Origin: Flavobacteriaceae bacterium
GTDB lineage: Bacteria; Bacteroidota; Bacteroidia; Flavobacteriales; Flavobacteriaceae
Length of the DNA: 64,000 nucleotides
NCBI GenBank assembly: GCA_030835825.1
Contig: JAURRA010000016.1
Coordinates: 1-64,000, forward strand
Direction of reading: 5' to 3'
The translations under genes and the position numbers were made by a program. Shown piece after piece: positions 1 through 64,000 of this stretch. Each line of letters starts with the position of its first letter. Position 1 is the stretch's first letter. The notes below the pieces were generated by a model. The model saw only the letters and a list, made by a program, of their open reading frames with translations, did no database searches and had not been told where the DNA came from.

Positions 1-859
1 ATAGAGTAAATACTATGATAAATTTGACATATAATCGGAACTCTTCATCTGCCCATATTTTTCTAAACTTCCCCTTGATAGCAAAGTAAGTTAGCACAAA
101 ATTACTCCCTGCAATGAACATGAAAATCATGACAATATAATTCACCATTGGCAAATGATTATAATACATCAGGCTTGTGTTTTTAGTGGAAAAGCCGCCC
201 GTAGATACAGTTGACATCGCATGATTGATAGCATCGAAAAAAGACATGCCAGCCCATTTGAGAAGAATGGTTTCAACAAAAGTGAGGCCTACATATATGT
301 ACCAAAGTCTTTTGGCTGTATCTGTAATACGAGGATGGAGTTTGTCAGAGCTCAATCCAGGAGCCTCAGCAGTGAACAATTGCATTCCCCCAATTCCAAG
401 TAAGGGCAATATGGCAATGGCCAAAACAATAATTCCCATTCCGCCAATCCAATGGGTCAAGCTTCTCCAAAAAAGCAAACCCTTAGGAACAGATTCGATA
501 TCGCTCAATACAGTTGCTCCTGTAGTTGTGTAGCCCGACACCGTTTCAAAAAAGGCATTTGTGAATTCGGGAATAACGCCAGTCATGACATAGGGTAAAG
601 AACCCGAAAGAGCCATTACTACCCAACCCAAAGCCACGACTATATAGCCATCACGTTTACCCATTTCGCGGGAGTGGTTTTTGGTAACAAACATGGTTAG
701 TAGACCAAGCCCCAATACAATGGAAGCTGAATAAAGAATGGCGTTGGTGATATCCTCTCCATAACCGTAACTAACTACTCCAGCGGTGAGAATAAAAGCA
801 CCATTACACAGGAGTAAAAGTCCAAAAAAATGACCTATCGTTTTATAGTTTAATCGCAT
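1..859 (-). CDS. trkH: TrkH-family potassium uptake channel subunit (partial, C-terminus off the left edge)
   Basis: This is the membrane pore subunit of a Trk/Ktr-type potassium uptake system in the inner membrane. About 286 N-terminal residues are visible and the frame is open to base 1. It shows several hydrophobic helices, a first selectivity-filter segment TTTGATVL at residues 111-118 and a second pore-like segment STVSTGGFS. The ATG at 859 lies two bases after the trkA stop, so both subunits are probably made from one transcript. Full-length family members are near 480-500 residues, so roughly 40 percent is missing here. Family assignment is firm; TrkH versus the close relative KtrB is less so, but the adjacent two-domain TrkA favours TrkH. 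Confidence 0.93.
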   Translation of the reverse strand, partial: MRLNYKTIGHFFGLLLLCNGAFILTAGVVSYGYGEDITNAILYSASIVLGLGLLTMFVTKNHSREMGKRDGYIVVALGWVVMALSGSLPYVMTGVIPEFTNAFFETVSGYTTTGATVLSDIESVPKGLLFWRSLTHWIGGMGIIVLAIAILPLLGIGGMQLFTAEAPGLSSDKLHPRITDTAKRLWYIYVGLTFVETILLKWAGMSFFDAINHAMSTVSTGGFSTKNTSLMYYNHLPMVNYIVMIFMFIAGSNFVLTYFAIKGKFRKIWADEEFRLYVKFIIVFTL

Positions 860-861
860 GC

Positions 862-2211
862 CTAGTAAAACAGTTCCTCTACCTTTTTAAGCGACTGAGG
901 CAAACAACAGACTACAATTTTATCAGCAGGCTGTATGATAAAATCTCCCAAAGCAATAAGACCTTGGCCGTTTCGAATGACCCCTCCAATAATAGCAGAT
1001 ATCGGGAAATCTAAATCTTTAATCCGTTTATTAGCAATTTTTGAATTCGGACGCACCATAAACTCAAGCAACTCAGCGTTCATATTGCTTAACTTAGTAA
1101 TAGCCAATACTTCACCTTTTCTGATATGACGAAAAATAGTATTAGCTGCTAATAATTTTTTATTGATCAGGGCATCAATACCTATGGACTGAGATAACTC
1201 AAAATAATCCATATTTTCTACCAAAGCAATGGTCTTTCTCACCCCTCGAGATTTTGCAACCAAGCATGACATGATGTTGGTCTCAGAATTTCCAGTAACA
1301 GAGATAAAGGCGTCAACAGATTCGATACTCTCTTCGGCTAACAACTCAACATTTCGACCATCGCCATGAATAATCAATGCATTAGGCAATTCATCGGCCA
1401 ATTCCAAAGCTCGCTCTTTGTTGCGTTCAATGATTTTAATATTGAAGCGCTGATCCATCAAATCTCTCGCCGTTTTCGACCCAATGCGTCCACCACCAAG
1501 AATCATGATATCGTTCAATTCTGTGTTTGTTTTTCCCGTCAACTTACACAATTCTTCATCTCCGCCCTTCGAGGTAATGAAAATAACGTGGTCTCCTTCT
1601 TTAAACAAGGTGTCTCCCCTAGGAATGATGGTATTGGGCATTCCAAAACGCTGAATAGCTATGGGTATAAAATGAATTTCTGGCAATAAGTCCGCGGCTT
1701 CTTTAACTGATTTACCTACAAATATTGCAGCGCGAGATAGATTTAAGCCCAACATGGTCAGCGCACCGTCTTCGAAGGCGTAGGTGTCATCAAAAGCAGA
1801 TTGATCTAGGAGTAGTTCTATTTCTGAGGCTGCCAAAGACTCGGGAGAAATCAACTCGTCTACTCCAAATTTTGTAAAGCCGACCAGTTCTTGGTTGTCA
1901 ATAAATTCAGTGTTTGATATTCGGGCAATCGTTCGTTTAGCACCGAGTTGCTTGGCGATGGCGCAAACTGTAATATTGGCCGTTTCTGAAGCCGTAACGC
2001 CAATGACTAAGTCAGTCTGAGAGACCATGGCTTCTTTTAGAATGGCGATAGAAGTGGCATCTCCTCGAATAACTTTAATGTCCAAATGGGTTTCCGCATA
2101 GGAAAGACAAGTTTTGTCCACATCAATGAGTGTAATTTCAAGTGATTCGTACGACAAGCGTTTGGCCAAATGAAAGCCTACTTCACCTGCACCAGCAATG
2201 ATAATTTTCAT
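862..2211 (-). CDS. trkA: Trk system potassium transporter TrkA (NAD-binding regulatory subunit)
   Basis: This is the cytoplasmic gating subunit that binds nucleotides and controls the TrkH pore. The 449-residue protein has the duplicated RCK layout of classical TrkA: a first Rossmann motif GAGEVG at residues 7-12 followed by a TrkA-C domain, then a second glycine-rich motif GGGRIG near residue 240 and a second TrkA-C domain. The length matches the family (about 450). It is first in a two-gene unit with trkH, only two bases apart. The ATG at 2211 starts directly at the Rossmann strand (MKIIIAGAGEVG), so the start is secure. A likely -7 promoter box lies about 100 bases upstream. Confidence 0.95.
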   Translation of the reverse strand: MKIIIAGAGEVGFHLAKRLSYESLEITLIDVDKTCLSYAETHLDIKVIRGDATSIAILKEAMVSQTDLVIGVTASETANITVCAIAKQLGAKRTIARISNTEFIDNQELVGFTKFGVDELISPESLAASEIELLLDQSAFDDTYAFEDGALTMLGLNLSRAAIFVGKSVKEAADLLPEIHFIPIAIQRFGMPNTIIPRGDTLFKEGDHVIFITSKGGDEELCKLTGKTNTELNDIMILGGGRIGSKTARDLMDQRFNIKIIERNKERALELADELPNALIIHGDGRNVELLAEESIESVDAFISVTGNSETNIMSCLVAKSRGVRKTIALVENMDYFELSQSIGIDALINKKLLAANTIFRHIRKGEVLAITKLSNMNAELLEFMVRPNSKIANKRIKDLDFPISAIIGGVIRNGQGLIALGDFIIQPADKIVVCCLPQSLKKVEELFY

Positions 2212-2309
2212 TGATTAAAGAAAAGAGTCCCGATTGAAAAAGTAATGTTCACAGCTCATACTGTTTTAGGGTGCTTCATTAAAAAAGAAAAAAGACACCT
2301 AGCATGACG

Positions 2310-2328
2310 CAAAGATATATTATTTTTG
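2310..2328. promoter_or_regulatory. Back-to-back -7 boxes for divergent trkA and menG
   Basis: On the minus strand 2310-2317 reads TATCTTTG, and on the plus strand 2321-2328 reads TATTTTTG. Both match the Bacteroidota sigma-A -7 consensus TAnnTTTG and point outward toward trkA and menG. No good TTTG -33 element is seen at 19 bp for either. The two polymerase sites would overlap, so they could compete. Function is inferred. Confidence 0.45.
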
Positions 2329-2392
2329 GCAACCGTATTTAAAGCCGTTTTATTTTTAAGAGGATGAACAGCCATCCACAAAGCAACAATAT

Positions 2393-3112
2393 TTGGTCAA
2401 ACCATATCAAAATCAAGAGGGGAGTAAGAAAGTTCAGGTAGAACAAATGTTCGATTCCATCTCAACTGAATACGACCGATTGAATCGTGTCATCTCATTT
2501 GGGATTGATTTGAAGTGGCGCAAGAGAGTAATTAAAATGGTCTCTCAACTTGCGCCAGATCAAGTTCTAGATGTAGCCACAGGAACTGGCGATTTGGTTT
2601 TAGCCATGCAACATTGTGGTGCTTCAAAAATTGTAGGACTCGATCTCAGTCCAGGCATGTTGGCTGTTGGCGTTAATAAAGTCAAACAAGCTGGGGCAGA
2701 ATCCTTGATCGAAATGGTTATTGGGGACTCGGAAAATTTGACCTTCAAAGACGAAACTTTTGACGTAATCACGGTAGCGTTTGGCATTCGAAATTTTGAA
2801 AATTTAAATAAAGGCCTTTCCGAGATACTGCGTGTACTTAAAAAAGGTGGCACCTTAATCATACTAGAGACTTCCGTTCCAAAATATATCCCATTCAAAC
2901 AGATATACTTGTTACACAGTAATTTTATTCTCCCCTTAGTGGGTAAATTGTTTTCTAAAAATCAGTCAGCTTACCGCTATTTGGGAAATTCGGCCCAACA
3001 ATTTCCATATGGAGAAGCTTTAAACAATATTTTGCGTAAAATTGGGTTTAAGAATGCTAAAGCTATTCCTCAGACCTTTGGCGTAGCAACTATTTATTCA
3101 GCAATCAAATGA
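2393..3112 (+). CDS. menG: Demethylmenaquinone methyltransferase MenG/UbiE
   Basis: This SAM-dependent enzyme methylates demethylmenaquinone in the last step of menaquinone synthesis, at the inner membrane face. The 239-residue protein carries QMFDSIS near the N-terminus, DVATGTGDLVL (motif I, SAM binding), GLDLSPGM and the UbiE signature segment around FGIRNFENL. The only start that preserves the family N-terminus is TTG at 2393. An ATG at 2364 is in another frame, and the frame closes upstream at 2357-2359. The 3' end overlaps porT by four bases (ATGA), so translation is probably coupled. Menaquinone rather than ubiquinone is expected in Bacteroidota, hence menG. Confidence 0.93.
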   Translation: MVKPYQNQEGSKKVQVEQMFDSISTEYDRLNRVISFGIDLKWRKRVIKMVSQLAPDQVLDVATGTGDLVLAMQHCGASKIVGLDLSPGMLAVGVNKVKQAGAESLIEMVIGDSENLTFKDETFDVITVAFGIRNFENLNKGLSEILRVLKKGGTLIILETSVPKYIPFKQIYLLHSNFILPLVGKLFSKNQSAYRYLGNSAQQFPYGEALNNILRKIGFKNAKAIPQTFGVATIYSAIK

Positions 3113-3840
3113 TTCGTTTTACAAAAATTTCAAGCCTATTATTTATCGTCTTAATGGCCATGAGTCAAATAGCTCAGGCTCAACTTTTTTCTAAAGATCG
3201 CATTCAAAACAATGCCACCATGGATTCGAAAAAAATTTCGTGGGGGTATTTTTTAGGATTTAATAATTTTGATTTCAATATCGATTACAAACAAGACTTA
3301 CCTGACATCCAAACCGAGCGGTCTGTAGGTTTCAACGTCGGTTTAATTGGTAATTTAAGAATCAACGACTACATCGATATTAGGTTAGAACCAGGTCTTA
3401 CTGTAAGCAGAAGGGAGTTGCAATTCGACTCCTTGAACTTTTTACCTGAGACCATGCCAACAAAGGCAGATTTGGTGCGAGAGGTGCGCTCAACTTACAT
3501 TTACATTCCTTTATTGGTGAAGTTGTCAACCAAACGAATCAACAATTTCAAACCCTTTGTTGTAGGTGGCATTTCCACTGCGCTCAATTTGTCGAGTAAT
3601 GAAGACAATGTCAATGACAATAGCCAAGGAGATTGGAGAGCCAAAAAAAATGTGTTATTCTATGAGTTGGGATTTGGTATCGACTTTTATTTGTATTGGT
3701 TCAAATTCACCCCGACAATTCGCGGTGTTTTTGGACTTACTGATGAAGTCACTCCCGATGCAGATATAGACAGCCCATGGACAGGAAACATTTCTCGAAT
3801 GGAATCAAGAGGAGTGTTTATTAATTTTACTTTCCAATAG
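3109..3840 (+). CDS. porT: PorT/SprT-like outer membrane protein of the type IX secretion system
   Basis: The 243-residue protein starts with a signal peptide ending near SQIAQAQ and continues as alternating beta-strand segments of an eight-stranded outer membrane barrel (PorT family, outer-membrane beta-barrel domain). It ends in an aromatic strand (FINFTFQ). PorT of Porphyromonas gingivalis, called SprT in Flavobacterium johnsoniae, is required for type IX secretion. In flavobacteria it is commonly found directly behind the menaquinone methyltransferase, exactly as here with a four-base overlap. Context therefore strengthens an assignment that barrel similarity alone would leave weak. It converges with the methyltransferase gene at 3827, overlapping its stop by 14 bases. 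Confidence 0.83.
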   Translation: MIRFTKISSLLFIVLMAMSQIAQAQLFSKDRIQNNATMDSKKISWGYFLGFNNFDFNIDYKQDLPDIQTERSVGFNVGLIGNLRINDYIDIRLEPGLTVSRRELQFDSLNFLPETMPTKADLVREVRSTYIYIPLLVKLSTKRINNFKPFVVGGISTALNLSSNEDNVNDNSQGDWRAKKNVLFYELGFGIDFYLYWFKFTPTIRGVFGLTDEVTPDADIDSPWTGNISRMESRGVFINFTFQ

Positions 3841-4561
3841 TAGTTCGAAAATATTCACTAAGTGCAATTGAAGTGGCCGTGGCCACATTCAAACTTTCGA
3901 CACCCGAAGGTGAGTCAGACTTTGGGATGGACAAACGCCCATCCAATTGTGCCTCGACCTCAGATGAAATTCCCTGACCTTCGTTGCCCATAACTAAGAT
4001 GACATCCTCAGGCCAATGAAAATCGTAGACTGAGGGGGCATCCATAAAAGTACCCATTTTTGGCAAATTAGATTCACCTAACCATTGCGGAAGATCCGTG
4101 TAACTCACATGAACTCTTGCAATTGAGCCCATTGTAGCTTGAACCACTTTGGGGTGATAGCAATCCACACTGTCGATACTGCAAACGATTTGTTTTACAC
4201 CAAACCAGTCACAAAGTCGAACTATGGTCCCGAAATTACCAGGGTCACGGACCCCATCTAAAGCTAAAAAAGCACCCTTCGGTTTAATCTCCTTGGTTTT
4301 TGGCATTTTGAATAGTCCAATAAGGTTTTGAGGAGTCGTCAAACTACTGATGGTTTTGAGCTCCTGAGCACTAACTAAGATTTGCAGATGTGTTGGTAAT
4401 TCGTCAATGGGATACATGGTATAACAGCCTATCAATTCCAAGCCAGCTGACACCAAATCCATCACAGATTTAGGGCCTTCAGCCACAAAAGTTTGGGTTA
4501 ATTGTCGGTGCTTCTTTTGAGACAAATTGATGATAAATTTAATTTGTTTTTTACTTAACAT
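3827..4561 (-). CDS. TrmH/SpoU-family RNA 2'-O-methyltransferase
   Basis: This 244-residue SPOUT-fold enzyme is expected to methylate a ribose 2'-OH in rRNA or tRNA with SAM. The N-terminal part (about residues 1-95) resembles the SpoU substrate-binding domain. The catalytic domain has LDGVRDPGNFGTIVR (motif 1), VMGNEGQGIS (motif 2) and IPKSDSPSGVESLNVATATSIAL (motif 3, with the conserved SLNV). These identify the family but not the target nucleotide, so no specific gene name is given. It starts with ATG at 4561 and is divergent from tamL, with which it shares a short intergenic region. Its 3' end overlaps porT on the opposite strand. Confidence 0.9.
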   Translation of the reverse strand: MLSKKQIKFIINLSQKKHRQLTQTFVAEGPKSVMDLVSAGLELIGCYTMYPIDELPTHLQILVSAQELKTISSLTTPQNLIGLFKMPKTKEIKPKGAFLALDGVRDPGNFGTIVRLCDWFGVKQIVCSIDSVDCYHPKVVQATMGSIARVHVSYTDLPQWLGESNLPKMGTFMDAPSVYDFHWPEDVILVMGNEGQGISSEVEAQLDGRLSIPKSDSPSGVESLNVATATSIALSEYFRTTIGK

Positions 4562-4571
4562 GTAAATCGTG

Positions 4572-4579
4572 TATTTTTG
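4572..4579 (+). promoter_or_regulatory. -7 box (TAnnTTTG type) for tamL
   Basis: TATTTTTG fits the Bacteroidota -7 consensus and lies about 43 bases before the tamL ATG at 4622. A TTTG at 4543-4546 is a possible -33, but the spacing (25 bp) is long. The TTG within this box opens the longest reading frame of tamL but is more likely promoter than start codon. Confidence 0.45.
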
Positions 4580-4621
4580 AAAATCAATAAACTAACTCCA
4601 CAAACCCGTTCGGGAAATCAA

Positions 4622-7177
4622 ATGCGTATTATCACAAAAATATCACTTATTACCTTAACCTGCACCATACTGATGGGCTGTGATGTTTTAAAAAGAGTTC
4701 AAGACAATCAGGCTTTACTCACTAGGGCCGATATTGTAGTTAATGGCAAAAAGAACAAATCTGAAGAAGTGAATGCTTTGCTGACTCAAAAACCCAACAG
4801 CAAACTGTTTTCGAAGTTTCCTGTGAGACTGCATATCTACAATTCGGCAAGACCAAATCGTGACTCTTTGTTTTCGTTATGGCGCTATTCAGATCCTAAA
4901 AGGGCTGCGCGGTTGACGAAATTCTATTCAAACAAACAGTTAAATCAAATTGAAGATTTGGCGCTCTCGTTTAACGATTGGCTCCGCTCTATTGGTGAAC
5001 CACCATCCATTTATAACACTGAATTAACCGAGCGCAGCAAGGACAATTTAAGGGCTTTCTATTTTAAAAAGGGTTGGTTTGACGTGAAGGTAAACGAAAG
5101 TATTGACACTCTTGAGCAGCAAAAAATAGGGATTACCTATGAGGTTGTCAAAAACAAGGCCTATATCATTGACAGTCTGAGCGCATCTATAGCCTCTCCA
5201 GTGATTGAAGCCATCCACAACGAACACGCTGAGGCTTCCCTAATCAAATCTGGTGATGTTTTCAATGAAGCCAATTTTATAGCCGAAAGGGAACGATTGA
5301 CTGGTGTATTCAGAAATAAAGGCATTTATCATTTTTCTTCCGATTACATCAGTTTCAAATTTGACACCATTGGTACGGGCAAGAAGGTAAATACCAAATT
5401 AGCTATTGAAGATAGAATTATTAGAAATGAAGATTCCGTAGCTCGCGCGTCCTTCAAGCCCCACCGCATTAATAAGGTACGTATCTTCACTGACTCAAAC
5501 AGTGATAATCGGGATAAAACACCATCCGATTCTCTCAAATATCGTGGGTTTGTTTTTTACAGCTATGGCCCCATGAAGTATCGTCCTCAAGCCTTATCTA
5601 AGGCTATTTTTATCAAACCCGATAGTTTGTTCAGTGATATCGACAGAAGCAGAACTTATCGCTACTTGAATGAATTGCAATCCTTTAAATATCCGAATAT
5701 TGAATACCAAGAAAGACCACGGGACAGTTCTTTACTAACCTCGATTTATTTGAGTCCAAGACCGAAATATGGTCTAGGATTTGACGTCAATGTATCGCAA
5801 AGCAACATACAAGCAGTGGGGTTTTCATTTAGCGGTGCTTTAAAAATCAGAAACCTTTTTAGAGGGACGGAGACGCTCGAAATTTCGGCCATTGGTGCCA
5901 TTGGATCCTCCAAAGATGGCGCAGAGTCTCGAAATACTTTTTTTGATATCAACGAAATAGGAACAGACCTGCGGCTTATTATTCCTAGGTTTGTATTTCC
6001 CTTCTACCTCGAGCGACTGATACCAAACGAAATGACACCCGTAACCCGAATCAGTGGCGGCTACTCTAGTCAAACAAATATAGGTTTGGACAAGCAATCG
6101 ATCAAAGCGATATTGAATTATTCTTGGAAACCATCTGACATGGTTAAAAACAGTCTGGACCTGGTCAATGTTCAATACGTTAGGAATTTGAATCCTGACA
6201 GATATTTTAGGGTCTATCAAAATTCATTTTCTCGATTGGAGCAAATTGCAGTTAACAGCTACCCAACACCAGGTTCTTATTTGATTTTAGACGACAACGG
6301 TAATACCGAGCTCGATATCAATCAAGCTAATGAATTCATCAACTTGGTTGTCGCTGATGATGCGTTTGCCGCAAGTAATCCCACCGATGCTAGAAATGTA
6401 AGAAACATCAAAGAACGAAAAACAAGGCTGACTCAGAACAATTTAATTATAGCATCGAATTTCAGTTATACCTTGGACAAAAGAGAGGATGTGTTTGACC
6501 CAGATTATTCGATTTTTAAAGGTCGGATTGAATTTGCAGGTAATCTTTTAAATGCCAGCAAATCACTTTTTAATTTACCGGTAAACGCTAATGGAGAAGC
6601 TCAAATTAATAATGTTGCTTTTTCACAATACGTCAAAACTGATTTAGACTATATCAAACACTGGTCGTTAGGCTATGGCAATATATTGGCCTTTCGAGCT
6701 TATGGAGGCGTTGCAATACCATTGGGTAATTCGAGTAGTATTCCATTTTCTAAGAGTTATTTTGCAGGAGGCACCAACGACAATAGAGCTTGGACCGCAT
6801 ACAATTTAGGCCCAGGAAAAATAAATAGCCCCAACGAATTCAATGAAGCCAATATGAAATTGGCTTTCAATTTAGAACATCGCTACGATTTATTTGGCAG
6901 CTTTAAGGGCGCGTTTTTTATAGACGCTGGAAACATTTGGAATGTTCAAACCAGCGGCATCAACGATCCCGATTCAACCTTCGATGGTTTTAAAGATCTA
7001 GCTGATTTGGCCTTGGGATCTGGATTTGGCATCAGATATGATATCAGCCTCTTTGCGTTCCGATTCGATATCGGTTTTAAGACCTACGAACCTTCAATTT
7101 TAGAAGGATCACGTTGGTTCAAAAACTACAATTTCAGCAATGCTGTGTACAACATAGGTATAAATTACCCATTCTAG
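4622..7177 (+). CDS. tamL: TamL, Omp85-family outer membrane lipoprotein (BamA/TamA relative)
   Basis: The start is set at the ATG at 4622, because this gives a lipoprotein signal MRIITKISLITLTCTILMGC with lipobox LMGC; a TTG 45 bases upstream would spoil the signal peptide. The mature 850-residue product has POTRA-like repeats over roughly residues 30-390, then a long beta-barrel region ending in IGINYPF with the C-terminal phenylalanine typical of Omp85 barrels. Bacteroidota TamL is the lipidated TamA counterpart that works with TamB in outer membrane biogenesis. No tamB is in this window. Divergence from a TrmH-type methyltransferase gene is a common flavobacterial arrangement. The Omp85 family is certain; TamL over another Omp85 paralogue is likely. 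Confidence 0.88.
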   Translation: MRIITKISLITLTCTILMGCDVLKRVQDNQALLTRADIVVNGKKNKSEEVNALLTQKPNSKLFSKFPVRLHIYNSARPNRDSLFSLWRYSDPKRAARLTKFYSNKQLNQIEDLALSFNDWLRSIGEPPSIYNTELTERSKDNLRAFYFKKGWFDVKVNESIDTLEQQKIGITYEVVKNKAYIIDSLSASIASPVIEAIHNEHAEASLIKSGDVFNEANFIAERERLTGVFRNKGIYHFSSDYISFKFDTIGTGKKVNTKLAIEDRIIRNEDSVARASFKPHRINKVRIFTDSNSDNRDKTPSDSLKYRGFVFYSYGPMKYRPQALSKAIFIKPDSLFSDIDRSRTYRYLNELQSFKYPNIEYQERPRDSSLLTSIYLSPRPKYGLGFDVNVSQSNIQAVGFSFSGALKIRNLFRGTETLEISAIGAIGSSKDGAESRNTFFDINEIGTDLRLIIPRFVFPFYLERLIPNEMTPVTRISGGYSSQTNIGLDKQSIKAILNYSWKPSDMVKNSLDLVNVQYVRNLNPDRYFRVYQNSFSRLEQIAVNSYPTPGSYLILDDNGNTELDINQANEFINLVVADDAFAASNPTDARNVRNIKERKTRLTQNNLIIASNFSYTLDKREDVFDPDYSIFKGRIEFAGNLLNASKSLFNLPVNANGEAQINNVAFSQYVKTDLDYIKHWSLGYGNILAFRAYGGVAIPLGNSSSIPFSKSYFAGGTNDNRAWTAYNLGPGKINSPNEFNEANMKLAFNLEHRYDLFGSFKGAFFIDAGNIWNVQTSGINDPDSTFDGFKDLADLALGSGFGIRYDISLFAFRFDIGFKTYEPSILEGSRWFKNYNFSNAVYNIGINYPF

Positions 7178-7204
7178 GTCAAACCATAAATGATGAAAAA
7201 TGAT

Positions 7205-7212
7205 TACATTTG
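7205..7212 (+). promoter_or_regulatory. -7 box (TACATTTG) for fbaA
   Basis: TACATTTG matches TAnnTTTG and is 24 bases upstream of the chosen fbaA ATG at 7237. No clear -33 TTTG is present. The box contains the TTG that would otherwise be read as an upstream start codon. Confidence 0.5.
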
Positions 7213-7236
7213 ATTCCTCAAAACAAAATCAATAAA

Positions 7237-8304
7237 ATGTCCAATTCAATTCAAGCCGGAGTAGCTACAGGAGATGGCGTTCAAGCCATTTTTAAACTAG
7301 CCAAAGAGAAACAATTTGCTTTGCCTGCTGTCAATGTAGTCGGGTCAAACAGCGTCAACGGTGTCTTAGAAACCGCCAGAGATTTGAATGCGCCCGTTAT
7401 TATTCAATATTCGAATGGTGGCGGATGTTTCAATGCGGGAAAAGGGCTGTCAAACGATGGGCAAGCCGCAGCTATCGCAGGATCGATTGCTGGTGCTCAT
7501 CATGTACATCACATGGCCAAAGCCTACGGTGTTCCAGTAATTCTTCACACCGACCACTGTGCCAAAAATTTACTGCCGTGGATAGACGGCCTGCTAGATG
7601 CGGGGGAAGCACATTTCAAATCAACGGGACAATCGCTTTACAGCTCTCACATGATTGATCTCTCGGAAGAGCCCTTAGAAGAAAATATTGAGATTTGTAA
7701 AAAATACTTGGAGCGCATGTCAAAAATTGGCATGACACTAGAAATAGAACTGGGTGTTACTGGCGGTGAAGAAGATGGTGTTGACAACAGTGATATTGAC
7801 AGTTCCAAACTTTACACACAACCTGAAGAGGTGGCCTATGCCTTTGAAGAATTGAGACAAGTCAGTGACCGTTTCACCGTGGCCGCTGCCTTTGGCAATG
7901 TTCATGGTGTTTACAAGCCTGGCAACGTCGTTTTAACACCAAAGATTTTAAAACATTCCCAAGAGTTCGTGTCCTCAAAATTTGGAGTACCCCACAACAC
8001 CATTGACTTTGTTTTTCATGGCGGCTCAGGATCTACAGTTGAAGAAATCAGAGAAGCCATTTCTTATGGTGTGGTCAAAATGAATATTGACACCGATATG
8101 CAATACGCTTTTATGAGTGGTATTCGTGATTATATGCACAAAAACTCAGCTTACCTACAAGGCCAAATTGGCAATCCAGAAGGAGACGATGTGCCAAACA
8201 AAAAATTCTATGACCCGCGAAGATGGTTGCGTGAAGGGGAACTGACTTTCAATGATAGGCTCAAGCAAGCATTTGAAGACCTCAACAATATTAACACGCT
8301 TTAA
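7237..8304 (+). CDS. fbaA: Class II fructose-bisphosphate aldolase
   Basis: This cytoplasmic glycolytic and gluconeogenic enzyme interconverts fructose-1,6-bisphosphate with dihydroxyacetone phosphate and glyceraldehyde-3-phosphate, using zinc. The 355-residue protein follows E. coli FbaA closely along its whole length. It includes HTDHC (catalytic Asp and a zinc His), EIELGVTGGEEDGVDNS, HGVYKPGNV, FHGGSGS and MNIDTD at the phosphate and zinc sites. The ATG at 7237 is preferred over the TTG at 7210, because homologues begin close to this point and the TTG lies in a promoter box. accD follows after 22 bases on the same strand. Confidence 0.96.
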   Translation: MSNSIQAGVATGDGVQAIFKLAKEKQFALPAVNVVGSNSVNGVLETARDLNAPVIIQYSNGGGCFNAGKGLSNDGQAAAIAGSIAGAHHVHHMAKAYGVPVILHTDHCAKNLLPWIDGLLDAGEAHFKSTGQSLYSSHMIDLSEEPLEENIEICKKYLERMSKIGMTLEIELGVTGGEEDGVDNSDIDSSKLYTQPEEVAYAFEELRQVSDRFTVAAAFGNVHGVYKPGNVVLTPKILKHSQEFVSSKFGVPHNTIDFVFHGGSGSTVEEIREAISYGVVKMNIDTDMQYAFMSGIRDYMHKNSAYLQGQIGNPEGDDVPNKKFYDPRRWLREGELTFNDRLKQAFEDLNNINTL

Positions 8305-8326
8305 TTAGCACTCAAAATTTATAGCT

Positions 8327-9178
8327 ATGGCATGGTTCAAGCGTAAAGACAAAGGTATTCAAACCCCGACCGAGGCCAAAAAAGACACACCAAGAGGACT
8401 GTGGTATAAAACACCTACTGGTAAAATAGTAGAGACTGAAGAATTGGCTAACAATTTCTATGTAAGTCCAGAAGACGATTACCATGTGCGCATCGGAAGT
8501 GCCGAATATTTCGATATCCTTTTTGACGATAAATTCAAAGAATTGGACGCCAATATCAGCTCGAAAGACCCACTGAAATTTACAGATACCAAATCATACA
8601 AGGACCGGCTCAAAGCCGCTCAAAACAAAACCAACCTTAAAGATGCCGTGCGCACTGCCGTGGGCAAATCTAAAGGAAAACAATTGGTAGTAGCTGCTAT
8701 GGACTTTTCTTTTATCGGGGGTTCCATGGGTAGTGTGGTAGGTGAAAAAATTGCCCGTGCTGCCCATTATGCCCTGAACAACAAAATTCCATTCCTGATG
8801 ATTTCCAAGTCTGGAGGTGCACGTATGATGGAAGCCGCCATATCACTTATGCAATTGGCCAAAACCTCAGCAAAATTGGCCCAATTGGCAGATGCTAAAA
8901 TTCCATATATTTCACTTTGCACGGACCCAACAACTGGTGGAACAACCGCCTCTTTCGCCATGCTCGGTGACATTAATATATCCGAACCTGGCGCTCTCAT
9001 TGGTTTTGCAGGACCGCGTGTTGTGAGAGACACCACAGGTAAAGAATTACCTGACGATTTTCAAACTGCTGAATTTCTTCAAGAACACGGCTTCTTAGAT
9101 TTTATCGCCCACCGGTCTGAATTAAAAAACAAAGTCAACCTGTATTTGGATTTGATTTTGAACGATAAGATTAGATAG
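8327..9178 (+). CDS. accD: Acetyl-CoA carboxylase carboxyltransferase subunit beta
   Basis: AccD forms the carboxyltransferase with AccA and moves the carboxyl group from biotin to acetyl-CoA, giving malonyl-CoA for fatty acid synthesis. The 283-residue protein has the crotonase-like core with [24 protein letters not shown] and [10 protein letters not shown]. The N-terminal segment (residues 22-60), which in E. coli holds a four-cysteine zinc ribbon, has no cysteines here although the surrounding alignment is intact. I recall the same loss in other flavobacterial AccD sequences. The gene follows fbaA closely and is followed by a 516-bp gap. Function is secure. Confidence 0.95.
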
Positions 9179-9694
9179 GTTACACCCTCCCCGCTTCTAA
9201 CTATTTACGGTATGGTTTTTGTGGCTTACTTTAAGCCCTTAACCTGCTTATTTTGAAAGACCTAGACATTCTCGCCCCTAACCTACGGAATTACTCGTTT
9301 GTAAATAATTTGTCGCATCGCCAAGCCATAGCTCAGGAGAACTTCTATACTTCTTGTGGTATCGACATGATGGATGATGTCAATCAAAAGTTTGATTTAT
9401 TACCAGTGGGTCTTTGAAGACCGCAGGATAGCGTCAAAGGTTATACCATCTTACCGTTAGATTAAGCCATGCAAAGTGTTACGGCAAGTGATCTTTGACT
9501 ATGAATATAAGATAATGAATGAGACTACCGAGGGAATTGTGACAAAGGGGTTTTGAGTATCCACTAACAAGGCATGCTCAAAATAGCCACAATAAAATCG
9601 CCATACCGTCTGATATTCATTGAAAAACTCTATATTTGCGGTCGTGAAATGAAAATCATTTCCTGTACATAATAATCATTGAAATAATATTGGC
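9179..9694. other. Non-coding stretch with a 54-codon ORF and the rpsO promoter
   Basis: No recognisable gene fills this 516-bp gap. A small hairpin (GGCTTA/TAAGCC, 9223-9237) follows accD without a strong U-tract. A plus-strand frame from TTG 9253 to TGA 9417 encodes 54 residues with a coding-like composition that I cannot assign; it may be the remnant of a decayed gene. The last part holds the rpsO -7 box. Otherwise nothing was seen. Confidence 0.5.
9631..9638 (+). promoter_or_regulatory. -7 box (TATATTTG) for rpsO
   Basis: TATATTTG matches TAnnTTTG and is followed by a leader of about 50 nt before the rpsO ATG at 9695. A convincing -33 element is missing. Confidence 0.45.
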
Positions 9695-9964
9695 ATGTAT
9701 TTGACAAAAGAAAAAAAACAAGAATTGTTCGAAAAGCACGGTAATGCTGCAAGCAATACTGGTTCTGCCGAAGGACAAATCGCCTTGTTCACATTCAGAA
9801 TCAATCACTTAACAGAGCACTTAAAAAACAATCGTAAAGATTTTAATACTGAGCGTTCATTAGTGAAATTGGTAGGAAAACGTCGTTCATTGCTTGATTA
9901 TTTGGTAAAGAAAGATATCTTGAGGTATCGTGCCATTATCAAGGAACTTGGATTGCGTAAATAA
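9695..9964 (+). CDS. rpsO: 30S ribosomal protein S15
   Basis: S15 binds 16S rRNA in the central domain, nucleates platform assembly and bridges to the 50S subunit. The 89-residue length equals that of E. coli S15. Family segments include [21 protein letters not shown], with the rRNA-contacting helix, and [10 protein letters not shown] near residues 64-73. The gene has its own -7 promoter box and ends in a strong intrinsic terminator. The classic rpsO-pnp order is kept, but the two genes are separated by the terminator and about 140 bases. The ATG has no Shine-Dalgarno sequence; the upstream bases are A/T-rich, as is usual in this phylum. Confidence 0.97.
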
Positions 9965-9968
9965 ATTT

Positions 9969-9993
9969 AAGGAGCCCCGCGCTCCTTTTTTTT
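9969..9993 (+). terminator. Intrinsic terminator after rpsO
   Basis: AAGGAGC pairs with GCTCCTT around a short CCCG-like loop and is followed by a run of T. It starts about 5 bases after the rpsO stop and should separate rpsO from pnp, at least partly. Confidence 0.85.
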
Positions 9994-10104
9994 ATTGCAA
10001 AACACCCCTATTGGGTATTTTTTAGAAGAAGCTTCAAAAAAGTTTTTCACTGGTCACAACAACCGCAACAACACAACGACCATTGTTTAATTAATAACTA
10101 TTTT

Positions 10105-12339
10105 ATGATTCCAAAAGTGTTTAGAGAGGTCATCGACCTCGGAGATGGAAGAGAAATCTCTATCGAAACTGGCAAATTAGCCAAACAAGCCCACGGCTCG
10201 GTCGTGGTGCAAATGGGAAAAACCATGTTGCTGTGTACTGTTGTATCAAACTACGATCCTTCGGATGTTGATTTTATGCCGCTTACTGTAGATTATCGAG
10301 AGAAATTTGCTGCTGCAGGTCGTTACCCAGGTGGGTTTTTCAAAAGAGAAGCACGACCATCGAACGAAGAAATTTTAGTCATGCGCCTTGTTGATCGCGT
10401 TTTACGACCGTTATTTCCTAAAAATTACCATTGTGAAACTCAATTGATGATTCAATTGATGTCGCACGACGAAGAAGTCATGCCAGATGCTTTAGCTGGA
10501 TTAGCCGCATCGGCAGCCATTCAATTGAGTGATATTCCTTTCGAAACACCTATTTCAGAGGCGAGAGTCGCACGTATAGATGGCGCATTTGTCATCAATC
10601 CTAATAGAGAGCAACTATTGTCTGCTGATATCGATATGATTATTGGTGCTTCTGCTGATTCAGTCATGATGGTTGAAGGTGAAATGTTGGAATGTTCTGA
10701 GGAAGAAATGGCTGAGGCCATTAAATTTGCCCACGAAGCTATTAAAGTTCAAATCGCAGCTCAAGTGCGCTTGGCTGAGGCCTTTGGAAAAAAAGCTCAA
10801 CGTGAGGTTGTAGTGGTGGAAGAAAATGTTGAACTCATGGCTAAAATCAAAGACGCAGCCTATGACAAATGTTATCAGGTTGCCAAGCAAGGTCTTTCAA
10901 AAGCCGAACGCAGTTTAGCCTTTAGCGAAATCAAAGATGAGGTCATGGCGCTTTTTACTGAAGAAGAGCTAACCGAACAAAAGAAAGAGATTTCTTCCTA
11001 TTATAAAGCAGTTCAAAAAGATGCCATTCGCGAATTAACATTAGCAGAAGGAATGCGTTTGGATGGTCGAAAAACCAATGAAATCAGACCGATTTGGTGT
11101 GAGGTTGACTATTTGCCCTCCACTCATGGAAGTTCAATCTTCACGCGAGGAGAAACCCAAGCGTTAGCAACTGTAACCCTTGGAACATCGCGAGAAGCTA
11201 ACCAATTGGATATGGCTACTTTCCAAGGCGAAGAAACATTCTATTTGCATTACAACTTCCCTCCTTTTTCAACGGGTGAAGCGAGACCGCTCAGAGGTAC
11301 TTCACGTCGTGAAATTGGACATGGAAACTTGGCGCAACGTGCGCTCAAAAACATGATTCCTGCCGATTGCCCATACACGGTTCGTGTGGTGAGTGAAGTG
11401 CTAGAAAGTAACGGCTCATCGTCTATGGCGACCGTTTGCTCTGGAACTATGGCGCTTATGGATGCTGGTGTACAATTGAAGAAACCCGTCTCAGGGATCG
11501 CCATGGGACTGATTTCTGATGGTGATCGTTTTGCTGTCTTGAGCGACATTCTTGGAGACGAAGACCATTTGGGAGATATGGACTTTAAGGTAACGGGAAC
11601 GGCCGATGGTATTACGGCATGTCAAATGGATATCAAAATCAAAGGTCTATCCTACGAGATTTTGGTTAAAGCATTGAAGCAAGCCAGAGAAGGTCGTCTT
11701 CATATTCTTGAAAAATTAACCGATACTATAGGTGCACCAAACGCTGAAGTTAAGGCTCATGCACCAAAAATCATTACCCTAAGAATTCCAAATGAATATA
11801 TTGGCGCAGTAATTGGTAGTGGCGGTAAAGTCATTCAAGAGCTTCAAAAAACCACTAAAACAACAATCGTTATCAACGAGGACCCAACCACTGAGGAAGG
11901 TATTGTTGAAATTTTAGGTACGGATCAAAATGGTATCGACGCTGTATTGGCGAAAATCGACGCATTGATGTTCAAACCTGAAGTGGGCAGTGCATACGAA
12001 GTCAAAGTGATCAAAATCCTCGATTTTGGCGCCGTGGTTGAATACGTTGATGCTCCTGGAAATGAAGTGTTACTTCACGTTAGTGAATTGGCATGGGAAC
12101 GCACAGAAAACGTAACGGATGTAGTGAATATCGGTGATGTCATCGATGTGAAATACTTTGGTATGGATCCGCGCACGCGCAAGGAAAAAGTGTCTCGCAA
12201 AGCCTTACTTGAAAAACCAGAAGGCTATGTAGAACGACCACCGCGTAAAGACGATGGTGGTAGAGGAAGAGACAACAGAGGTCGAGGCGATCGCGACAGA
12301 AGAGGTGGCGGTGACCGCGACAGAAGAAGTCGGGATTAA
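10105..12339 (+). CDS. pnp: Polyribonucleotide nucleotidyltransferase (PNPase)
   Basis: PNPase degrades RNA 3' to 5' by phosphorolysis and is a core RNA decay enzyme. The 744-residue protein has two RNase PH domains (about residues 10-230 and 310-540), the second with [20 protein letters not shown] and the catalytic-site aspartates in [13 protein letters not shown]. These are followed by a KH domain (about 555-615, with [10 protein letters not shown]) and an S1 domain (about 620-695). Beyond S1 there is an Arg/Gly/Asp-rich tail of some 25 residues with repeated RGRD- and DRDRR-like units, probably extra RNA-binding surface. An intrinsic terminator follows the stop. Function is secure; the role of the tail is inferred. 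Confidence 0.97.
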
Positions 12340-12358
12340 TTTACCGTCAAAAACCCTT

Positions 12359-12394
12359 AAAATCCGCTTAATTTCCTTTAAGCGGATTTTTTTT
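12359..12394 (+). terminator. Intrinsic terminator after pnp
   Basis: AAATCCGCTTAA pairs with TTAAGCGGATTT across a small loop and is followed by a T-run. The 12-bp stem lies about 20 bases after the pnp stop. Confidence 0.9.
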
Positions 12395-12476
12395 ACGCCT
12401 TATTGTAACCTTTTTAAAATTCCTGCGTATAAACTCCCAACGGCCCTTCACAACCTTTTAATATATCAAACTTTAA

Positions 12477-13340
12477 ATGAGACAACTCAAAATTACAAAG
12501 CAGGTCACCAATAGAGAGACTGCTTCCCTAGACAAGTATTTGCAAGAAATTGGAAAAGTCGATTTGATTACAGCCGATGAGGAGGTTGAATTGGCACAGA
12601 GGATTAAAGCTGGCGATCAAATCGCCTTGGAGAAATTAACCAAAGCCAATCTTCGTTTCGTGGTATCTGTTGCCAAGCAATATCAAAATCAAGGCCTTAC
12701 GCTTCCCGATTTGATCAATGAAGGCAATTTGGGTCTCATAAAAGCCGCGCAAAGATTTGATGAAACCCGTGGTTTTAAGTTTATCTCTTATGCCGTTTGG
12801 TGGATTCGTCAAAGTATCTTGCAGGCCTTGGCGGAACAATCGCGTATTGTTAGATTGCCACTGAACAAAATTGGCTCAATCAATAAGATCAATAAAACAT
12901 TTGCCTTCTTAGAGCAATCCCACGAACGCCCACCTAGTGCGGAAGAAATTGCCAAAGAATTGGACATGACCATCAATGACGTTAAAGAGTCAATGAAAAA
13001 CTCTGGGCGTCATGTCTCGATGGATGCCCCTTTAGTCGAAGGAGAAGACTCTAACCTGTATGATGTCTTGAGGTCGGGAGAGTCGCCTAACCCAGATCGC
13101 GACTTGTTGCATGAATCATTGCGCACCGAAATTGAAAGATCTCTTGAAACTCTAACGCCTCGGGAGGCAGATGTCGTTCGCTTGTACTTTGGATTGGGCA
13201 ATCAACACCCTATGACCTTAGAAGAAATTGGTGAAACATTTGACTTGACCAGAGAACGGGTGAGACAAATTAAAGAAAAAGCCATACGACGCTTAAAACA
13301 CACCTCGAGAAGTAAAATTCTTAAAACCTATTTAGGCTAA
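12477..13340 (+). CDS. rpoD: Primary RNA polymerase sigma factor RpoD/SigA
   Basis: This is the housekeeping sigma factor that directs RNA polymerase to TTTG/TAnnTTTG promoters in Bacteroidota. At 287 residues it lacks region 1.1 and starts almost directly with region 1.2 (DKYLQEIG). Region 2 follows with [34 protein letters not shown] and the -10 recognition segment [12 protein letters not shown]; then comes region 3, and region 4.2 with [18 protein letters not shown]. This short form is the known lineage-specific primary sigma factor. The ATG at 12477 is at the expected N-terminus (MRQLKITKQ). The gene is monocistronic, lying between two intrinsic terminators. Confidence 0.96.
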
Positions 13341-13344
13341 AGAC

Positions 13345-13376
13345 GAACCCTCCGATCAGGAGGGTTTCTTTTTTTA
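13345..13376 (+). terminator. Intrinsic terminator after rpoD
   Basis: AACCCTCC pairs with GGAGGGTT around a GATCA loop and is followed by a T-rich tract, beginning 5 bases after the rpoD stop. Confidence 0.9.
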
Positions 13377-13399
13377 CACTATTTTTACTGAAAATTAAT

Positions 13400-14068
13400 A
13401 TGATGCGTAAAAAAATTATAGCACCTTCAATACTGGCGGCCGATTTCGCTAATCTCCAAAGAGATATTGAAATGGTGAATGACAGCCAAGCTGAATGGTT
13501 TCATATTGACGTCATGGATGGTGTTTTTGTGCCCAATATATCTTTCGGCATGCCAGTGATCAAAGCCATCGCCAAACATGCCTCCAAGCCCTTAGATATC
13601 CATCTGATGATAGTCGATCCCGATAGGTATATACAAACGTTCGCGGATTTGGGAGGGGCTATTCTCACGGTTCACTATGAGGCCTGTACCCATTTGCACC
13701 GCACTTTACAAGCTATAAAAGATACTGGCATGAAAGCTGGTGTTGCGCTCAATCCTCATACTCCTGTTTCTGTCTTGGAAGCCATTATTTCAGATATTGA
13801 CTTGGTGTGCTTGATGAGTGTAAATCCAGGATTTGGCGGTCAAAAATTCATCCCTCATACCTACGAAAAGGTAAAACAACTCAAAAGCCTAATCGCTTCT
13901 AATCAAGCTCATGCACAAATTGAGATCGACGGTGGCGTTACCAACCTAAACACGGCGGAACTCAGTGCCGCAGGTGCTGATGTTTTAGTAGCTGGTAGTT
14001 TTGTTTTTAACAGTAAGGATCCCAAAGAAACCATTGTCAATCTCCTAGAATTGACCGAAAAAGCTTAG
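13400..14068 (+). CDS. rpe: Ribulose-phosphate 3-epimerase
   Basis: Rpe interconverts ribulose-5-phosphate and xylulose-5-phosphate in the pentose phosphate pathway. The 222-residue TIM barrel shows APSILAADFANL at the N-terminus, FHIDVMDGVFVPNISFG (metal and catalytic Asp), DIHLMIVDP, SVNPGFGGQKFI and IEIDGGV (second catalytic Asp), ending with the phosphate-binding GADVLVAGS. Two adjacent ATGs (13400 and 13403) could serve as start. The 3' end overlaps the convergent CBS gene by four bases. It stands alone behind the rpoD terminator. Confidence 0.96.
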   Translation: MMRKKIIAPSILAADFANLQRDIEMVNDSQAEWFHIDVMDGVFVPNISFGMPVIKAIAKHASKPLDIHLMIVDPDRYIQTFADLGGAILTVHYEACTHLHRTLQAIKDTGMKAGVALNPHTPVSVLEAIISDIDLVCLMSVNPGFGGQKFIPHTYEKVKQLKSLIASNQAHAQIEIDGGVTNLNTAELSAAGADVLVAGSFVFNSKDPKETIVNLLELTEKA

Positions 14069-14481
14069 AATTGATCCAGTAAAAATTGAATTAAATCAGT
14101 TGATGTGACTATGCCAACCAGCTCTCCATCGTCTACCACTGGTAAGGCATGAAATTCGTGTTGGGTCAATATTTCAGCTGCTTCCTTAATGGTTGTGTCG
14201 GAAGAAACGGAAACGACAGACTTCGCCATGACCTGTTCAATAGCGAACAAGTCATAAATGACCGAATTGATTTCGTTTTCCTCCTCATCAAGATCTGAGA
14301 AACTGATCCGCATCAAATCAGTATGACTCAACATACCGACAACCTTTTTGCCAGTGACAATAGGAATGTGTCTAATGTGTTTGTCTTCAAACAATTTTCC
14401 TGCAAGTTCCATATTGTCATTGAGGTTTAAAGTAACGACCTCATGGGTCATTATTTTGCTTACTGGTGTCCGTTGTTTCAT
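14065..14481 (-). CDS. CBS-domain-pair protein
   Basis: The 138-residue protein consists almost entirely of two CBS motifs: the first at about residues 8-65 (IMTHEVVTLNLNDNM, IRHIPIVTGKKVVGMLSHTDLM), the second at about 80-136 (VMAKSVVSVSSDTTIKEAAEIL, FHALPVVDDGELVGIVTSTDLI). Such stand-alone pairs fold into a Bateman module that usually senses adenine nucleotides, but the ligand and partner cannot be read from the sequence. It converges with rpe and lies divergent to the pirin gene across a 157-bp AT-rich spacer. No specific function is claimed. Confidence 0.88.
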   Translation of the reverse strand: MKQRTPVSKIMTHEVVTLNLNDNMELAGKLFEDKHIRHIPIVTGKKVVGMLSHTDLMRISFSDLDEEENEINSVIYDLFAIEQVMAKSVVSVSSDTTIKEAAEILTQHEFHALPVVDDGELVGIVTSTDLIQFLLDQF

Positions 14482-14638
14482 AGTTTTTTTTATTTTCAGC
14501 TAAGTTGGGCAATAGTTGATGGAGGGTTCAAACGATACTATAAATGGACGACCTCAAATCAATGGAAGTTGATAGATATTATTAATTTTACATATCTTTT
14601 TAAAGAATCAAAAACAACAGGGCTAAACACCAAATATT

Positions 14639-15352
14639 ATGAAAACAGTATGTCATCCTTCTGATTCTAGAGGTTACGCCAATCACGGTTGGCTTGAGGC
14701 CCGACACAGTTTTAGTTTTGCCAATTGGTTTAACCCCGAACGGGTTCAATTTGGCGCGTTAAGAGTACTAAACGACGATATCATCGCCCCGGGGATGGGC
14801 TTTGGCACGCACCCTCATGACAATATGGAAATCATAACAATTCCACTTATAGGTGATTTAGAACATAAAGACAGCATGGGTCATGCGGAGGTGATACGCG
14901 AAGGTGAAATACAGGTGATGAGCGCTGGCACAGGGGTAACTCACAGTGAATACAATCACAATAAAGACCAACCGATAAATTTACTTCAGTTATGGATCTT
15001 TCCTAAGCGTCGCCAAGTGACGCCTCGATACAAACAAATGACCATCGCTGATTTGATTGAGACCAACAAAATATCTCAAATACTGTCACCCAATGAAGAC
15101 GATCAAGGGGTATGGATCCATCAAGACGCTTGGTTTCATTTATTGAAAACAGACAGGGAGACAAAAGAAATTTATCACTTACGCCAATCAGGAAATGGAG
15201 TATATGTGTTTGTCATTGAGGGCTCTGCAGTTATAGGCAGTCAGCACCTTAACAAAAGAGACGCCCTAGGAATTTGGGATATCACGCAATTTGAACTGTC
15301 GGTCGCGGGTAATTCGTCTGTACTAATGGTCGAGGTTCCCATGACTTTTTAA
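14639..15352 (+). CDS. Pirin family protein (YhhW-like bicupin)
   Basis: The 237-residue protein is a pirin-type bicupin. The first cupin keeps all four metal ligands at the positions expected from E. coli YhhW: His58 and His60 (in GTHPHDNMEI), and His102 and Glu104 (in GTGVTHSEYN). The C-terminal cupin has no obvious metal site, as usual. Some relatives show quercetin 2,3-dioxygenase activity, but the physiological role of bacterial pirins is poorly fixed, so no enzymatic function is asserted. The ATG at 14639 gives the normal N-terminus. Its stop overlaps the convergent GNAT gene by four bases. Confidence 0.92.
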   Translation: MKTVCHPSDSRGYANHGWLEARHSFSFANWFNPERVQFGALRVLNDDIIAPGMGFGTHPHDNMEIITIPLIGDLEHKDSMGHAEVIREGEIQVMSAGTGVTHSEYNHNKDQPINLLQLWIFPKRRQVTPRYKQMTIADLIETNKISQILSPNEDDQGVWIHQDAWFHLLKTDRETKEIYHLRQSGNGVYVFVIEGSAVIGSQHLNKRDALGIWDITQFELSVAGNSSVLMVEVPMTF

Positions 15353-15777
15353 CTGACTGTTTTTTCCATGACGTAGTGAGGGCCAATTCCTGGTACTTCG
15401 AAGACTTCACTGCAAATATGATAACCTAGCTTGAGATAAAAAGGGACTGCAAGTGCTCTGGCGTTCATCCAAATCCGCCCCCCTCCTATTGAGTTTACCC
15501 TAGCCTCGAGATGATTGACCAGCCGAGATCCTATGTTAAGTTTTTGGAGGTCGGTTAATACAGCCATTCCACGCAATTGAAATTGGTGTTCAGTGGGATG
15601 CAGCAGCGTTACCACACCAACCAAATGACCTTGGTGAAATGCCCCAAAATGAGCCGTTGACTGATCCTCATCATGAGGAAAGACGCAATCTTCCAATGGT
15701 CGCCCAGCACGAAGAACAGGATGCCGGACAAGCCAAGTCTCTCGGGCCGAAATTTCCTTTATAAATCCCTCGCTCAT
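15349..15777 (-). CDS. GNAT family N-acetyltransferase
   Basis: The 142-residue protein has the single-domain GNAT fold. The central strand VGVVTLLHPTEHQFQLRGMAVLTDLQ is followed by the acetyl-CoA pyrophosphate loop region (QKLNIGSRLVNHLE; Q/RxxGxG/A-like with N-I-G-S), then ALAVPFYLKLGYHICSEVFEVPGIGPHYVMEK, typical of the small-molecule ElaA/YjcF-like branch. The substrate is not deducible. It converges with the pirin gene and is followed upstream by the divergent tRNA-Arg, whose promoter lies just beyond its start. Confidence is high for the fold, low for the substrate. Confidence 0.82.
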   Translation of the reverse strand: MSEGFIKEISARETWLVRHPVLRAGRPLEDCVFPHDEDQSTAHFGAFHQGHLVGVVTLLHPTEHQFQLRGMAVLTDLQKLNIGSRLVNHLEARVNSIGGGRIWMNARALAVPFYLKLGYHICSEVFEVPGIGPHYVMEKTVS

Positions 15778-15815
15778 TGAGCCAAGATAGTATTTTTATT
15801 CTCACGATTTAATAC

Positions 15816-15823
15816 TACTTTTG
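15816..15823 (+). promoter_or_regulatory. -7 box (TACTTTTG) for the tRNA-Arg gene
   Basis: TACTTTTG fits TAnnTTTG and ends 12 bases before the mature tRNA 5' end. A TTTT at 15793-15796 stands 19 bp upstream in the -33 position (consensus TTTG). Confidence 0.6.
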
Positions 15824-15834
15824 ACAAACCAAAT

Positions 15835-15908
15835 GGCCCAGTAGTTCAACTGGATAGAATATCAGATTTCGGCTCTGAGGGTTAGGGGTTCGAATCCTCT
15901 CTGGGTCA
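15835..15908 (+). tRNA. tRNA-Arg (anticodon TCG)
   Basis: A full cloverleaf can be drawn by eye. The acceptor stem pairs GGCCCAG with CTGGGTC (one G-T pair). The anticodon stem pairs TCAGA with TCTGA around the loop TTTCGGC, giving anticodon TCG. The variable loop has five bases, and the T arm pairs AGGGG with CCTCT around TTCGAAT. The discriminator base is A and CCA is not encoded. A T-run begins two bases after the gene. The anticodon TCG should read CGA and, by wobble, other CGN arginine codons. Confidence 0.93.
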
Positions 15909-15985
15909 CTTTTTTTTCTGCGATTTTTCACTGCCAAAAAAATCGTTCTGTTTTAATGATAATAATCTAAAGACGAAATAGGCTC

Positions 15986-16009
15986 AATCTATTTCTTATG
16001 AAATAGATT
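15986..16009. repeat. Perfect 10-bp inverted repeat
   Basis: AATCTATTTC and GAAATAGATT flank a TTAT loop. There is no T-run on either side, so a terminator role is doubtful. It lies between the tRNA and the truncated thioredoxin-like gene and may be part of the rearranged sequence there. Confidence 0.5.
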
Positions 16010-16096
16010 ACCGAATGCAAGCCAAGCGCTAATCAATCTACACATGTGATATCCCTTATGCAAAGACAAAAAAAATTACCTCATACCATAGCTTTT

Positions 16097-16285
16097 TCAA
16101 TGCTCTCCATTGTCCTTGTCTAATTTAATGCAGGGCGCACACCAATCAGATCCGGAGAAAACCATCACAATTGATTTGTTTGATAACTTGGCCTCTTCTT
16201 TGGCTTTCTCGAAATCGGTCAGCCAGTTTTGGGCACCTACCATTTGAGAAATAAACAAAAGTGCTAACAATAAATTCTTGGACAT
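16097..16285 (-). pseudogene. Truncated thioredoxin-like periplasmic protein
   Basis: The frame from ATG 16285 encodes a signal peptide (MSKNLLLALLFISQMVGAQ) and the first part of a thioredoxin-fold protein of the small exported Bacteroidota type. Its segment SIVMVFSGSDWCAPCIKLDK contains the CAPC redox motif. The reading stops seven codons after KLD, whereas family members run to about 140-160 residues. None of the three downstream frames resumes the family sequence, so this looks like a deletion or replacement rather than a single frameshift. An upstream in-frame ATG at 16342 would spoil the signal peptide. The remaining product cannot fold as a thioredoxin. Confidence 0.72.
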
Positions 16286-16365
16286 AATCATGGATTTGGT
16301 TTTTAAAAAGAACGCAGAAAAAATAAACATTATTGCTCTCAAAAAAAATTAGGGGCGTGATTGAT

Positions 16366-16815
16366 TTAACTCAAATTGGCTTTAACAATACTCGCGACCG
16401 TTTTACCATCGGCGGCACCTGCCAATTGGGCAGACACAGCTCTCATTACCCTGCCCATGTCTTGCATACTAGAGGCACCGAGCTCAGCTATGACAGCTTT
16501 AACAACCTCCTCTATTTGATCTGCCGACTTCTCCTCTGGCAAAAACTGAGCAATCACCTCAATTTCTGCTAACTCGGGTTCGGCCAAATCATTTCGACCT
16601 TGCTCCTGATAGATAGCCGCACTGTCTTTCCTTTGCTTTACCAATTTTTGAAGCAACTTTAACGCCTCTTCTTGGGTTATGTTATCGCGATTCCCACCCT
16701 CTGTTTGAAGCAGTAATATCGCCGATTTTATCGCGCGAAGCGCCGTCAGGGCGGTTGTGTTTTTCTCTCTCATTGCAGCCTTCATGGCCGTCATTACCTC
16801 TTCTTGTAAACTCAT
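16366..16815 (-). CDS. GatB/YqeY domain protein
   Basis: This 149-residue protein matches the YqeY family. It is helical, with MSLQEEVMTAMKAAMREKN, TALRAIKSAIL, KLLQKLVKQRKDSAAIY and the C-terminal DMGRVMRAVSAQLAGAADGKTVASIVKANL, the tail-like module also found at the end of GatB. It is thought to interact with tRNA, but its role is unproven. It lies 19 bases downstream of ftsZ on the same strand, so it is probably the last gene of the dcw transcript; ftsZ-yqeY linkage is common in this phylum. The ATG at 16815 matches the family start. Confidence 0.92.
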   Translation of the reverse strand: MSLQEEVMTAMKAAMREKNTTALTALRAIKSAILLLQTEGGNRDNITQEEALKLLQKLVKQRKDSAAIYQEQGRNDLAEPELAEIEVIAQFLPEEKSADQIEEVVKAVIAELGASSMQDMGRVMRAVSAQLAGAADGKTVASIVKANLS

Positions 16816-16834
16816 AATGGTTAAGTTAATTTAA

Positions 16835-18730
16835 TTAGTCAACATTGTCGTGCAAAAACGAATTGTTTGTTCTGAATTGGATCTCATCATTGTCGTCCAA
16901 GTTTATGGTTGTTCTCGATCCCGATGTTTCCGAAGATGGCTTGGCTTGATCCAAGTCCATGCCTTGACGCTTGTAGGCAGGCGTTCGTTCGATTTCATCG
17001 ATTCTAGAAGCATTGAATTTATAATTAAATTCTTTTATTTTCTGTCGACGGTGTGCGTTTTGAGCATTGAACACATCTGAAATAGGGGTGTTTAAAGGAT
17101 CTATTTCCTCGATTTTTTCCAATTCTGAGGTCGATTTACTTTCCTCTAACACGATCTTATCACCCTCATTTTCTTCTTTTTCTAGGAAATAATTGGTGAA
17201 TTGAATGAAAGCCGAACCACCAACATAACGCGTTTCACAGAGCTCGCCATTTGTATTAGGACCAACCACAATATACTCATTGACATTGATATTCATAACA
17301 TCCTCAGGATCCTCCTCCTCCTCAAGACTCCAATTAACAATTTCTTGTTTTTGGGGTTGAGGTGTAGTGTTCTCAAATAAAGGCAGATCAAAGGTTAGGG
17401 CTGTTTGAGGCTCGTATTCCAAAGTATCGGCCATTTGTTCTTCCTCTTGAGAAAGCTGAACAAAGTCAGAAGGCTCCTCATCTTCATGCTCCTCTATTTG
17501 ATTGAATTCGAAATCCGATACAGAAGTCTCATCTTCTAAGATATCAAAGACAACATCTAAGTTTAATAAATCATTGGTCGTTTCAACAAACTCATCATCG
17601 TTGTCATCAAGTTGTAATTTGTGCACCACTTTTGGGATCGGAGTCTGAGCCACTGGCGTTGGTTGAGCAGTTTCAGTAATGACTTGACCGGCTTCCAAAT
17701 CATGGACAACTTTTTTCGATTCGGTATTTGTAATTTCGTGTTGTTGTTTTTCGCCGAAACCTGTAGCAATGATTGTCACAGAAATAGCCTCACCAAGAGT
17801 TGAATCTTCACCTACACCCATAATGATATCGGCCATATTACCTGTTTCATTTTGAATGTGCTCATTGATTTCTCCTATTTCATCAATTGTTATTTCGTGA
17901 GATCCTGACACTATGAGCAACAACACATTGGTAGCTCCCGAAATTTTGTTGTCATTTAACAGAGGCGAATCCAAAGCATTACCAATCGCCTTTTGGGCTC
18001 TATTTTGCCCTGAGGCAGATGCTGATCCCATAATGGCCGTGCCACTATCCTTCAAAACAGTTTTGGCATCGCGTAAATCAATGTTTTGCGTGTAGTGATG
18101 TGTAATAACCTCCGCTATGCCGCGCGCAGCAGTAGATAACACTTCGTCTGCTTTGGAGAACCCTGCTTTAAAACCTAGGTTACCATATACCTCTCGGAGT
18201 TTATTATTATTAATGACTATCAACGAATCCACATGATTTCTCATATTCTGAAGTCCAATCAAAGCCTGTTGGTTTCTCAACTTGCCCTCGAAAGCAAAGG
18301 GCATAGTTACAATACCCACGGTCAAAATATCTAACTCTTTCGCCATTTTTGCAATGACAGGAGCTGCGCCCGTACCTGTTCCACCCCCCATTCCAGCAGT
18401 TATAAAAACCATTTTTGTATTGGTTTCGAGCATACTGCGAATGTCATCCATACTTTCTTGAGCAGCTTCCTCGCCAACCTTTGGATTCGCTCCTGCCCCA
18501 AGACCCTCAGTCAAATGCATACCTAACTGGATTTTATTGGCAACTCCACTACTTTGAAGTGCTTGCGAGTCTGTATTACATATGACAAAATCAACACCGT
18601 TTATCCCTTGGGTAAACATATGATTAATGGCATTGCTGCCGCCACCTCCAACACCGATTACTTTGATGACATTGGATTGATTTTTAGGTAGATCAAAGGT
18701 TATGTTGTTAAAACCGTTATTTTCTTCCAT
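16835..18730 (-). CDS. ftsZ: Cell division protein FtsZ with long C-terminal extension
   Basis: FtsZ is the tubulin-like GTPase that forms the division ring. The GTPase core occupies about residues 18-335, with GVGGGGSNA and the tubulin signature GGGTGTG at 115-121. After it comes a roughly 300-residue extension rich in Glu and Asp with little predicted order, ending in NSFLHDNVD; total length is about 631 residues against 383 in E. coli. Long tails like this are normal for Flavobacteriia. I chose ATG 18730 (MEENNGFNN) because homologues begin just before FDLPKNQ; an in-frame ATG at 18772 would add 14 residues and overlap ftsA by 11 bases. Confidence 0.96.
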   Translation of the reverse strand: MEENNGFNNITFDLPKNQSNVIKVIGVGGGGSNAINHMFTQGINGVDFVICNTDSQALQSSGVANKIQLGMHLTEGLGAGANPKVGEEAAQESMDDIRSMLETNTKMVFITAGMGGGTGTGAAPVIAKMAKELDILTVGIVTMPFAFEGKLRNQQALIGLQNMRNHVDSLIVINNNKLREVYGNLGFKAGFSKADEVLSTAARGIAEVITHHYTQNIDLRDAKTVLKDSGTAIMGSASASGQNRAQKAIGNALDSPLLNDNKISGATNVLLLIVSGSHEITIDEIGEINEHIQNETGNMADIIMGVGEDSTLGEAISVTIIATGFGEKQQHEITNTESKKVVHDLEAGQVITETAQPTPVAQTPIPKVVHKLQLDDNDDEFVETTNDLLNLDVVFDILEDETSVSDFEFNQIEEHEDEEPSDFVQLSQEEEQMADTLEYEPQTALTFDLPLFENTTPQPQKQEIVNWSLEEEEDPEDVMNINVNEYIVVGPNTNGELCETRYVGGSAFIQFTNYFLEKEENEGDKIVLEESKSTSELEKIEEIDPLNTPISDVFNAQNAHRRQKIKEFNYKFNASRIDEIERTPAYKRQGMDLDQAKPSSETSGSRTTINLDDNDEIQFRTNNSFLHDNVD

Positions 18731-18761
18731 GTGATCTGATTTTAAGTCGTTATGATTTGTT

Positions 18762-20075
18762 TTATTCTGCATTATCTAAAAAGTCTTTAACCCTTTCTGT
18801 CAAAGTATCAAGAAAAGACCGGCGTTGCTTCTTAACTGCAACTTCTGCTTGTTCTTGATGTTCTTCTTGCGGATTCTCGTCAGTTGTCTGCTGAGCAGGC
18901 CAACCTCTTTTCTCGGCTCTACGAACACCATCCATAACCAAACCTACCGCGGTAGCATACAAAGGGCTGGTAATCTCGCTATCACTTTCTCCAGCCAGAT
19001 GCTCATTGGGATAACCTATCCTGGTGTCCATACCCGTAATGTATTCTACCAATTGTTTCAGGTGATTCAATTGACTGCCTCCTCCTGTTAGAACGATGCC
19101 TGCAATAAGTTTTTTCTTGCGTTCTTCGTGGCCGTAATTCTTTATTTCAACATACACCTGCTCGATGATTTCAACCACGCGAGCATGAATAATTTTAGAC
19201 AAATTCTTTAAGGTGATTTCTTTCGGATCGCGGCCTCTCAAGCCTGGGATAGATACGATTTCATTTTCCTTATTCTCCCCTGGCCAAGCCGATCCAAATT
19301 TAATTTTAAGTAATTCGGCCTGCTTTTCTATAATCGAACAACCTTCCTTGATATCCTCAGTAATGACATTTCCGCCAAAAGGAATTACCGCAGTATGACG
19401 AATAATGCCATCCTTAAATATAGCGAGGTCCGTTGTCCCCCCTCCTATATCGATCAGGGCTACACCAGCCTCCTTCTCTTCTTGACTCAAAACGGCATTG
19501 GCAGAGGCCAATGGCTCGAGAGTAATTCCGTCGAGGTCAATGCCAGCACTTTTCACACAGCGCCCTATATTTCTAATTGATGCCACTTGACCGACTACCA
19601 CATGAAAATTTGCTTCTAAGCGACCACCATACATTCCAATGGGCTCTTTGATTTCAGCCTGTCCATCCACTTTATAATCCTGTGGTAATACATGTATGAT
19701 CTCCTCTCCTGGCAACATCACCAGTTTGTGCACTTGATTTTCTAAAAGCTCTAAATCAACCTCATCAATGACTGCTTCGGCATTAGATCGGGTAATATAA
19801 TCACTGTGATGAAGACTTCGAATGTGTTGCCCTGCAATACCTACAGTGACCTCTGAAATTTTGACACCCGAGTCTAGTTCAGCGTCTTGCACAGCTTGTT
19901 GAATGGACTGTATGGTTTGTGTAATGTTATTGACTACACCTCGATGAACTCCAAGACTCTGAGATTTGCCAATGCCAAGGATTTCCAATTTGCCAAAATC
20001 ATTTTTGCGACCGATCATAGCTACTATTTTTGTAGTTCCAATATCTAAGCCAACAGCAAAATTTTGTTTCTCCAT
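18762..20075 (-). CDS. ftsA: Cell division protein FtsA
   Basis: FtsA is the actin-like ATPase that tethers FtsZ filaments to the membrane and recruits late division proteins. The 437-residue protein has the FtsA start AVGLDIGTTKIVAMIG (phosphate 1 loop), the 1C insertion domain at about 85-165, the second phosphate loop LIDIGGGTTDLAIF and the adenosine motif GIVLTGGGSQL. A C-terminal segment, RRSFLDTLTERVKDFLDNAE, is the amphipathic membrane-targeting helix. It sits four bases after ftsQ and directly before ftsZ. Start and length are normal. Confidence 0.96.
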   Translation of the reverse strand: MEKQNFAVGLDIGTTKIVAMIGRKNDFGKLEILGIGKSQSLGVHRGVVNNITQTIQSIQQAVQDAELDSGVKISEVTVGIAGQHIRSLHHSDYITRSNAEAVIDEVDLELLENQVHKLVMLPGEEIIHVLPQDYKVDGQAEIKEPIGMYGGRLEANFHVVVGQVASIRNIGRCVKSAGIDLDGITLEPLASANAVLSQEEKEAGVALIDIGGGTTDLAIFKDGIIRHTAVIPFGGNVITEDIKEGCSIIEKQAELLKIKFGSAWPGENKENEIVSIPGLRGRDPKEITLKNLSKIIHARVVEIIEQVYVEIKNYGHEERKKKLIAGIVLTGGGSQLNHLKQLVEYITGMDTRIGYPNEHLAGESDSEITSPLYATAVGLVMDGVRRAEKRGWPAQQTTDENPQEEHQEQAEVAVKKQRRSFLDTLTERVKDFLDNAE

Positions 20076-20079
20076 AATT

Positions 20080-20793
20080 TTATATTTTTATTCCAACCAC
20101 CTGGTTTCCAGCAGTGAGGTTAACGGTTTTATATGACGATAACTTATCTGTTTCATAGGCATACTGATAGAATGCCAAAAATTTATTCATCTTAAAGGAC
20201 AGATCGTCCATATTTCCCAATACCACTTTATGATTCCAAACCCTAGTTTGAAATGTCAAACGACCTTGTTCGTCACAGCCATAGGCTGTGATAATTTTTT
20301 TTAATTGCGAATGGCGGTGAACGTAGTTTGCCAACTGCGTTATCTCGCTCAATTCCTCTTTACAATCGACCATGTCTACCAAGGGCAAACGCGGTGCAGA
20401 TTTGTCAGACAAAGGCATTTTGAAACCCATTGCATCTATATATCCATGTTCTCCTCCAAACAACCTAGCAATGGGTTCTCGCTCCACAAATTCTACATAC
20501 AGTACTCCCGATATGGAGAGAAAAACTTCTGCAGATTTGATATATGGATTGCGTTCTATTGCTTTTTCTAGCAATTTCAAATCTACCCCAAGTTTTGCCA
20601 TATTGCTCAGGTCTGGCTGCTTTAGTATTAACAATTTATCAACGATTTCGTGATCTAATAGTCCATATATATCGCCTTTAATTGTCACTTCAATGTCCGA
20701 GATTTGACGCTGCTGATTTCTTATAGCACTGAAAATCATCAAGCTAGCCAAACAGCAAAATGCAATGATCAATTTGACGTTATCCCAATTCAT
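20080..20793 (-). CDS. ftsQ: Cell division protein FtsQ
   Basis: FtsQ is a bitopic inner membrane protein that links cytoplasmic and periplasmic parts of the divisome. The 237-residue product has a short cytoplasmic start, one transmembrane helix at about residues 5-22 (VKLIIAFCCLASLMIFSA), a POTRA domain at about 33-105 (DIEVTIKGDIYGLLD through YVEFVEREPIARL) and an FtsQ beta domain. Sequence conservation is low, as usual, so position between murC and ftsA is part of the evidence. The start overlaps the end of murC by 14 bases, suggesting coupled translation. Confidence 0.92.
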   Translation of the reverse strand: MNWDNVKLIIAFCCLASLMIFSAIRNQQRQISDIEVTIKGDIYGLLDHEIVDKLLILKQPDLSNMAKLGVDLKLLEKAIERNPYIKSAEVFLSISGVLYVEFVEREPIARLFGGEHGYIDAMGFKMPLSDKSAPRLPLVDMVDCKEELSEITQLANYVHRHSQLKKIITAYGCDEQGRLTFQTRVWNHKVVLGNMDDLSFKMNKFLAFYQYAYETDKLSSYKTVNLTAGNQVVGIKI

Positions 20794-22141
20794 TTTGAAA
20801 ATTTAATTGTGAGACAATATTATCTACTTCTAATCCAATATCCCCCGCGCCCAAAAGCAGTCCAACGGTCGCTTTACTTCGCGATAAGACAGATGCAATA
20901 TCTGACTTAGAGATGACTGCTTTTTGATCGTTGTCAATCAAAGAAAGTAACCACTCACTGGTCACACCTGGGATAGGCTTTTCACGTGCTGGATAAATTG
21001 GCAGTAAAAAAACATGATCGAATAGAGATAAAGCGGCTGAAAATTGCTTGGCAAAATCCCTAGTTCGAGAAAATAAGTGAGGTTGGAACACCACAGCAGT
21101 ACCCCGATTAGGATACATCTCTGCCACTGCTTGGTGTATAGCTGTAATTTCTGATGGATGATGAGCATAATCATCGATAAGTGTAAAGTCTGTCGATTTC
21201 AATCGGTAAGAAAACCGTCTTTGAATTCCTAAAAAAGTTTGTAATCCTTCTCTGATAGCAGACTCAGAGCAACCCAATTGAATCGCCATTGCACAGGCTG
21301 CCGTTGTATTTGCCAAATTATGACGCCCTGGCAAGACCGCTTTTAATTGGTTTAAACGTCCTTTAGGATGGATCAAATCAAAAACATACGATCCGTCAGC
21401 AATGGTTGTAATCTCCGAGCGATAGTTTGCTGGAGAAGCAACCCCATAGGTTTGTCCATTTAATGGCAAATCAATATGATGAAATAAAGTCTTAGGATTT
21501 TGAATTTTTTCCGCAAATTCGACAAAAGATGCCTTGAGATCACTTTCCGTGTGGTAAATATCCAAGTGGTCGGCATCCATGGAAGTGACACAAGCCATGT
21601 CTGCCCTTAGAGTCAGGAACGATCTGTCGTATTCGTCCGCTTCCACCAGCATGTATTCATCTCCGCTATTGATGTAATTGGTTTGATAATTTTCTGAAAC
21701 ACCGCCCAAAAATGCCGTAAAAGAACTGTTATTTGATTTTAGCAAATGAGCTAATAAGGTTGTAGTTGTGGTCTTTCCATGCGTGCCTCCAATGGCAATA
21801 CAATAGGAGTCGCTTGAAAGAAACCCTAATATTTCGGACCTCTTACAAACAGTAAAACCTTGACTCAGGAAGTATGTCAATTGAGGATGTTCTTGAGGTA
21901 TAGCTGGAGTATAAATAACCAAGGTGTCCTCAGCAATTAAACAGCTTTTAGGAATAACATCGCAAGACCAGTCAAAAACAATCTCGACACCTAAATCCTC
22001 TAACTCTGAGGTCAGGGTTGAAACAGTTTTATCATAACCATAAACAGACTTGCCAAGTGATACCATATGGCGCGCCAAAGCACTCATACCTATGCCACCA
22101 ATACCAATGAAAAACACGTTATTTTTATCGTTCCAACTCAT
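20780..22141 (-). CDS. murC: UDP-N-acetylmuramate--L-alanine ligase
   Basis: MurC adds L-alanine to UDP-MurNAc, the first amino acid of the peptidoglycan stem peptide, using ATP. The 453-residue protein has the N-terminal UDP-binding loop FFIGIGGIGMSALAR, the ATP loop GGTHGKTTT at 118-126, the Mur ligase centre (EADEYDRSFL, DADHLDIY) and the C-terminal domain with DDYAHHPSEI and FQPHLFSRT. All catalytic elements are present. The gene overlaps murG by four bases (ATGA) and ftsQ by 14, in the standard dcw order. Confidence 0.97.
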   Translation of the reverse strand: MSWNDKNNVFFIGIGGIGMSALARHMVSLGKSVYGYDKTVSTLTSELEDLGVEIVFDWSCDVIPKSCLIAEDTLVIYTPAIPQEHPQLTYFLSQGFTVCKRSEILGFLSSDSYCIAIGGTHGKTTTTTLLAHLLKSNNSSFTAFLGGVSENYQTNYINSGDEYMLVEADEYDRSFLTLRADMACVTSMDADHLDIYHTESDLKASFVEFAEKIQNPKTLFHHIDLPLNGQTYGVASPANYRSEITTIADGSYVFDLIHPKGRLNQLKAVLPGRHNLANTTAACAMAIQLGCSESAIREGLQTFLGIQRRFSYRLKSTDFTLIDDYAHHPSEITAIHQAVAEMYPNRGTAVVFQPHLFSRTRDFAKQFSAALSLFDHVFLLPIYPAREKPIPGVTSEWLLSLIDNDQKAVISKSDIASVLSRSKATVGLLLGAGDIGLEVDNIVSQLNFQNELG

Positions 22142-23229
22142 AGATTCACTAGTTTTTCAATTGCGTGAACAATGCGTTCTGCCGCATCGGTTTTGGCCAA
22201 TTTCTTCATATTTAGACGCAGGGTATTCTGCAATTCAACATCCGAAATCAGCTGACGGAAACTAGGCTCAAATTGAGTAGCCAAATCCTTTTCTTTTATC
22301 ATCATAGCCGCACCAGCATCAACAAGAGATTGTGCATTCTTAGTTTGATGATCTTCTGCCACATTAGGTGAAGGAATAAATATTACAGGTTTACCAACAA
22401 CACAAAGTTCAGAAACAGCTAAAGCACCAGCTCGCGAAATGATTATATCGGCCGCGGCATAGGCTTGACCCATATCTTTTATAAAATCTACAACGCGAAT
22501 ATTAGACCCATTACTGTATAGCTGGTATTGTGAGTAGTACAACTCCCCGCACTGCCATAGGATTTGATAATTCGATTCTTTTATGAAGAGTGCCTTATCT
22601 TGTAACAGTTCATTGATGCGCTTTGCCCCTAAACTACCACCCAAAACAAGTAGTATGGGGGCCGAAGGATCAAAGCCAAAATTGATTTTTGACTGGGCAG
22701 GATCTGACGCAACAGTTAGATTTTTTCGTATTGGATTACCAGTAAATAATACTTTTGACTTTGGAAAAAACCTATCCATTTTTGGATAAGCTACACAAAT
22801 GGCATTCACCCTATTAGCTAAAAATTTATTCGTTATTCCTGGGAACGAATTTTGCTCTTGAATTAATGATGGTATATTTTTTAGAGTAGCAACAAAGAGC
22901 AATGGCCCACTGGCAAATCCACCAGTACCAATAGCAACATCTGGTTTAAATTGGAGCAAAACAATAAGGGATTGCACAAGACTAACCATCAGTTTGACAG
23001 GAAAAAGTAAGTTTTTTACCGTCAATCGACGCTGTAAACCAGAGACCCACAAACCTTTAATGCGATAACCAACTGCCGGGACTTTTTGCATTTCCATCCG
23101 ATTAGAAGCACCGACAAATAGCACATCAACATCAGGCCAACGCTGTTGTACTGCGTCAGCGATAGCAATGGCAGGGAAGATGTGTCCTCCCGTTCCTCCG
23201 CCCGATATGATGATTTTTTTTAATGTCAT
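22138..23229 (-). CDS. murG: UDP-N-acetylglucosamine--N-acetylmuramyl-(pentapeptide) pyrophosphoryl-undecaprenol N-acetylglucosamine transferase
   Basis: MurG converts lipid I to lipid II on the cytoplasmic face of the inner membrane. The 363-residue GT-B protein has the first glycine loop GGGTGGHIFPAIAIA at about 10-24, IGTGGFASGP, the UDP-GlcNAc region LGGSLGAKRIN, and ISRAGALAVSELCVVGKPVIFIPSP with the DHQTKNA segment of the sugar-nucleotide site. Length agrees with the family. It starts two bases after ftsW and overlaps murC by four bases. Confidence 0.97.
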   Translation of the reverse strand: MTLKKIIISGGGTGGHIFPAIAIADAVQQRWPDVDVLFVGASNRMEMQKVPAVGYRIKGLWVSGLQRRLTVKNLLFPVKLMVSLVQSLIVLLQFKPDVAIGTGGFASGPLLFVATLKNIPSLIQEQNSFPGITNKFLANRVNAICVAYPKMDRFFPKSKVLFTGNPIRKNLTVASDPAQSKINFGFDPSAPILLVLGGSLGAKRINELLQDKALFIKESNYQILWQCGELYYSQYQLYSNGSNIRVVDFIKDMGQAYAAADIIISRAGALAVSELCVVGKPVIFIPSPNVAEDHQTKNAQSLVDAGAAMMIKEKDLATQFEPSFRQLISDVELQNTLRLNMKKLAKTDAAERIVHAIEKLVNL

Positions 23230-23231
23230 AT

Positions 23232-24431
23232 TTATAAAGCTTCGCTTAACACATCCAATGGATTTTCGTTTTCTCTATTACTCGGTAATTCCTGGTCCTT
23301 TCCGTAATCTGCACTAACACTTAATAGTATTCCAATGGCCAAGCAAGTCATCCAAATAGATGTACCCCCACTACTTATAAGTGGCAAGGTTTGACCCGTT
23401 ACTGGCAACAATTCAACTGCCACGCCCATATTGATAAAAGCCTGAAAAACAATAGGCAGCCCAATACCGACTGAAAGTAATGATCCAAATACTGTTTGAG
23501 ATTTATAGGCTATGATCACCACCCTGAACAATAACCACAGATAGAAAAGGACCAACATCATTCCGCCGATCAAACCATATTCTTCAATGATAATAGCAAA
23601 AATGAAATCCGAAGAGGATTGCGGCAGAAAGTTCTTTTGCCGACTTTTACCAGGACCTAACCCCCTAATCTGCCCAGTGGCAATGGCAATTTTTGCCTTT
23701 TCAATTTGATAGTTATCCGAAGCATTGTCCTCTCCCCGGAAACGCTCCACCCTACTCATCCAAGTATCAACTCGATTGGGCATCAAATCGGGGAAAGCTT
23801 TGAAGGTCAAAATAAAAAGAACGACCATGACTAATGCGGCACCTCCAATTAAGGCCAAGTATTTAAAAGGATAACCACCTACAAAGGCCAATACAAAGAC
23901 CATGAACATCATGATGGCAGCGGTCGAGAAATTTGCAGGAAAAATCAAGCCAATAATACCAAATACAGGAAGCCAAAGAGGAATCAAACCCTCTTTGAAA
24001 GTAATTGTTTTGTCATGTATTTTCGATAAATAGCGGGCAACATAGACCATGAGTACTACTGAGGCTAAGGTCGAAGGCTGAAAAGAAAATCCCACAAAAG
24101 GCAAGCTAATCCATCGCTTAGTATTGGTCAAGCTATCGCTGCTGTCAATTTGAAACATGGTATACAACAATAGCAAAGCCACAACAGGAAGCATGATAAT
24201 TGAAAGGCCCTTGAAATAGCGATAGGGTAGCTTGTGCACTGCAAAGATTATCACAAATCCTAAAAACAAATGCATGAAATGCTTCACAACAAAACTAAAG
24301 GTCTGACCATTGCCATAGGTATAAGCGAGATTACTGGCTGCACTGTAAACTGGCAAAAAGGAAAAGATAGCCAGAAGCGCTGTGATAGCCCAAATGGTTC
24401 GATCGCCTTGTATGTTTTTAATGAATTTCAT
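23232..24431 (-). CDS. ftsW: Septal peptidoglycan polymerase FtsW (SEDS family)
   Basis: FtsW is the SEDS-family glycosyltransferase that polymerises lipid II at the septum together with FtsI. The 399-residue protein has about ten hydrophobic helices. It carries SEDS signatures near GLGPGKSRQKNFLPQSSSDFIFAIIIEEYGLIGG and the C-terminal GQTLPLISSGGTS. It shares one base with murD and lies two bases ahead of murG. Its place between murD and murG, with ftsI four genes upstream, fits FtsW rather than the elongation paralogue RodA. Confidence 0.95.
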   Translation of the reverse strand: MKFIKNIQGDRTIWAITALLAIFSFLPVYSAASNLAYTYGNGQTFSFVVKHFMHLFLGFVIIFAVHKLPYRYFKGLSIIMLPVVALLLLYTMFQIDSSDSLTNTKRWISLPFVGFSFQPSTLASVVLMVYVARYLSKIHDKTITFKEGLIPLWLPVFGIIGLIFPANFSTAAIMMFMVFVLAFVGGYPFKYLALIGGAALVMVVLFILTFKAFPDLMPNRVDTWMSRVERFRGEDNASDNYQIEKAKIAIATGQIRGLGPGKSRQKNFLPQSSSDFIFAIIIEEYGLIGGMMLVLFYLWLLFRVVIIAYKSQTVFGSLLSVGIGLPIVFQAFINMGVAVELLPVTGQTLPLISSGGTSIWMTCLAIGILLSVSADYGKDQELPSNRENENPLDVLSEAL

Positions 24432-25762
24432 TACAATTGTCGCACCGCATTTTTAAATTGTCGACCACGATCCTCGTAGTCATTGAATAAATCGAAACTA
24501 GCGCAGGCCGGAGACAATAAAACATTATCTCCTGGCGCTGCTAATTGGTACGCCATGCTGACGGCCTCTGTCATGGATTGGGTGTCCGAAATAATGCTCA
24601 CCATAGGACCGAAAGACTCTATTATTTTCTTGTTATCTACTCCCAAACAAATGATTGCCTTTACTTTCTCAAATACAATTGGGAAGAGCTCAGTATAGTC
24701 ATTACCCTTATCCAATCCCCCAACTATCCAAACGGTGGGCGACTTCATACTTTGCAACGCATAATAGGTCGCGTTGACATTTGTTGCCTTAGAATCGTTG
24801 ATATATTGAACCCTATTGATCTTTAGCACCTGTTCCATTCGATGCTCCACCCCGTGAAAATTTTGTAAACTTTCTCTGATGAATTGCTTTCTTACACGCA
24901 ACAAATTGGCCACCGCAGCAGCGGCCATTGCGTTCTTGACATTGTGCTGTCCCTCTAATTTAAGCTCTGATATTGGCATAAGTGGTTTTTTTTTTGAATG
25001 AAAAACAATTTGATTATCCTGATTATATATCCCTTGATCCAATATTCTAGTTGAGGAAAGAGGGAATTGACCGACCATTGGAGAAGCAGCCTTCAAAGCT
25101 TCAACTGTAGCAACGTCATCGGCATCAAAAATCAAAAAATCATGAGGTGTTTGCTGAGACGTAATATTTAGTTTAGCAGCAACATATTGGCTGAAATCGT
25201 AATTATATCGATCCAAATGATCAGGTGTGATATTAGTTATAACAGCAATGTGAGGGTGGAACGATTGTATGTCGTCCAATTGAAAACTACTTACCTCCAA
25301 AACAATATACTTCGGGTCAGAAATTGTTAATTGTCTTGAAAGGCTGAATCCAATATTCCCGGCTAAAGCTGAATCAAAATCGGCTGTTTTTAAAATATCG
25401 TAAATCCATGTTGCTGTTGTTGTTTTGCCATTACTTCCAGTAACAGCAATTAATAAGGCATCAGTATATCGCGAACCAAACTCAATCTCTGAGGCAATTT
25501 CAATGCCTGCCTGCCTTGCTTCGGTAACCACAGAAATATGATTTGGAATTCCAGGACTTTTTACGATTAAATCGGCTTGTAGAATTTCGGCCATGCTGTG
25601 GGTTTCTGATTCGTATCGAATACCAGCATCTAGCAATTCACTCCTGTAAATGCTATCTATAGGGCCCTTATCGCTCACAAAAACATCCCAGCCTTTCTGA
25701 CGCCCCAGCAATGCAGCTCCTACACCACTTTCTCCTGCCCCTAAAATCACCAGCTTTTTCAT
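24431..25762 (-). CDS. murD: UDP-N-acetylmuramoylalanine--D-glutamate ligase
   Basis: MurD adds D-glutamate to UDP-MurNAc-L-Ala. The 443-residue protein shows the N-terminal loop LGAGESGVGAALLG, KSPGIP, the ATP loop TGSNGKTTTA, central ligase segments (LEVSSFQLDDI, NITPDHLDRY), GVEHRMEQV, and the C-terminal INDSKATN and LSPACASFDLF signatures. It abuts mraY without spacing and shares a base with ftsW. Product identity is clear from the MurD-specific C-terminal motifs. Confidence 0.97.
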   Translation of the reverse strand: MKKLVILGAGESGVGAALLGRQKGWDVFVSDKGPIDSIYRSELLDAGIRYESETHSMAEILQADLIVKSPGIPNHISVVTEARQAGIEIASEIEFGSRYTDALLIAVTGSNGKTTTATWIYDILKTADFDSALAGNIGFSLSRQLTISDPKYIVLEVSSFQLDDIQSFHPHIAVITNITPDHLDRYNYDFSQYVAAKLNITSQQTPHDFLIFDADDVATVEALKAASPMVGQFPLSSTRILDQGIYNQDNQIVFHSKKKPLMPISELKLEGQHNVKNAMAAAAVANLLRVRKQFIRESLQNFHGVEHRMEQVLKINRVQYINDSKATNVNATYYALQSMKSPTVWIVGGLDKGNDYTELFPIVFEKVKAIICLGVDNKKIIESFGPMVSIISDTQSMTEAVSMAYQLAAPGDNVLLSPACASFDLFNDYEDRGRQFKNAVRQL

Positions 25763-26995
25763 CTATCTGATTTTCAGTGTTACGATTGAAACAATAGCCA
25801 AAAGAATTCCCACAATCCAAAAACGTGTGACTATCTTACTTTCGTGATAGCCTGCTTTTTGGTAGTGGTGATGCAAGGGTGACATCAAGAATATTCGTCT
25901 TCCAGCACCGTATTTTTTCTTGGTATATTTGAAATAGGCCACTTGAAGCACAACAGAGAGATTCTCAGCCAGAAAGATGCCGCAAAGGACCGGAATTAGC
26001 CATTCTTTTCTCACTGCTATTGCCACAACAGCAATAACACCTCCAATAGTCAGGCTTCCTGTGTCACCCATGAATACTTGAGCGGGATAGGCATTATACC
26101 ATAAAAATCCAATCAAAGCTCCGACCATAGCAGCAATATATATGGTGATTTCTTCAACTCTTGGGATATACATAACATTCAAATAGTCGGAAAAGATGAT
26201 GTTACCAGATATCCATGCAAAGACACCAAGTGTTAACATAATAATTGCCGATGTGCCTGCTGCTAAACCATCTATACCATCGGTGAGATTGGCACCATTA
26301 GAAACTGCTGTTACGATAAATATGACGATGGGTATAAAGATTAACCAGGCATAGGAACTTACAGATGGGCTGATCCACGAGATCAAACTGGAGTAATCGA
26401 ATTCATTAAATTTGACAAAAGGAATTGTCGTTTTTGTCGATTTAATTTCAGGAGAAAATACAGCCGAGCTTGGAACTGTAGTTTCCATCTGCACAGTAGT
26501 AGGCGAAGGCGCTTCTTCTTTTATGGTCACCTCAGGGTGAAAGTATAGCGTAGTACCAACAATAATGCCCAACCCCACTTGACCTAGGACCTTAAATCGT
26601 CCTTTAAGACCTTCTTTATCTCTTTTGAACTTCTTGATATAATCGTCTATAAACCCAATAGTTCCCATCCAAAAGGTTGTAATCAGTAGAAGTATGATAT
26701 AGATATTATTGAGTTTGGCCAACAATAAAACGGGCACCACGGTAGCTAAAATTATAATCAAGCCACCCATTGTAGGAGTCCCTTCTTTTTGCTTTTGGCC
26801 TTCTAAACCCAGTTCACGAATAGTTTCTCCAACTTGCTTTTGGTTGAGTATATTAATTATTTTCTTCCCATAAACCGTTGAAATGACAAGGGATAAAATA
26901 ATAGCCATTGCAGCACGGAAGCTTAAAAAACTAAAAAGAGAGGCCCCTGGGAATTGAAAATTTTGTTCGAGATATTTGAATAAGAAGTATAACAT
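25763..26995 (-). CDS. mraY: Phospho-N-acetylmuramoyl-pentapeptide-transferase
   Basis: MraY transfers phospho-MurNAc-pentapeptide to undecaprenyl phosphate, making lipid I in the inner membrane. The 410-residue protein has about ten transmembrane helices and the catalytic motifs FIDDYIK (Asp pair), [10 protein letters not shown] and FMGDTGSL, then the family end [10 protein letters not shown]. It is longer than E. coli MraY (360) because of a Ser/Thr/Pro-rich insert of about 50 residues after the helix near residue 150 ([18 protein letters not shown] region). I believe this insert is usual in Bacteroidota MraY. It shares one base with murE. Confidence 0.96.
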
Positions 26996-28458
26996 TAGGA
27001 CGCTGCTTGGTTTAGAAAGTGGTGAACGGTCTCGAAATCGTTAAAATCGAATCTCTCTCCGTTGATTTCTTGATAAGTTTCATGACCTTTTCCAGCGATC
27101 AAAATAATGTCGCCAGATTGTGCCAATTGCACAGCAGTCTTAATCGCTTGCTTACGATCGAGTACACAAACAGTTTTCTTATAATGCACTGGCGATACCC
27201 CAGCTTCCATTTCTTCAATGATAAGCTCAGGTACTTCTGTACGTGGATTGTCGTTAGTTAATATGACTTTATCACTGAGAGAGGTAGCGATGTGAGCCAT
27301 TTTTGGACGTTTGGCTCTATCCCTGTCTCCACCACAACCAACTACTGTTATCAAGGCTTCATTTTTGGTTCGTATCGCATTAATTGTATCTAGCACATTT
27401 TTTAAAGCATCGGGTGTATGGGCATAATCAACGATAGCGGTAATATGGTTTGGGGAGATAAAATATTGAAAACGACCAGTGACACTTTGCAGGCCACTAA
27501 TTCCTTTTAAAGCTTCCAAAGAATCCATCTTTAGCAAGATGGCTGTGCCATAAATCGCCAACAAATTATAAGCATTGAAGGATCCGATGAGTTGCGACCA
27601 AAGCTCGGCGTTGTTAATTTTTAGCAACAAACCTGTCAACTGATTTTCGATAATTTTACCTTTAAAATCGGCGGCAGACTTCAACGCATATGTAGCCACT
27701 TTTCCACGGCAATTTTGAATCATAAAAAGGCCGTTTTTATCATCTGAATTAACTAGTGCAAACGCATCCTTTGTCAAGTTATCAAACAGCCGTTTTTTGA
27801 TATTTCTATAAGTCGAAAAATCGCCGTGATAATCCAAGTGATCATGGGTCAAATTGGTAAATACGGCACCCTCAAAATGCAAGCCTGTAATTCGATCCTG
27901 ATCAATTCCATGAGAACTGACCTCCATAAAGCAATGTGTAAGACCAGACTGCACCATCTCATCTAATACTTCATTTATTGTGAGTACATCTGGAGTAGTA
28001 TGTGTGGCACCATAGGCTTTATCACCAACACAAACTTTTACCGTTGATATCAAACCTGATGGCGTACCATTCTTTTGAAATAATTGATAGAGCAAACTGG
28101 CCGTTGTTGTCTTTCCATTTGTACCGGTGATCCCAACAAGTTTTAACTTTTTAGAGGGGTGATCAAAGAAATTTGAAGCAACTACAGCTAATGCTTTTTG
28201 TGAACTATCGGTTTTGATATAGGTTACTGACTCGGAGATTTGTTCTGGGATAGACTCACAAATAACAGCCCTAACGCCGTTTTCAATAACCTGATCCAAA
28301 TAACATTGACCATCCGATTGGGTCCCTTTGATGGCAACAAACAAATCTCGAGGAGCTGTTTTTCTTGAGTCAAATTGAATGGTATTGATATCACAATCCG
28401 TTGTACCCTTAACAGAAATAATAGTTACTCCAAATAAAAGATCCTTCAAATTTCTCAT
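26995..28458 (-). CDS. murE: UDP-N-acetylmuramoyl-L-alanyl-D-glutamate--2,6-diaminopimelate ligase
   Basis: MurE adds the third stem-peptide residue. The 487-residue protein has the N-terminal UDP domain ([16 protein letters not shown]), the ATP loop [32 protein letters not shown] with the carbamylated-lysine region behind it, and DYAHTPDAL. The substrate-selecting motif near residue 400 is DNPRTE, the DNPR form that marks meso-diaminopimelate specificity rather than lysine. The wall is therefore predicted to be the mDAP type. The gene overlaps ftsI by four bases and mraY by one. Confidence 0.97.
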
Positions 28459-30458
28459 GTGATTTGAAGTTTAATTGATTGACCTTTAGTAATTCGCTTA
28501 CCCTGTTCAATAGATTGATTCACCACCTTACCACTTCCTTTAGCCTCGACCGTTAAACCCAAATTTTCCAAAACAGAAATCGCGTCCATTGCAGGCATTC
28601 CCAATACATTAGGCATTTTAAAGGGTTCGCCATTTGTGAAGCCTTGTAGTTTCGAATAATCGTCTCCTATTTCAGGACTGATACCATTGGCACCCTGCAA
28701 TATCACTTCGCGAGGTGTGCTCAGATAAATATGTTTAGCGATTTTCTCAAATACCGGTGCAGCTACGATATTGCCATAATACCCCTTTTCTACATTAGGT
28801 TTGTGGATTATGACTATACAAGTATATTCAGGCTTGTCGGCTGGAAAATAACCTACAAATGACGAGATATATCGATTTGACTCAATCCAATACTCCGTTT
28901 GGCAAGTTCCAGTCTTACCAGCTAGAGGATACTCAGGCATATCGATGTTATGAGCTGTGCCGTGATCGGAAGTCACCACGTTACGCATCATGCCTTTTAA
29001 GATCGCGGCGGTCTCGGGTTTGCAAATTCGAACTCCAGAAGCATCGGGACTAAACACCTCTATGGGTTTTCCGAAAGATTGGATGGATTCAACAAATCTA
29101 GGCTTAACTCTAACCCCATCGTTAGCAATAGCATTGTAGAAGGTCAAAACCTGCATTGGAGTCAGCTGGATCCCATATCCAAAAGACATCCAAGGCAAAT
29201 CGAGACCATCCCAATTCGCTTTATCGGATGGGTGGGTAATATATGGAGAGCCTTCCCCGAGTATGGGAATGTCCAATTTATCATTGAGTCCCATGGCGTA
29301 TAGGCCATCAACAAATTGGGCAGGATTATTGCGATAATTCTTATCTACGATTTGTACTATCCCTGTATTGGAAGACATCTCAAACGCCTCAGCAACTGTA
29401 ATTTCACCATAACCACCGCGCTTAGAATCCCGCACCTGACGTCCATAAAAACTCAGCACACCATCTTTGGTGTCAACCCGGTCGTTAGGAGATATCAAGC
29501 CTTGGTCGATTCCCACTGCCAAGGCCATTAACTTAAAAGTGGAGCCAGGTTCATGAGTTTCACCAACAGCATAATTCAATTTTTCATAATAGGTGCCCTT
29601 GGAAGTTCTGCCCAAATTAGAAATTGCCTTTATGGCTCCAGTCTTTGTTTCCATAACAATTACACTGCCGTGGTCGGCTTCGAATTGTTCGAGCTGACCA
29701 AGCAAGGAATAGTGGGCAATATCCTGTAAATTGACATCGATTGTAGTGTAAAGATCATAACCATCTCGAGGCTCTACCCTGTTGAAGTCTTCCAAAGGTT
29801 TCCACTGGCCTTGTCCAATTTTTTGCTTGAGTCTTTTACCATCAACCCCCTTCAAATAAGCTTGTCCAAAGGCGCCATCAATTCCAGGCCGTGTAACATT
29901 ACCATTTTCATCCGTGCGCTCATATCCAATGGTTCTTTTAGCCACACCTCCAAGCGGGTATTCTCGCACGGTACTTTGTGACACAATTAAACCACCCGCA
30001 AAAGCACCTTTATTCAGCAATGGGAAATTTGAAAATCTTACAAAGTCAGCATAACCTAGATTTCGGGCCAGACGCACATATTTGTCATTTTTAGACCGCG
30101 CCTGAACTAGCAATTGCTTGTAAAAAGAAGCTGGCTTGTTGAAATATCTGCCCAATGAGTCACACAGGGCATTAATATTTTGATTAAAAGATTTATTAGT
30201 AGGTGCGACAGGATCCACATGGATATCGTATTTCGGGACTGAGGTTGCCAATAAACTTCCATCCGAAGCCACGATATTACCTCGATTAGCATGAATGATG
30301 ACATTTTGAACAATCATTTCTTCAGCCTGAGATCTATAGGCGTCACCATCAACATATTGAATATTGAAGACCTGTACAACAACACCAACAGCGAAAACAA
30401 GCAGCCCCAAGGAGATGATTAGAAACTTTAACCTAATATGTTTGAGTGTTGTAGCCAA
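28455..30458 (-). CDS. ftsI: Septal penicillin-binding protein FtsI (class B PBP with PASTA domain)
   Basis: FtsI is the transpeptidase that cross-links septal peptidoglycan together with FtsW. The 667-residue protein has a short cytoplasmic start, one transmembrane helix (about residues 11-31), a PBP dimerisation domain and a transpeptidase domain. All three active-site motifs are present: STFK at 306-309, SSN at 362-364 and KTGT at 515-518. A single PASTA domain occupies about residues 607-667 (MPNVLGMPAMDAISVLENLGL). It abuts ftsL and overlaps murE by four bases. Class B status fits the lack of a glycosyltransferase domain. Confidence 0.96.
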   Translation of the reverse strand: MATTLKHIRLKFLIISLGLLVFAVGVVVQVFNIQYVDGDAYRSQAEEMIVQNVIIHANRGNIVASDGSLLATSVPKYDIHVDPVAPTNKSFNQNINALCDSLGRYFNKPASFYKQLLVQARSKNDKYVRLARNLGYADFVRFSNFPLLNKGAFAGGLIVSQSTVREYPLGGVAKRTIGYERTDENGNVTRPGIDGAFGQAYLKGVDGKRLKQKIGQGQWKPLEDFNRVEPRDGYDLYTTIDVNLQDIAHYSLLGQLEQFEADHGSVIVMETKTGAIKAISNLGRTSKGTYYEKLNYAVGETHEPGSTFKLMALAVGIDQGLISPNDRVDTKDGVLSFYGRQVRDSKRGGYGEITVAEAFEMSSNTGIVQIVDKNYRNNPAQFVDGLYAMGLNDKLDIPILGEGSPYITHPSDKANWDGLDLPWMSFGYGIQLTPMQVLTFYNAIANDGVRVKPRFVESIQSFGKPIEVFSPDASGVRICKPETAAILKGMMRNVVTSDHGTAHNIDMPEYPLAGKTGTCQTEYWIESNRYISSFVGYFPADKPEYTCIVIIHKPNVEKGYYGNIVAAPVFEKIAKHIYLSTPREVILQGANGISPEIGDDYSKLQGFTNGEPFKMPNVLGMPAMDAISVLENLGLTVEAKGSGKVVNQSIEQGKRITKGQSIKLQIT

Positions 30459-30779
30459 TTATTTTTCGATTACTATTATTTTCTCTGGCGGAGTTTGTCC
30501 AATTTCGAAATTCCTAACTTTCAATTTTTTGACTACCGCTGACTCCATTTTTATCTTCATTAGTCGGGCTCTCAAGTCAACAAATTCAGACCTCAACTCC
30601 TTAACTTGGTCATTCAATGCCGCAATACGATATACTTTCCGATCTGCGGAATGCGAACTCGCAATCATCACAAGAGCTAATCCCGATAAAAAGAAAATCA
30701 TCTTCCAATTCTTAAATGCATTATCGTTCACTAAAAATCTGCCCCGCAATACACTAAAAAGTTTCTCTTTCATCATCAT
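30459..30779 (-). CDS. ftsL: FtsL-like cell division protein
   Basis: This 106-residue protein has the layout of FtsL: a short basic cytoplasmic part, one transmembrane helix at about residues 26-42 (WKMIFFLSGLALVMIASS) and a heptad-like periplasmic coiled coil (about 50-95). FtsL proteins are poorly conserved, so the call rests on size, topology and position between rsmH and ftsI, the classical place. It belongs to the Bacteroidota FtsL-like family. Three consecutive ATGs leave the exact start open by two codons; the first overlaps the rsmH stop by four bases. Confidence 0.85.
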   Translation of the reverse strand: MMMKEKLFSVLRGRFLVNDNAFKNWKMIFFLSGLALVMIASSHSADRKVYRIAALNDQVKELRSEFVDLRARLMKIKMESAVVKKLKVRNFEIGQTPPEKIIVIEK

Positions 30780-31678
30780 GACTTAAGACGTTCTGCAATT
30801 CTCAATTTGGCACTTCTAGCTCTTCCATTTATTGCAATCTCAACTTTGGATGGAATAATAAGTTTCCCAACTTTACAAAAGGGAACAGACACGTTTCCAA
30901 AAACATCCTTTTCTGGTTCACCCTCAAACATGCCGTTTCTGATGAACCTTTTTACCAAACGATCTTCTAATGAATGATATGACATCAAACTGATACGACC
31001 TCCTGGCTTTATAATTGAAGGCAATTGAAGCAACAAGTCTTTTAGAGCATCAATTTCTTGATTGACTTCGATACGAATAGCCTGATATATCTGAGCCAAA
31101 ACCTTGTTTTCTCGTTTTCCTGGAATCAGTCTCTTTACCAAATTATTCAACTGTTCTGTCGTTTTTAATGGATTAACAACACGAGACCTGATAATATTAC
31201 CGGCCAATAGATTCGCTTGCCGCAACTCTCCATATTCTTTAAAAATAAACCGAAGCTGAGATTCATCATATTCATTTACAACCTGCATAGCCGATATCCC
31301 CTCGCTTTGATTCATTCTCATATCCAAAGCACCTTCGAATCGGGTTGAAAACCCCCTGTCGGCCTGATCGAATTGATGAGATGACACGCCCAAATCGGCC
31401 AATAGACCATCTACTTGATCAAAACCATGAAATCTCAAAAAACGCTTGGCGTATCTGAAATTCTGATGAATTAATAGAAATCGGTCATCATCAATACTGT
31501 TATTTAGGGCGTCGGCATCTTGATCGAAAGCAATCAATTTCCCTTCGGGCCCCAGCTGCTCCAGAATAGCTCGGCTATGCCCTCCTCCTCCAAAAGTTAC
31601 GTCAACATAAATCCCATTGGGAGCGACATTTAATCCCTCTACAGCTTCGTTCAGTAGTACAGGATTATGATAGCTCAT
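30776..31678 (-). CDS. rsmH: 16S rRNA (cytosine-1402-N4)-methyltransferase
   Basis: RsmH (MraW) methylates N4 of C1402 in the ribosomal P site with SAM. The chosen start is ATG 31678 (MSYHNPVLLNEAV), which matches the family N-terminus. A longer frame begins at 31777, but its extra 33 residues run inside mraZ and are not family-like. The 300-residue product has DVTFGGGGHSRAIL (SAM site), AFDQDADAL, LADLGVSSHQFDQADRGFS, and the C-terminal SYHSLEDRLVKRF and RARSAKLRIAE. It overlaps mraZ by 14 bases. Confidence 0.96.
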   Translation of the reverse strand: MSYHNPVLLNEAVEGLNVAPNGIYVDVTFGGGGHSRAILEQLGPEGKLIAFDQDADALNNSIDDDRFLLIHQNFRYAKRFLRFHGFDQVDGLLADLGVSSHQFDQADRGFSTRFEGALDMRMNQSEGISAMQVVNEYDESQLRFIFKEYGELRQANLLAGNIIRSRVVNPLKTTEQLNNLVKRLIPGKRENKVLAQIYQAIRIEVNQEIDALKDLLLQLPSIIKPGGRISLMSYHSLEDRLVKRFIRNGMFEGEPEKDVFGNVSVPFCKVGKLIIPSKVEIAINGRARSAKLRIAERLKS

Positions 31679-32132
31679 GGTTAGAATCATTTCCCATGAC
31701 TTGTTCAGCCAGATCAGCAAAACTGCCAGTGGCATCATCAATGGCTTGTTCATATTTGGCCTTATCCCATATTTCAAGGATATTTACAGCAGAAGACAAT
31801 ACGATTTCTTTAGAAAAGCCTGCAAATTCATACAGGTCCTTAGGCACCAATATTCTACCCGACGCATCCACATCCAGAACTCTTACGCCAGCCGTGAAGC
31901 GACGAATAAAATCGTTATTACTTTTCTTAAATCTGTTGAGTTGATTCACCTTGCTCATCATAGCTTCCCATTCTGACATTGGAAACAACTCCAGACAATT
32001 CTGAAACACAGCACGCTTCAAAACAAAGCCCTCGGAGAATGAAGACGCCATCTGCTTTTTTAAAGCCACGGGAAGCATCAAACGGCCCTTGTCATCAATT
32101 TTACACTCGTATGTTCCTATTAACGTGGTCAC
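31665..32132 (-). CDS. mraZ: Division/cell wall cluster transcriptional repressor MraZ
   Basis: MraZ is a DNA-binding protein of the AbrB/SpoVT double-swapped-hairpin fold that regulates the dcw operon from its own promoter. The 155-residue protein has two MraZ domains: the first with CKIDDKGRLMLPVALKKQ (about residues 10-27), the second with DVDASGRILVPKDLYEFAG (about 93-111), each keeping the D-x-x-G-R signature. It is the first gene of the minus-strand dcw cluster. Three direct repeats resembling MraZ operators sit 36-65 bases upstream. Length is normal. Confidence 0.96.
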   Translation of the reverse strand: MTTLIGTYECKIDDKGRLMLPVALKKQMASSFSEGFVLKRAVFQNCLELFPMSEWEAMMSKVNQLNRFKKSNNDFIRRFTAGVRVLDVDASGRILVPKDLYEFAGFSKEIVLSSAVNILEIWDKAKYEQAIDDATGSFADLAEQVMGNDSNHELS

Positions 32133-32151
32133 TATTTACTTTTTGAATACC

Positions 32152-32159
32152 CAAATCTA
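32152..32159 (-). promoter_or_regulatory. -7 box (TAGATTTG) for mraZ and the dcw cluster
   Basis: The minus strand reads TAGATTTG, a full TAnnTTTG match, 20 bases upstream of the mraZ ATG. The -33 position falls within the MraZ-box-like repeats and has no TTTG. Confidence 0.6.
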
Positions 32160-32167
32160 CAAAAGAT

Positions 32168-32197
32168 TTACCACTTTTTACCACTCATTCCCACTTT
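32168..32197 (-). promoter_or_regulatory. MraZ-box-like operator: three GTGG repeats at 10-bp spacing
   Basis: On the minus strand three units AGTGGGAATG, AGTGGTAAAA and AGTGGTAAAT follow each other with an exact 10-bp period. MraZ is known to bind direct repeats of TGGGN separated by five bases upstream of its gene. Only the first unit has the full TGGG here; the others read TGGT. The site lies 9 bp from the -7 box and covers the -33 region, which fits autorepression. Confidence 0.75.
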
Positions 32198-32409
32198 GTT
32201 CATAAGTTTTTTAAATATTGGGGAGTCAGCCTATCCATTAGAATATAATTTAAAATTAAATACTTATAAATCAGTATTTTAAAATTTACACTGAAGTGGG
32301 AGAAAATATATTCAAATGGGTTAATACAAGTAATCGCGACAGAAAGTAACAGATTCTATGATAAGTATTAAGGTCAATTTCCTTCAGTTTAGGCTAACAA
32401 TAAATTGCT

Positions 32410-32417
32410 TAGATTTG
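32410..32417 (+). promoter_or_regulatory. -7 box (TAGATTTG) for the alpha/beta hydrolase gene
   Basis: TAGATTTG ends 23 bases before the ATG at 32441. TTTA at 32388-32391 is a near match to the -33 TTTG at 18-bp spacing. Confidence 0.5.
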
Positions 32418-32440
32418 CATCAATCGATTAAATGACCTAA

Positions 32441-33205
32441 ATGGCTTTAGATTTGAAAAAGAGTGCCCATTGCGAGTTTCTTGAGGCCGGCACAGGCCGA
32501 CCAATTGTAGTACTCCACGGACTTATGGGAGGGCTAAGTAATTTCCAAGGCGTAACCGATTATTTTGGATCGAATGGGTATCGGGTTATCATTCCAGAAC
32601 TACCGCTCTACACGACCAATTTGCTCAAAACTAATGTCAAGTACTTTGCACAATTTCTAAATAATTTTATTGATGAGCTCGGTCTTGAAGATGTCATTTT
32701 ACTGGGCAATTCCTTAGGTGGTCACATCGCTTTACTTCACACTTTTTTATATCCCAGAAATGTTAAAGGGATGGTCATTACCGGAAGTTCAGGGCTATAT
32801 GAAAATTCACTGGGAGGCGGATACACCAAAAGAAGCGACTACAATGTAATCAAACAAAAAGCCCAGGAAGTTTTCTATGACCCAGCTATTGCTACCAAGG
32901 AAATCGTTGATGAAGTTTACGAAACGGTCAACGACAGAAATAAATTAATCAAAACGCTTGCGCTGGCTAAAAGTGCTATTCGTCATAATATGGCTAAAGA
33001 TTTGCCTAAAATCCAAACACCAAGTTGTATTATTTGGGGTCGAGACGATAAAGTTACTCCCCCCAATGTCGCTGAAGATTTTGACGCCCTACTACCCAAT
33101 TCCGATCTTTTTTGGATTGACAAATGCGGCCATGCGGCCATGATGGAGCATCCCGAAGAATTTAACACCATATTACACGGCTGGCTCAAGTCGCGAAACC
33201 TTTAA
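32441..33205 (+). CDS. Alpha/beta-fold hydrolase
   Basis: The 254-residue protein belongs to the alpha/beta hydrolase superfamily. It has the oxyanion loop VVLHGLMGG (about 23-31), nucleophile elbow GNSLGG with Ser91, acid residue in WGRDDKVTPP (about 205) and catalytic His in KCGHAAMMEHP near the C-terminus. A complete triad is therefore visible. It resembles the MhpC/BphD-like branch, but the substrate cannot be told. There is no signal peptide, so it is cytoplasmic. It is followed by engB after 11 bases and may share its transcript, an arrangement I recall from other flavobacteria. Confidence 0.9.
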   Translation: MALDLKKSAHCEFLEAGTGRPIVVLHGLMGGLSNFQGVTDYFGSNGYRVIIPELPLYTTNLLKTNVKYFAQFLNNFIDELGLEDVILLGNSLGGHIALLHTFLYPRNVKGMVITGSSGLYENSLGGGYTKRSDYNVIKQKAQEVFYDPAIATKEIVDEVYETVNDRNKLIKTLALAKSAIRHNMAKDLPKIQTPSCIIWGRDDKVTPPNVAEDFDALLPNSDLFWIDKCGHAAMMEHPEEFNTILHGWLKSRNL

Positions 33206-33216
33206 AACTAAGCCTT

Positions 33217-33816
33217 ATGCGCATCACATCCGCAGAATTTGTGATCAGCAATCAAGAGGTGTCAAAGTGCCCGCAACACAAGATGCCCGAGTATGCTTTT
33301 ATTGGCCGGAGCAATGTAGGCAAGTCATCGCTGATCAATATGCTAATGGAGCGGAAGCAGTTAGCCAAAACTTCAGGACGACCGGGCAAAACCCAGCTTA
33401 TCAATCACTTTTTGATTAACGCTAACTGGTATTTGGTCGACTTACCTGGTTACGGTTATGCTAGAGTATCAAAATCTGCCAAAAAGATTTTTCAAAAATT
33501 CATCACTAATTATTTCGACAAGCGCAAGCAATTGGTATCCGCTTTTGTGTTGATTGATATAAGACATAAGCCGCAGCCTATTGATATGGAATTTCAGACT
33601 TGGCTGGGTGAAAACCACATTCCCTTTGCTCTAGTATTTACCAAGGCCGATAAATTGAAAGCCGAGGAAATCACCCGTAATGTGACTGCTTATCAGGCCG
33701 AATTGCTTCAAACCTGGGAAACATGTCCCCCCCATTTTATCACCTCTGCAGCCCATGGCACAGGACGTGAAGAATTGTTGGAATACATCCATCAAATCAA
33801 TGAGACTTTAAGCTAA
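33217..33816 (+). CDS. engB: Ribosome biogenesis GTP-binding protein YsxC/EngB
   Basis: EngB is an essential GTPase that helps assemble the 50S subunit. The 199-residue protein contains the Ras-like G motifs: G1 GRSNVGKSS at 30-38, G2 threonine in KTSGRPGKTQ, G3 DLPGYG, G4 TKADK and a G5-like TSAAHG. Length equals the family norm. It lies 11 bases behind the alpha/beta hydrolase gene and overlaps the convergent phosphatase gene by four bases. No terminator is visible between them. Confidence 0.96.
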   Translation: MRITSAEFVISNQEVSKCPQHKMPEYAFIGRSNVGKSSLINMLMERKQLAKTSGRPGKTQLINHFLINANWYLVDLPGYGYARVSKSAKKIFQKFITNYFDKRKQLVSAFVLIDIRHKPQPIDMEFQTWLGENHIPFALVFTKADKLKAEEITRNVTAYQAELLQTWETCPPHFITSAAHGTGREELLEYIHQINETLS

Positions 33817-35486
33817 TTCCCGAGTGCTTTAACTAAGACTTGACCCGAGACTCCATTGGGTTGAGCAACGCCTAACATTGAGGTGATAGTTGGAGCAATA
33901 TCTTCGATTAAAGATGGTTCGAAAGTACTGCCATGGGCTATTCCAGCACCAAAAAACAGTAAAGGCACATGTGTATCATATTGAAATCCAGAGCCATGAG
34001 TTGTACCTGTCTCACTGTATTTCGCAATATGTGATGGATTTAGAGCTATTATCACATCTCCCGACCTGGACTCACTAAAACCTTTTTGAAGTTTATGCGC
34101 CAGTCCTTCTTCAAAGTAACTAGTCGTCATATCATTAGCGGTATAGGTTTCAAAGACTTGAGGCAAGTTTTGAGCAAAATTGGCCAAATTCTCCTGCACT
34201 GAAGTTAATTCCAAGTTTCTTTCTGAAATCAATTTCCTATTCAAGAAAACCTGAAAATTACTAATATTATCAATCCAATTGCCCTGACCATATTCAGACA
34301 CCATATACTCTGTGAGTGCAGTTTTCATCAGATCCATGTCTATATATCCCGCAGGTATTTTTACTGATTTAAGATAATTTGGAACCTGTACCGCGCCATG
34401 ATCAGCTGTCAAAAAAACCGTGTAGCTCCCTTGACCCACCCTCTCGTCAAGAAAAGTGAACAATCGCTCCAAATCGCGATCCAGACGAATGTAAGTGTCT
34501 TCAGTTTCAACAGCGTTAACTCCAAAATTATGCCCTATGTAGTCTGTACTCGAATAACTCACAGTCAAAACATCAGTAACCTCATCGGCACCTAGAGATT
34601 CTCCCAGTATAGCTGCAATGGCAAAATCGGTTGTTAGACTATTTCCAAATGGTGTGGTTTTCAAGATATCATAGCCCTTATTTTGAGATGAGAGGTTTTT
34701 TAAATCATAGGGAAAAGTGGGCGTAGCTTTCCCCTTAAATCCACCTTCGAAGGGATTTAAATCCGGCCCACTTTGGAGGTAGGTGGAAATATCTTCTGCA
34801 GTATCCCATACTGTCAAATAATCATCAGGATGTCTTTCATTGTTAAAACTGACCACCCATGAAGGCAATTGATCCATATAAAAATCGCTAGTCACCCAAT
34901 TTCCTTCTGCCCCTCCAATAAACCAATAAGCACCGCTAGCAGTATGTCCGGCTGGCAAAATAGCACCGCGATCTTTGATGGCAATTCCAATCGTTTTACC
35001 TCTAAATTGGGTGTGAAGTCTGTTTTGATCGGCAAAACTAGTAACCATCATTCTGGAAGGTGACTTTTGACCATCCTTACTTTTGGTCCCTAATGCGTTA
35101 TAATTATCATCATCAACGCAATAGATCATTTCACCTGTAGTTCTATCATACCAATCATTGGAAATAATTCCGTGATACTTTGGAGTAGTTCCAGTATATA
35201 CAGAGGCATGTCCGGGAGCTGTATAGGTTGGGACATAGTCAAAATAATTATTTTTAAAATTAAATCCTTCCTGTATCATTCTTTTGAATCCTCCCTCTCC
35301 AAAACGAGAATCATATCGTGTCAAGTAATCATATCTCATTTGATCAACTACAATTCCGACAACTAGTTTAGTTTTAGTAGGAGGGGCTAAAGTTTTGGGC
35401 ATGGCATTGATATTCAAACCCTCAGTCTCCGCTGCAACAGCAAACTGAAATCCAAATAATACGGCCAAAGTAAAGTTAAGTTTCAT
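33813..35486 (-). CDS. pafA: PafA-like periplasmic alkaline phosphatase
   Basis: The 557-residue product from ATG 35486 has a signal peptide (MKLNFTLAVLFGFQFAVAA), so it should be exported; the frame opens six codons earlier, but that start lengthens the signal. It is an alkaline phosphatase superfamily enzyme with PafA-like motifs: Asp48 in VVDQM, nucleophile Thr89 in YTAPGHASV, a KDRGA segment giving the Lys/Arg pair of PafA monoesterases, zinc ligands in SSTDYIGH and TADHG, and a late His in THGSG. The Thr nucleophile and Lys/Arg pair favour phosphate monoesters over diesters. PafA enzymes scavenge phosphate from organic esters. Confidence 0.87.
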   Translation of the reverse strand: MKLNFTLAVLFGFQFAVAAETEGLNINAMPKTLAPPTKTKLVVGIVVDQMRYDYLTRYDSRFGEGGFKRMIQEGFNFKNNYFDYVPTYTAPGHASVYTGTTPKYHGIISNDWYDRTTGEMIYCVDDDNYNALGTKSKDGQKSPSRMMVTSFADQNRLHTQFRGKTIGIAIKDRGAILPAGHTASGAYWFIGGAEGNWVTSDFYMDQLPSWVVSFNNERHPDDYLTVWDTAEDISTYLQSGPDLNPFEGGFKGKATPTFPYDLKNLSSQNKGYDILKTTPFGNSLTTDFAIAAILGESLGADEVTDVLTVSYSSTDYIGHNFGVNAVETEDTYIRLDRDLERLFTFLDERVGQGSYTVFLTADHGAVQVPNYLKSVKIPAGYIDMDLMKTALTEYMVSEYGQGNWIDNISNFQVFLNRKLISERNLELTSVQENLANFAQNLPQVFETYTANDMTTSYFEEGLAHKLQKGFSESRSGDVIIALNPSHIAKYSETGTTHGSGFQYDTHVPLLFFGAGIAHGSTFEPSLIEDIAPTITSMLGVAQPNGVSGQVLVKALGN

Positions 35487-35585
35487 GATTAAAATTTTTA
35501 GCAAGTTAAATAAAATATGAATAAAACATGATGTCCGTTACCGTTAAAACTTATGCTAAAAGACTTCGAAACGAGCTTTTTTCAT

Positions 35586-35593
35586 TAGGTTTG
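35586..35593 (+). promoter_or_regulatory. -7 box (TAGGTTTG) for mlaE-mlaF
   Basis: TAGGTTTG matches TAnnTTTG and lies 32 bases before the TTG start of mlaE. The -33 element is weak (TTCG near 35565). Confidence 0.4.
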
Positions 35594-35625
35594 TGTCTAG
35601 ATCAAAACAGTAAATATTTCAGATA

Positions 35626-36366
35626 TTGTTCCGCACCTTGCATCATATAGGCTCATATTTTTTAATGATAAAAAATATGTTTTTCAAACCCACAAAATGG
35701 ACTGTTATGCGTGGTTTGATACTTCGAGATATAGACGATTTGATCATAGGTTCTTTTGGTATCGTGGCATTTATTTCGTTTTTCGTTGGTGGGGTCGTAA
35801 CCATTCAAACGGCTTTAAACATTAATAGTCCTTTGATTCCTCAATATCTGGTTGGTTTTGCAACCCGTCAATCGGTCATTTTAGAATTTGCGCCTACTTT
35901 TATTTCAATTATTATGGCAGGTAAGGTAGGATCTTTTATCACTTCAAGCATTGGCACCATGCGAGTAACCGAGCAAATTGACGCCCTTGAAGTGATGGGC
36001 ATCAACGCCATTAATTATTTAGTTTTCCCGAAAACCATAGCCTTGTTACTCTATCCATTTCTGATCTCTATTGCGATGTTCTTAGGAGTTTTAGGTGGTA
36101 TGGCCGCCTGTTATTACGGAGGATTTACCTCGGTTAGTGATTACATATGGGGTGTTCAATTAGATTTTATTCCCTTTCATTTGGCATATGCCTTTATCAA
36201 GACCTTTGTTTTTGCATTCCTACTTGCCACCATACCATCATATCACGGTTATTTTATGAAAGGGGGTGCTTTAGAGGTTGGGAAAGCGAGTACCACATCT
36301 TTTGTTTGGACGAGTGTGGCCATTATTCTATCCAATTACATCATCACTCAATTAATTTTAAGCTAA
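35626..36366 (+). CDS. mlaE: MlaE-family lipid transport ABC permease
   Basis: This is the membrane permease of an Mla-type ABC system that moves phospholipids between the inner membrane and an MCE protein. The 246-residue protein has about five hydrophobic helices. It has the MlaE features VVTIQTALNI, EFAPTFISIIMAGKVGSFITSSIGTMRVTEQIDALEVMGINAI and VFPKTIAL. The start is TTG 35626, since the in-frame stop at 35611 excludes anything longer and the first internal ATGs would cut the amphipathic N-terminal helix. The stop shares a base with mlaF (TAATG). No MCE substrate-binding gene is in this window. Confidence 0.92.
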   Translation: MFRTLHHIGSYFLMIKNMFFKPTKWTVMRGLILRDIDDLIIGSFGIVAFISFFVGGVVTIQTALNINSPLIPQYLVGFATRQSVILEFAPTFISIIMAGKVGSFITSSIGTMRVTEQIDALEVMGINAINYLVFPKTIALLLYPFLISIAMFLGVLGGMAACYYGGFTSVSDYIWGVQLDFIPFHLAYAFIKTFVFAFLLATIPSYHGYFMKGGALEVGKASTTSFVWTSVAIILSNYIITQLILS

Positions 36367-37130
36367 TGATCGTTGTAGAGAATCTTCATAAAACATTTGG
36401 ATCGACCGCAGTATTGAAAGGTATTTCTACTTCGTTTGAAAAGGGAAAAACTAATTTGATTATTGGCCAAAGTGGTTCTGGGAAAACCGTTTTTCTCAAG
36501 TGTCTTCTTGGACTATTTCCTTACGAAACGGGAAGTATTTCTTATGATGGCCAGGTATATTCCAATCTCAGTACAGCCGATCAGAGATTACTGAGGTCTA
36601 AAATCGGTATGGTTTTTCAAGGTGGTGCCCTATTTGATTCTATGACTATTGGGGAAAATGTCAAGTTTCCATTGCGGATGTTTACCAAACTAAGTAACAG
36701 CGAAATGGAGGACAGAGCGCATGAAGTTCTGAAAAGAGTTGAGCTCGTAGATGCTTATAATAAATTTCCAAGCGAAGCCTCAGGTGGTATGCAAAAAAGA
36801 GTTGCCATTGCCAGAGCCATTGTCAACAATCCATCCTTTTTGTTTTGCGATGAGCCCAACTCTGGTCTTGATCCTAAAACAGCTATAGTCATTGACAATT
36901 TGATACAAGAGATTACCAACGAATTCAACATCACGACGGTCATCAACTCTCACGACATGAATTCGGTGATGGAAATTGGCCAAAAAATCATATTTCTTAA
37001 AGACGGCTTTAAAGCTTGGGAAGGTTCTAATAAAACTATTTTCAAAACCGACAACGAAGCCGTCACCAACTTTGTTTATTCGTCTGAATTGTTCAGAAAA
37101 GTTCGACAGATGTACCTGGATGAGAACTAA
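36366..37130 (+). CDS. mlaF: MlaF-type ABC transporter ATP-binding protein
   Basis: This 254-residue ATPase powers the MlaE permease. It shows Walker A GQSGSGKT at 34-41, Q-loop MVFQGGALFD, ABC signature SGGMQKR, Walker B FLFCDEPNSGLD and the switch His in INSHDM. FQGGALFDSMT and the signature SGGMQ rather than SGGQQ are typical of MlaF. The true start is ATG 36366, immediately coupled to the mlaE stop; the frame is open further upstream but that part lies inside mlaE. The 3' end overlaps the convergent DUF389 gene by four bases. Confidence 0.94.
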   Translation: MIVVENLHKTFGSTAVLKGISTSFEKGKTNLIIGQSGSGKTVFLKCLLGLFPYETGSISYDGQVYSNLSTADQRLLRSKIGMVFQGGALFDSMTIGENVKFPLRMFTKLSNSEMEDRAHEVLKRVELVDAYNKFPSEASGGMQKRVAIARAIVNNPSFLFCDEPNSGLDPKTAIVIDNLIQEITNEFNITTVINSHDMNSVMEIGQKIIFLKDGFKAWEGSNKTIFKTDNEAVTNFVYSSELFRKVRQMYLDEN

Positions 37131-38566
37131 TCCAAGTCGTTTACAACAGATACATTCTTCAAATTAAAATTCTCCTCCACATAAACCTTGAGTAAGGTGT
37201 TTAATACCTCAATAGTGTTGTTAGGATCCTTCCACGCGACGTTAAAAACATAAGTAGTGTCGACACTTTGCATATCCGAACTAGCAAAATTTTGACTTAT
37301 TGCAACCTGTTGGAGCTTAATAAATTGAGACTTGACAGACTGTAATATCCCAACAAAATCAAAACCTTCAATTACCTGAGAATTCTTAACCACCTCCATT
37401 TGACTTTTTAAATCCGTGATTTCTGTTTTTAATGCTTCAATCTCGGCTTCTCTACCCTTCAAGGCTTGACGGGTATCTTCATAAACTTTGGTTATAATTT
37501 CATAGCTACTGGTATCGCTCCCCAATATCTTTAAATCAACTTCTTTCAAGTCCTTGTAGGCTTCATTATACCGCAACTCACTGATCAAATCTTCTTTAGT
37601 TGCTGCTCCAATTTCATTGAAAAAATTAAGCTCGATTGAATTTTCTTCATAGGAAACTTCTGAAGAAAGTAGCTGAAGTTGTTTATTAACGCTTATTTCG
37701 TTTTGGATGAAACCCACTGCCTGAGTTTCGAAGACGCTCTGTTTATATACTTGCGCAAAAGTATATAGGGCTGGAATCATGACAACAATGGCTAATATTG
37801 AGGCCGATCTCGCTATAAGTTTCCTTCTTTTCGAGTTGGCATACCTCAGCATAGGGAATCTCAAAACCTTCAAAACTATGAAGGTAGCTAAACCAATAAA
37901 AATAGTATTAATAGTGAACAGATAGAGCGCTCCTGTAGCATATCCCAAACCTACTGACCCTCCCTTGGCTAAGCCAAATCCAACCGTGCAAAGTGGCGGC
38001 ATTAATGCCGTAGCTATCGCAACCCCAAAAATGGTCGACGCTATGGTTCCCTTTTTGGTCTTAGCAATAATCAAGGCCGATCCGCCAAAAAACGCTATCA
38101 AAACATCACGTATATCGGGCTTAGTACGGGCCAATAACTCTGACGAGTCCTGACTTAAGGGAAACAACTCAAAAAACAAATAGGCCGTGAGCACACTAAG
38201 AACTACCATCACTGAAAAATTCACCAGTGATTTTTTCATAGTGTCAATGTCGTTCATCGCCACAGACAAGCCAATCCCTAAAATAGGACCCATCAACGGC
38301 GAAATGAGCATGGCCCCAATCACTACAGCGGGCGAATTGGCATTTAGACCGATAGAAGCCACAAATACAGAGCAAATTAATATCCATGCTGTTGCACCTT
38401 TAAAGGGAATATCGCTATTGATGGATGCTATGGTCGCATCTTTATCCGTGTCGTGACGAAAGTCTAATAAATTGGACAGGAATTGAACTGAAGACCTCCA
38501 TAGCCCAATGGCTTCACGTTTGACTGTTTCCTCTTGAACTATGCTTGAATTTTCACTTGATTTCAT
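37127..38566 (-). CDS. DUF389 / TIGR00341 family membrane protein
   Basis: The 479-residue protein belongs to the DUF389 family of uncharacterised membrane proteins. After a cytoplasmic start of about 60 residues it has some six hydrophobic helices with conserved NANSPAVVIGAMLISPLMGPILG, FGGSALIIA and ATALMPPLCTVGFG. The C-terminal half (about 280-479) is soluble, includes a coiled coil near 365-395 and two sub-domains that look periplasmic. No function is established. It stands 19 bases downstream of manC on the same strand and may be co-transcribed with the SprT-like and manC genes. Confidence 0.88.
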   Translation of the reverse strand: MKSSENSSIVQEETVKREAIGLWRSSVQFLSNLLDFRHDTDKDATIASINSDIPFKGATAWILICSVFVASIGLNANSPAVVIGAMLISPLMGPILGIGLSVAMNDIDTMKKSLVNFSVMVVLSVLTAYLFFELFPLSQDSSELLARTKPDIRDVLIAFFGGSALIIAKTKKGTIASTIFGVAIATALMPPLCTVGFGLAKGGSVGLGYATGALYLFTINTIFIGLATFIVLKVLRFPMLRYANSKRRKLIARSASILAIVVMIPALYTFAQVYKQSVFETQAVGFIQNEISVNKQLQLLSSEVSYEENSIELNFFNEIGAATKEDLISELRYNEAYKDLKEVDLKILGSDTSSYEIITKVYEDTRQALKGREAEIEALKTEITDLKSQMEVVKNSQVIEGFDFVGILQSVKSQFIKLQQVAISQNFASSDMQSVDTTYVFNVAWKDPNNTIEVLNTLLKVYVEENFNLKNVSVVNDLD

Positions 38567-38585
38567 AAAAACAAAACTAATTTTT

Positions 38586-39662
38586 CTAATTAAATTTATT
38601 TTTGCATGCCTTCATGACCTGCTTAATATCCTGTTCTTTAGATTTAGGATAAATTAACAAAACATCCTTCCTGTCGACAACAATATAATCATTTAAGCCA
38701 TTGATTACCACGACTTTGTTGTGATCGGTCCTTACTAAATTACCCCCACTATCTTCCATCAAGACACGGGCGTTCACTACGGCATTGTCTTGATCGTCCC
38801 TTTTCATCTTGTCGTACAAACTACCCCAAGTACCCAGATCGCTCCAATCAAATAAGGCTTTTATAACAAAGACTTTTGGATACTTTTCCATAATGGCAAA
38901 GTCAATAGAAATATCTTCCGCTTTTGGGTAATTAGCAGCGATAAAAGCATGTTCTTTAGCCGTATTGTAAACTTCTATCCCTTGTGCAAAAATATCGAAC
39001 ATCCCGACCTGTTGGCTCTTGAAAGCATCTATAACACCCTTTACATGCCACATAAATATACCAGCATTCCACAAAAAATTACTTTGAGCTAGAAAGGACT
39101 GAGCAGTTTGAAAATCAGGTTTTTCTCTAAACTGAACTACTTCACTGACAAGCCGATCACTTTGCTTTTCAAATTCTATATAACCATAACCGGTATTAGG
39201 AAACGTAGGTTGAATTCCTATCGTAACCAGGGCCTCCTTGTGTGACTCGCAAAAAGAAAAAGCTTCAAGTACGTTTTCCTCAAACGCTGCATTGTTTTCT
39301 ATCCAATGATCGCTAGAAGCTACAATGATTTTCGCCTCAGGATTCATTTTTTGAATTTTCAAAGAGGCATATAAAATACAGGGGGCGGTATTGCGCATTT
39401 CAGGCTCCAAGACGACTTGATTTGCAGTGATTTCTGGCAATTGTTTTAAAACCAAATCCAAATATCTTTCATTGGTCAATACTAGGATTTGTTCCTTTGG
39501 TATAAAGCGACTTAACCTATCAAATGTATGCTGAATCAATGTTCTGCCTGTACCTAAGATATCGTGAAATTGTTTCGGAAAATCGGAGGTACTCATGGGC
39601 CAAAATCGTGACCCTATGCCTCCAGCCATTATCACGGCAAAATTATTTTTGTTCGTTATCAT
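38586..39662 (-). CDS. manC: Mannose-1-phosphate guanylyltransferase
   Basis: The enzyme makes GDP-mannose from mannose-1-phosphate and GTP, feeding polysaccharide and glycan synthesis. The 358-residue protein has the nucleotidyltransferase signature GGIGSRFWPMST at 14-25, the GTP-contacting region VLEPEMRNTAPCI, SSDHWI, a REKPD motif at the sugar site, NAGIFMWH and DWSDLGTWGSLY. It lacks the C-terminal isomerase domain of bifunctional ManC/AlgA proteins, which are near 470 residues. It overlaps the SprT-like gene by four bases. The symbol is used in the functional sense only. Confidence 0.93.
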   Translation of the reverse strand: MITNKNNFAVIMAGGIGSRFWPMSTSDFPKQFHDILGTGRTLIQHTFDRLSRFIPKEQILVLTNERYLDLVLKQLPEITANQVVLEPEMRNTAPCILYASLKIQKMNPEAKIIVASSDHWIENNAAFEENVLEAFSFCESHKEALVTIGIQPTFPNTGYGYIEFEKQSDRLVSEVVQFREKPDFQTAQSFLAQSNFLWNAGIFMWHVKGVIDAFKSQQVGMFDIFAQGIEVYNTAKEHAFIAANYPKAEDISIDFAIMEKYPKVFVIKALFDWSDLGTWGSLYDKMKRDDQDNAVVNARVLMEDSGGNLVRTDHNKVVVINGLNDYIVVDRKDVLLIYPKSKEQDIKQVMKACKNKFN

Positions 39663-40258
39663 AATTCAACAAGTTCAACTTCTGCATTCGGACTAAACAA
39701 ATAGGTTCTCCCAGTAGCCGTCTCAACACATTCAAATCTTTTTGTTCGTTGTTTTCCCAGTTTAAAAACGCGGCCATTTGGAATTCTAAACAACGTACCC
39801 AACGTGAGCTCAAAGATATAGTTTTTATCGTTCGGAGGATCAAATCGCTTTAAAGCTAGAGCCAACGCCCCATCGGTATCGGAGCTGGCCTTGGGATTGA
39901 CGAAATGCAGTTTTAGTAAGGGAATGAGACTGGCATCGAAATAAGGCTCTTTGAGGAAAGGGTGCATCACATTGACAAAGCTTTGTTTCCATTCAGGGCC
40001 ATGTGGTAAAATATGGCGGCCAAATTTTAAATAAGCCACATGATGAGCTATCTCATGAATCAGCGTCAACAAAAAAGCGTATTGATTTAAGCTTGCGTTG
40101 ATGGTGATTTGGCTTGTACCGTTTGGTAATTTCCGATAATCACCATGTCTCGTTTTTCTCGGACTCTTAATTTTTAGGACCAGGTGATACTGATCTAAAA
40201 TTGGTTGAACAGCAACAATTGCCTCTTGTGATAAGTACTGTTCGAGATGTTGCTTCAT
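39659..40258 (-). CDS. SprT-like zinc metalloprotein
   Basis: The 199-residue protein has a SprT-like zincin domain with the metal motif HEIAH at 68-72 and a probable third ligand in LPHGPEWK (His86), as in SprT/Spartan-like proteins. The C-terminal part (about 110-199) is rich in beta strands and lacks the four-cysteine zinc ribbon of E. coli SprT. Whether it cleaves protein, for instance DNA-protein cross-links, is unknown. It must not be confused with SprT of the gliding machinery, the porT homologue at 3109. It overlaps manC by four bases, so the two are probably translated together. Confidence 0.88.
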   Translation of the reverse strand: MKQHLEQYLSQEAIVAVQPILDQYHLVLKIKSPRKTRHGDYRKLPNGTSQITINASLNQYAFLLTLIHEIAHHVAYLKFGRHILPHGPEWKQSFVNVMHPFLKEPYFDASLIPLLKLHFVNPKASSDTDGALALALKRFDPPNDKNYIFELTLGTLFRIPNGRVFKLGKQRTKRFECVETATGRTYLFSPNAEVELVEL

Positions 40259-40300
40259 GCAAACAAAAATAGAAAAATATCCCTCAGAAACTGTTGATTC

Positions 40301-41221
40301 TTATTTAGCATGTCGTTCGAGAGGAAGTGTAGAACAACGCAATAGACCACCTTGCTTTGAAATCTCGGCAAAATTGATAGCTTCAACTGTAAAGCCTTGT
40401 AGTTCGAGCCATCGGTTGAGCCCAGTAAATTGAACTTCCGAAACAACAACTGAGTCAGAAATAGAGAAAATATTAGACTGCATTTTGGTCATGGCAGCGG
40501 CATCAATTAAAAATACATCATCAAAACCGAAAAAGTCAATTAACCATTGTGCATCTTCAGAATGAACGAATCCTCCCGGATGAATGATTGCCTTTCCTCG
40601 ACCCAAAGGCTGAAAACAACAATCTAAATGCAAGGCATTTGACAAGGGATCGGTGTTGGATTTTTTGAGTTCAAAAGCCTTAATTGTTTTGTGTGGAAAC
40701 AAATCTTGTAAACTATCGATGGCCGCACGATTTGTTCTAGCAGTGATATAGTTTGAGTAATCGGCGCCGAAATAGGTTCCCACAAAAATAAAATCGCCAA
40801 GAACAATAACATCTCCGCCTTCAACGTGACAATATTCGGGTAGTTTAATCACCTTAGAGGGATCCATTTGGTCAATGATATATTTGATGCCTAACAGCTC
40901 ATTTGCCCGATCGGGTAAAATATTGGATTGTATAAAGACATCTTCAATAACAAAGCCAATGTCTCTAGTAAAAATCTGATTGTAATCCTGAATCACTTCA
41001 GGTCGATATACAGTTACGTTATACTTCTTGAGAATCGCTACGAACTCTGCAAGCTCAGCGATCATGCTATCTTCTGTTGGATAAGTACCTGAGAGAACAT
41101 GCTTCAAGCTTTTAGGATCATAGCAGTCGTCAGCCTTTGGTTGACCACCACTACTTCTGGCGATACCAACAACAACCGATTGCAGCGTCGAAGATTCGTC
41201 AGTAACGCTCAATCGTATCAT
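40301..41221 (-). CDS. Dimethylarginine dimethylaminohydrolase / arginine deiminase-like amidinohydrolase
   Basis: The 306-residue protein belongs to the guanidino-modifying (pentein) superfamily. Active-site features are FTRDIGF near residues 84-90, Glu134 in CHVEGGD, His198 and Asp200 in LHLDCCF, and nucleophile Cys296 in LLRCSTLPLER. Such enzymes hydrolyse a guanidinium group, giving citrulline or ornithine-type products; dimethylargininase is a common label for flavobacterial members but the substrate is uncertain. It follows gltA by 18 bases in the carA-eno-gltA neighbourhood, a linkage I recognise from Flavobacteriales. Start and end are normal. Confidence 0.87.
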   Translation of the reverse strand: MIRLSVTDESSTLQSVVVGIARSSGGQPKADDCYDPKSLKHVLSGTYPTEDSMIAELAEFVAILKKYNVTVYRPEVIQDYNQIFTRDIGFVIEDVFIQSNILPDRANELLGIKYIIDQMDPSKVIKLPEYCHVEGGDVIVLGDFIFVGTYFGADYSNYITARTNRAAIDSLQDLFPHKTIKAFELKKSNTDPLSNALHLDCCFQPLGRGKAIIHPGGFVHSEDAQWLIDFFGFDDVFLIDAAAMTKMQSNIFSISDSVVVSEVQFTGLNRWLELQGFTVEAINFAEISKQGGLLRCSTLPLERHAK

Positions 41222-41239
41222 AAATAGATTTTAGAAAAA

Positions 41240-42523
41240 TTATCTTTTGGAAATATCAACATAAGAGCGAATTGTCGCCCCTGTATAAATTTGACGAGGA
41301 CGCCCGATAGGCTCTTTGCCTTGGCGCATTTCTCGCCATTGAGCAATCCACCCTGGCAAGCGACCTAAGGCAAACATCACGGTAAACATTTGAACGGGAA
41401 TGCCTAATGAACGATAAATGATGCCAGAATAAAAGTCCACATTTGGATACAGCTTACGATCCACAAAGTATGCATCGCTTAAGGCCTCTTTCTCTAATGA
41501 TTTGGCAATATCCAAAACAGGATCATCAACCCCAAGTTCTTCAAGAACTTCATCGGCTGCCTTTTTAATGATGCGCGCCCGAGGGTCAAAATTTTTATAT
41601 ACCCGATGACCAAAGCCCATTAGACGAAAAGGATCGTTTTTATCTTTCGCCTTCAACATGAATTTGGCTGTGTCACCACCATCTTCTCGAATGGCTTCCA
41701 ACATTTCCAAAACAGCCTGATTTGCTCCACCGTGCAGCGGCCCCCATAACGCAGATATACCTGCGCTTAATGAGGCAAACAGTCCGGCATGCGAAGATCC
41801 AACAATCCTCACAGTTGATGTCGAGCAGTTTTGTTCGTGATCGGCATGTAGAATCAAAAGCTTATTCAAAGCACTTTTAACAGACTTATTAACCACAAAG
41901 GTTTCATTAGGATGACTAAACATCATTTTAATGATATTCTCTACATAGTCTAAATACTTAGACCCATAATCAATAGGGAGTCCTTGAGATTTTCTCATTG
42001 TCCATGCCACTAGGACTGGAAATTTTCCCATGATTTTGACAATGGCCTTATACATATCTTCTTCCGAATCGACATTGACCGAACTTGGATTAAAAGCCGT
42101 GAGAGCACTTGTTAAAGACGCCAAAACACCCATTGGATGGGCTGCCTTTGGGAAAGCGTCTATAATTTTCTTGACATCCTCATCAACAACAGAGTTGGCT
42201 TTGATATCCATTTCAAACTTCATCAATTGATCGGCTGTAGGCAATTCTCCAAAAATGAGCAGGTAGGCAACTTCGAGAAAAGATGCTTTTTCCGCAAGCT
42301 CTTCGATAGCATAACCTCGGTAGCGTAAAATGCCTAAATCACCATCTAGAAAAGTGATGGCACTTTTACATGAACCCGTATTCTTATAACCTGGATCTAT
42401 AGTGACCAAATTTGCCGCACTACGCAATGCTGCTATATCAATGGCACTTTCATTTTCAGTACCAGTTATCACTGGCAAATCAATGGATTGGTTATTGTAG
42501 GTTAAGGTTGCTTTGTCACTCAT
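41240..42523 (-). CDS. gltA: Citrate synthase (type II)
   Basis: Citrate synthase condenses oxaloacetate and acetyl-CoA, the entry step of the TCA cycle. The 427-residue protein has the type II N-terminal beta domain and the core with LILHADHEQNCSTSTVR (active-site His), GPLHGGANQAVLEML, GFGHRVYKNFDPRA (second His and oxaloacetate Arg) and VDFYSGIIY (catalytic Asp). Length agrees with E. coli GltA (427). It lies about 107 bases after eno and 18 before the amidinohydrolase gene. Whether the NADH-binding site of E. coli GltA is kept cannot be judged by eye. Confidence 0.97.
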   Translation of the reverse strand: MSDKATLTYNNQSIDLPVITGTENESAIDIAALRSAANLVTIDPGYKNTGSCKSAITFLDGDLGILRYRGYAIEELAEKASFLEVAYLLIFGELPTADQLMKFEMDIKANSVVDEDVKKIIDAFPKAAHPMGVLASLTSALTAFNPSSVNVDSEEDMYKAIVKIMGKFPVLVAWTMRKSQGLPIDYGSKYLDYVENIIKMMFSHPNETFVVNKSVKSALNKLLILHADHEQNCSTSTVRIVGSSHAGLFASLSAGISALWGPLHGGANQAVLEMLEAIREDGGDTAKFMLKAKDKNDPFRLMGFGHRVYKNFDPRARIIKKAADEVLEELGVDDPVLDIAKSLEKEALSDAYFVDRKLYPNVDFYSGIIYRSLGIPVQMFTVMFALGRLPGWIAQWREMRQGKEPIGRPRQIYTGATIRSYVDISKR

Positions 42524-42630
42524 AATAAATTCATTTAAATTGGCACGAAGTTACAAAATTCGGAGTTCAATAAAAAGTTATAATACCATAACTCTTGAAT
42601 CAAAAAAGAGGTCAATAAAAGTTTTAAAAC

Positions 42631-43917
42631 CTACTTTTTAAAAGCCTCTGATCCGGGGAAATAGGCCTTCTTACCAAGCTCCTGCTCGATTCTCAACAAC
42701 TGGTTATATTTAGCCATTCGATCCGACCGGGATGCAGAACCAGTTTTGATCTGGCCTGTATTGAGAGCTACCGCTAAGTCGGCAATGGTGGTGTCTTCAG
42801 TTTCTCCTGAGCGATGCGACATAACAGCAGTGTAGCCGGCACGATGTGCCATTTTCACGGCAGCGATAGTCTCGGAAAGTGTTCCAATTTGATTGACTTT
42901 TACTAAGATTGAATTGGCCACATCTTGTTCTATTCCTCGAGACAAGCGATCTATATTTGTCACAAACAAATCGTCCCCAACAAGTTGAATCTTATGTCCA
43001 ATTTTTTTGGTGAGATAAGCCCAACCTTCCCAGTCATTTTCATCCATCCCGTCCTCTATTGATATAATAGGATAGTTTTCAGCTAAGGTAGCGAGATAAT
43101 CGGCCTGCTCTTGACTACTTCTAATTTCTCCCTTCGATCCTTCAAATTTGGTGTAATCGTATTTGCCATTGACATAAAATTCTGCTGCAGCACAGTCAAG
43201 CGAAATCATCACATCACTTCCGAAGACATAACCGGCGTTACTGACGGCCTGTGCAATTGTATCAAGAGCATCCTCTGTCCCCCCAAGACCAGGTGCAAAT
43301 CCACCTTCATCGCCCACTGCCGTAGTCAAATTGCGATCGTGTAATACTTTTTTTAAGTGATGAAAAACTTCAGATCCTATTTGCATGGCATGCGAAAAGC
43401 TAGTTGCCTTGACAGGAATTATCATAAATTCTTGAAATGCTATTGGCGCATCACTGTGAGACCCGCCATTTATAATATTCATCATGGGAACAGGAAGCGT
43501 GCAAGCCTCTGCACCGCCGACGTACTCAAACAAAGAAACACCCATTGATTTGGCTGCAGCATGAGCCACTGACAAAGAAACGCCTAAAATGGCATTGGCC
43601 CCAAGTTTGGACTTGTTTGGAGTGCCGTCTAAGTCTATCATTTTTTGGTCAATCCGTTCTTGATCAAAAACAGACATCCCCACAATTTCTGGTGCTAATA
43701 TCGAATTAACATGATCGACAGCTTTTGAGACACCTTTGCCCATATAAGGACTGCCGCCATCTCTCAACTCAACGGCCTCGTGCTCACCAGTTGACGCACC
43801 CGAAGGAACTGCTGCTCTCCCGAAGGAACCATCTTCTGTAGTGACATCCACTTCGATAGTTGGATTTCCTCGTGAGTCAAAAATTTGACGTGCTAAAACT
43901 GATTGGATTGTGCTCAT
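42631..43917 (-). CDS. eno: Enolase
   Basis: Enolase interconverts 2-phosphoglycerate and phosphoenolpyruvate and is also a frequent degradosome partner. The 428-residue protein has [19 protein letters not shown] (mobile loop), [18 protein letters not shown] (catalytic Glu), [40 protein letters not shown] (catalytic Lys) and [10 protein letters not shown]. All magnesium and catalytic residues are present. It lies 76 bases downstream of carA; the gap contains a palindrome around a possible -7 element, so it may have its own promoter. Confidence 0.98.
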
Positions 43918-43935
43918 AAATAAATTTTGAAGCGA

Positions 43936-43952
43936 ATTTACAAATTGTAAAT
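43936..43952. repeat. Palindrome upstream of eno
   Basis: ATTTACAA and TTGTAAAT flank a single A, 19-35 bases upstream of the eno ATG. The minus strand includes ACAATTTG, a poor match to the -7 box. It could be an operator or simply AT-rich chance symmetry. Confidence 0.4.
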
Positions 43953-43993
43953 CGCATAGTTAAAAATAAAGTTTAGAAAAATATCTACCCAAG

Positions 43994-45106
43994 TCAAGAT
44001 GGATTATTAGAGGTCATGTTCTCTATGAACTGATCAAATAAGTAAGCCGAATCGTGTGGGCCCGGACTAGCCTCAGGGTGATATTGAACAGAAAAAACAG
44101 GCTTTGAAGTCATTTGGATTCCAGCCACAGTACCATCGTTCAAATGAATATGGGTAACTTCAACATCCTTATGAGCCTCTGTTTCTTCTCTATTGATAGC
44201 AAAACCGTGATTTTGAGAAGTGATTTCACCTTTGCCTGTCAAGATATTTTTTACTGGGTGGTTGATCCCACGGTGACCATTGTGCATTTTATAGGTGCTG
44301 ATACCATTGGCCAATGCAATGACCTGATGCCCTAAGCATATGCCAAATAATGGTTTCCCCGAATCGATAATATTTTTTGCAACCTGAATAGAATCTAGCA
44401 ATGGGGCGGGATCACCTGGGCCATTTGAAATGAAATAACCGTCGGGCTGCCAAGCTTGCATTTCCTCGAAATTGGTATTAAACGGAAAGACTTTAATATA
44501 GCATCCTCTAGCGGCAAGATTTCTAAGGATATTCTGTTTGATTCCGATATCCAAAGCTGCAACGCGATACTCAGCATTTTCTTCACCAAAGACATAGGGC
44601 TTGCGTGTTGATACTTTTGACGCCAATTCCAAGCCATTCATATCGGGAACAGCATTCAATTGCTCTTTCAAAGACGCTAAATCATCGACCTCTGTTGAGA
44701 TAACAGCATTCATGGCACCTTGATCTCTAATATGCCTGACCAAAGCCCGGGTATCAACATCAGAAATGGCCATAAGGTTGTTCGCGTCTAAAAAGGTTTT
44801 AAGATTTGACTCGGCATCAACACGAGAATAATCAAAACTAAAATTCTTACAAATCAATCCCGCAATCTTAATGCTATCCGACTCTACCTCTTGAGTGTTT
44901 ACGCCGTAATTGCCAATATGAGCATTGGTGGTAATCATCAATTGTCCAAAATAAGATGGATCTGTAAATATTTCTTGATAGCCTGTCATTCCAGTATTGA
45001 AACAAACTTCGCCAAATGCAGTGCCAGGATTACCAATTGCTTTTCCGTGAAAAATAGTACCATCCTTGAGAAGAAGAATGGCATTGTGTCGGGTGGAGGA
45101 CCTCAT
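43994..45106 (-). CDS. carA: Carbamoyl-phosphate synthase small subunit
   Basis: CarA is the glutaminase subunit that supplies ammonia to CarB for carbamoyl phosphate, used for pyrimidine and arginine synthesis. The 370-residue protein has the CPSase small-chain N-terminal domain (GEVCFNTGMTGYQEIFTDPSY) and a class I glutamine amidotransferase domain with nucleophile Cys257 in GICLGH and the His/Glu pair in YHPEASPGP. carB is not in the window. The gene follows the ribosomal operon terminator and has its own -7 box. The order rplQ-carA-eno-gltA is familiar from Flavobacteriales. Confidence 0.96.
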   Translation of the reverse strand: MRSSTRHNAILLLKDGTIFHGKAIGNPGTAFGEVCFNTGMTGYQEIFTDPSYFGQLMITTNAHIGNYGVNTQEVESDSIKIAGLICKNFSFDYSRVDAESNLKTFLDANNLMAISDVDTRALVRHIRDQGAMNAVISTEVDDLASLKEQLNAVPDMNGLELASKVSTRKPYVFGEENAEYRVAALDIGIKQNILRNLAARGCYIKVFPFNTNFEEMQAWQPDGYFISNGPGDPAPLLDSIQVAKNIIDSGKPLFGICLGHQVIALANGISTYKMHNGHRGINHPVKNILTGKGEITSQNHGFAINREETEAHKDVEVTHIHLNDGTVAGIQMTSKPVFSVQYHPEASPGPHDSAYLFDQFIENMTSNNPS

Positions 45107-45129
45107 AAAAGCAATAAATTATTGTTTCC

Positions 45130-45137
45130 CAAAATTA
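45130..45137 (-). promoter_or_regulatory. -7 box (TAATTTTG) for carA
   Basis: The minus strand reads TAATTTTG, 23 bases upstream of the carA ATG and just behind the terminator of the ribosomal operon. The -33 region shows no TTTG. Confidence 0.4.
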
Positions 45138-45164
45138 ATAAATCATAATGACTTAAATGACTCA

Positions 45165-45201
45165 AAAACAAAAAAAAAGGGTGAACAAATGCTCACCCTT
45201 T
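45165..45201 (-). terminator. Intrinsic terminator at the end of the ribosomal superoperon
   Basis: On the minus strand AAAGGGTGA pairs with TCACCCTTT around an 8-base loop and is followed by a T-run. It lies about 20 bases after the rplQ stop and separates the operon from carA. Confidence 0.9.
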
Positions 45202-45221
45202 ATAAATAACTTTTGGCCCGT

Positions 45222-45674
45222 CTACTCTTCTTCAGAGCTCGCTACTGGCTGAGCTTCTACTGGAGCAGGAGCGGCCTTTTTAGTTCTTTTTTCAGGACGT
45301 GGCGCTTTGTAAAGGTCATTATAGTCCACCAATTCAATCATTGCCATATCCGCATTATCGCCGAGACGATGTCCCAATTTGATGATACGTGTGTAACCTC
45401 CTGGACGTCCTGCAACTTTTTTCCCAACTTGATCGAACAATTCAGTAATGGCTTCCTTTTGACGCAATCTACTGAATGCAATTCTGCGGTTATGCGTACT
45501 GTCTTCTTTAGATTTAGTAATCAAAGGCTCAACAAAAACTTTCAACGCCTTTGCTTTGGCAACAGTTGTATGGATTCGCTTGTGTTCAATTAAAGAACAT
45601 GCCATGTTCGCCAACATCGAGCGGCGGTGTGCCGTTTTTCTTCCGAGGTGGTTTGTTTTTTTTCCGTGTCTCAT
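45222..45674 (-). CDS. rplQ: 50S ribosomal protein L17
   Basis: L17 sits near the peptide exit tunnel. The first 115 or so residues are the L17 domain ([25 protein letters not shown] start), followed by an Ala/Pro/Glu-rich tail of about 30 residues ([18 protein letters not shown]); E. coli L17 has 127 residues and this one 150. Such tails are common in Bacteroidota. It is the last gene of the alpha block, 24 bases after rpoA, and is followed by the operon terminator. Confidence 0.97.
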
Positions 45675-45698
45675 AATATATTACTTATGAAGCGAGAG

Positions 45699-46691
45699 TT
45701 AATCTCGATCTAATTTATATTTGCTTAAGTCCATCCCAAAGTTCAATCCTTTGATATTGACTAACTCTTCCAATTCGGTCAATGATTTTTTTCCAAAGTT
45801 TCTGAACTTCATCAAATCGTTCTTATTAAAAGAAACCAAATCACCTAAAGTCTCGACTTCTGCAGCTTTAAGACAATTCAGTGCACGCACTGACAAGTCC
45901 ATATCTACGAGTCGGGTTTTCAATAACTGACGCATATGCAATGATTCTTCATCATAAGTCTCTGTTTGAGCAATCTCATCAGCTTCGAGAGTGATGCGCT
46001 CATCGGAGAAAAGCATAAAATGGTGTATTAAAATTTTTGCCGCTTCTGTTAGGGCGTCCTTTGGTGTAATAGAGCCATCGGTAGAAATTTCAAAAATCAA
46101 TTTCTCGTAATCGGTTTTTTGCTCTACACGGTAATCCTCTATACCAAACTTGACATTCTTTATTGGTGTATAGATAGAGTCTGTAAAAATGGTCCCGAGT
46201 GGGGCTCCTGATTTCTTGTTATCATCAGCCACGACATAACCACGACCTTTACTGATAGTGATTTCAAGATTAAGTTTTACTTTAGGATCCATATTACAAA
46301 TCACCAATTCAGGATTCAATACCTGAAATCCAGAAATGAATTTTTGAAAATCCCCAGCCGTCAAAACGTTTTGTTTAGTAACGGAGATGTTAACCGCTTC
46401 GTGATCAACATCATCAATTTGACGTTTAAGTCTAATTTGCTTTAGGTTTAAAACAATTTCGGTAACATCTTCGGCTACACCCGAGATAGTAGAGAATTCA
46501 TGTTCAACACCCTCAATGCGCAGGGAAGTGATCGCAAATCCTTCCAAAGATGACAAAAGCACACGACGCAATGCGTTGCCCACAGTCAATCCATATCCAG
46601 GTTCTAGTGGTCTAAATTCGAACTTGCCTTCATAATCGGTTGAATCGATCATGATAACTTTATCGGGTTTTTGAAAGTTTAATATTGCCAT
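45699..46691 (-). CDS. rpoA: DNA-directed RNA polymerase subunit alpha
   Basis: The alpha subunit dimerises to start RNA polymerase assembly. The 330-residue protein has the N-terminal domain (residues 1-230, with [20 protein letters not shown]) and the C-terminal domain with helix-hairpin-helix elements (about 255-320: [34 protein letters not shown]). Both domains and the linker have normal lengths. It lies between rpsD (18 bases) and rplQ (24 bases), the standard alpha operon order. Confidence 0.98.
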
Positions 46692-46709
46692 GTTTTATCT
46701 TCTAAGTTT

Positions 46710-47315
46710 TTATTTCGAGTATAATTCAACAATGAATTGTTCATTGATGTTTTCTGGAATTTGAATTCGCTCAGGCACGGAAACGAATGTACCTTGCATG
46801 GTTTCATCATTCCATGTCATCCATTCATAAACAGGATTGGACGCTGCTAGAGATTGGGTAATGGCTTCCATAGATTTAGACTTCTCACGAACTCCAACCA
46901 CATCGCCAGCTTTCACTGAAAAGGAAGAAATATTAACTATACCACCATTGACAGTAATGTGTCTGTGCGACACCAGTTGTCTTGCAGCGCTGCGACTAGG
47001 AGCTATTCCCATACGGAAAACAACGTTGTCTAAACGAGATTCACACAATTGAAGCAACACTTCACCAGTAATACCTCTAGAAGCAGTAGCTTTTTTAAAC
47101 ATATTACGGAACTGACGCTCAAGTACACCATAGGTGTATTTTGCTTTTTGCTTCTCCTGTAGTTGGATTGCATACTCAGATTTTTTTCCACGACGACGGG
47201 TATTACCGTGTTGTCCCGGAGGATAATTGCGTTTTTCAAACGCTTTGTCTTCGCCGTAAATTGCTTCTCCGAATTTCCGAGCGATTTTTGTTTTTGGACC
47301 AATGTATCTTGCCAT
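46710..47315 (-). CDS. rpsD: 30S ribosomal protein S4
   Basis: S4 is a primary 16S rRNA binding protein and, in other bacteria, the translational repressor of the alpha operon. The 201-residue protein has the zinc-free N-terminal domain ([16 protein letters not shown]) and the S4 RNA-binding domain with [33 protein letters not shown]. An 85-base gap separates it from rpsK, by far the widest inside the block from rplC to rplQ, which could hold a leader element. The start ATG is at the family position. Confidence 0.97.
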
Positions 47316-47400
47316 TCTAATTGAATTTAAAAGTGCTGTTGTGAATTAAGGTCTAGCTATCCTTCGACAACCAATAGCGCACTCATGCTGTTAGTATAAA
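47316..47400 (-). promoter_or_regulatory. Candidate leader upstream of rpsD
   Basis: This 85-base gap lies in an operon where neighbours are otherwise 1-24 bases apart. A small hairpin can be drawn on the minus strand from GCTAT and ATAGC (47356-47378), extended by a T-G pair. S4 autoregulation from the alpha operon is known in other bacteria, so a leader is plausible, but the structure is modest. Confidence 0.3.
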
Positions 47401-47784
47401 TTAAACTCGTCTTCTCTTCGGTGGACGACACCCATTGTGCGGCATTGGAGTAACGTCGATAATCTCTGTTACTTCTACACCGTTGTTATGTAAAGTACGA
47501 ATGGCAGACTCGCGTCCACCTCCCGGTCCCTTAACATAGACTTTTACTTTGCGCAAACCAGCTTCTTTGGCCACGGAAACCGCATCCTCGGCAGCAAGCT
47601 GAGCAGCATAAGGTGTATTTTTCTTAGATCCTCTAAAGCCCATTTTACCAGCTGAAGACCAAGAAATGACATCACCCTTTTTATTGGTTAGGGAAATTAT
47701 GATATTATTGAATGATGCCGTGACATGTGCCTCGCCAGTCGACTCAACAATAACCTTACGTTTTTTAGTATTAGATTTAGCCAT
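47401..47784 (-). CDS. rpsK: 30S ribosomal protein S11
   Basis: S11 lies on the 30S platform by the mRNA exit. The 127-residue protein has the typical start region [21 protein letters not shown], the central [20 protein letters not shown] and the C-terminal signature [17 protein letters not shown]. It begins 8 bases after rpsM. All landmarks and length agree with the family (E. coli 129). Confidence 0.98.
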
Positions 47785-47792
47785 GCTATATA

Positions 47793-48167
47793 TTATTTAG
47801 TAGCTTTTTTCTTATTGGCAACCGTTTTACGTTTACCTTTTCTTGTTCGCGAGTTGTTTTTAGTACGTTGCCCTCTCAATGGCAAACCAGCTCTATGGCG
47901 AATACCACGATAACAACCAATATCCATCAATCGCTTGATGTTCAATTGTGTTTCTGAGCGCAATTCACCTTCAATAGTAAAAGTAGCTACTGCCGCTCGG
48001 ATATTACTGATATCGTCGTCACTCCAATCGTTTACTTTTTTGTTTTCATCGACCTTAGCCTGATCCAATATTTCTTTTGCGCGACTTTTACCCACACCAA
48101 AGATGTAAGTCAAAGCGATAACGCCGCGTTTCTGTTTTGGGATGTCTACCCCTGCAATTCTTGCCAT
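47793..48167 (-). CDS. rpsM: 30S ribosomal protein S13
   Basis: S13 contacts the P-site tRNA and bridges to the 50S subunit. The 124-residue protein shows [26 protein letters not shown] at the start (helix-two-turns-helix domain), the region [29 protein letters not shown] and a lysine-rich tail that enters the decoding centre. It starts two bases after the rpmJ stop. Confidence 0.98.
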
Positions 48168-48169
48168 AG

Positions 48170-48286
48170 TTACCCTTGTCTTTGTTTGAATTTAGGATTC
48201 TTTTTGTTGATCACGTAAAGTCGTCCTTTACGTCGTACGATTTTACAATCTGCACTTCTCTTTTTTATGGATGCTCTTACTTTCAT
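48170..48286 (-). CDS. rpmJ: 50S ribosomal protein L36 (cysteine-poor form)
   Basis: This is a 38-residue protein starting [15 protein letters not shown] and ending KFKQRQG. L36 is a small 50S protein close to 23S domain VI. Of the zinc ligands of E. coli L36 (Cys11, Cys14, Cys27, His33) only Cys14 remains; the others are Ser, Asn and Phe. This is therefore the zinc-free form, which fits other Bacteroidota. It is easily missed because of its size. It lies 4 bases after infA and 2 before rpsM. Confidence 0.97.
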
Positions 48287-48290
48287 AGTT

Positions 48291-48506
48291 TTAGTATCGA
48301 TAAGTTATTCTAGCCTTTGACAAATCGTAAGGACTCATTTCGAGTTTCACACGATCACCAGGCAATAGTTTAATATAATGCATTCTCATTTTACCTGATA
48401 TATGGGCTGTAACAACATGCTCATTTTCCAATTCAACACGGAACATTGCATTGGATAATGCTTCCTTGATTGTGCCATCTTGTTCTATTGCGGATTGTTT
48501 TGCCAT
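48291..48506 (-). CDS. infA: Translation initiation factor IF-1
   Basis: IF-1 blocks the ribosomal A site during initiation. The 71-residue OB-fold protein has the family pattern: [42 protein letters not shown] and [18 protein letters not shown] at the C-terminus. Length equals E. coli IF-1 (72). It sits between secY (7 bases) and rpmJ (4 bases), a usual place for infA in this phylum. Confidence 0.98.
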
Positions 48507-48513
48507 AGTTCAG

Positions 48514-49866
48514 TTATACTATTGATTTTCTGTTTTTTCCCGTTTTCATCAAGCCGTCATAATGCTTATTAAGCAAATAGGAATTGATTTGTTGCATGGT
48601 GTCAATAGCCACACCTACCATAATCAAAAGAGATGTTCCTCCAAAAAAGATAGCCCATCCTGCTTGAACATTCATCAACTTGACAATGATGGCCGGGAAT
48701 ACTGCCAATAAGGCCAAGAATACTGACCCTGGCAATGTAATTTGCGACATGATACGATCGAGGTATTCAGATGTCTCTGTACCCGGTCGGATTCCTGGTA
48801 TAAAACCACCACTGCGCTTCAAATCGTCGGCCATTTTGTTTGTTGGTACGGTGATCGCTGTGTAAAAATAAGTAAACACAATAATCAAAATTCCAAAAAC
48901 GATATTATAAGTTAAACCAAAAATATCTGAAAACTGCGCTTGAAGCCATTGTCCTGTCCCTGTATCCTTGAGCATACCACTACCACCTATTAATGAAGGT
49001 ACAAACATGATAGCTTGGGCAAAAATGATTGGCATTACACCAGAAGCATTCAGCTTTAAAGGTATATACTGACGTGCACCTGCGGCAGCAGTACTGTCAT
49101 AGCTCCCAGAGGTAGAACGTCTGGCATATTGCACGGCGATCTTTCGCACTGCCATAACCAAAAGAACGGACAATAAAATGATGACTAACCAAACAACAAG
49201 TTCGATCAATACCATAATTAATCCACCGTTTGATTCACTCACTCGGGATGTAAATTCTTGCAAAAACGCCTGTGGCAAATTGGCAATAATACCTACCATA
49301 ATTAAAAGAGAAATACCGTTTCCAATACCCTTATCGGTAATTTTCTCGCCTAACCACATGGCAAAAATACAGCCAGTTACCAAAATAGCTACCGATGAAA
49401 AGTAGAACACACCGCTTTGACCTAGTAAGAAGGCTTCGGTAGGAATTCCTAGTGACGGTAAACTTGCTAAATAGCTAGGAGCTTGAACCAAACAAATGGC
49501 AATAGTTAACCAACGGGTTATTTGATTGATCTTACGACGACCACTCTCTCCTTCTTTCTGAAGTTTTTGCAAATAAGGAATCGCAAGCCCCATCAACTGC
49601 ACCACAATAGATGCAGAAATGTATGGCATAATACCCAAAGCAAATATCGATGCGTTGGCAAAGGCACCACCTGTAAAGGCGTTCAAAAGACCAAGCAACC
49701 CACTATCGGTGCTGTTGTTCAAACCTTCTAAGAGTGTTGGGTCTATACCGGGAAGCACGACTTGAGCTCCAAAACGATATACCAACAACAAACCAAGCGT
49801 CAAAAGGATTCTATCCTTGAGTTCGGTAATTCGCCAGACGTTTTTTATGTTATCGATAAACTTCAT
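48514..49866 (-). CDS. secY: Protein translocase subunit SecY
   Basis: SecY is the channel of the Sec translocon for export and membrane insertion. The 450-residue protein has ten predicted transmembrane helices. Landmarks are RITLLTLGLLLVYRFGA-like helix 1 (residues 16-36), the plug region after it, LVQLMGLAIPYLQKLQKEGESGRRKINQ (the SecA/ribosome-contacting loop) and KRSGGFIPGIRPGTETSEYLDRI (loop C5). It starts 15 bases after rplO and ends the spc block with infA and rpmJ. Confidence 0.98.
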   Translation of the reverse strand: MKFIDNIKNVWRITELKDRILLTLGLLLVYRFGAQVVLPGIDPTLLEGLNNSTDSGLLGLLNAFTGGAFANASIFALGIMPYISASIVVQLMGLAIPYLQKLQKEGESGRRKINQITRWLTIAICLVQAPSYLASLPSLGIPTEAFLLGQSGVFYFSSVAILVTGCIFAMWLGEKITDKGIGNGISLLIMVGIIANLPQAFLQEFTSRVSESNGGLIMVLIELVVWLVIILLSVLLVMAVRKIAVQYARRSTSGSYDSTAAAGARQYIPLKLNASGVMPIIFAQAIMFVPSLIGGSGMLKDTGTGQWLQAQFSDIFGLTYNIVFGILIIVFTYFYTAITVPTNKMADDLKRSGGFIPGIRPGTETSEYLDRIMSQITLPGSVFLALLAVFPAIIVKLMNVQAGWAIFFGGTSLLIMVGVAIDTMQQINSYLLNKHYDGLMKTGKNRKSIV

Positions 49867-49881
49867 AATTCAATTTGGTGC

Positions 49882-50334
49882 TTATAGAGTTATAGCTTCC
49901 CCTCCAGCAGTTTCAATGGCTGCTTTAGCTGTTGCTGTAAATTTATGGGCTGTAACTTTGACTGCCGCTTTTAATTCACCCCGACCCAAGATTTTTACCA
50001 AATCATTTTGAGTTGATAAACGTAAGGACATCATATCTTCTAACCCAAGAGAGCCCTTGATCTTTTTAGCCTCTACCAATTCTTGGATCGTATCAAGGTT
50101 GATCCCTTGATATTCAACACGATTAATGTTTTTAAAACCAAACTTTGGCACGCGACGTTGTAGCGGCATTTGGCCACCTTCAAAACCAATCTTTTTAGAA
50201 TAACCAGAACGAGACTTAGCTCCTTTGTGACCACGAGTAGCTGTTCCACCTTTACCCGATCCTTGACCGCGTCCAATGCGTTTACCTTCGCTCTTAACAG
50301 AGCCTGCTGCTGGTTGTAAATTGTTTAATTCCAT
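49882..50334 (-). CDS. rplO: 50S ribosomal protein L15
   Basis: L15 is a late assembly protein of the 50S subunit. The 150-residue protein has the glycine-rich extended start (KRIGRGQGSGKGGTATRGHKG, GGQMPLQRRVPKFGF) that threads into 23S rRNA, and a globular C-terminal domain ending FTATAKAAIETAGG. It begins 14 bases after rpmD, between rpmD and secY as usual. Confidence 0.98.
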   Translation of the reverse strand: MELNNLQPAAGSVKSEGKRIGRGQGSGKGGTATRGHKGAKSRSGYSKKIGFEGGQMPLQRRVPKFGFKNINRVEYQGINLDTIQELVEAKKIKGSLGLEDMMSLRLSTQNDLVKILGRGELKAAVKVTAHKFTATAKAAIETAGGEAITL

Positions 50335-50348
50335 GCTTATATAGCTAT

Positions 50349-50528
50349 TTAGATTTCTTCAACAGAAACCAAATGATTAACTTTTGTTACCATACCTAGA
50401 ATGCTAGGCGTTGCGTCATGCTCTACGGACTGACCAATTTTACTCAAACCTAAAGCTTCTAGGGTGAGCTTTTGACGTTTTGTGCGATTAATAGCACTTT
50501 TGCGTTTTGTGACTTTGATTCTTGCCAT
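50349..50528 (-). CDS. rpmD: 50S ribosomal protein L30
   Basis: The minus-strand frame from ATG 50528 to TAA 50349 encodes 59 residues: MARIKVTKRKSAINRTKRQK, then LEALGLSKIGQSVEHDATPS and MVTKVNHLVSVEEI, which is the L30 fold (beta-alpha-beta-alpha-beta). L30 binds 23S rRNA near helix 38. E. coli L30 is also 59 residues. It lies 5 bases after rpsE and 14 before rplO. Confidence 0.96.
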   Translation of the reverse strand: MARIKVTKRKSAINRTKRQKLTLEALGLSKIGQSVEHDATPSILGMVTKVNHLVSVEEI

Positions 50529-50533
50529 GATAA

Positions 50534-51058
50534 TTATCCTTTAAAAAGTTTATCCATTGAGATACCGCGATGTTTCGCAATAACTCTTGCATCTCTAAGT
50601 TGCAACAAGGCATCAAATGTGGCCTTTACAGCATTGTGAGGGTTTGATGAGCCTTGAGACTTTGACAACACATCGTGGACACCAACGGCTTCAAGTACAG
50701 CACGCACTGCACCACCGGCAATAACACCAGTACCAGGTGCTGCTGGGATGATATTAACCCGTGCTCCACCATATTTACCTTTTTGGGCATGAGGTAAAGT
50801 ACCTTTCAATAAGGGTATGCGCACTAAGTTTTTCTTGGCATCTTCAACAGCTTTGGCAATTGCAGATGACACATCTTTAGATTTTCCAAGACCGTGTCCA
50901 ACTACACCTGCTTCGTCTCCTACAACTACAATAGCTGAAAATCCAAAAGCACGACCACCCTTAGTTACTTTAGTAACACGCTGCACACCCACTAAACGAT
51001 CTTTCAAATCAAGACCTCCCGGTTTTACCAATTCTGCGTTTTTATATTTTTGATACAT
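50534..51058 (-). CDS. rpsE: 30S ribosomal protein S5
   Basis: S5 supports decoding accuracy and mRNA entry. The 174-residue protein has the N-terminal double-stranded RNA-binding-like domain ([29 protein letters not shown]) and the C-terminal domain with [34 protein letters not shown]. It begins 6 bases after rplR. Spectinomycin-site residues in the first domain appear normal by eye. Confidence 0.98.
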
Positions 51059-51064
51059 AGCTTA

Positions 51065-51421
51065 TTAAAATTTAAGTCCCCCTTCTCGGGCACCGTCTGC
51101 CAATGATTTAACTCTTCCGTGATATAAACAACCGCCTCTATCAAAGGCAATTTTAACGATTCCAGCTGCAACAGCCTTTTCAGCAACAGATTTACCAACT
51201 AGAGCAGCAACTTCAAGTTTGCTCCCCTTCGATTCAGCAATACCCTTGTCACGTGATGACGCAGCAACCAATGTGGTTCCCTTGATGTCGTCAATAACCT
51301 GTGCGTAGATTTCGTTATTAGAACGAAATACTGCAAGTCTCGGTTGTTCTGATGTTCCAGTAACCGTTTTCTTGATTCGACTTTTGATGCGAAGTCTTCT
51401 TTCGCGTTTTGTTAATCCCAT
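51065..51421 (-). CDS. rplR: 50S ribosomal protein L18
   Basis: L18 anchors 5S rRNA in the 50S central protuberance with L5 and L25. The 118-residue protein has the basic N-terminal arm ([41 protein letters not shown], read in parts) and the end [24 protein letters not shown], both family hallmarks. It lies 11 bases after rplF and 6 before rpsE. Confidence 0.98.
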
Positions 51422-51432
51422 TCTAATTAAGT

Positions 51433-51975
51433 TTATGCTGATTTACCTGCTTTTCTTCTCAATTGTTCGCCAACGAACTTCACACCTTTCCCTTTGTAAG
51501 GTTCAGGTTTTCTGAATGATCGGATTTTGGCTGCAACTTGTCCAACCAACTGCTTGTCATGTGACACAAGTTTGATTATTGGATTTTTTCCCTTTTCAGA
51601 AATGGTCTCTAGAGACACCTCTGGCGCAACGTTTAAAACAATATTGTGGGAGAATCCTAAGGACAAATCTAATTTTTGACCTTGGTTGCTTGCGCGATAA
51701 CCGACACCAACCAATTCGAGTTCTTTTGTAAAACCTTCTGAAACGCCTTTCACCATATTGTTGACCAATGAACGATAAAGTCCGTGCATGGTGCGGTGCA
51801 ATTTGCTGTCTGAAGGACGCGCTACTCTTAGCTCGTTTTCTTCAAATGTTACTTCTACATGCTCGTAAGCTTGCGAAAGTTCTCCCAATTTACCTTTTAC
51901 GGTCAATACGTTATTCTCTATTGAGACGGTAACGCCGCTTGGCACTGGGATTGGATTATTTCCTATTCTAGACAT
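51433..51975 (-). CDS. rplF: 50S ribosomal protein L6
   Basis: L6 sits by the sarcin-ricin loop at the factor-binding site. The 180-residue protein has two homologous beta-alpha domains: [15 protein letters not shown] at the start, [27 protein letters not shown] in the middle and [24 protein letters not shown] at the C-terminus. Length is typical (E. coli 177). It starts 15 bases after rpsH. Confidence 0.98.
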
Positions 51976-51990
51976 AGCTCTATTATATTT

Positions 51991-52389
51991 CTAATAAACG
52001 TAACACAAAACTTCCCCACCCACATTCTCTCTTCTGGCTTGTTTGTCAGTCATCACACCTTTTGAAGTGGAAATGATTGCAATACCTAAACCATTCAAAA
52101 TTCTGGGTAAGTCACCTGAATGAGAATATTTTCGAAGTCCTGGTCTACTGATACGTTGGATTTCTTTGATTACTGATTCTTTAGTATCTGCTGTATATTT
52201 TAAAGCGATTTTGATGTTACCTTGAACAACATTCTCTTCAAATTTATAGCTCAAAATAAAGCCCTGATCGAACAAAATTTTGGTGATTTCTTTTTTCAAA
52301 TTTGACGCTGGAATATCCACCACGCGGTGCTTGGCACTAATGGCGTTACGAACGCGAGTCAAATAATCTGCAATAGGATCTGTATACAT
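51991..52389 (-). CDS. rpsH: 30S ribosomal protein S8
   Basis: S8 binds helix 21 of 16S rRNA and in E. coli represses the spc operon. The 132-residue protein has DPIADYLTRVRNAISAKH at the start, KRISRPGLR-like text in RISRPGLRKYSHSGDLPRILNGLGIAIISTSKGVMTD and the end RRENVGGEVLCYVY. It starts 23 bases after rpsN. Confidence 0.98.
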   Translation of the reverse strand: MYTDPIADYLTRVRNAISAKHRVVDIPASNLKKEITKILFDQGFILSYKFEENVVQGNIKIALKYTADTKESVIKEIQRISRPGLRKYSHSGDLPRILNGLGIAIISTSKGVMTDKQARRENVGGEVLCYVY

Positions 52390-52412
52390 GATTTGCTGAT
52401 TTTAAAATGTTT

Positions 52413-52682
52413 TTACCAACTAGATTTTTTAACACCTGGAATAAGCCCTTTGTTAGCCATTTCACGGAACATAACACGCGAAAGTCCAAAAGTTCTCATA
52501 TATCCTTTCGGACGGCCTGTCAACTTGCAGCGATTGTGCATGCGAATTGGAGAGGCGTTTTTAGGTAACTTTTGAAGCGCTTCATAATCGCCAGCCTCTT
52601 TCAAAGCTTTGCGTTTTGCAGCGTAAGTGGCAACTGTTTTTTCGCGTTTAACTTCGCGAGCTTTCATTGATTCTTTAGCCAT
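52413..52682 (-). CDS. rpsN: 30S ribosomal protein S14 (zinc-free form)
   Basis: S14 lies in the 30S head near the A and P sites. At 89 residues this is the long form without the zinc finger: the C-terminal region [27 protein letters not shown] has one cysteine only, where the short zinc form has four. The end is [11 protein letters not shown], a clear family hallmark. It starts one base after rplE, implying coupled translation. Confidence 0.98.
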
Positions 52683-52683
52683 A

Positions 52684-53235
52684 TTAATTCTTTTTAAAAG
52701 GTAAACCTAGTTCGGTTAATAATGATTTCGCTTCTTTGTCCGTTGATGCAGTGGTCACAAAAGTGATATCCATTCCGTCAATTTTATTAACCTGATCAAT
52801 ATTGATTTCAGGGAAAATGATTTGTTCAAGAACCCCTAAGCTATAATTTCCGCGACCGTCAAAACCAGTAGCTTTAATTCCGCTAAAATCTCTTACACGA
52901 GGCAGCGCTGTGGTGACCAGACGATCCAAAAATTCGTACATACGTTCACCGCGAAGCGTTACTTTCACACCAATTGGCATGCCCTTACGAAGTTTGAACG
53001 ATGCGACATCTTTCTTAGAAATAGTCGTTATGGCCTTTTGACCAGCAATTCGAGTGATTTCATCAGCCGCATAATCGATAAGTTTCTTATCAGCTACGGC
53101 GGCTCCAACACCACGCGAAATTACAATTTTCTCCAATTTTGGCACTTGCATTACACTCTTGTAACCAAATTCCTCTTTAAGGGTGGAAATAACGCGATCC
53201 TTATATTCTTGTTTTAATCTTGGTACGTATGACAT
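52684..53235 (-). CDS. rplE: 50S ribosomal protein L5
   Basis: L5 binds 5S rRNA and contacts the P-site tRNA and S13. The 183-residue protein shows [56 protein letters not shown] and the C-terminal [22 protein letters not shown]. Length is normal (E. coli 179). It lies 5 bases after rplX and one before rpsN. Confidence 0.98.
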
Positions 53236-53240
53236 GACGA

Positions 53241-53552
53241 TTAGATTAAGTCATTAGTTTTCTTAGCATATCGAACTTTCTTGTCTTTTTCCATGCGATA
53301 TCCCACTCTTGTAGCGGCACCATCTTTAGAAATAAGTGAAAGATTTGATAAATGCAAAGCTGCTTCCTTTTCAATAATACCTCCTTGAGGGTTTTGAGCA
53401 CTGGGTTTATTATGTTTTTTTACCATATTAACCCCTTCTACAATTGCCTTAGATTTATCTTTAGTGATTTTCAAGATTTTACCTTCGGCACCCTTGTGAT
53501 CGCCTGCAAGCACGCGAACTGTATCTCCTGTTCTTAGTTTAATTTTTTTCAT
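53241..53552 (-). CDS. rplX: 50S ribosomal protein L24
   Basis: L24 starts 50S assembly and lies at the tunnel exit. The 103-residue protein has the KOW motif [35 protein letters not shown] and the following [28 protein letters not shown]. It starts 12 bases after rplN and ends 5 before rplE. Confidence 0.98.
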
Positions 53553-53564
53553 CTCTTTATCAAC

Positions 53565-53933
53565 TTATAGTACCTCAGGGGCTAGTGAAACGATTTTCAT
53601 AAATTGCTTGTCACGCAACTCCCGAGCAACAGGACCAAAAACACGCGTCCCTCTCATTTCTCCAGTTGGGTTCAACAACACACATGCATTGTCATCAAAG
53701 CGGATGTATGATCCATCGGGACGGCGCACCTCTTTGACTGTGCGCACCACCACTGCGGTAGAAACTGTTCCTTTTTTTACGTTACCATTGGGCGTAGCTT
53801 CTTTAACAGTGACAACAATTTTGTCACCTACAGAAGCGTAACGACGCTTGGTCCCTCCCAAAACACGAATAGTCAAAACCTCCTTGGCTCCTGTGTTATC
53901 CGCTACTTTTAATCTAGATTCTTGCTGTAACAT
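53565..53933 (-). CDS. rplN: 50S ribosomal protein L14
   Basis: L14 lies on the 50S interface, contacts 16S rRNA and is the target of the silencing factor RsfS. The 122-residue protein has [20 protein letters not shown] at the start, [15 protein letters not shown] and the end [24 protein letters not shown]. Length equals that of E. coli (123). It starts one base after rpsQ. Confidence 0.98.
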
Positions 53934-53934
53934 A

Positions 53935-54192
53935 TTATTTCGCTCTTTCGATAATTTCTACAAGTCTCCAGCACTTTGATTTACTCAAAGGACGGGTTTC
54001 CATTATTTTCACTGTATCTCCAATGTTGCAGTCATTAGTTTCATCGTGAGCCACATACTTCTTCGTTTTCAAAACGAATTTTCCGTACATGGGATGTTTC
54101 ACTTTTTTAACTTCGGCAACCACAATAGACTTTTGCATCTTATTGCTGGTGACTACACCGATACGCTCTTTTCTTAAATTTCTATTTTCCAT
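53935..54192 (-). CDS. rpsQ: 30S ribosomal protein S17
   Basis: S17 is a primary binder of the 16S rRNA 5' domain. The 85-residue OB-fold protein has [34 protein letters not shown] and the signature region [31 protein letters not shown]. It lies 16 bases after rpmC and one before rplN. Confidence 0.98.
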
Positions 54193-54208
54193 AGCTCAGA
54201 TCGATACT

Positions 54209-54400
54209 TTATTGTATGGCTCTATTAGTTAATTCCGTTGCAAGACGTGCAATGTTTCTGCGTGTCTTACGCAATGACAATGGATTCTCCAACGGTGTCA
54301 ATGCATGTGTCATTTTCATAGTTGCGTATTCACCTTTTAAGGTGCTTAGCTTTTCTTCCAATTGCTCTAAAGACAATTCTTTAATTTCTGACTGTTTCAT
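54209..54400 (-). CDS. rpmC: 50S ribosomal protein L29
   Basis: L29 is a helical protein at the tunnel exit that helps dock signal recognition particle and trigger factor. The 63-residue protein has MKQSEIKELSLEQLEEKL, the central MKMTHALTPLENPLSLRKTRRNIARL and matches the family in length. It lies 10 bases after rplP and 16 before rpsQ. Confidence 0.97.
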   Translation of the reverse strand: MKQSEIKELSLEQLEEKLSTLKGEYATMKMTHALTPLENPLSLRKTRRNIARLATELTNRAIQ

Positions 54401-54410
54401 TTTCGGTCAA

Positions 54411-54830
54411 TTATGCTTCGAAATCTCGAGCGGTGATGAATCTGGTTTTAACAGGAAGCTTTTGAGCTGCTAACCGCAGTGCCTCTTTAGCTACCTCAGC
54501 TGATACGCCTCCGACTTCAAAAAGAATTCTTCCTGGTTTTACAACAGCAGCGTAATATTCAACGGCACCTTTACCCTTACCCATACGAACCTCAAGTGGT
54601 TTTTTAGTAATCGGTTTATCAGGAAATATTTTGATCCAGAGTTGTCCTTCACGCTTCATGAAACGAGTAGCTGCTATACGCGCTGCCTCTATTTGACGTG
54701 AAGTAATGAAAACAGAATCTAAAGCTTTGATACCAAACATTCCATTTGACAACAAATGTCCTCGACCCGAATTACCTTTCATTCGGCCCTTTTGTAACTT
54801 TCTGTATTTAGTTCTTTTCGGTTGTAACAT
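54411..54830 (-). CDS. rplP: 50S ribosomal protein L16
   Basis: L16 organises the A-site tRNA elbow region of the 50S subunit. The 139-residue protein has [19 protein letters not shown] at the start, [48 protein letters not shown] and the C-terminal [23 protein letters not shown]. It starts 17 bases after rpsC. Confidence 0.98.
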
Positions 54831-54847
54831 GTCTCAATCCGATTAAA

Positions 54848-55561
54848 TTATTTACGTGCGCGACGATTTCCACCGCTGCGTCCTCCTGGTTTTGATTGCT
54901 TGGTTGAAAGGCCTACTAAGGGCGATAACTCACGCTTTCCATAGACTTCACCTTTCATGATCCACACTTTGATCCCTAAACGGCCGTATGTGGTATGTGC
55001 TTCTACTAGGGCATAATCAATATCTGCTCTAAAAGTAGACAAGGGAATACGACCTTCTTTGAAGTGTTCGTTACGCGCCATCTCAGCTCCGTTTAATCGA
55101 CCACTGATTTGGATTTTGATACCCTCAGCATTTAAGCGCATTGCCGCTACTATGGCCATTTTAATAGCTCTTTTGTATGAAATACGACTCTCAATTTGAC
55201 GAGCAACACTCATTCCTACCAAATAAGCATCTACTTCTGGACGTTTTATTTCGATGATGTTCAATTGAACCTCTTTGTCCGTAAGTTTTTTAAGTTCCTC
55301 TTTCAGCTTATCAACCTCTTGACCACCTTTACCAATGATGATACCAGGACGCGCTGTTGTAACTGTAACAGTAACTAACTTTAGTGTTCTTTCAATAATA
55401 ACACGTGAGACACTTGCCTTAGCTAAACGCGTGTGAATGTATTTGCGGATTTTGTCGTCTTCGGCTAATTTATCTCCGTAATCATTGCCACCATACCAGT
55501 TGGACTCCCAACCACGGATGATACCTAATCTATTACCGATTGGATTCGTTTTCTGTCCCAT
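54848..55561 (-). CDS. rpsC: 30S ribosomal protein S3
   Basis: S3 lies at the mRNA entry channel and has helicase-related function with S4 and S5. The 237-residue protein has [25 protein letters not shown], a KH type 2 domain with [16 protein letters not shown] (about residues 70-90), the C-terminal domain with [31 protein letters not shown], and a short basic tail ([12 protein letters not shown]). It begins 3 bases after rplV. Confidence 0.98.
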
Positions 55562-55564
55562 GAA

Positions 55565-55975
55565 TTAAATAGTTTCAGTATTAATAGTTTGACCTAGAAC
55601 TAGCGTCACATGATTGGAACGTTTTCTGATGCGGTGAGCGCGACCTTGTGGTGCTGGACGCAAACGCTTCAACATGGTTCCCCCATCTACACGAATTTCT
55701 TTAATGAACAAGTTAGCTTGCTCAGGGTCTGACCCTTCGTTCTTTGATTGCCAGTTGGCAATGGCAGACAACAACAAGGTTGACAAAGGTCTCGATGCGT
55801 GTTGCTTGCTAAACTTCAAAATATTGAGTGCGTCTTCAACTTGCTTACCGCGAACTAAATCTACAACCAAACGCATTTTACGCGGCGAACTTGGATAATT
55901 GTTTAGTTTGGCGAATGCAACATCTTTTTTATCGGCCTTAATAGTTTCAGCCATTTGATTTTTACGACTTCCCAT
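55565..55975 (-). CDS. rplV: 50S ribosomal protein L22
   Basis: L22 lines the peptide exit tunnel and its hairpin loop forms part of the macrolide region. The 136-residue protein has SPRKMRLVVDLVRGKQVEDALNIL and the hairpin region VDGGTMLKRLRPAPQGRAHRIRKRSNHVTLVL. The first residues (MGSRKNQMAETIKADKKDVA) form a short extension; an internal ATG at residue 8 (55954) is an alternative start. It lies 5 bases after rpsS. Confidence 0.97.
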   Translation of the reverse strand: MGSRKNQMAETIKADKKDVAFAKLNNYPSSPRKMRLVVDLVRGKQVEDALNILKFSKQHASRPLSTLLLSAIANWQSKNEGSDPEQANLFIKEIRVDGGTMLKRLRPAPQGRAHRIRKRSNHVTLVLGQTINTETI

Positions 55976-55980
55976 AGCTA

Positions 55981-56259
55981 TTATTTTTTGCCTTTATTTT
56001 TCGCACCTGCATGACCTCTAAAGGATCTTGTTGGTGAAAACTCTCCCAATTTGTGACCTACCATATTTTCAGTGACATAAACTGGAACAAACTGGCGACC
56101 GTTGTGAACCGCAAAAGTTTGACCTACAAAATCAGGTGTAATCATACTGGCACGTGACCAAGTTTTAATAACCGTCTTTTTATTTGAAGCAACATTGTCT
56201 GCTACTTTCTTTTCCAGCTTATAGTGAACGTAAGGTCCTTTTTTTAATGATCTTGACAT
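55981..56259 (-). CDS. rpsS: 30S ribosomal protein S19
   Basis: S19 lies in the 30S head beside S13. The 92-residue protein has [73 protein letters not shown], read in parts as the full family pattern, and a lysine-rich end. Length equals E. coli S19. It lies 6 bases after rplB. Confidence 0.98.
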
Positions 56260-56265
56260 ATTGTT

Positions 56266-57090
56266 CTATTTCTTACGACGTTCAATAATGAATTTACTGC
56301 TTGCTTTATTCTTGTTACGCGTACGGTATCCTTTTGCAGGGATGCCATTGCGTGAACGAGGATGACCACCAGAAGCACGACCTTCTCCACCACCCATGGG
56401 GTGATCGACAGGGTTCATGGCGACAGGTCGCGTACGTGGACGACGACCCAACCAACGGCTACGTCCTGCTTTACCAGAAACGAGCAATTGATGATCAGAA
56501 TTGGATACAACGCCAATAGTCGCAAAACAATTGGCCATAATCATTCTTGTTTCACCCGATGGCAACTTAATGGTAGCATATTTTCCATCTCTAGCCATAA
56601 GCTGAGCAAATGTACCAGCCGAACGAGCTAAAACAGCCCCATGACCCGGTTGCAACTCAACGCATGAAATGATAGTTCCTAAGGGAATTTCACTCATTGG
56701 CATAGCGTTTCCAATTTCAGGTGGAGCACCTACTCCAGAGACAACAGTCTGACCAACAGTCAAACCATTTTGAGCTATAATGTAACGCTTCTCACCATCT
56801 TCATATTTTACCAAAGCAATGAATGCAGTTCTATTAGGATCGTACTCAATAGAGACTACTTCAGCTGGCATAGACAGCTTGTTACGATTGAAATCGATGA
56901 TTCTGTAACGTTTTTTGTGGCCACCACCGATGTGACGCATCGTCATTTTACCAGTGTTGTTACGACCACCTGAACGCTTCAAAGGACTAATCAAGCTCTT
57001 TTCGGGCTTGTCAGTAGTGATGGCGTCAAAGCCATTCACAACTCTAAATCGTTGTCCGGGGGTTATCGGTTTTAATTTTCTTGTTGCCAT
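56266..57090 (-). CDS. rplB: 50S ribosomal protein L2
   Basis: L2 is a highly conserved protein near the peptidyl transferase centre. The 274-residue protein has the OB-fold N-terminal half ([20 protein letters not shown]), an SH3-like middle ([20 protein letters not shown]) and the C-terminal [24 protein letters not shown], which contains the essential His. Length is the family norm (273). It starts 9 bases after rplW. Confidence 0.99.
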
Positions 57091-57099
57091 GTTGACTAC

Positions 57100-57390
57100 T
57101 TATAAGTTAGCGTAAAGATCCAAGGTTTCGCCTTCGGCCAACTGGACGATAGCTTTTTTAACAACGGCGCTTTTACTGCGTTGCAAACCTGTTTTGGTGT
57201 GACGTGTTCTACGTTCGGCTCGAACAATAATAGTTCTCACCTTTTCTACTGACACTCCGTAAGCGGATTCTACAGCATTTTTTATTTCAATTTTATTGGC
57301 CTTTGGCGCTACTTCAAAGCTGTAACGGTTGTAACGCTCTGTAGCAGTCGAGGCTTTCTCAGTAATAATAGGTCTGATTACGATACTCAT
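57100..57390 (-). CDS. rplW: 50S ribosomal protein L23
   Basis: L23 is the main docking site for trigger factor and SRP at the tunnel exit. The 96-residue protein has IRPIITEKAS at the start, YSFEVAPKANKIEIKNAVESAYGVSVEKVRTI and the end IVQLAEGETLDLYANL. Length is typical. It starts 7 bases after rplD. Confidence 0.98.
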   Translation of the reverse strand: MSIVIRPIITEKASTATERYNRYSFEVAPKANKIEIKNAVESAYGVSVEKVRTIIVRAERRTRHTKTGLQRSKSAVVKKAIVQLAEGETLDLYANL

Positions 57391-57397
57391 GACTTCA

Positions 57398-58027
57398 TTA
57401 TTTGCTTAAATTGGTTTCGATTCCTGCAATGGCACTTTCACACAAAACCAATGCATTGGTATTCATTATGGCGTAAGTATTCAATTCAGAATTTACAATG
57501 ACTTTCGAATGGGTCAAGTTACGTGACGAGAGATATAAATTCTTGTTAACATCAGAAGTCACAAACAAGGATTTTTTATCGGCTATATTCAATGCCGTCA
57601 AAATGGCTTTAAAATCTTGAGTTTTTGGCGCATCCATATTGAAGTCTTCGACTACCATAATAGCCTTCTCACTCGCCTTCAAGCTTAGTGCAGATTTCCG
57701 CGCTAAACGTTTGGTGTTTTTATTTAACTTAAATCCGTAGTTTCTTGGTCTTGGACCGAAAAAACGACCTCCACCTCTAAAAACACCAGACTTGATACTT
57801 CCTGCACGAGCGGTTCCAGTACCTTTTTGTTTTTTGATTTTCCGGGTACTTCCAGTAATTTCAGCCTTTTCTTTGGCTTTATGAGTCCCTTGACGCTGAT
57901 TAGCCAAGTATTGCTTCACGTCCAAATAGATGGCATGATTGTTAGGCTCAATTACGAACACGTCTTTCGGTAAATCTACCGAACGACCAGTGTCATTTCC
58001 TTTGATATCTTTAACTGCTATCTTCAT
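57398..58027 (-). CDS. rplD: 50S ribosomal protein L4
   Basis: L4 lines the exit tunnel with its extended loop; in gammaproteobacteria it also represses the S10 operon. The 209-residue product from ATG 58027 has [20 protein letters not shown], the tunnel loop GSTRKIKKQKGTGTARAGSIKSGVFRGGGRFFGPRPRNYGFKLN (read in parts) and a normal globular C-terminus. The frame runs 15 codons further upstream into rplC, but those residues are not family-like. The ATG overlaps the rplC stop by one base (TAATG), indicating coupling. Confidence 0.98.
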   Translation of the reverse strand: MKIAVKDIKGNDTGRSVDLPKDVFVIEPNNHAIYLDVKQYLANQRQGTHKAKEKAEITGSTRKIKKQKGTGTARAGSIKSGVFRGGGRFFGPRPRNYGFKLNKNTKRLARKSALSLKASEKAIMVVEDFNMDAPKTQDFKAILTALNIADKKSLFVTSDVNKNLYLSSRNLTHSKVIVNSELNTYAIMNTNALVLCESAIAGIETNLSK

Positions 58028-58644
58028 TACTTGGTAATTAATACGTAAGCGTTTTTGTGACCAGGAACACAACCTTTAACAACAAGTAGGTTTTTCTCTG
58101 GCATAACTTTCAACACTCGCAAGTTTTGAATAGTTACTGTTTCATTCCCCATACGACCAGCCATTCGCATGCCTTTAAAAACACGTGCAGGATAGGACGC
58201 AGCCCCAATAGATCCTGGCGCTCTAAGTCGGTTGTGCTGACCGTGTGTGGCCTGTCCAACACCAGCAAAGCCATGACGCTTTACTACACCTTGAAAACCT
58301 TTACCTTTTGATGTTGCCGAAACGTCGACAAATTCTCCCTCTCTAAAAAGATCAACGGTGATAACATCACCGAGTTGGTATTCCTCATCAAAATCTTTGA
58401 ATTCAGCTACTTTCGATTTGACAGTTGTTCCAGCTTTCTTGGCATGACCCAATTCGGCTTTAACGGCACTTTTTTCTGTCTTGTCATCGAAACCTAACTG
58501 AAGGGCAGCATAGCCGTCCACTTCTTCGGTTCTGACTTGGGTAACAACGCAAGGACCCACTTCAATAACGGTACAAGGAAGATTCTTTCCATTCTCGTTA
58601 TAGATGCTGGTCATTCCAATTTTTTTTCCAATTAACCCAGACAT
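58027..58644 (-). CDS. rplC: 50S ribosomal protein L3
   Basis: L3 is an early assembly protein whose loop reaches the peptidyl transferase centre. The 205-residue protein has [19 protein letters not shown] at the start and [50 protein letters not shown], which contains the methylated-Gln region and central loop. Here it is the first gene of its transcription unit: a promoter-like box and structured leader lie upstream, and rpsJ, its usual neighbour, is 724 bases away behind a terminator. Confidence 0.98.
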
Positions 58645-58669
58645 TGTATAATATTTATTGTTTTATTTT

Positions 58670-58702
58670 AAAAAATTAGGGTCGAAATATAATTTCAACC
58701 CT
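58670..58702 (-). promoter_or_regulatory. Terminator-like hairpin in the rplC leader (possible attenuator)
   Basis: On the minus strand AGGGTTGAAAT pairs with ATTTCGACCCT (11 bp with one G-T) around a TAT loop and is followed by AATTTTTT. It lies 26 bases before the rplC ATG, that is between promoter and gene. The form is that of an intrinsic terminator, so it may be a conditional attenuator. Confidence 0.55.
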
Positions 58703-58751
58703 GAGATTATATTTTTTCCGTTTTTCCTTTGCCTCAAGCGCCGGACATGTA

Positions 58752-58801
58752 ACTCATTGAAAATTAATGAGTAAAATACCGCAACAGCATATCTTGCTGT
58801 T
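58752..58801 (-). promoter_or_regulatory. Two further stem-loops in the rplC leader
   Basis: AACAGCA/TGCTGTT (58783-58801, 7 bp) would form at the very 5' end of the leader, and ACTCATT/AATGAGT (58752-58772, 7 bp) next. With the hairpin at 58678-58702 they give a three-stem leader of about 160 nt. Confidence 0.45.
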
Positions 58802-58810
58802 TTTGGAGCT

Positions 58811-58818
58811 GCAAATGT
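58811..58818 (-). promoter_or_regulatory. -7 box (TACATTTG) for the S10-spc-alpha operon
   Basis: The minus strand reads TACATTTGCAGC, and the first eight bases match TAnnTTTG. The same 12 bases occur at the rpsL promoter. The -33 position (CGTG) is a weak match. Transcription would start near 58804. Confidence 0.6.
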
Positions 58819-59312
58819 ATTCTTTTTTTCTTTATTTACACGCTATTGAGCTATTATTTTACAGGAATTAATTGAAGTATAGGTTATAATTCAGGCAATC
58901 ACTATTTGACACCTATCCACCAAAACTTCGACAGTCTTAATTTCTGGAGTAGTCAAATCAATTGTGGGCCGAGAAAGTAGTTGCTGTCCAGACAAATCAG
59001 GCAAACCTTTATACCCAATCATAATTTTGACTAACAGAATGGGTAGTAATTGAAAGGAACAGGTTTTACAAAAATATACAAGCGAGGAAAACATAGCATG
59101 GGCTTAAGATTACTGTTTCTGGAACAGGACAGCTAATCTGACGGTCCTCGCAGTAAAAATTTATAATAATGGTTGCTGTTCACATCAGCTAAGGCATTCC
59201 CCTACCGAACTTCTTAACAATAACCAGACTAGGTGCAATCGAAAATTAAAGTTGTCACGCCTTCATCTCCTCTCCCGCGATCAAAAACCACAAACCATTT
59301 TAAGTTTTGATA

Positions 59313-59345
59313 AAAAAAAAGAACTGCAGTTGCAGTTCTTTAATA
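59313..59345 (-). terminator. Intrinsic terminator after rpsJ
   Basis: On the minus strand AAAGAACTGCA pairs with TGCAGTTCTTT around a minimal loop and is followed by a run of T. It ends the rpsL-rpsG-fusA-rpsJ unit about 25 bases after the rpsJ stop. On the plus strand no T-run follows, so the direction is clear. Confidence 0.85.
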
Positions 59346-59368
59346 ATTTTAAAACCTAACAGGCCCAA

Positions 59369-59674
59369 TTACACTTTAATTTCGACCTCTACGCCGCTAG
59401 GTAATTCCAATTTCATTAGCGCATCAATAGTTTTACTTGATGAACTGTAAATGTCCAAAAGGCGTTTGTATGAACTCAATTGAAATTGTTCTCTAGATTT
59501 TTTGTTCACGTGAGGCGAACGCAAAACAGTAAAGATTTTTTTGTGCGTTGGTAATGGAATTGGACCAGTAACAACAGCTCCAGTACTTTTTACCGTTTTA
59601 ACAATCTTCTCAGCTGATTTATCAACCAAATTGTGATCGTAAGATTTTAGTTTAATTCGAATTTTTTGACTCAT
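59369..59674 (-). CDS. rpsJ: 30S ribosomal protein S10
   Basis: S10 works in the 30S head and also as NusE in transcription antitermination. The 101-residue protein has [25 protein letters not shown] at the start, the loop [28 protein letters not shown] and the end [16 protein letters not shown]. It lies 19 bases after fusA and takes the place tuf often has. In many genomes rpsJ leads the S10 operon; here it ends the str operon and is followed by a terminator. Confidence 0.98.
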
Positions 59675-59693
59675 GTCTTAAAAATTTAAAGCC

Positions 59694-61814
59694 TTATAGG
59701 CCTTTAGCTGCTTTAATTACTTCTTCAGATATATTACTTGGAGTTTCGGCATAGTGCGAAAATTCCATTGTGGAGGTGGCACGACCAGATGACAGTGTAC
59801 GTAAAGAAGTTACATAGCCAAACATCTCCGAAAGAGGCACAATAGCTTTTACAACCTTCGATCCTGCACGATCACCCATATCGTTAACTTGCCCACGGCG
59901 TCGGTTCAAATCTCCAACAATATCACCCATGTTTTCTTCAGGAGTCAAAACTTCTAGCTTCATCAAGGGCTCCATGATTACGGCTTTGGCAGCCTTAGCA
60001 GCAGCCTTAAATCCTAATTTGGCAGCTAGCTCGAATGACAATTGATCCGAATCCACATCGTGGTAGGATCCATCGGTTAGTGTAACTTTCATTGCGTCTA
60101 CTTCGTAACCTGCCAAAGGCCCATTGACCATAGCCATTTTGAATCCTTTTTCGACAGAAGGAACAAATTCTTTTGGGATATTACCACCCTTGATTGCAGA
60201 AACAAATTCCAAGCCAACCTTTCCTTCTTCGGCCGGTTCAAGTGTAAATACAATATCAGCAAATTTACCACGACCACCTGATTGCTTTTTATAAACCTCT
60301 CTATGATCGGCTTTTTGGGTAATGGCTTCTTTATATTCTACTTGCGGCTGCCCTTGGTTAACTTCGACTTTGAACTCACGTCTCAAACGATCAACGATAA
60401 TATCGAGGTGTAGCTCACCCATACCAGAGATGATTGTTTGTCCTGAGGCCTCATCAGTACGAACTGTAAAAGTCGGATCCTCTTCGGCCAATTTAGCCAA
60501 AGCCATTCCCAACTTATCGACATCCGCCTTGGTTTTTGGCTCGACAGCAATACCAATTACTGGATCTGGAAAATCCATGCTCTCCAAAACAATTGGCGCC
60601 TTTTCGTCAGACAACGAATCTCCAGTTTTAATATCTTTAAATCCTACAGCTGCACCAATGTCACCAGCTTCGATGTAATCGATAGCATTTTGTTTGTTGG
60701 AATGCATTTGATAGATACGTGAAATACGTTCTTTTTTACCAGATCTGTTATTCAAGACATAGGACCCAGCATCTAAACGACCAGAATAGGTGCGGAAAAA
60801 TGCCAAACGACCTACAAAAGGATCGGTTGCAATTTTAAACGCTAAGGCCGCAAAAGGCTCTTTAACGTCAGGCTTGCGAGAAATCTCCACACCTGTATCA
60901 GGATGGGTTCCAACAATTGCTTCTTTATCGACTGGCGAAGGTAAATAGCGGCAAACAGCATCTAAAAGAAACTGAACTCCTTTGTTTTTAAAGGCCGATC
61001 CACAAACCATAGGTATAATGGACATGTCCATGACCGCAGCACGAAGCGCTGCATGAACCTCATCTTCGGTAATAGAGTCTTCATCTTCCATGAATTTCTC
61101 TAGAAGATTTTCGTCATAACCAGCAACTTCCTCGATCAAAAGAGCGCGAAATTCTCTCGCTTCCTCTTTCATATCTTCAGGAATATCAATTTCGTCAAAA
61201 GTGGCTCCTAATGAATCTTCATGCCATACAATAGCTCGGTTTTTTACCAAATCGACAACGCCTCTAAAATCGGCTTCATCACCAATTGGTAAAACGATTG
61301 GTACAGCATTGGAACCTAGCATTTCTTTTACCTGCTTACAAACAGCCAAAAAATTAGATCCTTGACGATCCATCTTGTTGACAAAGCCCATACGTGGTAC
61401 TTTATAATTGTCGGCTAATCTCCAGTTAGTTTCAGATTGCGGCTCGACACCGTCCACTGCACTGAAAAGGAAAACTAATCCGTCAAGAACACGCAAGGAA
61501 CGATTTACTTCTACGGTAAAATCAACGTGACCAGGAGTATCAATAATATTGAAATGGTATTTTTGAGCTTCTGCAGTAGGCTTTCCATTTTCCATAGGAA
61601 ATTCCCATGTACAAGTTGTAGCAGCAGAGGTGATGGTAATACCGCGCTCTTGCTCTTGTTCCATCCAGTCCATTGTAGCTGCACCATCATGCACTTCTCC
61701 AATTTTATGAGAAACACCTGTATAGTATAAAATACGCTCTGTAGTGGTTGTTTTACCTGCGTCAATATGCGCAGCGATCCCAATATTTCGGGTGTATTTT
61801 AAATCTCTTGCCAT
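59694..61814 (-). CDS. fusA: Elongation factor G
   Basis: EF-G is the GTPase that drives translocation. The 706-residue protein has the full five-domain layout: G domain with [15 protein letters not shown] (about 17-31), [19 protein letters not shown] and NKMDR; domain II near 310-400; domains III to V with [18 protein letters not shown] and the C-terminal [21 protein letters not shown]. Length is standard. It begins 3 bases after rpsG, the normal str order, and is followed by rpsJ. Confidence 0.99.
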
Positions 61815-61817
61815 TTA

Positions 61818-62294
61818 TTAGAATCTAAAATGTGAAAACGCCTTGTTCGCCTCGGCCATTTTGTGCGTATCCGTTCTTTTCTTCACAGCTGCTCCTTCTT
61901 CTTTAGCCGCTGCAAGGATTTCGTTCGCCAGTTTCATAGCCATTGATTTTTCGTTACGCTTGCGAGCATAACCGATTAACCATTTCATAGCAGTAGAGAT
62001 TTTTCTGTCTGGACGAATTTGCATTGGAATTTGAAATGTAGCACCACCAACTCTGCGGCTTCTCACTTCGACGTGAGGCATAACATTAGACAAAGCATCC
62101 TTCCACACTTCTAAAGCAGTTTTCTCTTCATCAGTTTTTTTGGATTCAACCACATCAATGGCATCGTAAAAAATCTTAAAGGCAACCGATTTTTTTCCTT
62201 CCCACATCATCATGTTAACAAATCGTGTAACTAACTGATCGTTGAACTTTGGATCTGGAAGTAACGGTCTCTTTTTGGCCTGTCTTTTTCTCAT
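61818..62294 (-). CDS. rpsG: 30S ribosomal protein S7
   Basis: S7 organises the 3' domain of 16S rRNA and contacts the E-site tRNA. The 158-residue protein has [54 protein letters not shown] and a C-terminal end at [22 protein letters not shown]. Length is normal. It lies 24 bases after rpsL and 3 before fusA. Confidence 0.98.
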
Positions 62295-62318
62295 TTAAGT
62301 ATTCTGAAAATTACTGTA

Positions 62319-62693
62319 TTAGTTTTTTGGTCGCTTTGCGCCATATTTTGAACGTCGTTGCGTACGACCTGCTACACCAGCGGTGTCCAGCGCCCCACGC
62401 ACGATATGATATCTCACACCTGGAAGGTCTTTTACCCTTCCTCCTCTTACCAAAACAATGGAGTGTTCTTGTAAATTATGACCCTCTCCTGGAATGTAAG
62501 CATTGACTTCATTACCATTTGTTAAACGCACACGAGCCACCTTACGCATGGCGGAATTTGGCTTCTTAGGAGTGGTTGTATATACACGTGTACAAACTCC
62601 TCTTCTTTGTGGACATGAGTCTAGGGCTGCCGATTTGCTTTTCTTTACAATCTTCGACCGACCTTTTCTTACTAACTGTGAAATTGTTGGCAT
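62319..62693 (-). CDS. rpsL: 30S ribosomal protein S12
   Basis: S12 lies at the decoding centre and sets translational accuracy. The 124-residue protein shows [12 protein letters not shown], the loop [21 protein letters not shown] with the lysine linked to streptomycin resistance in its usual susceptible form (KKPNS), [34 protein letters not shown] and the second such lysine region. It is the first gene of the str unit and has a textbook promoter 44-74 bases upstream. Confidence 0.98.
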
Positions 62694-62736
62694 AATTCTT
62701 TTACAAAATTTGTTTTTCCTCCATATAAAAGGGCTG

Positions 62737-62767
62737 CAAATGTAGAAATTAAAATTGTTAATTCAAA
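62737..62767 (-). promoter_or_regulatory. Consensus Bacteroidota promoter for rpsL (TTTG-N19-TACATTTG)
   Basis: On the minus strand TTTG (62764-62767) is followed after exactly 19 bases by TACATTTG (62737-62744). This is the full -33/-7 consensus of the Bacteroidota primary sigma factor, the best match in the window. The box continues GCAGC, as at the rplC promoter. Confidence 0.88.
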
Positions 62768-62861
62768 CATCGGCTATTTAATTTTTCTTTTTCTTTAAGT
62801 TTTTCGCAAAACTAAATTAAAACCTTCATTTTTGCGTTAATAAAACCACCGAGCTGCACTA

Positions 62862-64000
62862 ATGGGAGTTAAGCACATCTTTTCGACTGTTTTGATATTG
62901 ATCGCAACATCTGCGCTATCCTTCAGTCAGAATTTTACCTTAGACATCCAAGGTGATTCTGATGACGACAGTCAATATATAAGAACTTTAACAGATTCCA
63001 TCGAAGTATCTTCAAAACGACAAGTTTCATTTTTCATTTCAACTTTAAATTCTCGCCTTCAAGCCCAAGGATATTTAGACGCACAATTTCTTGTCGACAC
63101 TACCGCTGCAAATATGGCTAAGGTTAAAGTGAAATTAGGTTCTCAAATCCATGAGGTGAAACTTCTGAAACCTTCAAACGAAGGCCAACTCGATTATTGT
63201 AGACAGGTACTGCGTTGTGAGACCGACAGTGTGGTGATTGCTTTTTCACATATCCCTAATTACCTGCGGGACTTAACCCAGCAATTGTCAGAGCAGGGTC
63301 AACCATTTGCTAAAGTTCAATTGACAAATATTCAAAGACGTTCAGATAAGGGGTTGCACGCAGCATTGAGCGTAGTGAGTTCAAACAGCAGAAAACTAGA
63401 CGCATTAGTGGTCAAAGGTTATGATAATTTCCCTCAATCGTTTCTAAAATACTATGCTAATCTCAAAATAGGCCAAACTGCTAATCCTGAAGAACTCAAC
63501 AAAAGGGTAAATCGATTGAATCAATTAGGCTTCGCCGAAGTAGTGAAAGCGCCTGCTATATTGTTTGCAGAAGAAAAAACGAGTCTATATATATATGTCT
63601 CTAAAAACAAAGCCAACAGGTTTGAAGGATTCTTGGGTTTTGGCAATTCTGACGACAACAATAAAACTGGCATTTTTGGGGAAATTGATTTGATGCTAAT
63701 CAATAATCTGAATTATGGTGAAGTAATGCAATTCCGCTATTTAAATCAGGCGAATGGCCAAACAGAATTTAACTTTAACATGACCCTCCCCTACTTGGCC
63801 GGAAGTCCCATGAGCTTAGCTTTAGGGTTGCATATTTTCAGAAAAGATTCACTTTTTCAAAATAGTAGTCAAACTGTTGGACTTAAATATCAACGACATC
63901 CAAACTGGCAGTATCAATTGTCTTGGGAGACCAATCAGTCCGCAAAAATTGAGGAAAATAATGACGGAATTGAAAATTTCAACGGTCACTTTTGGGGTGT
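62862..64000 (+). CDS. POTRA/Omp85-like outer membrane protein (partial, runs off the right edge)
   Basis: A plus-strand frame opens at ATG 62862 and stays open for 379 codons to the end of the window. It begins with a signal peptide (MGVKHIFSTVLILIATSALSFSQ). A short N-terminal POTRA-like part follows, then a clear POTRA pattern at about residues 180-250 (LDALVVKGYDNFPQ, LKIGQTANPEELNKRVNRLNQLGFAEV), and then barrel-like strands starting FEGFLGFGNSDDNNKTGIFGEIDLML. This is the architecture of TamA/BamA/ShlB-type proteins, without a lipobox, unlike TamL. The exact subfamily needs the missing C-terminus. It is divergent from rpsL across 168 bases. Confidence 0.8.
   Translation, partial: MGVKHIFSTVLILIATSALSFSQNFTLDIQGDSDDDSQYIRTLTDSIEVSSKRQVSFFISTLNSRLQAQGYLDAQFLVDTTAANMAKVKVKLGSQIHEVKLLKPSNEGQLDYCRQVLRCETDSVVIAFSHIPNYLRDLTQQLSEQGQPFAKVQLTNIQRRSDKGLHAALSVVSSNSRKLDALVVKGYDNFPQSFLKYYANLKIGQTANPEELNKRVNRLNQLGFAEVVKAPAILFAEEKTSLYIYVSKNKANRFEGFLGFGNSDDNNKTGIFGEIDLMLINNLNYGEVMQFRYLNQANGQTEFNFNMTLPYLAGSPMSLALGLHIFRKDSLFQNSSQTVGLKYQRHPNWQYQLSWETNQSAKIEENNDGIENFNGHFWG

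Follow-up and report, generated by a model that had tools for sequence, protein, structure and literature searches.

The S10 leader of Escherichia coli, in which uL4 exerts autogenous control through premature Rho-independent termination (PMC10931766, available part), belongs to the same gene cluster as the element described here; it precedes rpsJ, however, whereas the Flavobacteriaceae element is situated between rpsJ and rplC. The rplJL leader of Bacillus subtilis, which responds to L10(L12)4 and combines an intrinsic terminator and an antiterminator with a structure further upstream that favors termination when the protein is bound to it (PMC10931766 and PMC4538822, available parts), is alike in its working, but differs in operon, ligand and phylum, and no homology is claimed. 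A survey of r-protein leaders (Eckert and Weinberg 2020, PMC7247131) describes S4, S15 and S16 leaders in Flavobacteria and an L13 leader in Bacteroidia, which resemble the present element in being lineage-restricted, in serving r-protein genes and in belonging to the same phylum; among the rows listed in the accessible portion of that survey, the sole L4 leader is in Archaeoglobi and none stands before rplC in Bacteroidota. Neither trait of an E. coli-type S10 leader, i.e., a position before rpsJ as first gene and a relationship in sequence or structure, is found in the element, and in E. coli K-12 our models R1 and R2 have no match between rpsJ and gspB (R1 gives one match, 6.8 bits, in rpsS, and R2 nine matches of up to 9.8 bits). 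To our knowledge, a competing antiterminator is no part of the model for the E. coli S10 leader.

Our present data make it probable that the element is a cis-acting transcription attenuator of rplC-rplD-rplW-rplB and the genes beyond, most likely an autogenous r-protein leader; a large part of all ribosomal proteins is encoded by the genes behind it. The window, i.e., the whole stretch of 64,000 nucleotides that was analyzed, comes from an assembly of 1.62 Mb, and its minus strand carries what we take to be, from the protein sequences, rpsL, rpsG, fusA, rpsJ, a 724-nt gap, rplC, rplD and the further genes of the S10 cluster, in this order. The first gene after the element is rplC (uL3; 58030–58644, ATG at 58644), followed by rplD (uL4), and all leader features, the coordinates of which were checked by script, lie on the minus strand. 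The rpsJ-rplC gap of the window (58645–59368) is the longest among the 82 carriers in which rpsJ was found, where this distance ranges from 119 to 724 nt with a median of 164 nt and is at most 200 nt in 64 loci; a 67-residue ATG frame inside it (58891–59094) is probably noise.

The whole element spans about 80 nt upstream of rplC (58750–58670, minus strand), and the hairpin that had been reported is its 3′ part. It reads, in order, ACAUGUC, hairpin P1, GAAAAACGG, the antiterminator arm and the terminator, with the consensus ACATGTCC-P1-GGAAAAACGG-AAAATAC-ATTCAGGGTTGAA-nGTATTTT-GACCCTG-(AA)TTTTTT and a short variable spacer after ACGG. By regular expression and then alignment, it was located ahead of rplC in 84 of 98 distinct loci, which represent the source genome, three relatives of its genus and 94 other Flavobacteriaceae genomes (the family search covered 100 genomes, four of which gave no rplC, and locus L001 duplicates L002). 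In comparison with dinucleotide shuffles, the window leader has the more stable fold (z −2.66), two of 200 shuffles being as good.

The core, ACAUGUC..P1..GAAAAACGG (58718–58750), is the most conserved part of the element and is proposed as a candidate protein-binding site; the original prediction had missed both this part and the antiterminator arm at 58714–58706. Hairpin P1 (58725–58745), which has a UCC/GGA base and two inner pairs, stands between the conserved ACAUG and AAAACGG. Six of its eight pairs show two-sided changes in the MAFFT alignment and 74.8% of cells are paired; the base and the two inner pairs hold, and the middle is often unpaired, two of the middle pairs being open in 62 and 69 of the 84 sequences. 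Alignment A1 probably has four sequences (L078, L080, L081 and L086) shifted within P1, which lowers their P1 counts. P1 belongs to the minimum-energy fold in 71 of the 84 loci and is missing from it in 13, with a mean probability of 0.75; the window itself gives 0.26, and here P1 is outside the minimum-energy fold from each of three starts. The window fold shows, in addition, a loop/UCCG-CGGA pairing that involves ACGG and needs a CCG that is absent from many loci.

The start codon within ACATG, present in 83 of the 84 loci, would suit a leader-peptide attenuator in which a short frame beginning there steers the hairpins. The frame is not conserved, however, its length varying from 2 to 42 codons with a stop after two codons in 25 of the 84 loci, and a leader peptide was rejected as barely conceivable. 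Likeness of the core to 23S rRNA, sought with model R2 in four loci with 23S genes, gave a best score of 8.7 bits (E 3), and pattern matches, e.g., CATGTCC in L103, failed under the covariance model. Similarity to an rRNA site, which is frequent among r-leaders and not required of them, is hence not found, and mimicry does not name the ligand.

Downstream of the core, an intrinsic terminator is predicted before the first gene. The 11-bp stem, 3-base loop and U-tract claimed before rplC are confirmed at 58702–58670: AGGGTTGAAAT (58702–58692), a TAT loop (58691–58689) and ATTTCGACCCT (58688–58678) form a hairpin (58678–58702) with one G-U among its pairs, and the tail AATTTTTT (58670–58677) provides the U-tract, 25 nt from the rplC ATG. 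Over the 84 loci, the U fraction is 0.75–0.87 at positions 3–7 after the last G-C pair and 0.13–0.39 at positions 11–30, the tail being U-rich at positions 3–9 and A-rich further on. In the terminator helix, 92.9% of cells are paired. The terminator is weak in the CCUUGAAUUUUAA-type group, where the U-tract consists of four U that are partly paired. The hairpin alone proves little, since it heads a list of 15 terminator-like sites in 53000–64000, where shuffling expects 9.7; it is family-wide conservation and covariation that carry the case.

A different role for the hairpin would be that of a translational leader or a processing site, in which it protects or occludes the mRNA. Sequestration of the ribosome-binding site is known among r-leaders (PMC7247131, accessible portion), and the rplC start lies 31–238 nt past the hairpin in the different loci. 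This start is outside the conserved pairs, however, and a U-tract joined to mutually exclusive helices is the signature of transcription attenuation, which leaves a translational leader very improbable.

P1 and the terminator taken together change on both sides in 17 of 20 pairs (118 cells versus 44.4 on shuffling, reached in 0 of 500 shuffles). Standard pairs occupy 85.7% of their cells, none of the 500 shuffles attains any of five measures, and sliding the partner by one to three columns lowers the paired cells to 26–56%; the shuffles ignore relatedness, whereas the sliding keeps it. Lack of covarying stems in relatives had been set beforehand as a refutation of the prediction, and the stems do covary.

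A second helix competes with the terminator. Its 5′ arm, AAATATAAT (58706–58714), is A-rich and lies behind ACGG; its 3′ arm, ATTATATTT (58685–58693), overlaps the loop and the upper stem of the terminator. The complementarity of the two arms shifts in step between loci, as in AAAUAC/GUAUUU, AAAUAUAAU/AUUAUAUUU, CAAAAUAA/UUAUUUUG, AAAACAAU/AUUGUUUU, AGAAAGAUAC/GUAUUUUUCU and others. Over 71 distinct pairs, arms from the same locus pair at −5.26 kcal/mol versus −3.50 kcal/mol for permuted arms (0 of 2000 permutations), and the helix measures 7.8 bp versus 6.8 bp (0 of 5000). The expected number of antiterminator pairs is 7.3 with a locus's own arms, 4.9 with arms swapped between loci and 1.9 with a shuffled arm. 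An alignment fitted to the helix (A3), which leans towards the antiterminator and includes a single antisense row that is spurious (L086, 24.9 bits), has two-sided changes in seven of seven pairs (52 cells versus 10.8 shuffled), and its covariation score drops from 0.27 to 0.009–0.056 on sliding; the pairing itself stays at 88–89% at slides of −2 and −3 (296 and 137 of 566 cells). Column counts in the unfitted alignment are mixed, with 3 two-sided pairs versus 2.8, 11 pair types versus 11.0 and 20 cells versus 8.1 shuffled, because the helix slides in register.

Folding of the growing transcript from ACATG gives a transient antiterminator with a probability above 0.5 in 83 of the 84 loci and a later terminator above 0.8 in 72 (at or below 0.8 in 12), the one replacing the other after a median of 7 nt; the window reaches 0.95 for the transient antiterminator and 0.96 for the final terminator. 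At equilibrium the antiterminator wins in L049, L058 and L066. Since the A-rich arm covaries with the terminator loop and 3′ arm, two mutually exclusive folds are conserved, and the antiterminator helix appears, from these substitution patterns, to be under selection. A pseudoknot in which the A-rich arm pairs with the hairpin loop while the lower stem persists is judged unlikely on steric reasoning, because in many loci the two 3′ arms directly adjoin each other.

The attenuation of the S10-spc-alpha genes suggested by the original prediction thus gains support: P1, terminator and antiterminator covary, and the competing helix, which the first reading had missed, makes attenuation a stronger proposal. 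We consider it clearly improbable, in comparison, that the hairpin is a plain partial terminator that fixes the ratio of rpsJ to the downstream genes and involves no regulated switch. The location of the element inside a short rpsJ-rplC gap in most loci would agree with such a role; a partial terminator needs, however, no conserved ACAUGUC..GAAAAACGG block, no P1 and no covarying competing arm, and rpsJ of the window already has its own terminator-like hairpin at its 3′ side (59318–59341), between rpsJ and the leader.

A binding-like core, an adjoining antiterminator arm and a terminator make up the arrangement of a repressible attenuator. Once polymerase had left P1 behind, the A-rich arm that follows ACGG would form the antiterminator with the hairpin loop and its upper 3′ side; after a few more nucleotides, the terminator hairpin, being longer, would displace it and, together with the U-tract, would stop transcription before rplC. 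In the simplest form of control, an r-protein encoded by the operon and present in excess of rRNA would bind the ACAUGUC-P1-GAAAAACGG block and mask the adjoining antiterminator arm, with the result that the terminator forms. The element shows one trait of autogenous r-leaders, namely a conserved RNA structure at a constant place ahead of r-protein genes. The first candidate for the protein is uL4, because it exerts such feedback on the enterobacterial S10 operon (PMC10931766, available part); by this analogy uL4 is a possible ligand of the attenuator, and a tentative one.

The same attenuator might also obey another signal, i.e., a general factor, polymerase pausing, transcription speed linked to ppGpp, or another RNA-binding protein. 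With rRNA mimicry not found, the ligand is proposed from gene neighborhood only, and the rimP-leader offers a precedent for a conserved attenuator that has no larger sensor element (PMC2965389, available part). The P1 core, however, is present exactly once per genome, at rplC, in 10 of 10 genomes tested, and this number and location fit feedback by an operon product better, so that a signal other than an r-protein is unlikely.

Transcription of the leader could start at a −7 box of the Bacteroidota type, the consensus of which is TAnnTTTG. The box in the window, TACATTTG, was present as claimed, with coordinates corrected by one base (58819–58812, not 58811–58818); it recurs in all four loci of the genus, 69–77 nt upstream of the core, and is the probable promoter of the leader at the genus level, its −33 element being weak by eye. 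Scanning from rpsJ to the element, or over the last 400 nt if rpsJ was not found, detected an exact TAnnTTTG in 8 of the 84 loci, including all four genus members; given this number, the promoter box is outside the conserved element. Between terminator and rplC, exact boxes, the sole promoter type sought, occur in 0 of the 84 loci. Read-through is therefore probably needed for rplC, and if TAnnTTTG is the main promoter signal, the terminator has to be passed by any polymerase that transcribes the S10 cluster. An arrangement in which the hairpin terminates rpsJ and a new promoter serves rplC was rejected on the same count.

The three stem-loops announced between this box and rplC all exist, with the qualification that sequence conservation is limited to the last of them. 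Stem-loop 1 (AACAGCA/TGCTGTT, 58783–58801) is confined to the genus, its arms being matched in two of the 84 loci, both of them from there. Stem-loop 2, named P0 (ACTCATT/AATGAGT, 58752–58772), adjoins the core and keeps its position, whereas its sequence differs among genera. In the 73 loci with room for P0, folding gives a mean z of −2.49, with 61 loci below −1 and 44 below −2; the space is absent in the other 11 of the 84 loci, where it amounts to 10–11 nt only.

Carriers and non-carriers of the element occur side by side in Flavobacteriaceae. The 14 of 98 loci that have no element show rpsJ-rplC gaps of 2–93 nt and score at most 14.6 bits with model R1, filters off. A further 27 loci were read from 28 genomes, one of which was without rplC: six from Flavobacteriaceae, i.e., five of genus g100 (presumably Flavobacterium, which is a guess) and one of genus g109, four from family f5, and 17 from other orders of the class. 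The Flavobacteriaceae and f5 loci among them are without the element (at most 14.5 bits), so that the operon, as in the 14 loci above, can do without it; the 17 loci of other orders have gaps of 5–74 nt and, by eye, no similar structure.

Draws at higher rank used strict filters, and absences in them are not exact. R1 matches were obtained in 29 of 296 genomes of the order draw, 24 of them Flavobacteriaceae (47.9–95.3 bits) and five outside (30.4–36.4 bits), and in 21 of 295 genomes of the class draw, four of them Flavobacteriaceae and 17 outside (at most 40.2 bits). All 13 Flavobacteriaceae loci examined from the two draws have rplC just downstream. Spread beyond the family was considered for 23 weak outside matches (at most 40.2 bits) and rejected: none of the 23 stretches, four of which are shortened by contig ends, contains rplC, and the matches are taken as chance. 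Because rplC follows in 13 of 13 loci inside the family versus 0 of 23 outside, the element is taken as restricted to Flavobacteriaceae among the genomes sampled.

Among named genomes, the exact pattern occurs at at least 118 loci, at least 11 of which have a core that also occurs in the family and order sets; in 114, a same-strand rplC follows 47–183 nt downstream, whereas in the remaining four the sequence ends 1–67 nt past the match, with rpsJ just upstream. Two exact matches carry other labels, i.e., L206 in a Rhodobacteraceae MAG and L226 in a Chlorobiota MAG. The closeness of their neighboring genes to those of the window (rplC 87% identical in L206; rpsJ 99% and fusA 91% in L226) suggests that both are misbinned Flavobacteriaceae contigs.

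The original prediction knew of no described leader that the structure matches, and Rfam 15 likewise has no match at or above the gathering threshold at the element, sub-threshold chance matches aside. Rfam 15 also gave no match to the element in 19 carriers and one non-carrier, in 9 carriers and 11 non-carriers, or, at E 0.1, in 10 carriers. In the open-access literature, covered by titles and the starts of abstracts, neither a leader before rplC in Flavobacteriaceae nor an account of the control of this operon in the family was encountered among the papers listed, and the accessible portion of a transcriptome paper on F. psychrophilum (PMC9723704) does not mention an rplC leader. As far as Rfam and the open-access literature tell, the element is so far a new RNA family of a known regulator kind. 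The GUCCY-hairpin (Weinberg 2010, PMC2864571), reported in the available part of its source from Bacteroidetes and Proteobacteria with RNA evidence '?' and without an Rfam accession, is like P1 in name and phylum when compared by description only, and it may be an earlier sighting of P1. Recognition of the element would let annotation identify a leader that is absent from Rfam.

Different structures stand upstream of rplC in neighboring groups. Three g100 loci (L144, L145 and L146) share another conserved leader, with a promoter-like TACTTTTGCAC followed by a hairpin that has CUCCC and GGGA as its closing strands; this leader has no R1 or Rfam match. In family f5, a promoter-like AAATTTGCACACTCA is present in four of four loci (L148, L149, L150 and L152) and a closing stem ATTTTAGG..CCTGAAAAT in three of them; this leader also has no R1 or Rfam match, and rpsJ was not found within about 1.5 kb upstream. 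As neighboring groups carry conserved structures of their own at this position, the element adds a further case to the question of why r-protein leaders are rebuilt per lineage. A more specific proposal would be a new family particular to Flavobacteriaceae, acting as a bistable antiterminator/terminator switch within the str-S10 gene row, between S10 and L3, that is thrown by a novel autoregulator, e.g., uL3 or S10, and replaced by unrelated leaders in sister lineages; we regard this combination as doubtful.

Within Flavobacteriaceae, three loci without the element (L008, L067 and L083) contain different hairpins between rpsJ and rplC, that of L008 with a CTCTTTTT tail. Elsewhere in the window, Rfam r-leaders are found at 47335–47372 on the minus strand (S4-Flavobacteria) and at 9631–9697 on the plus strand (S15-Flavobacteria).
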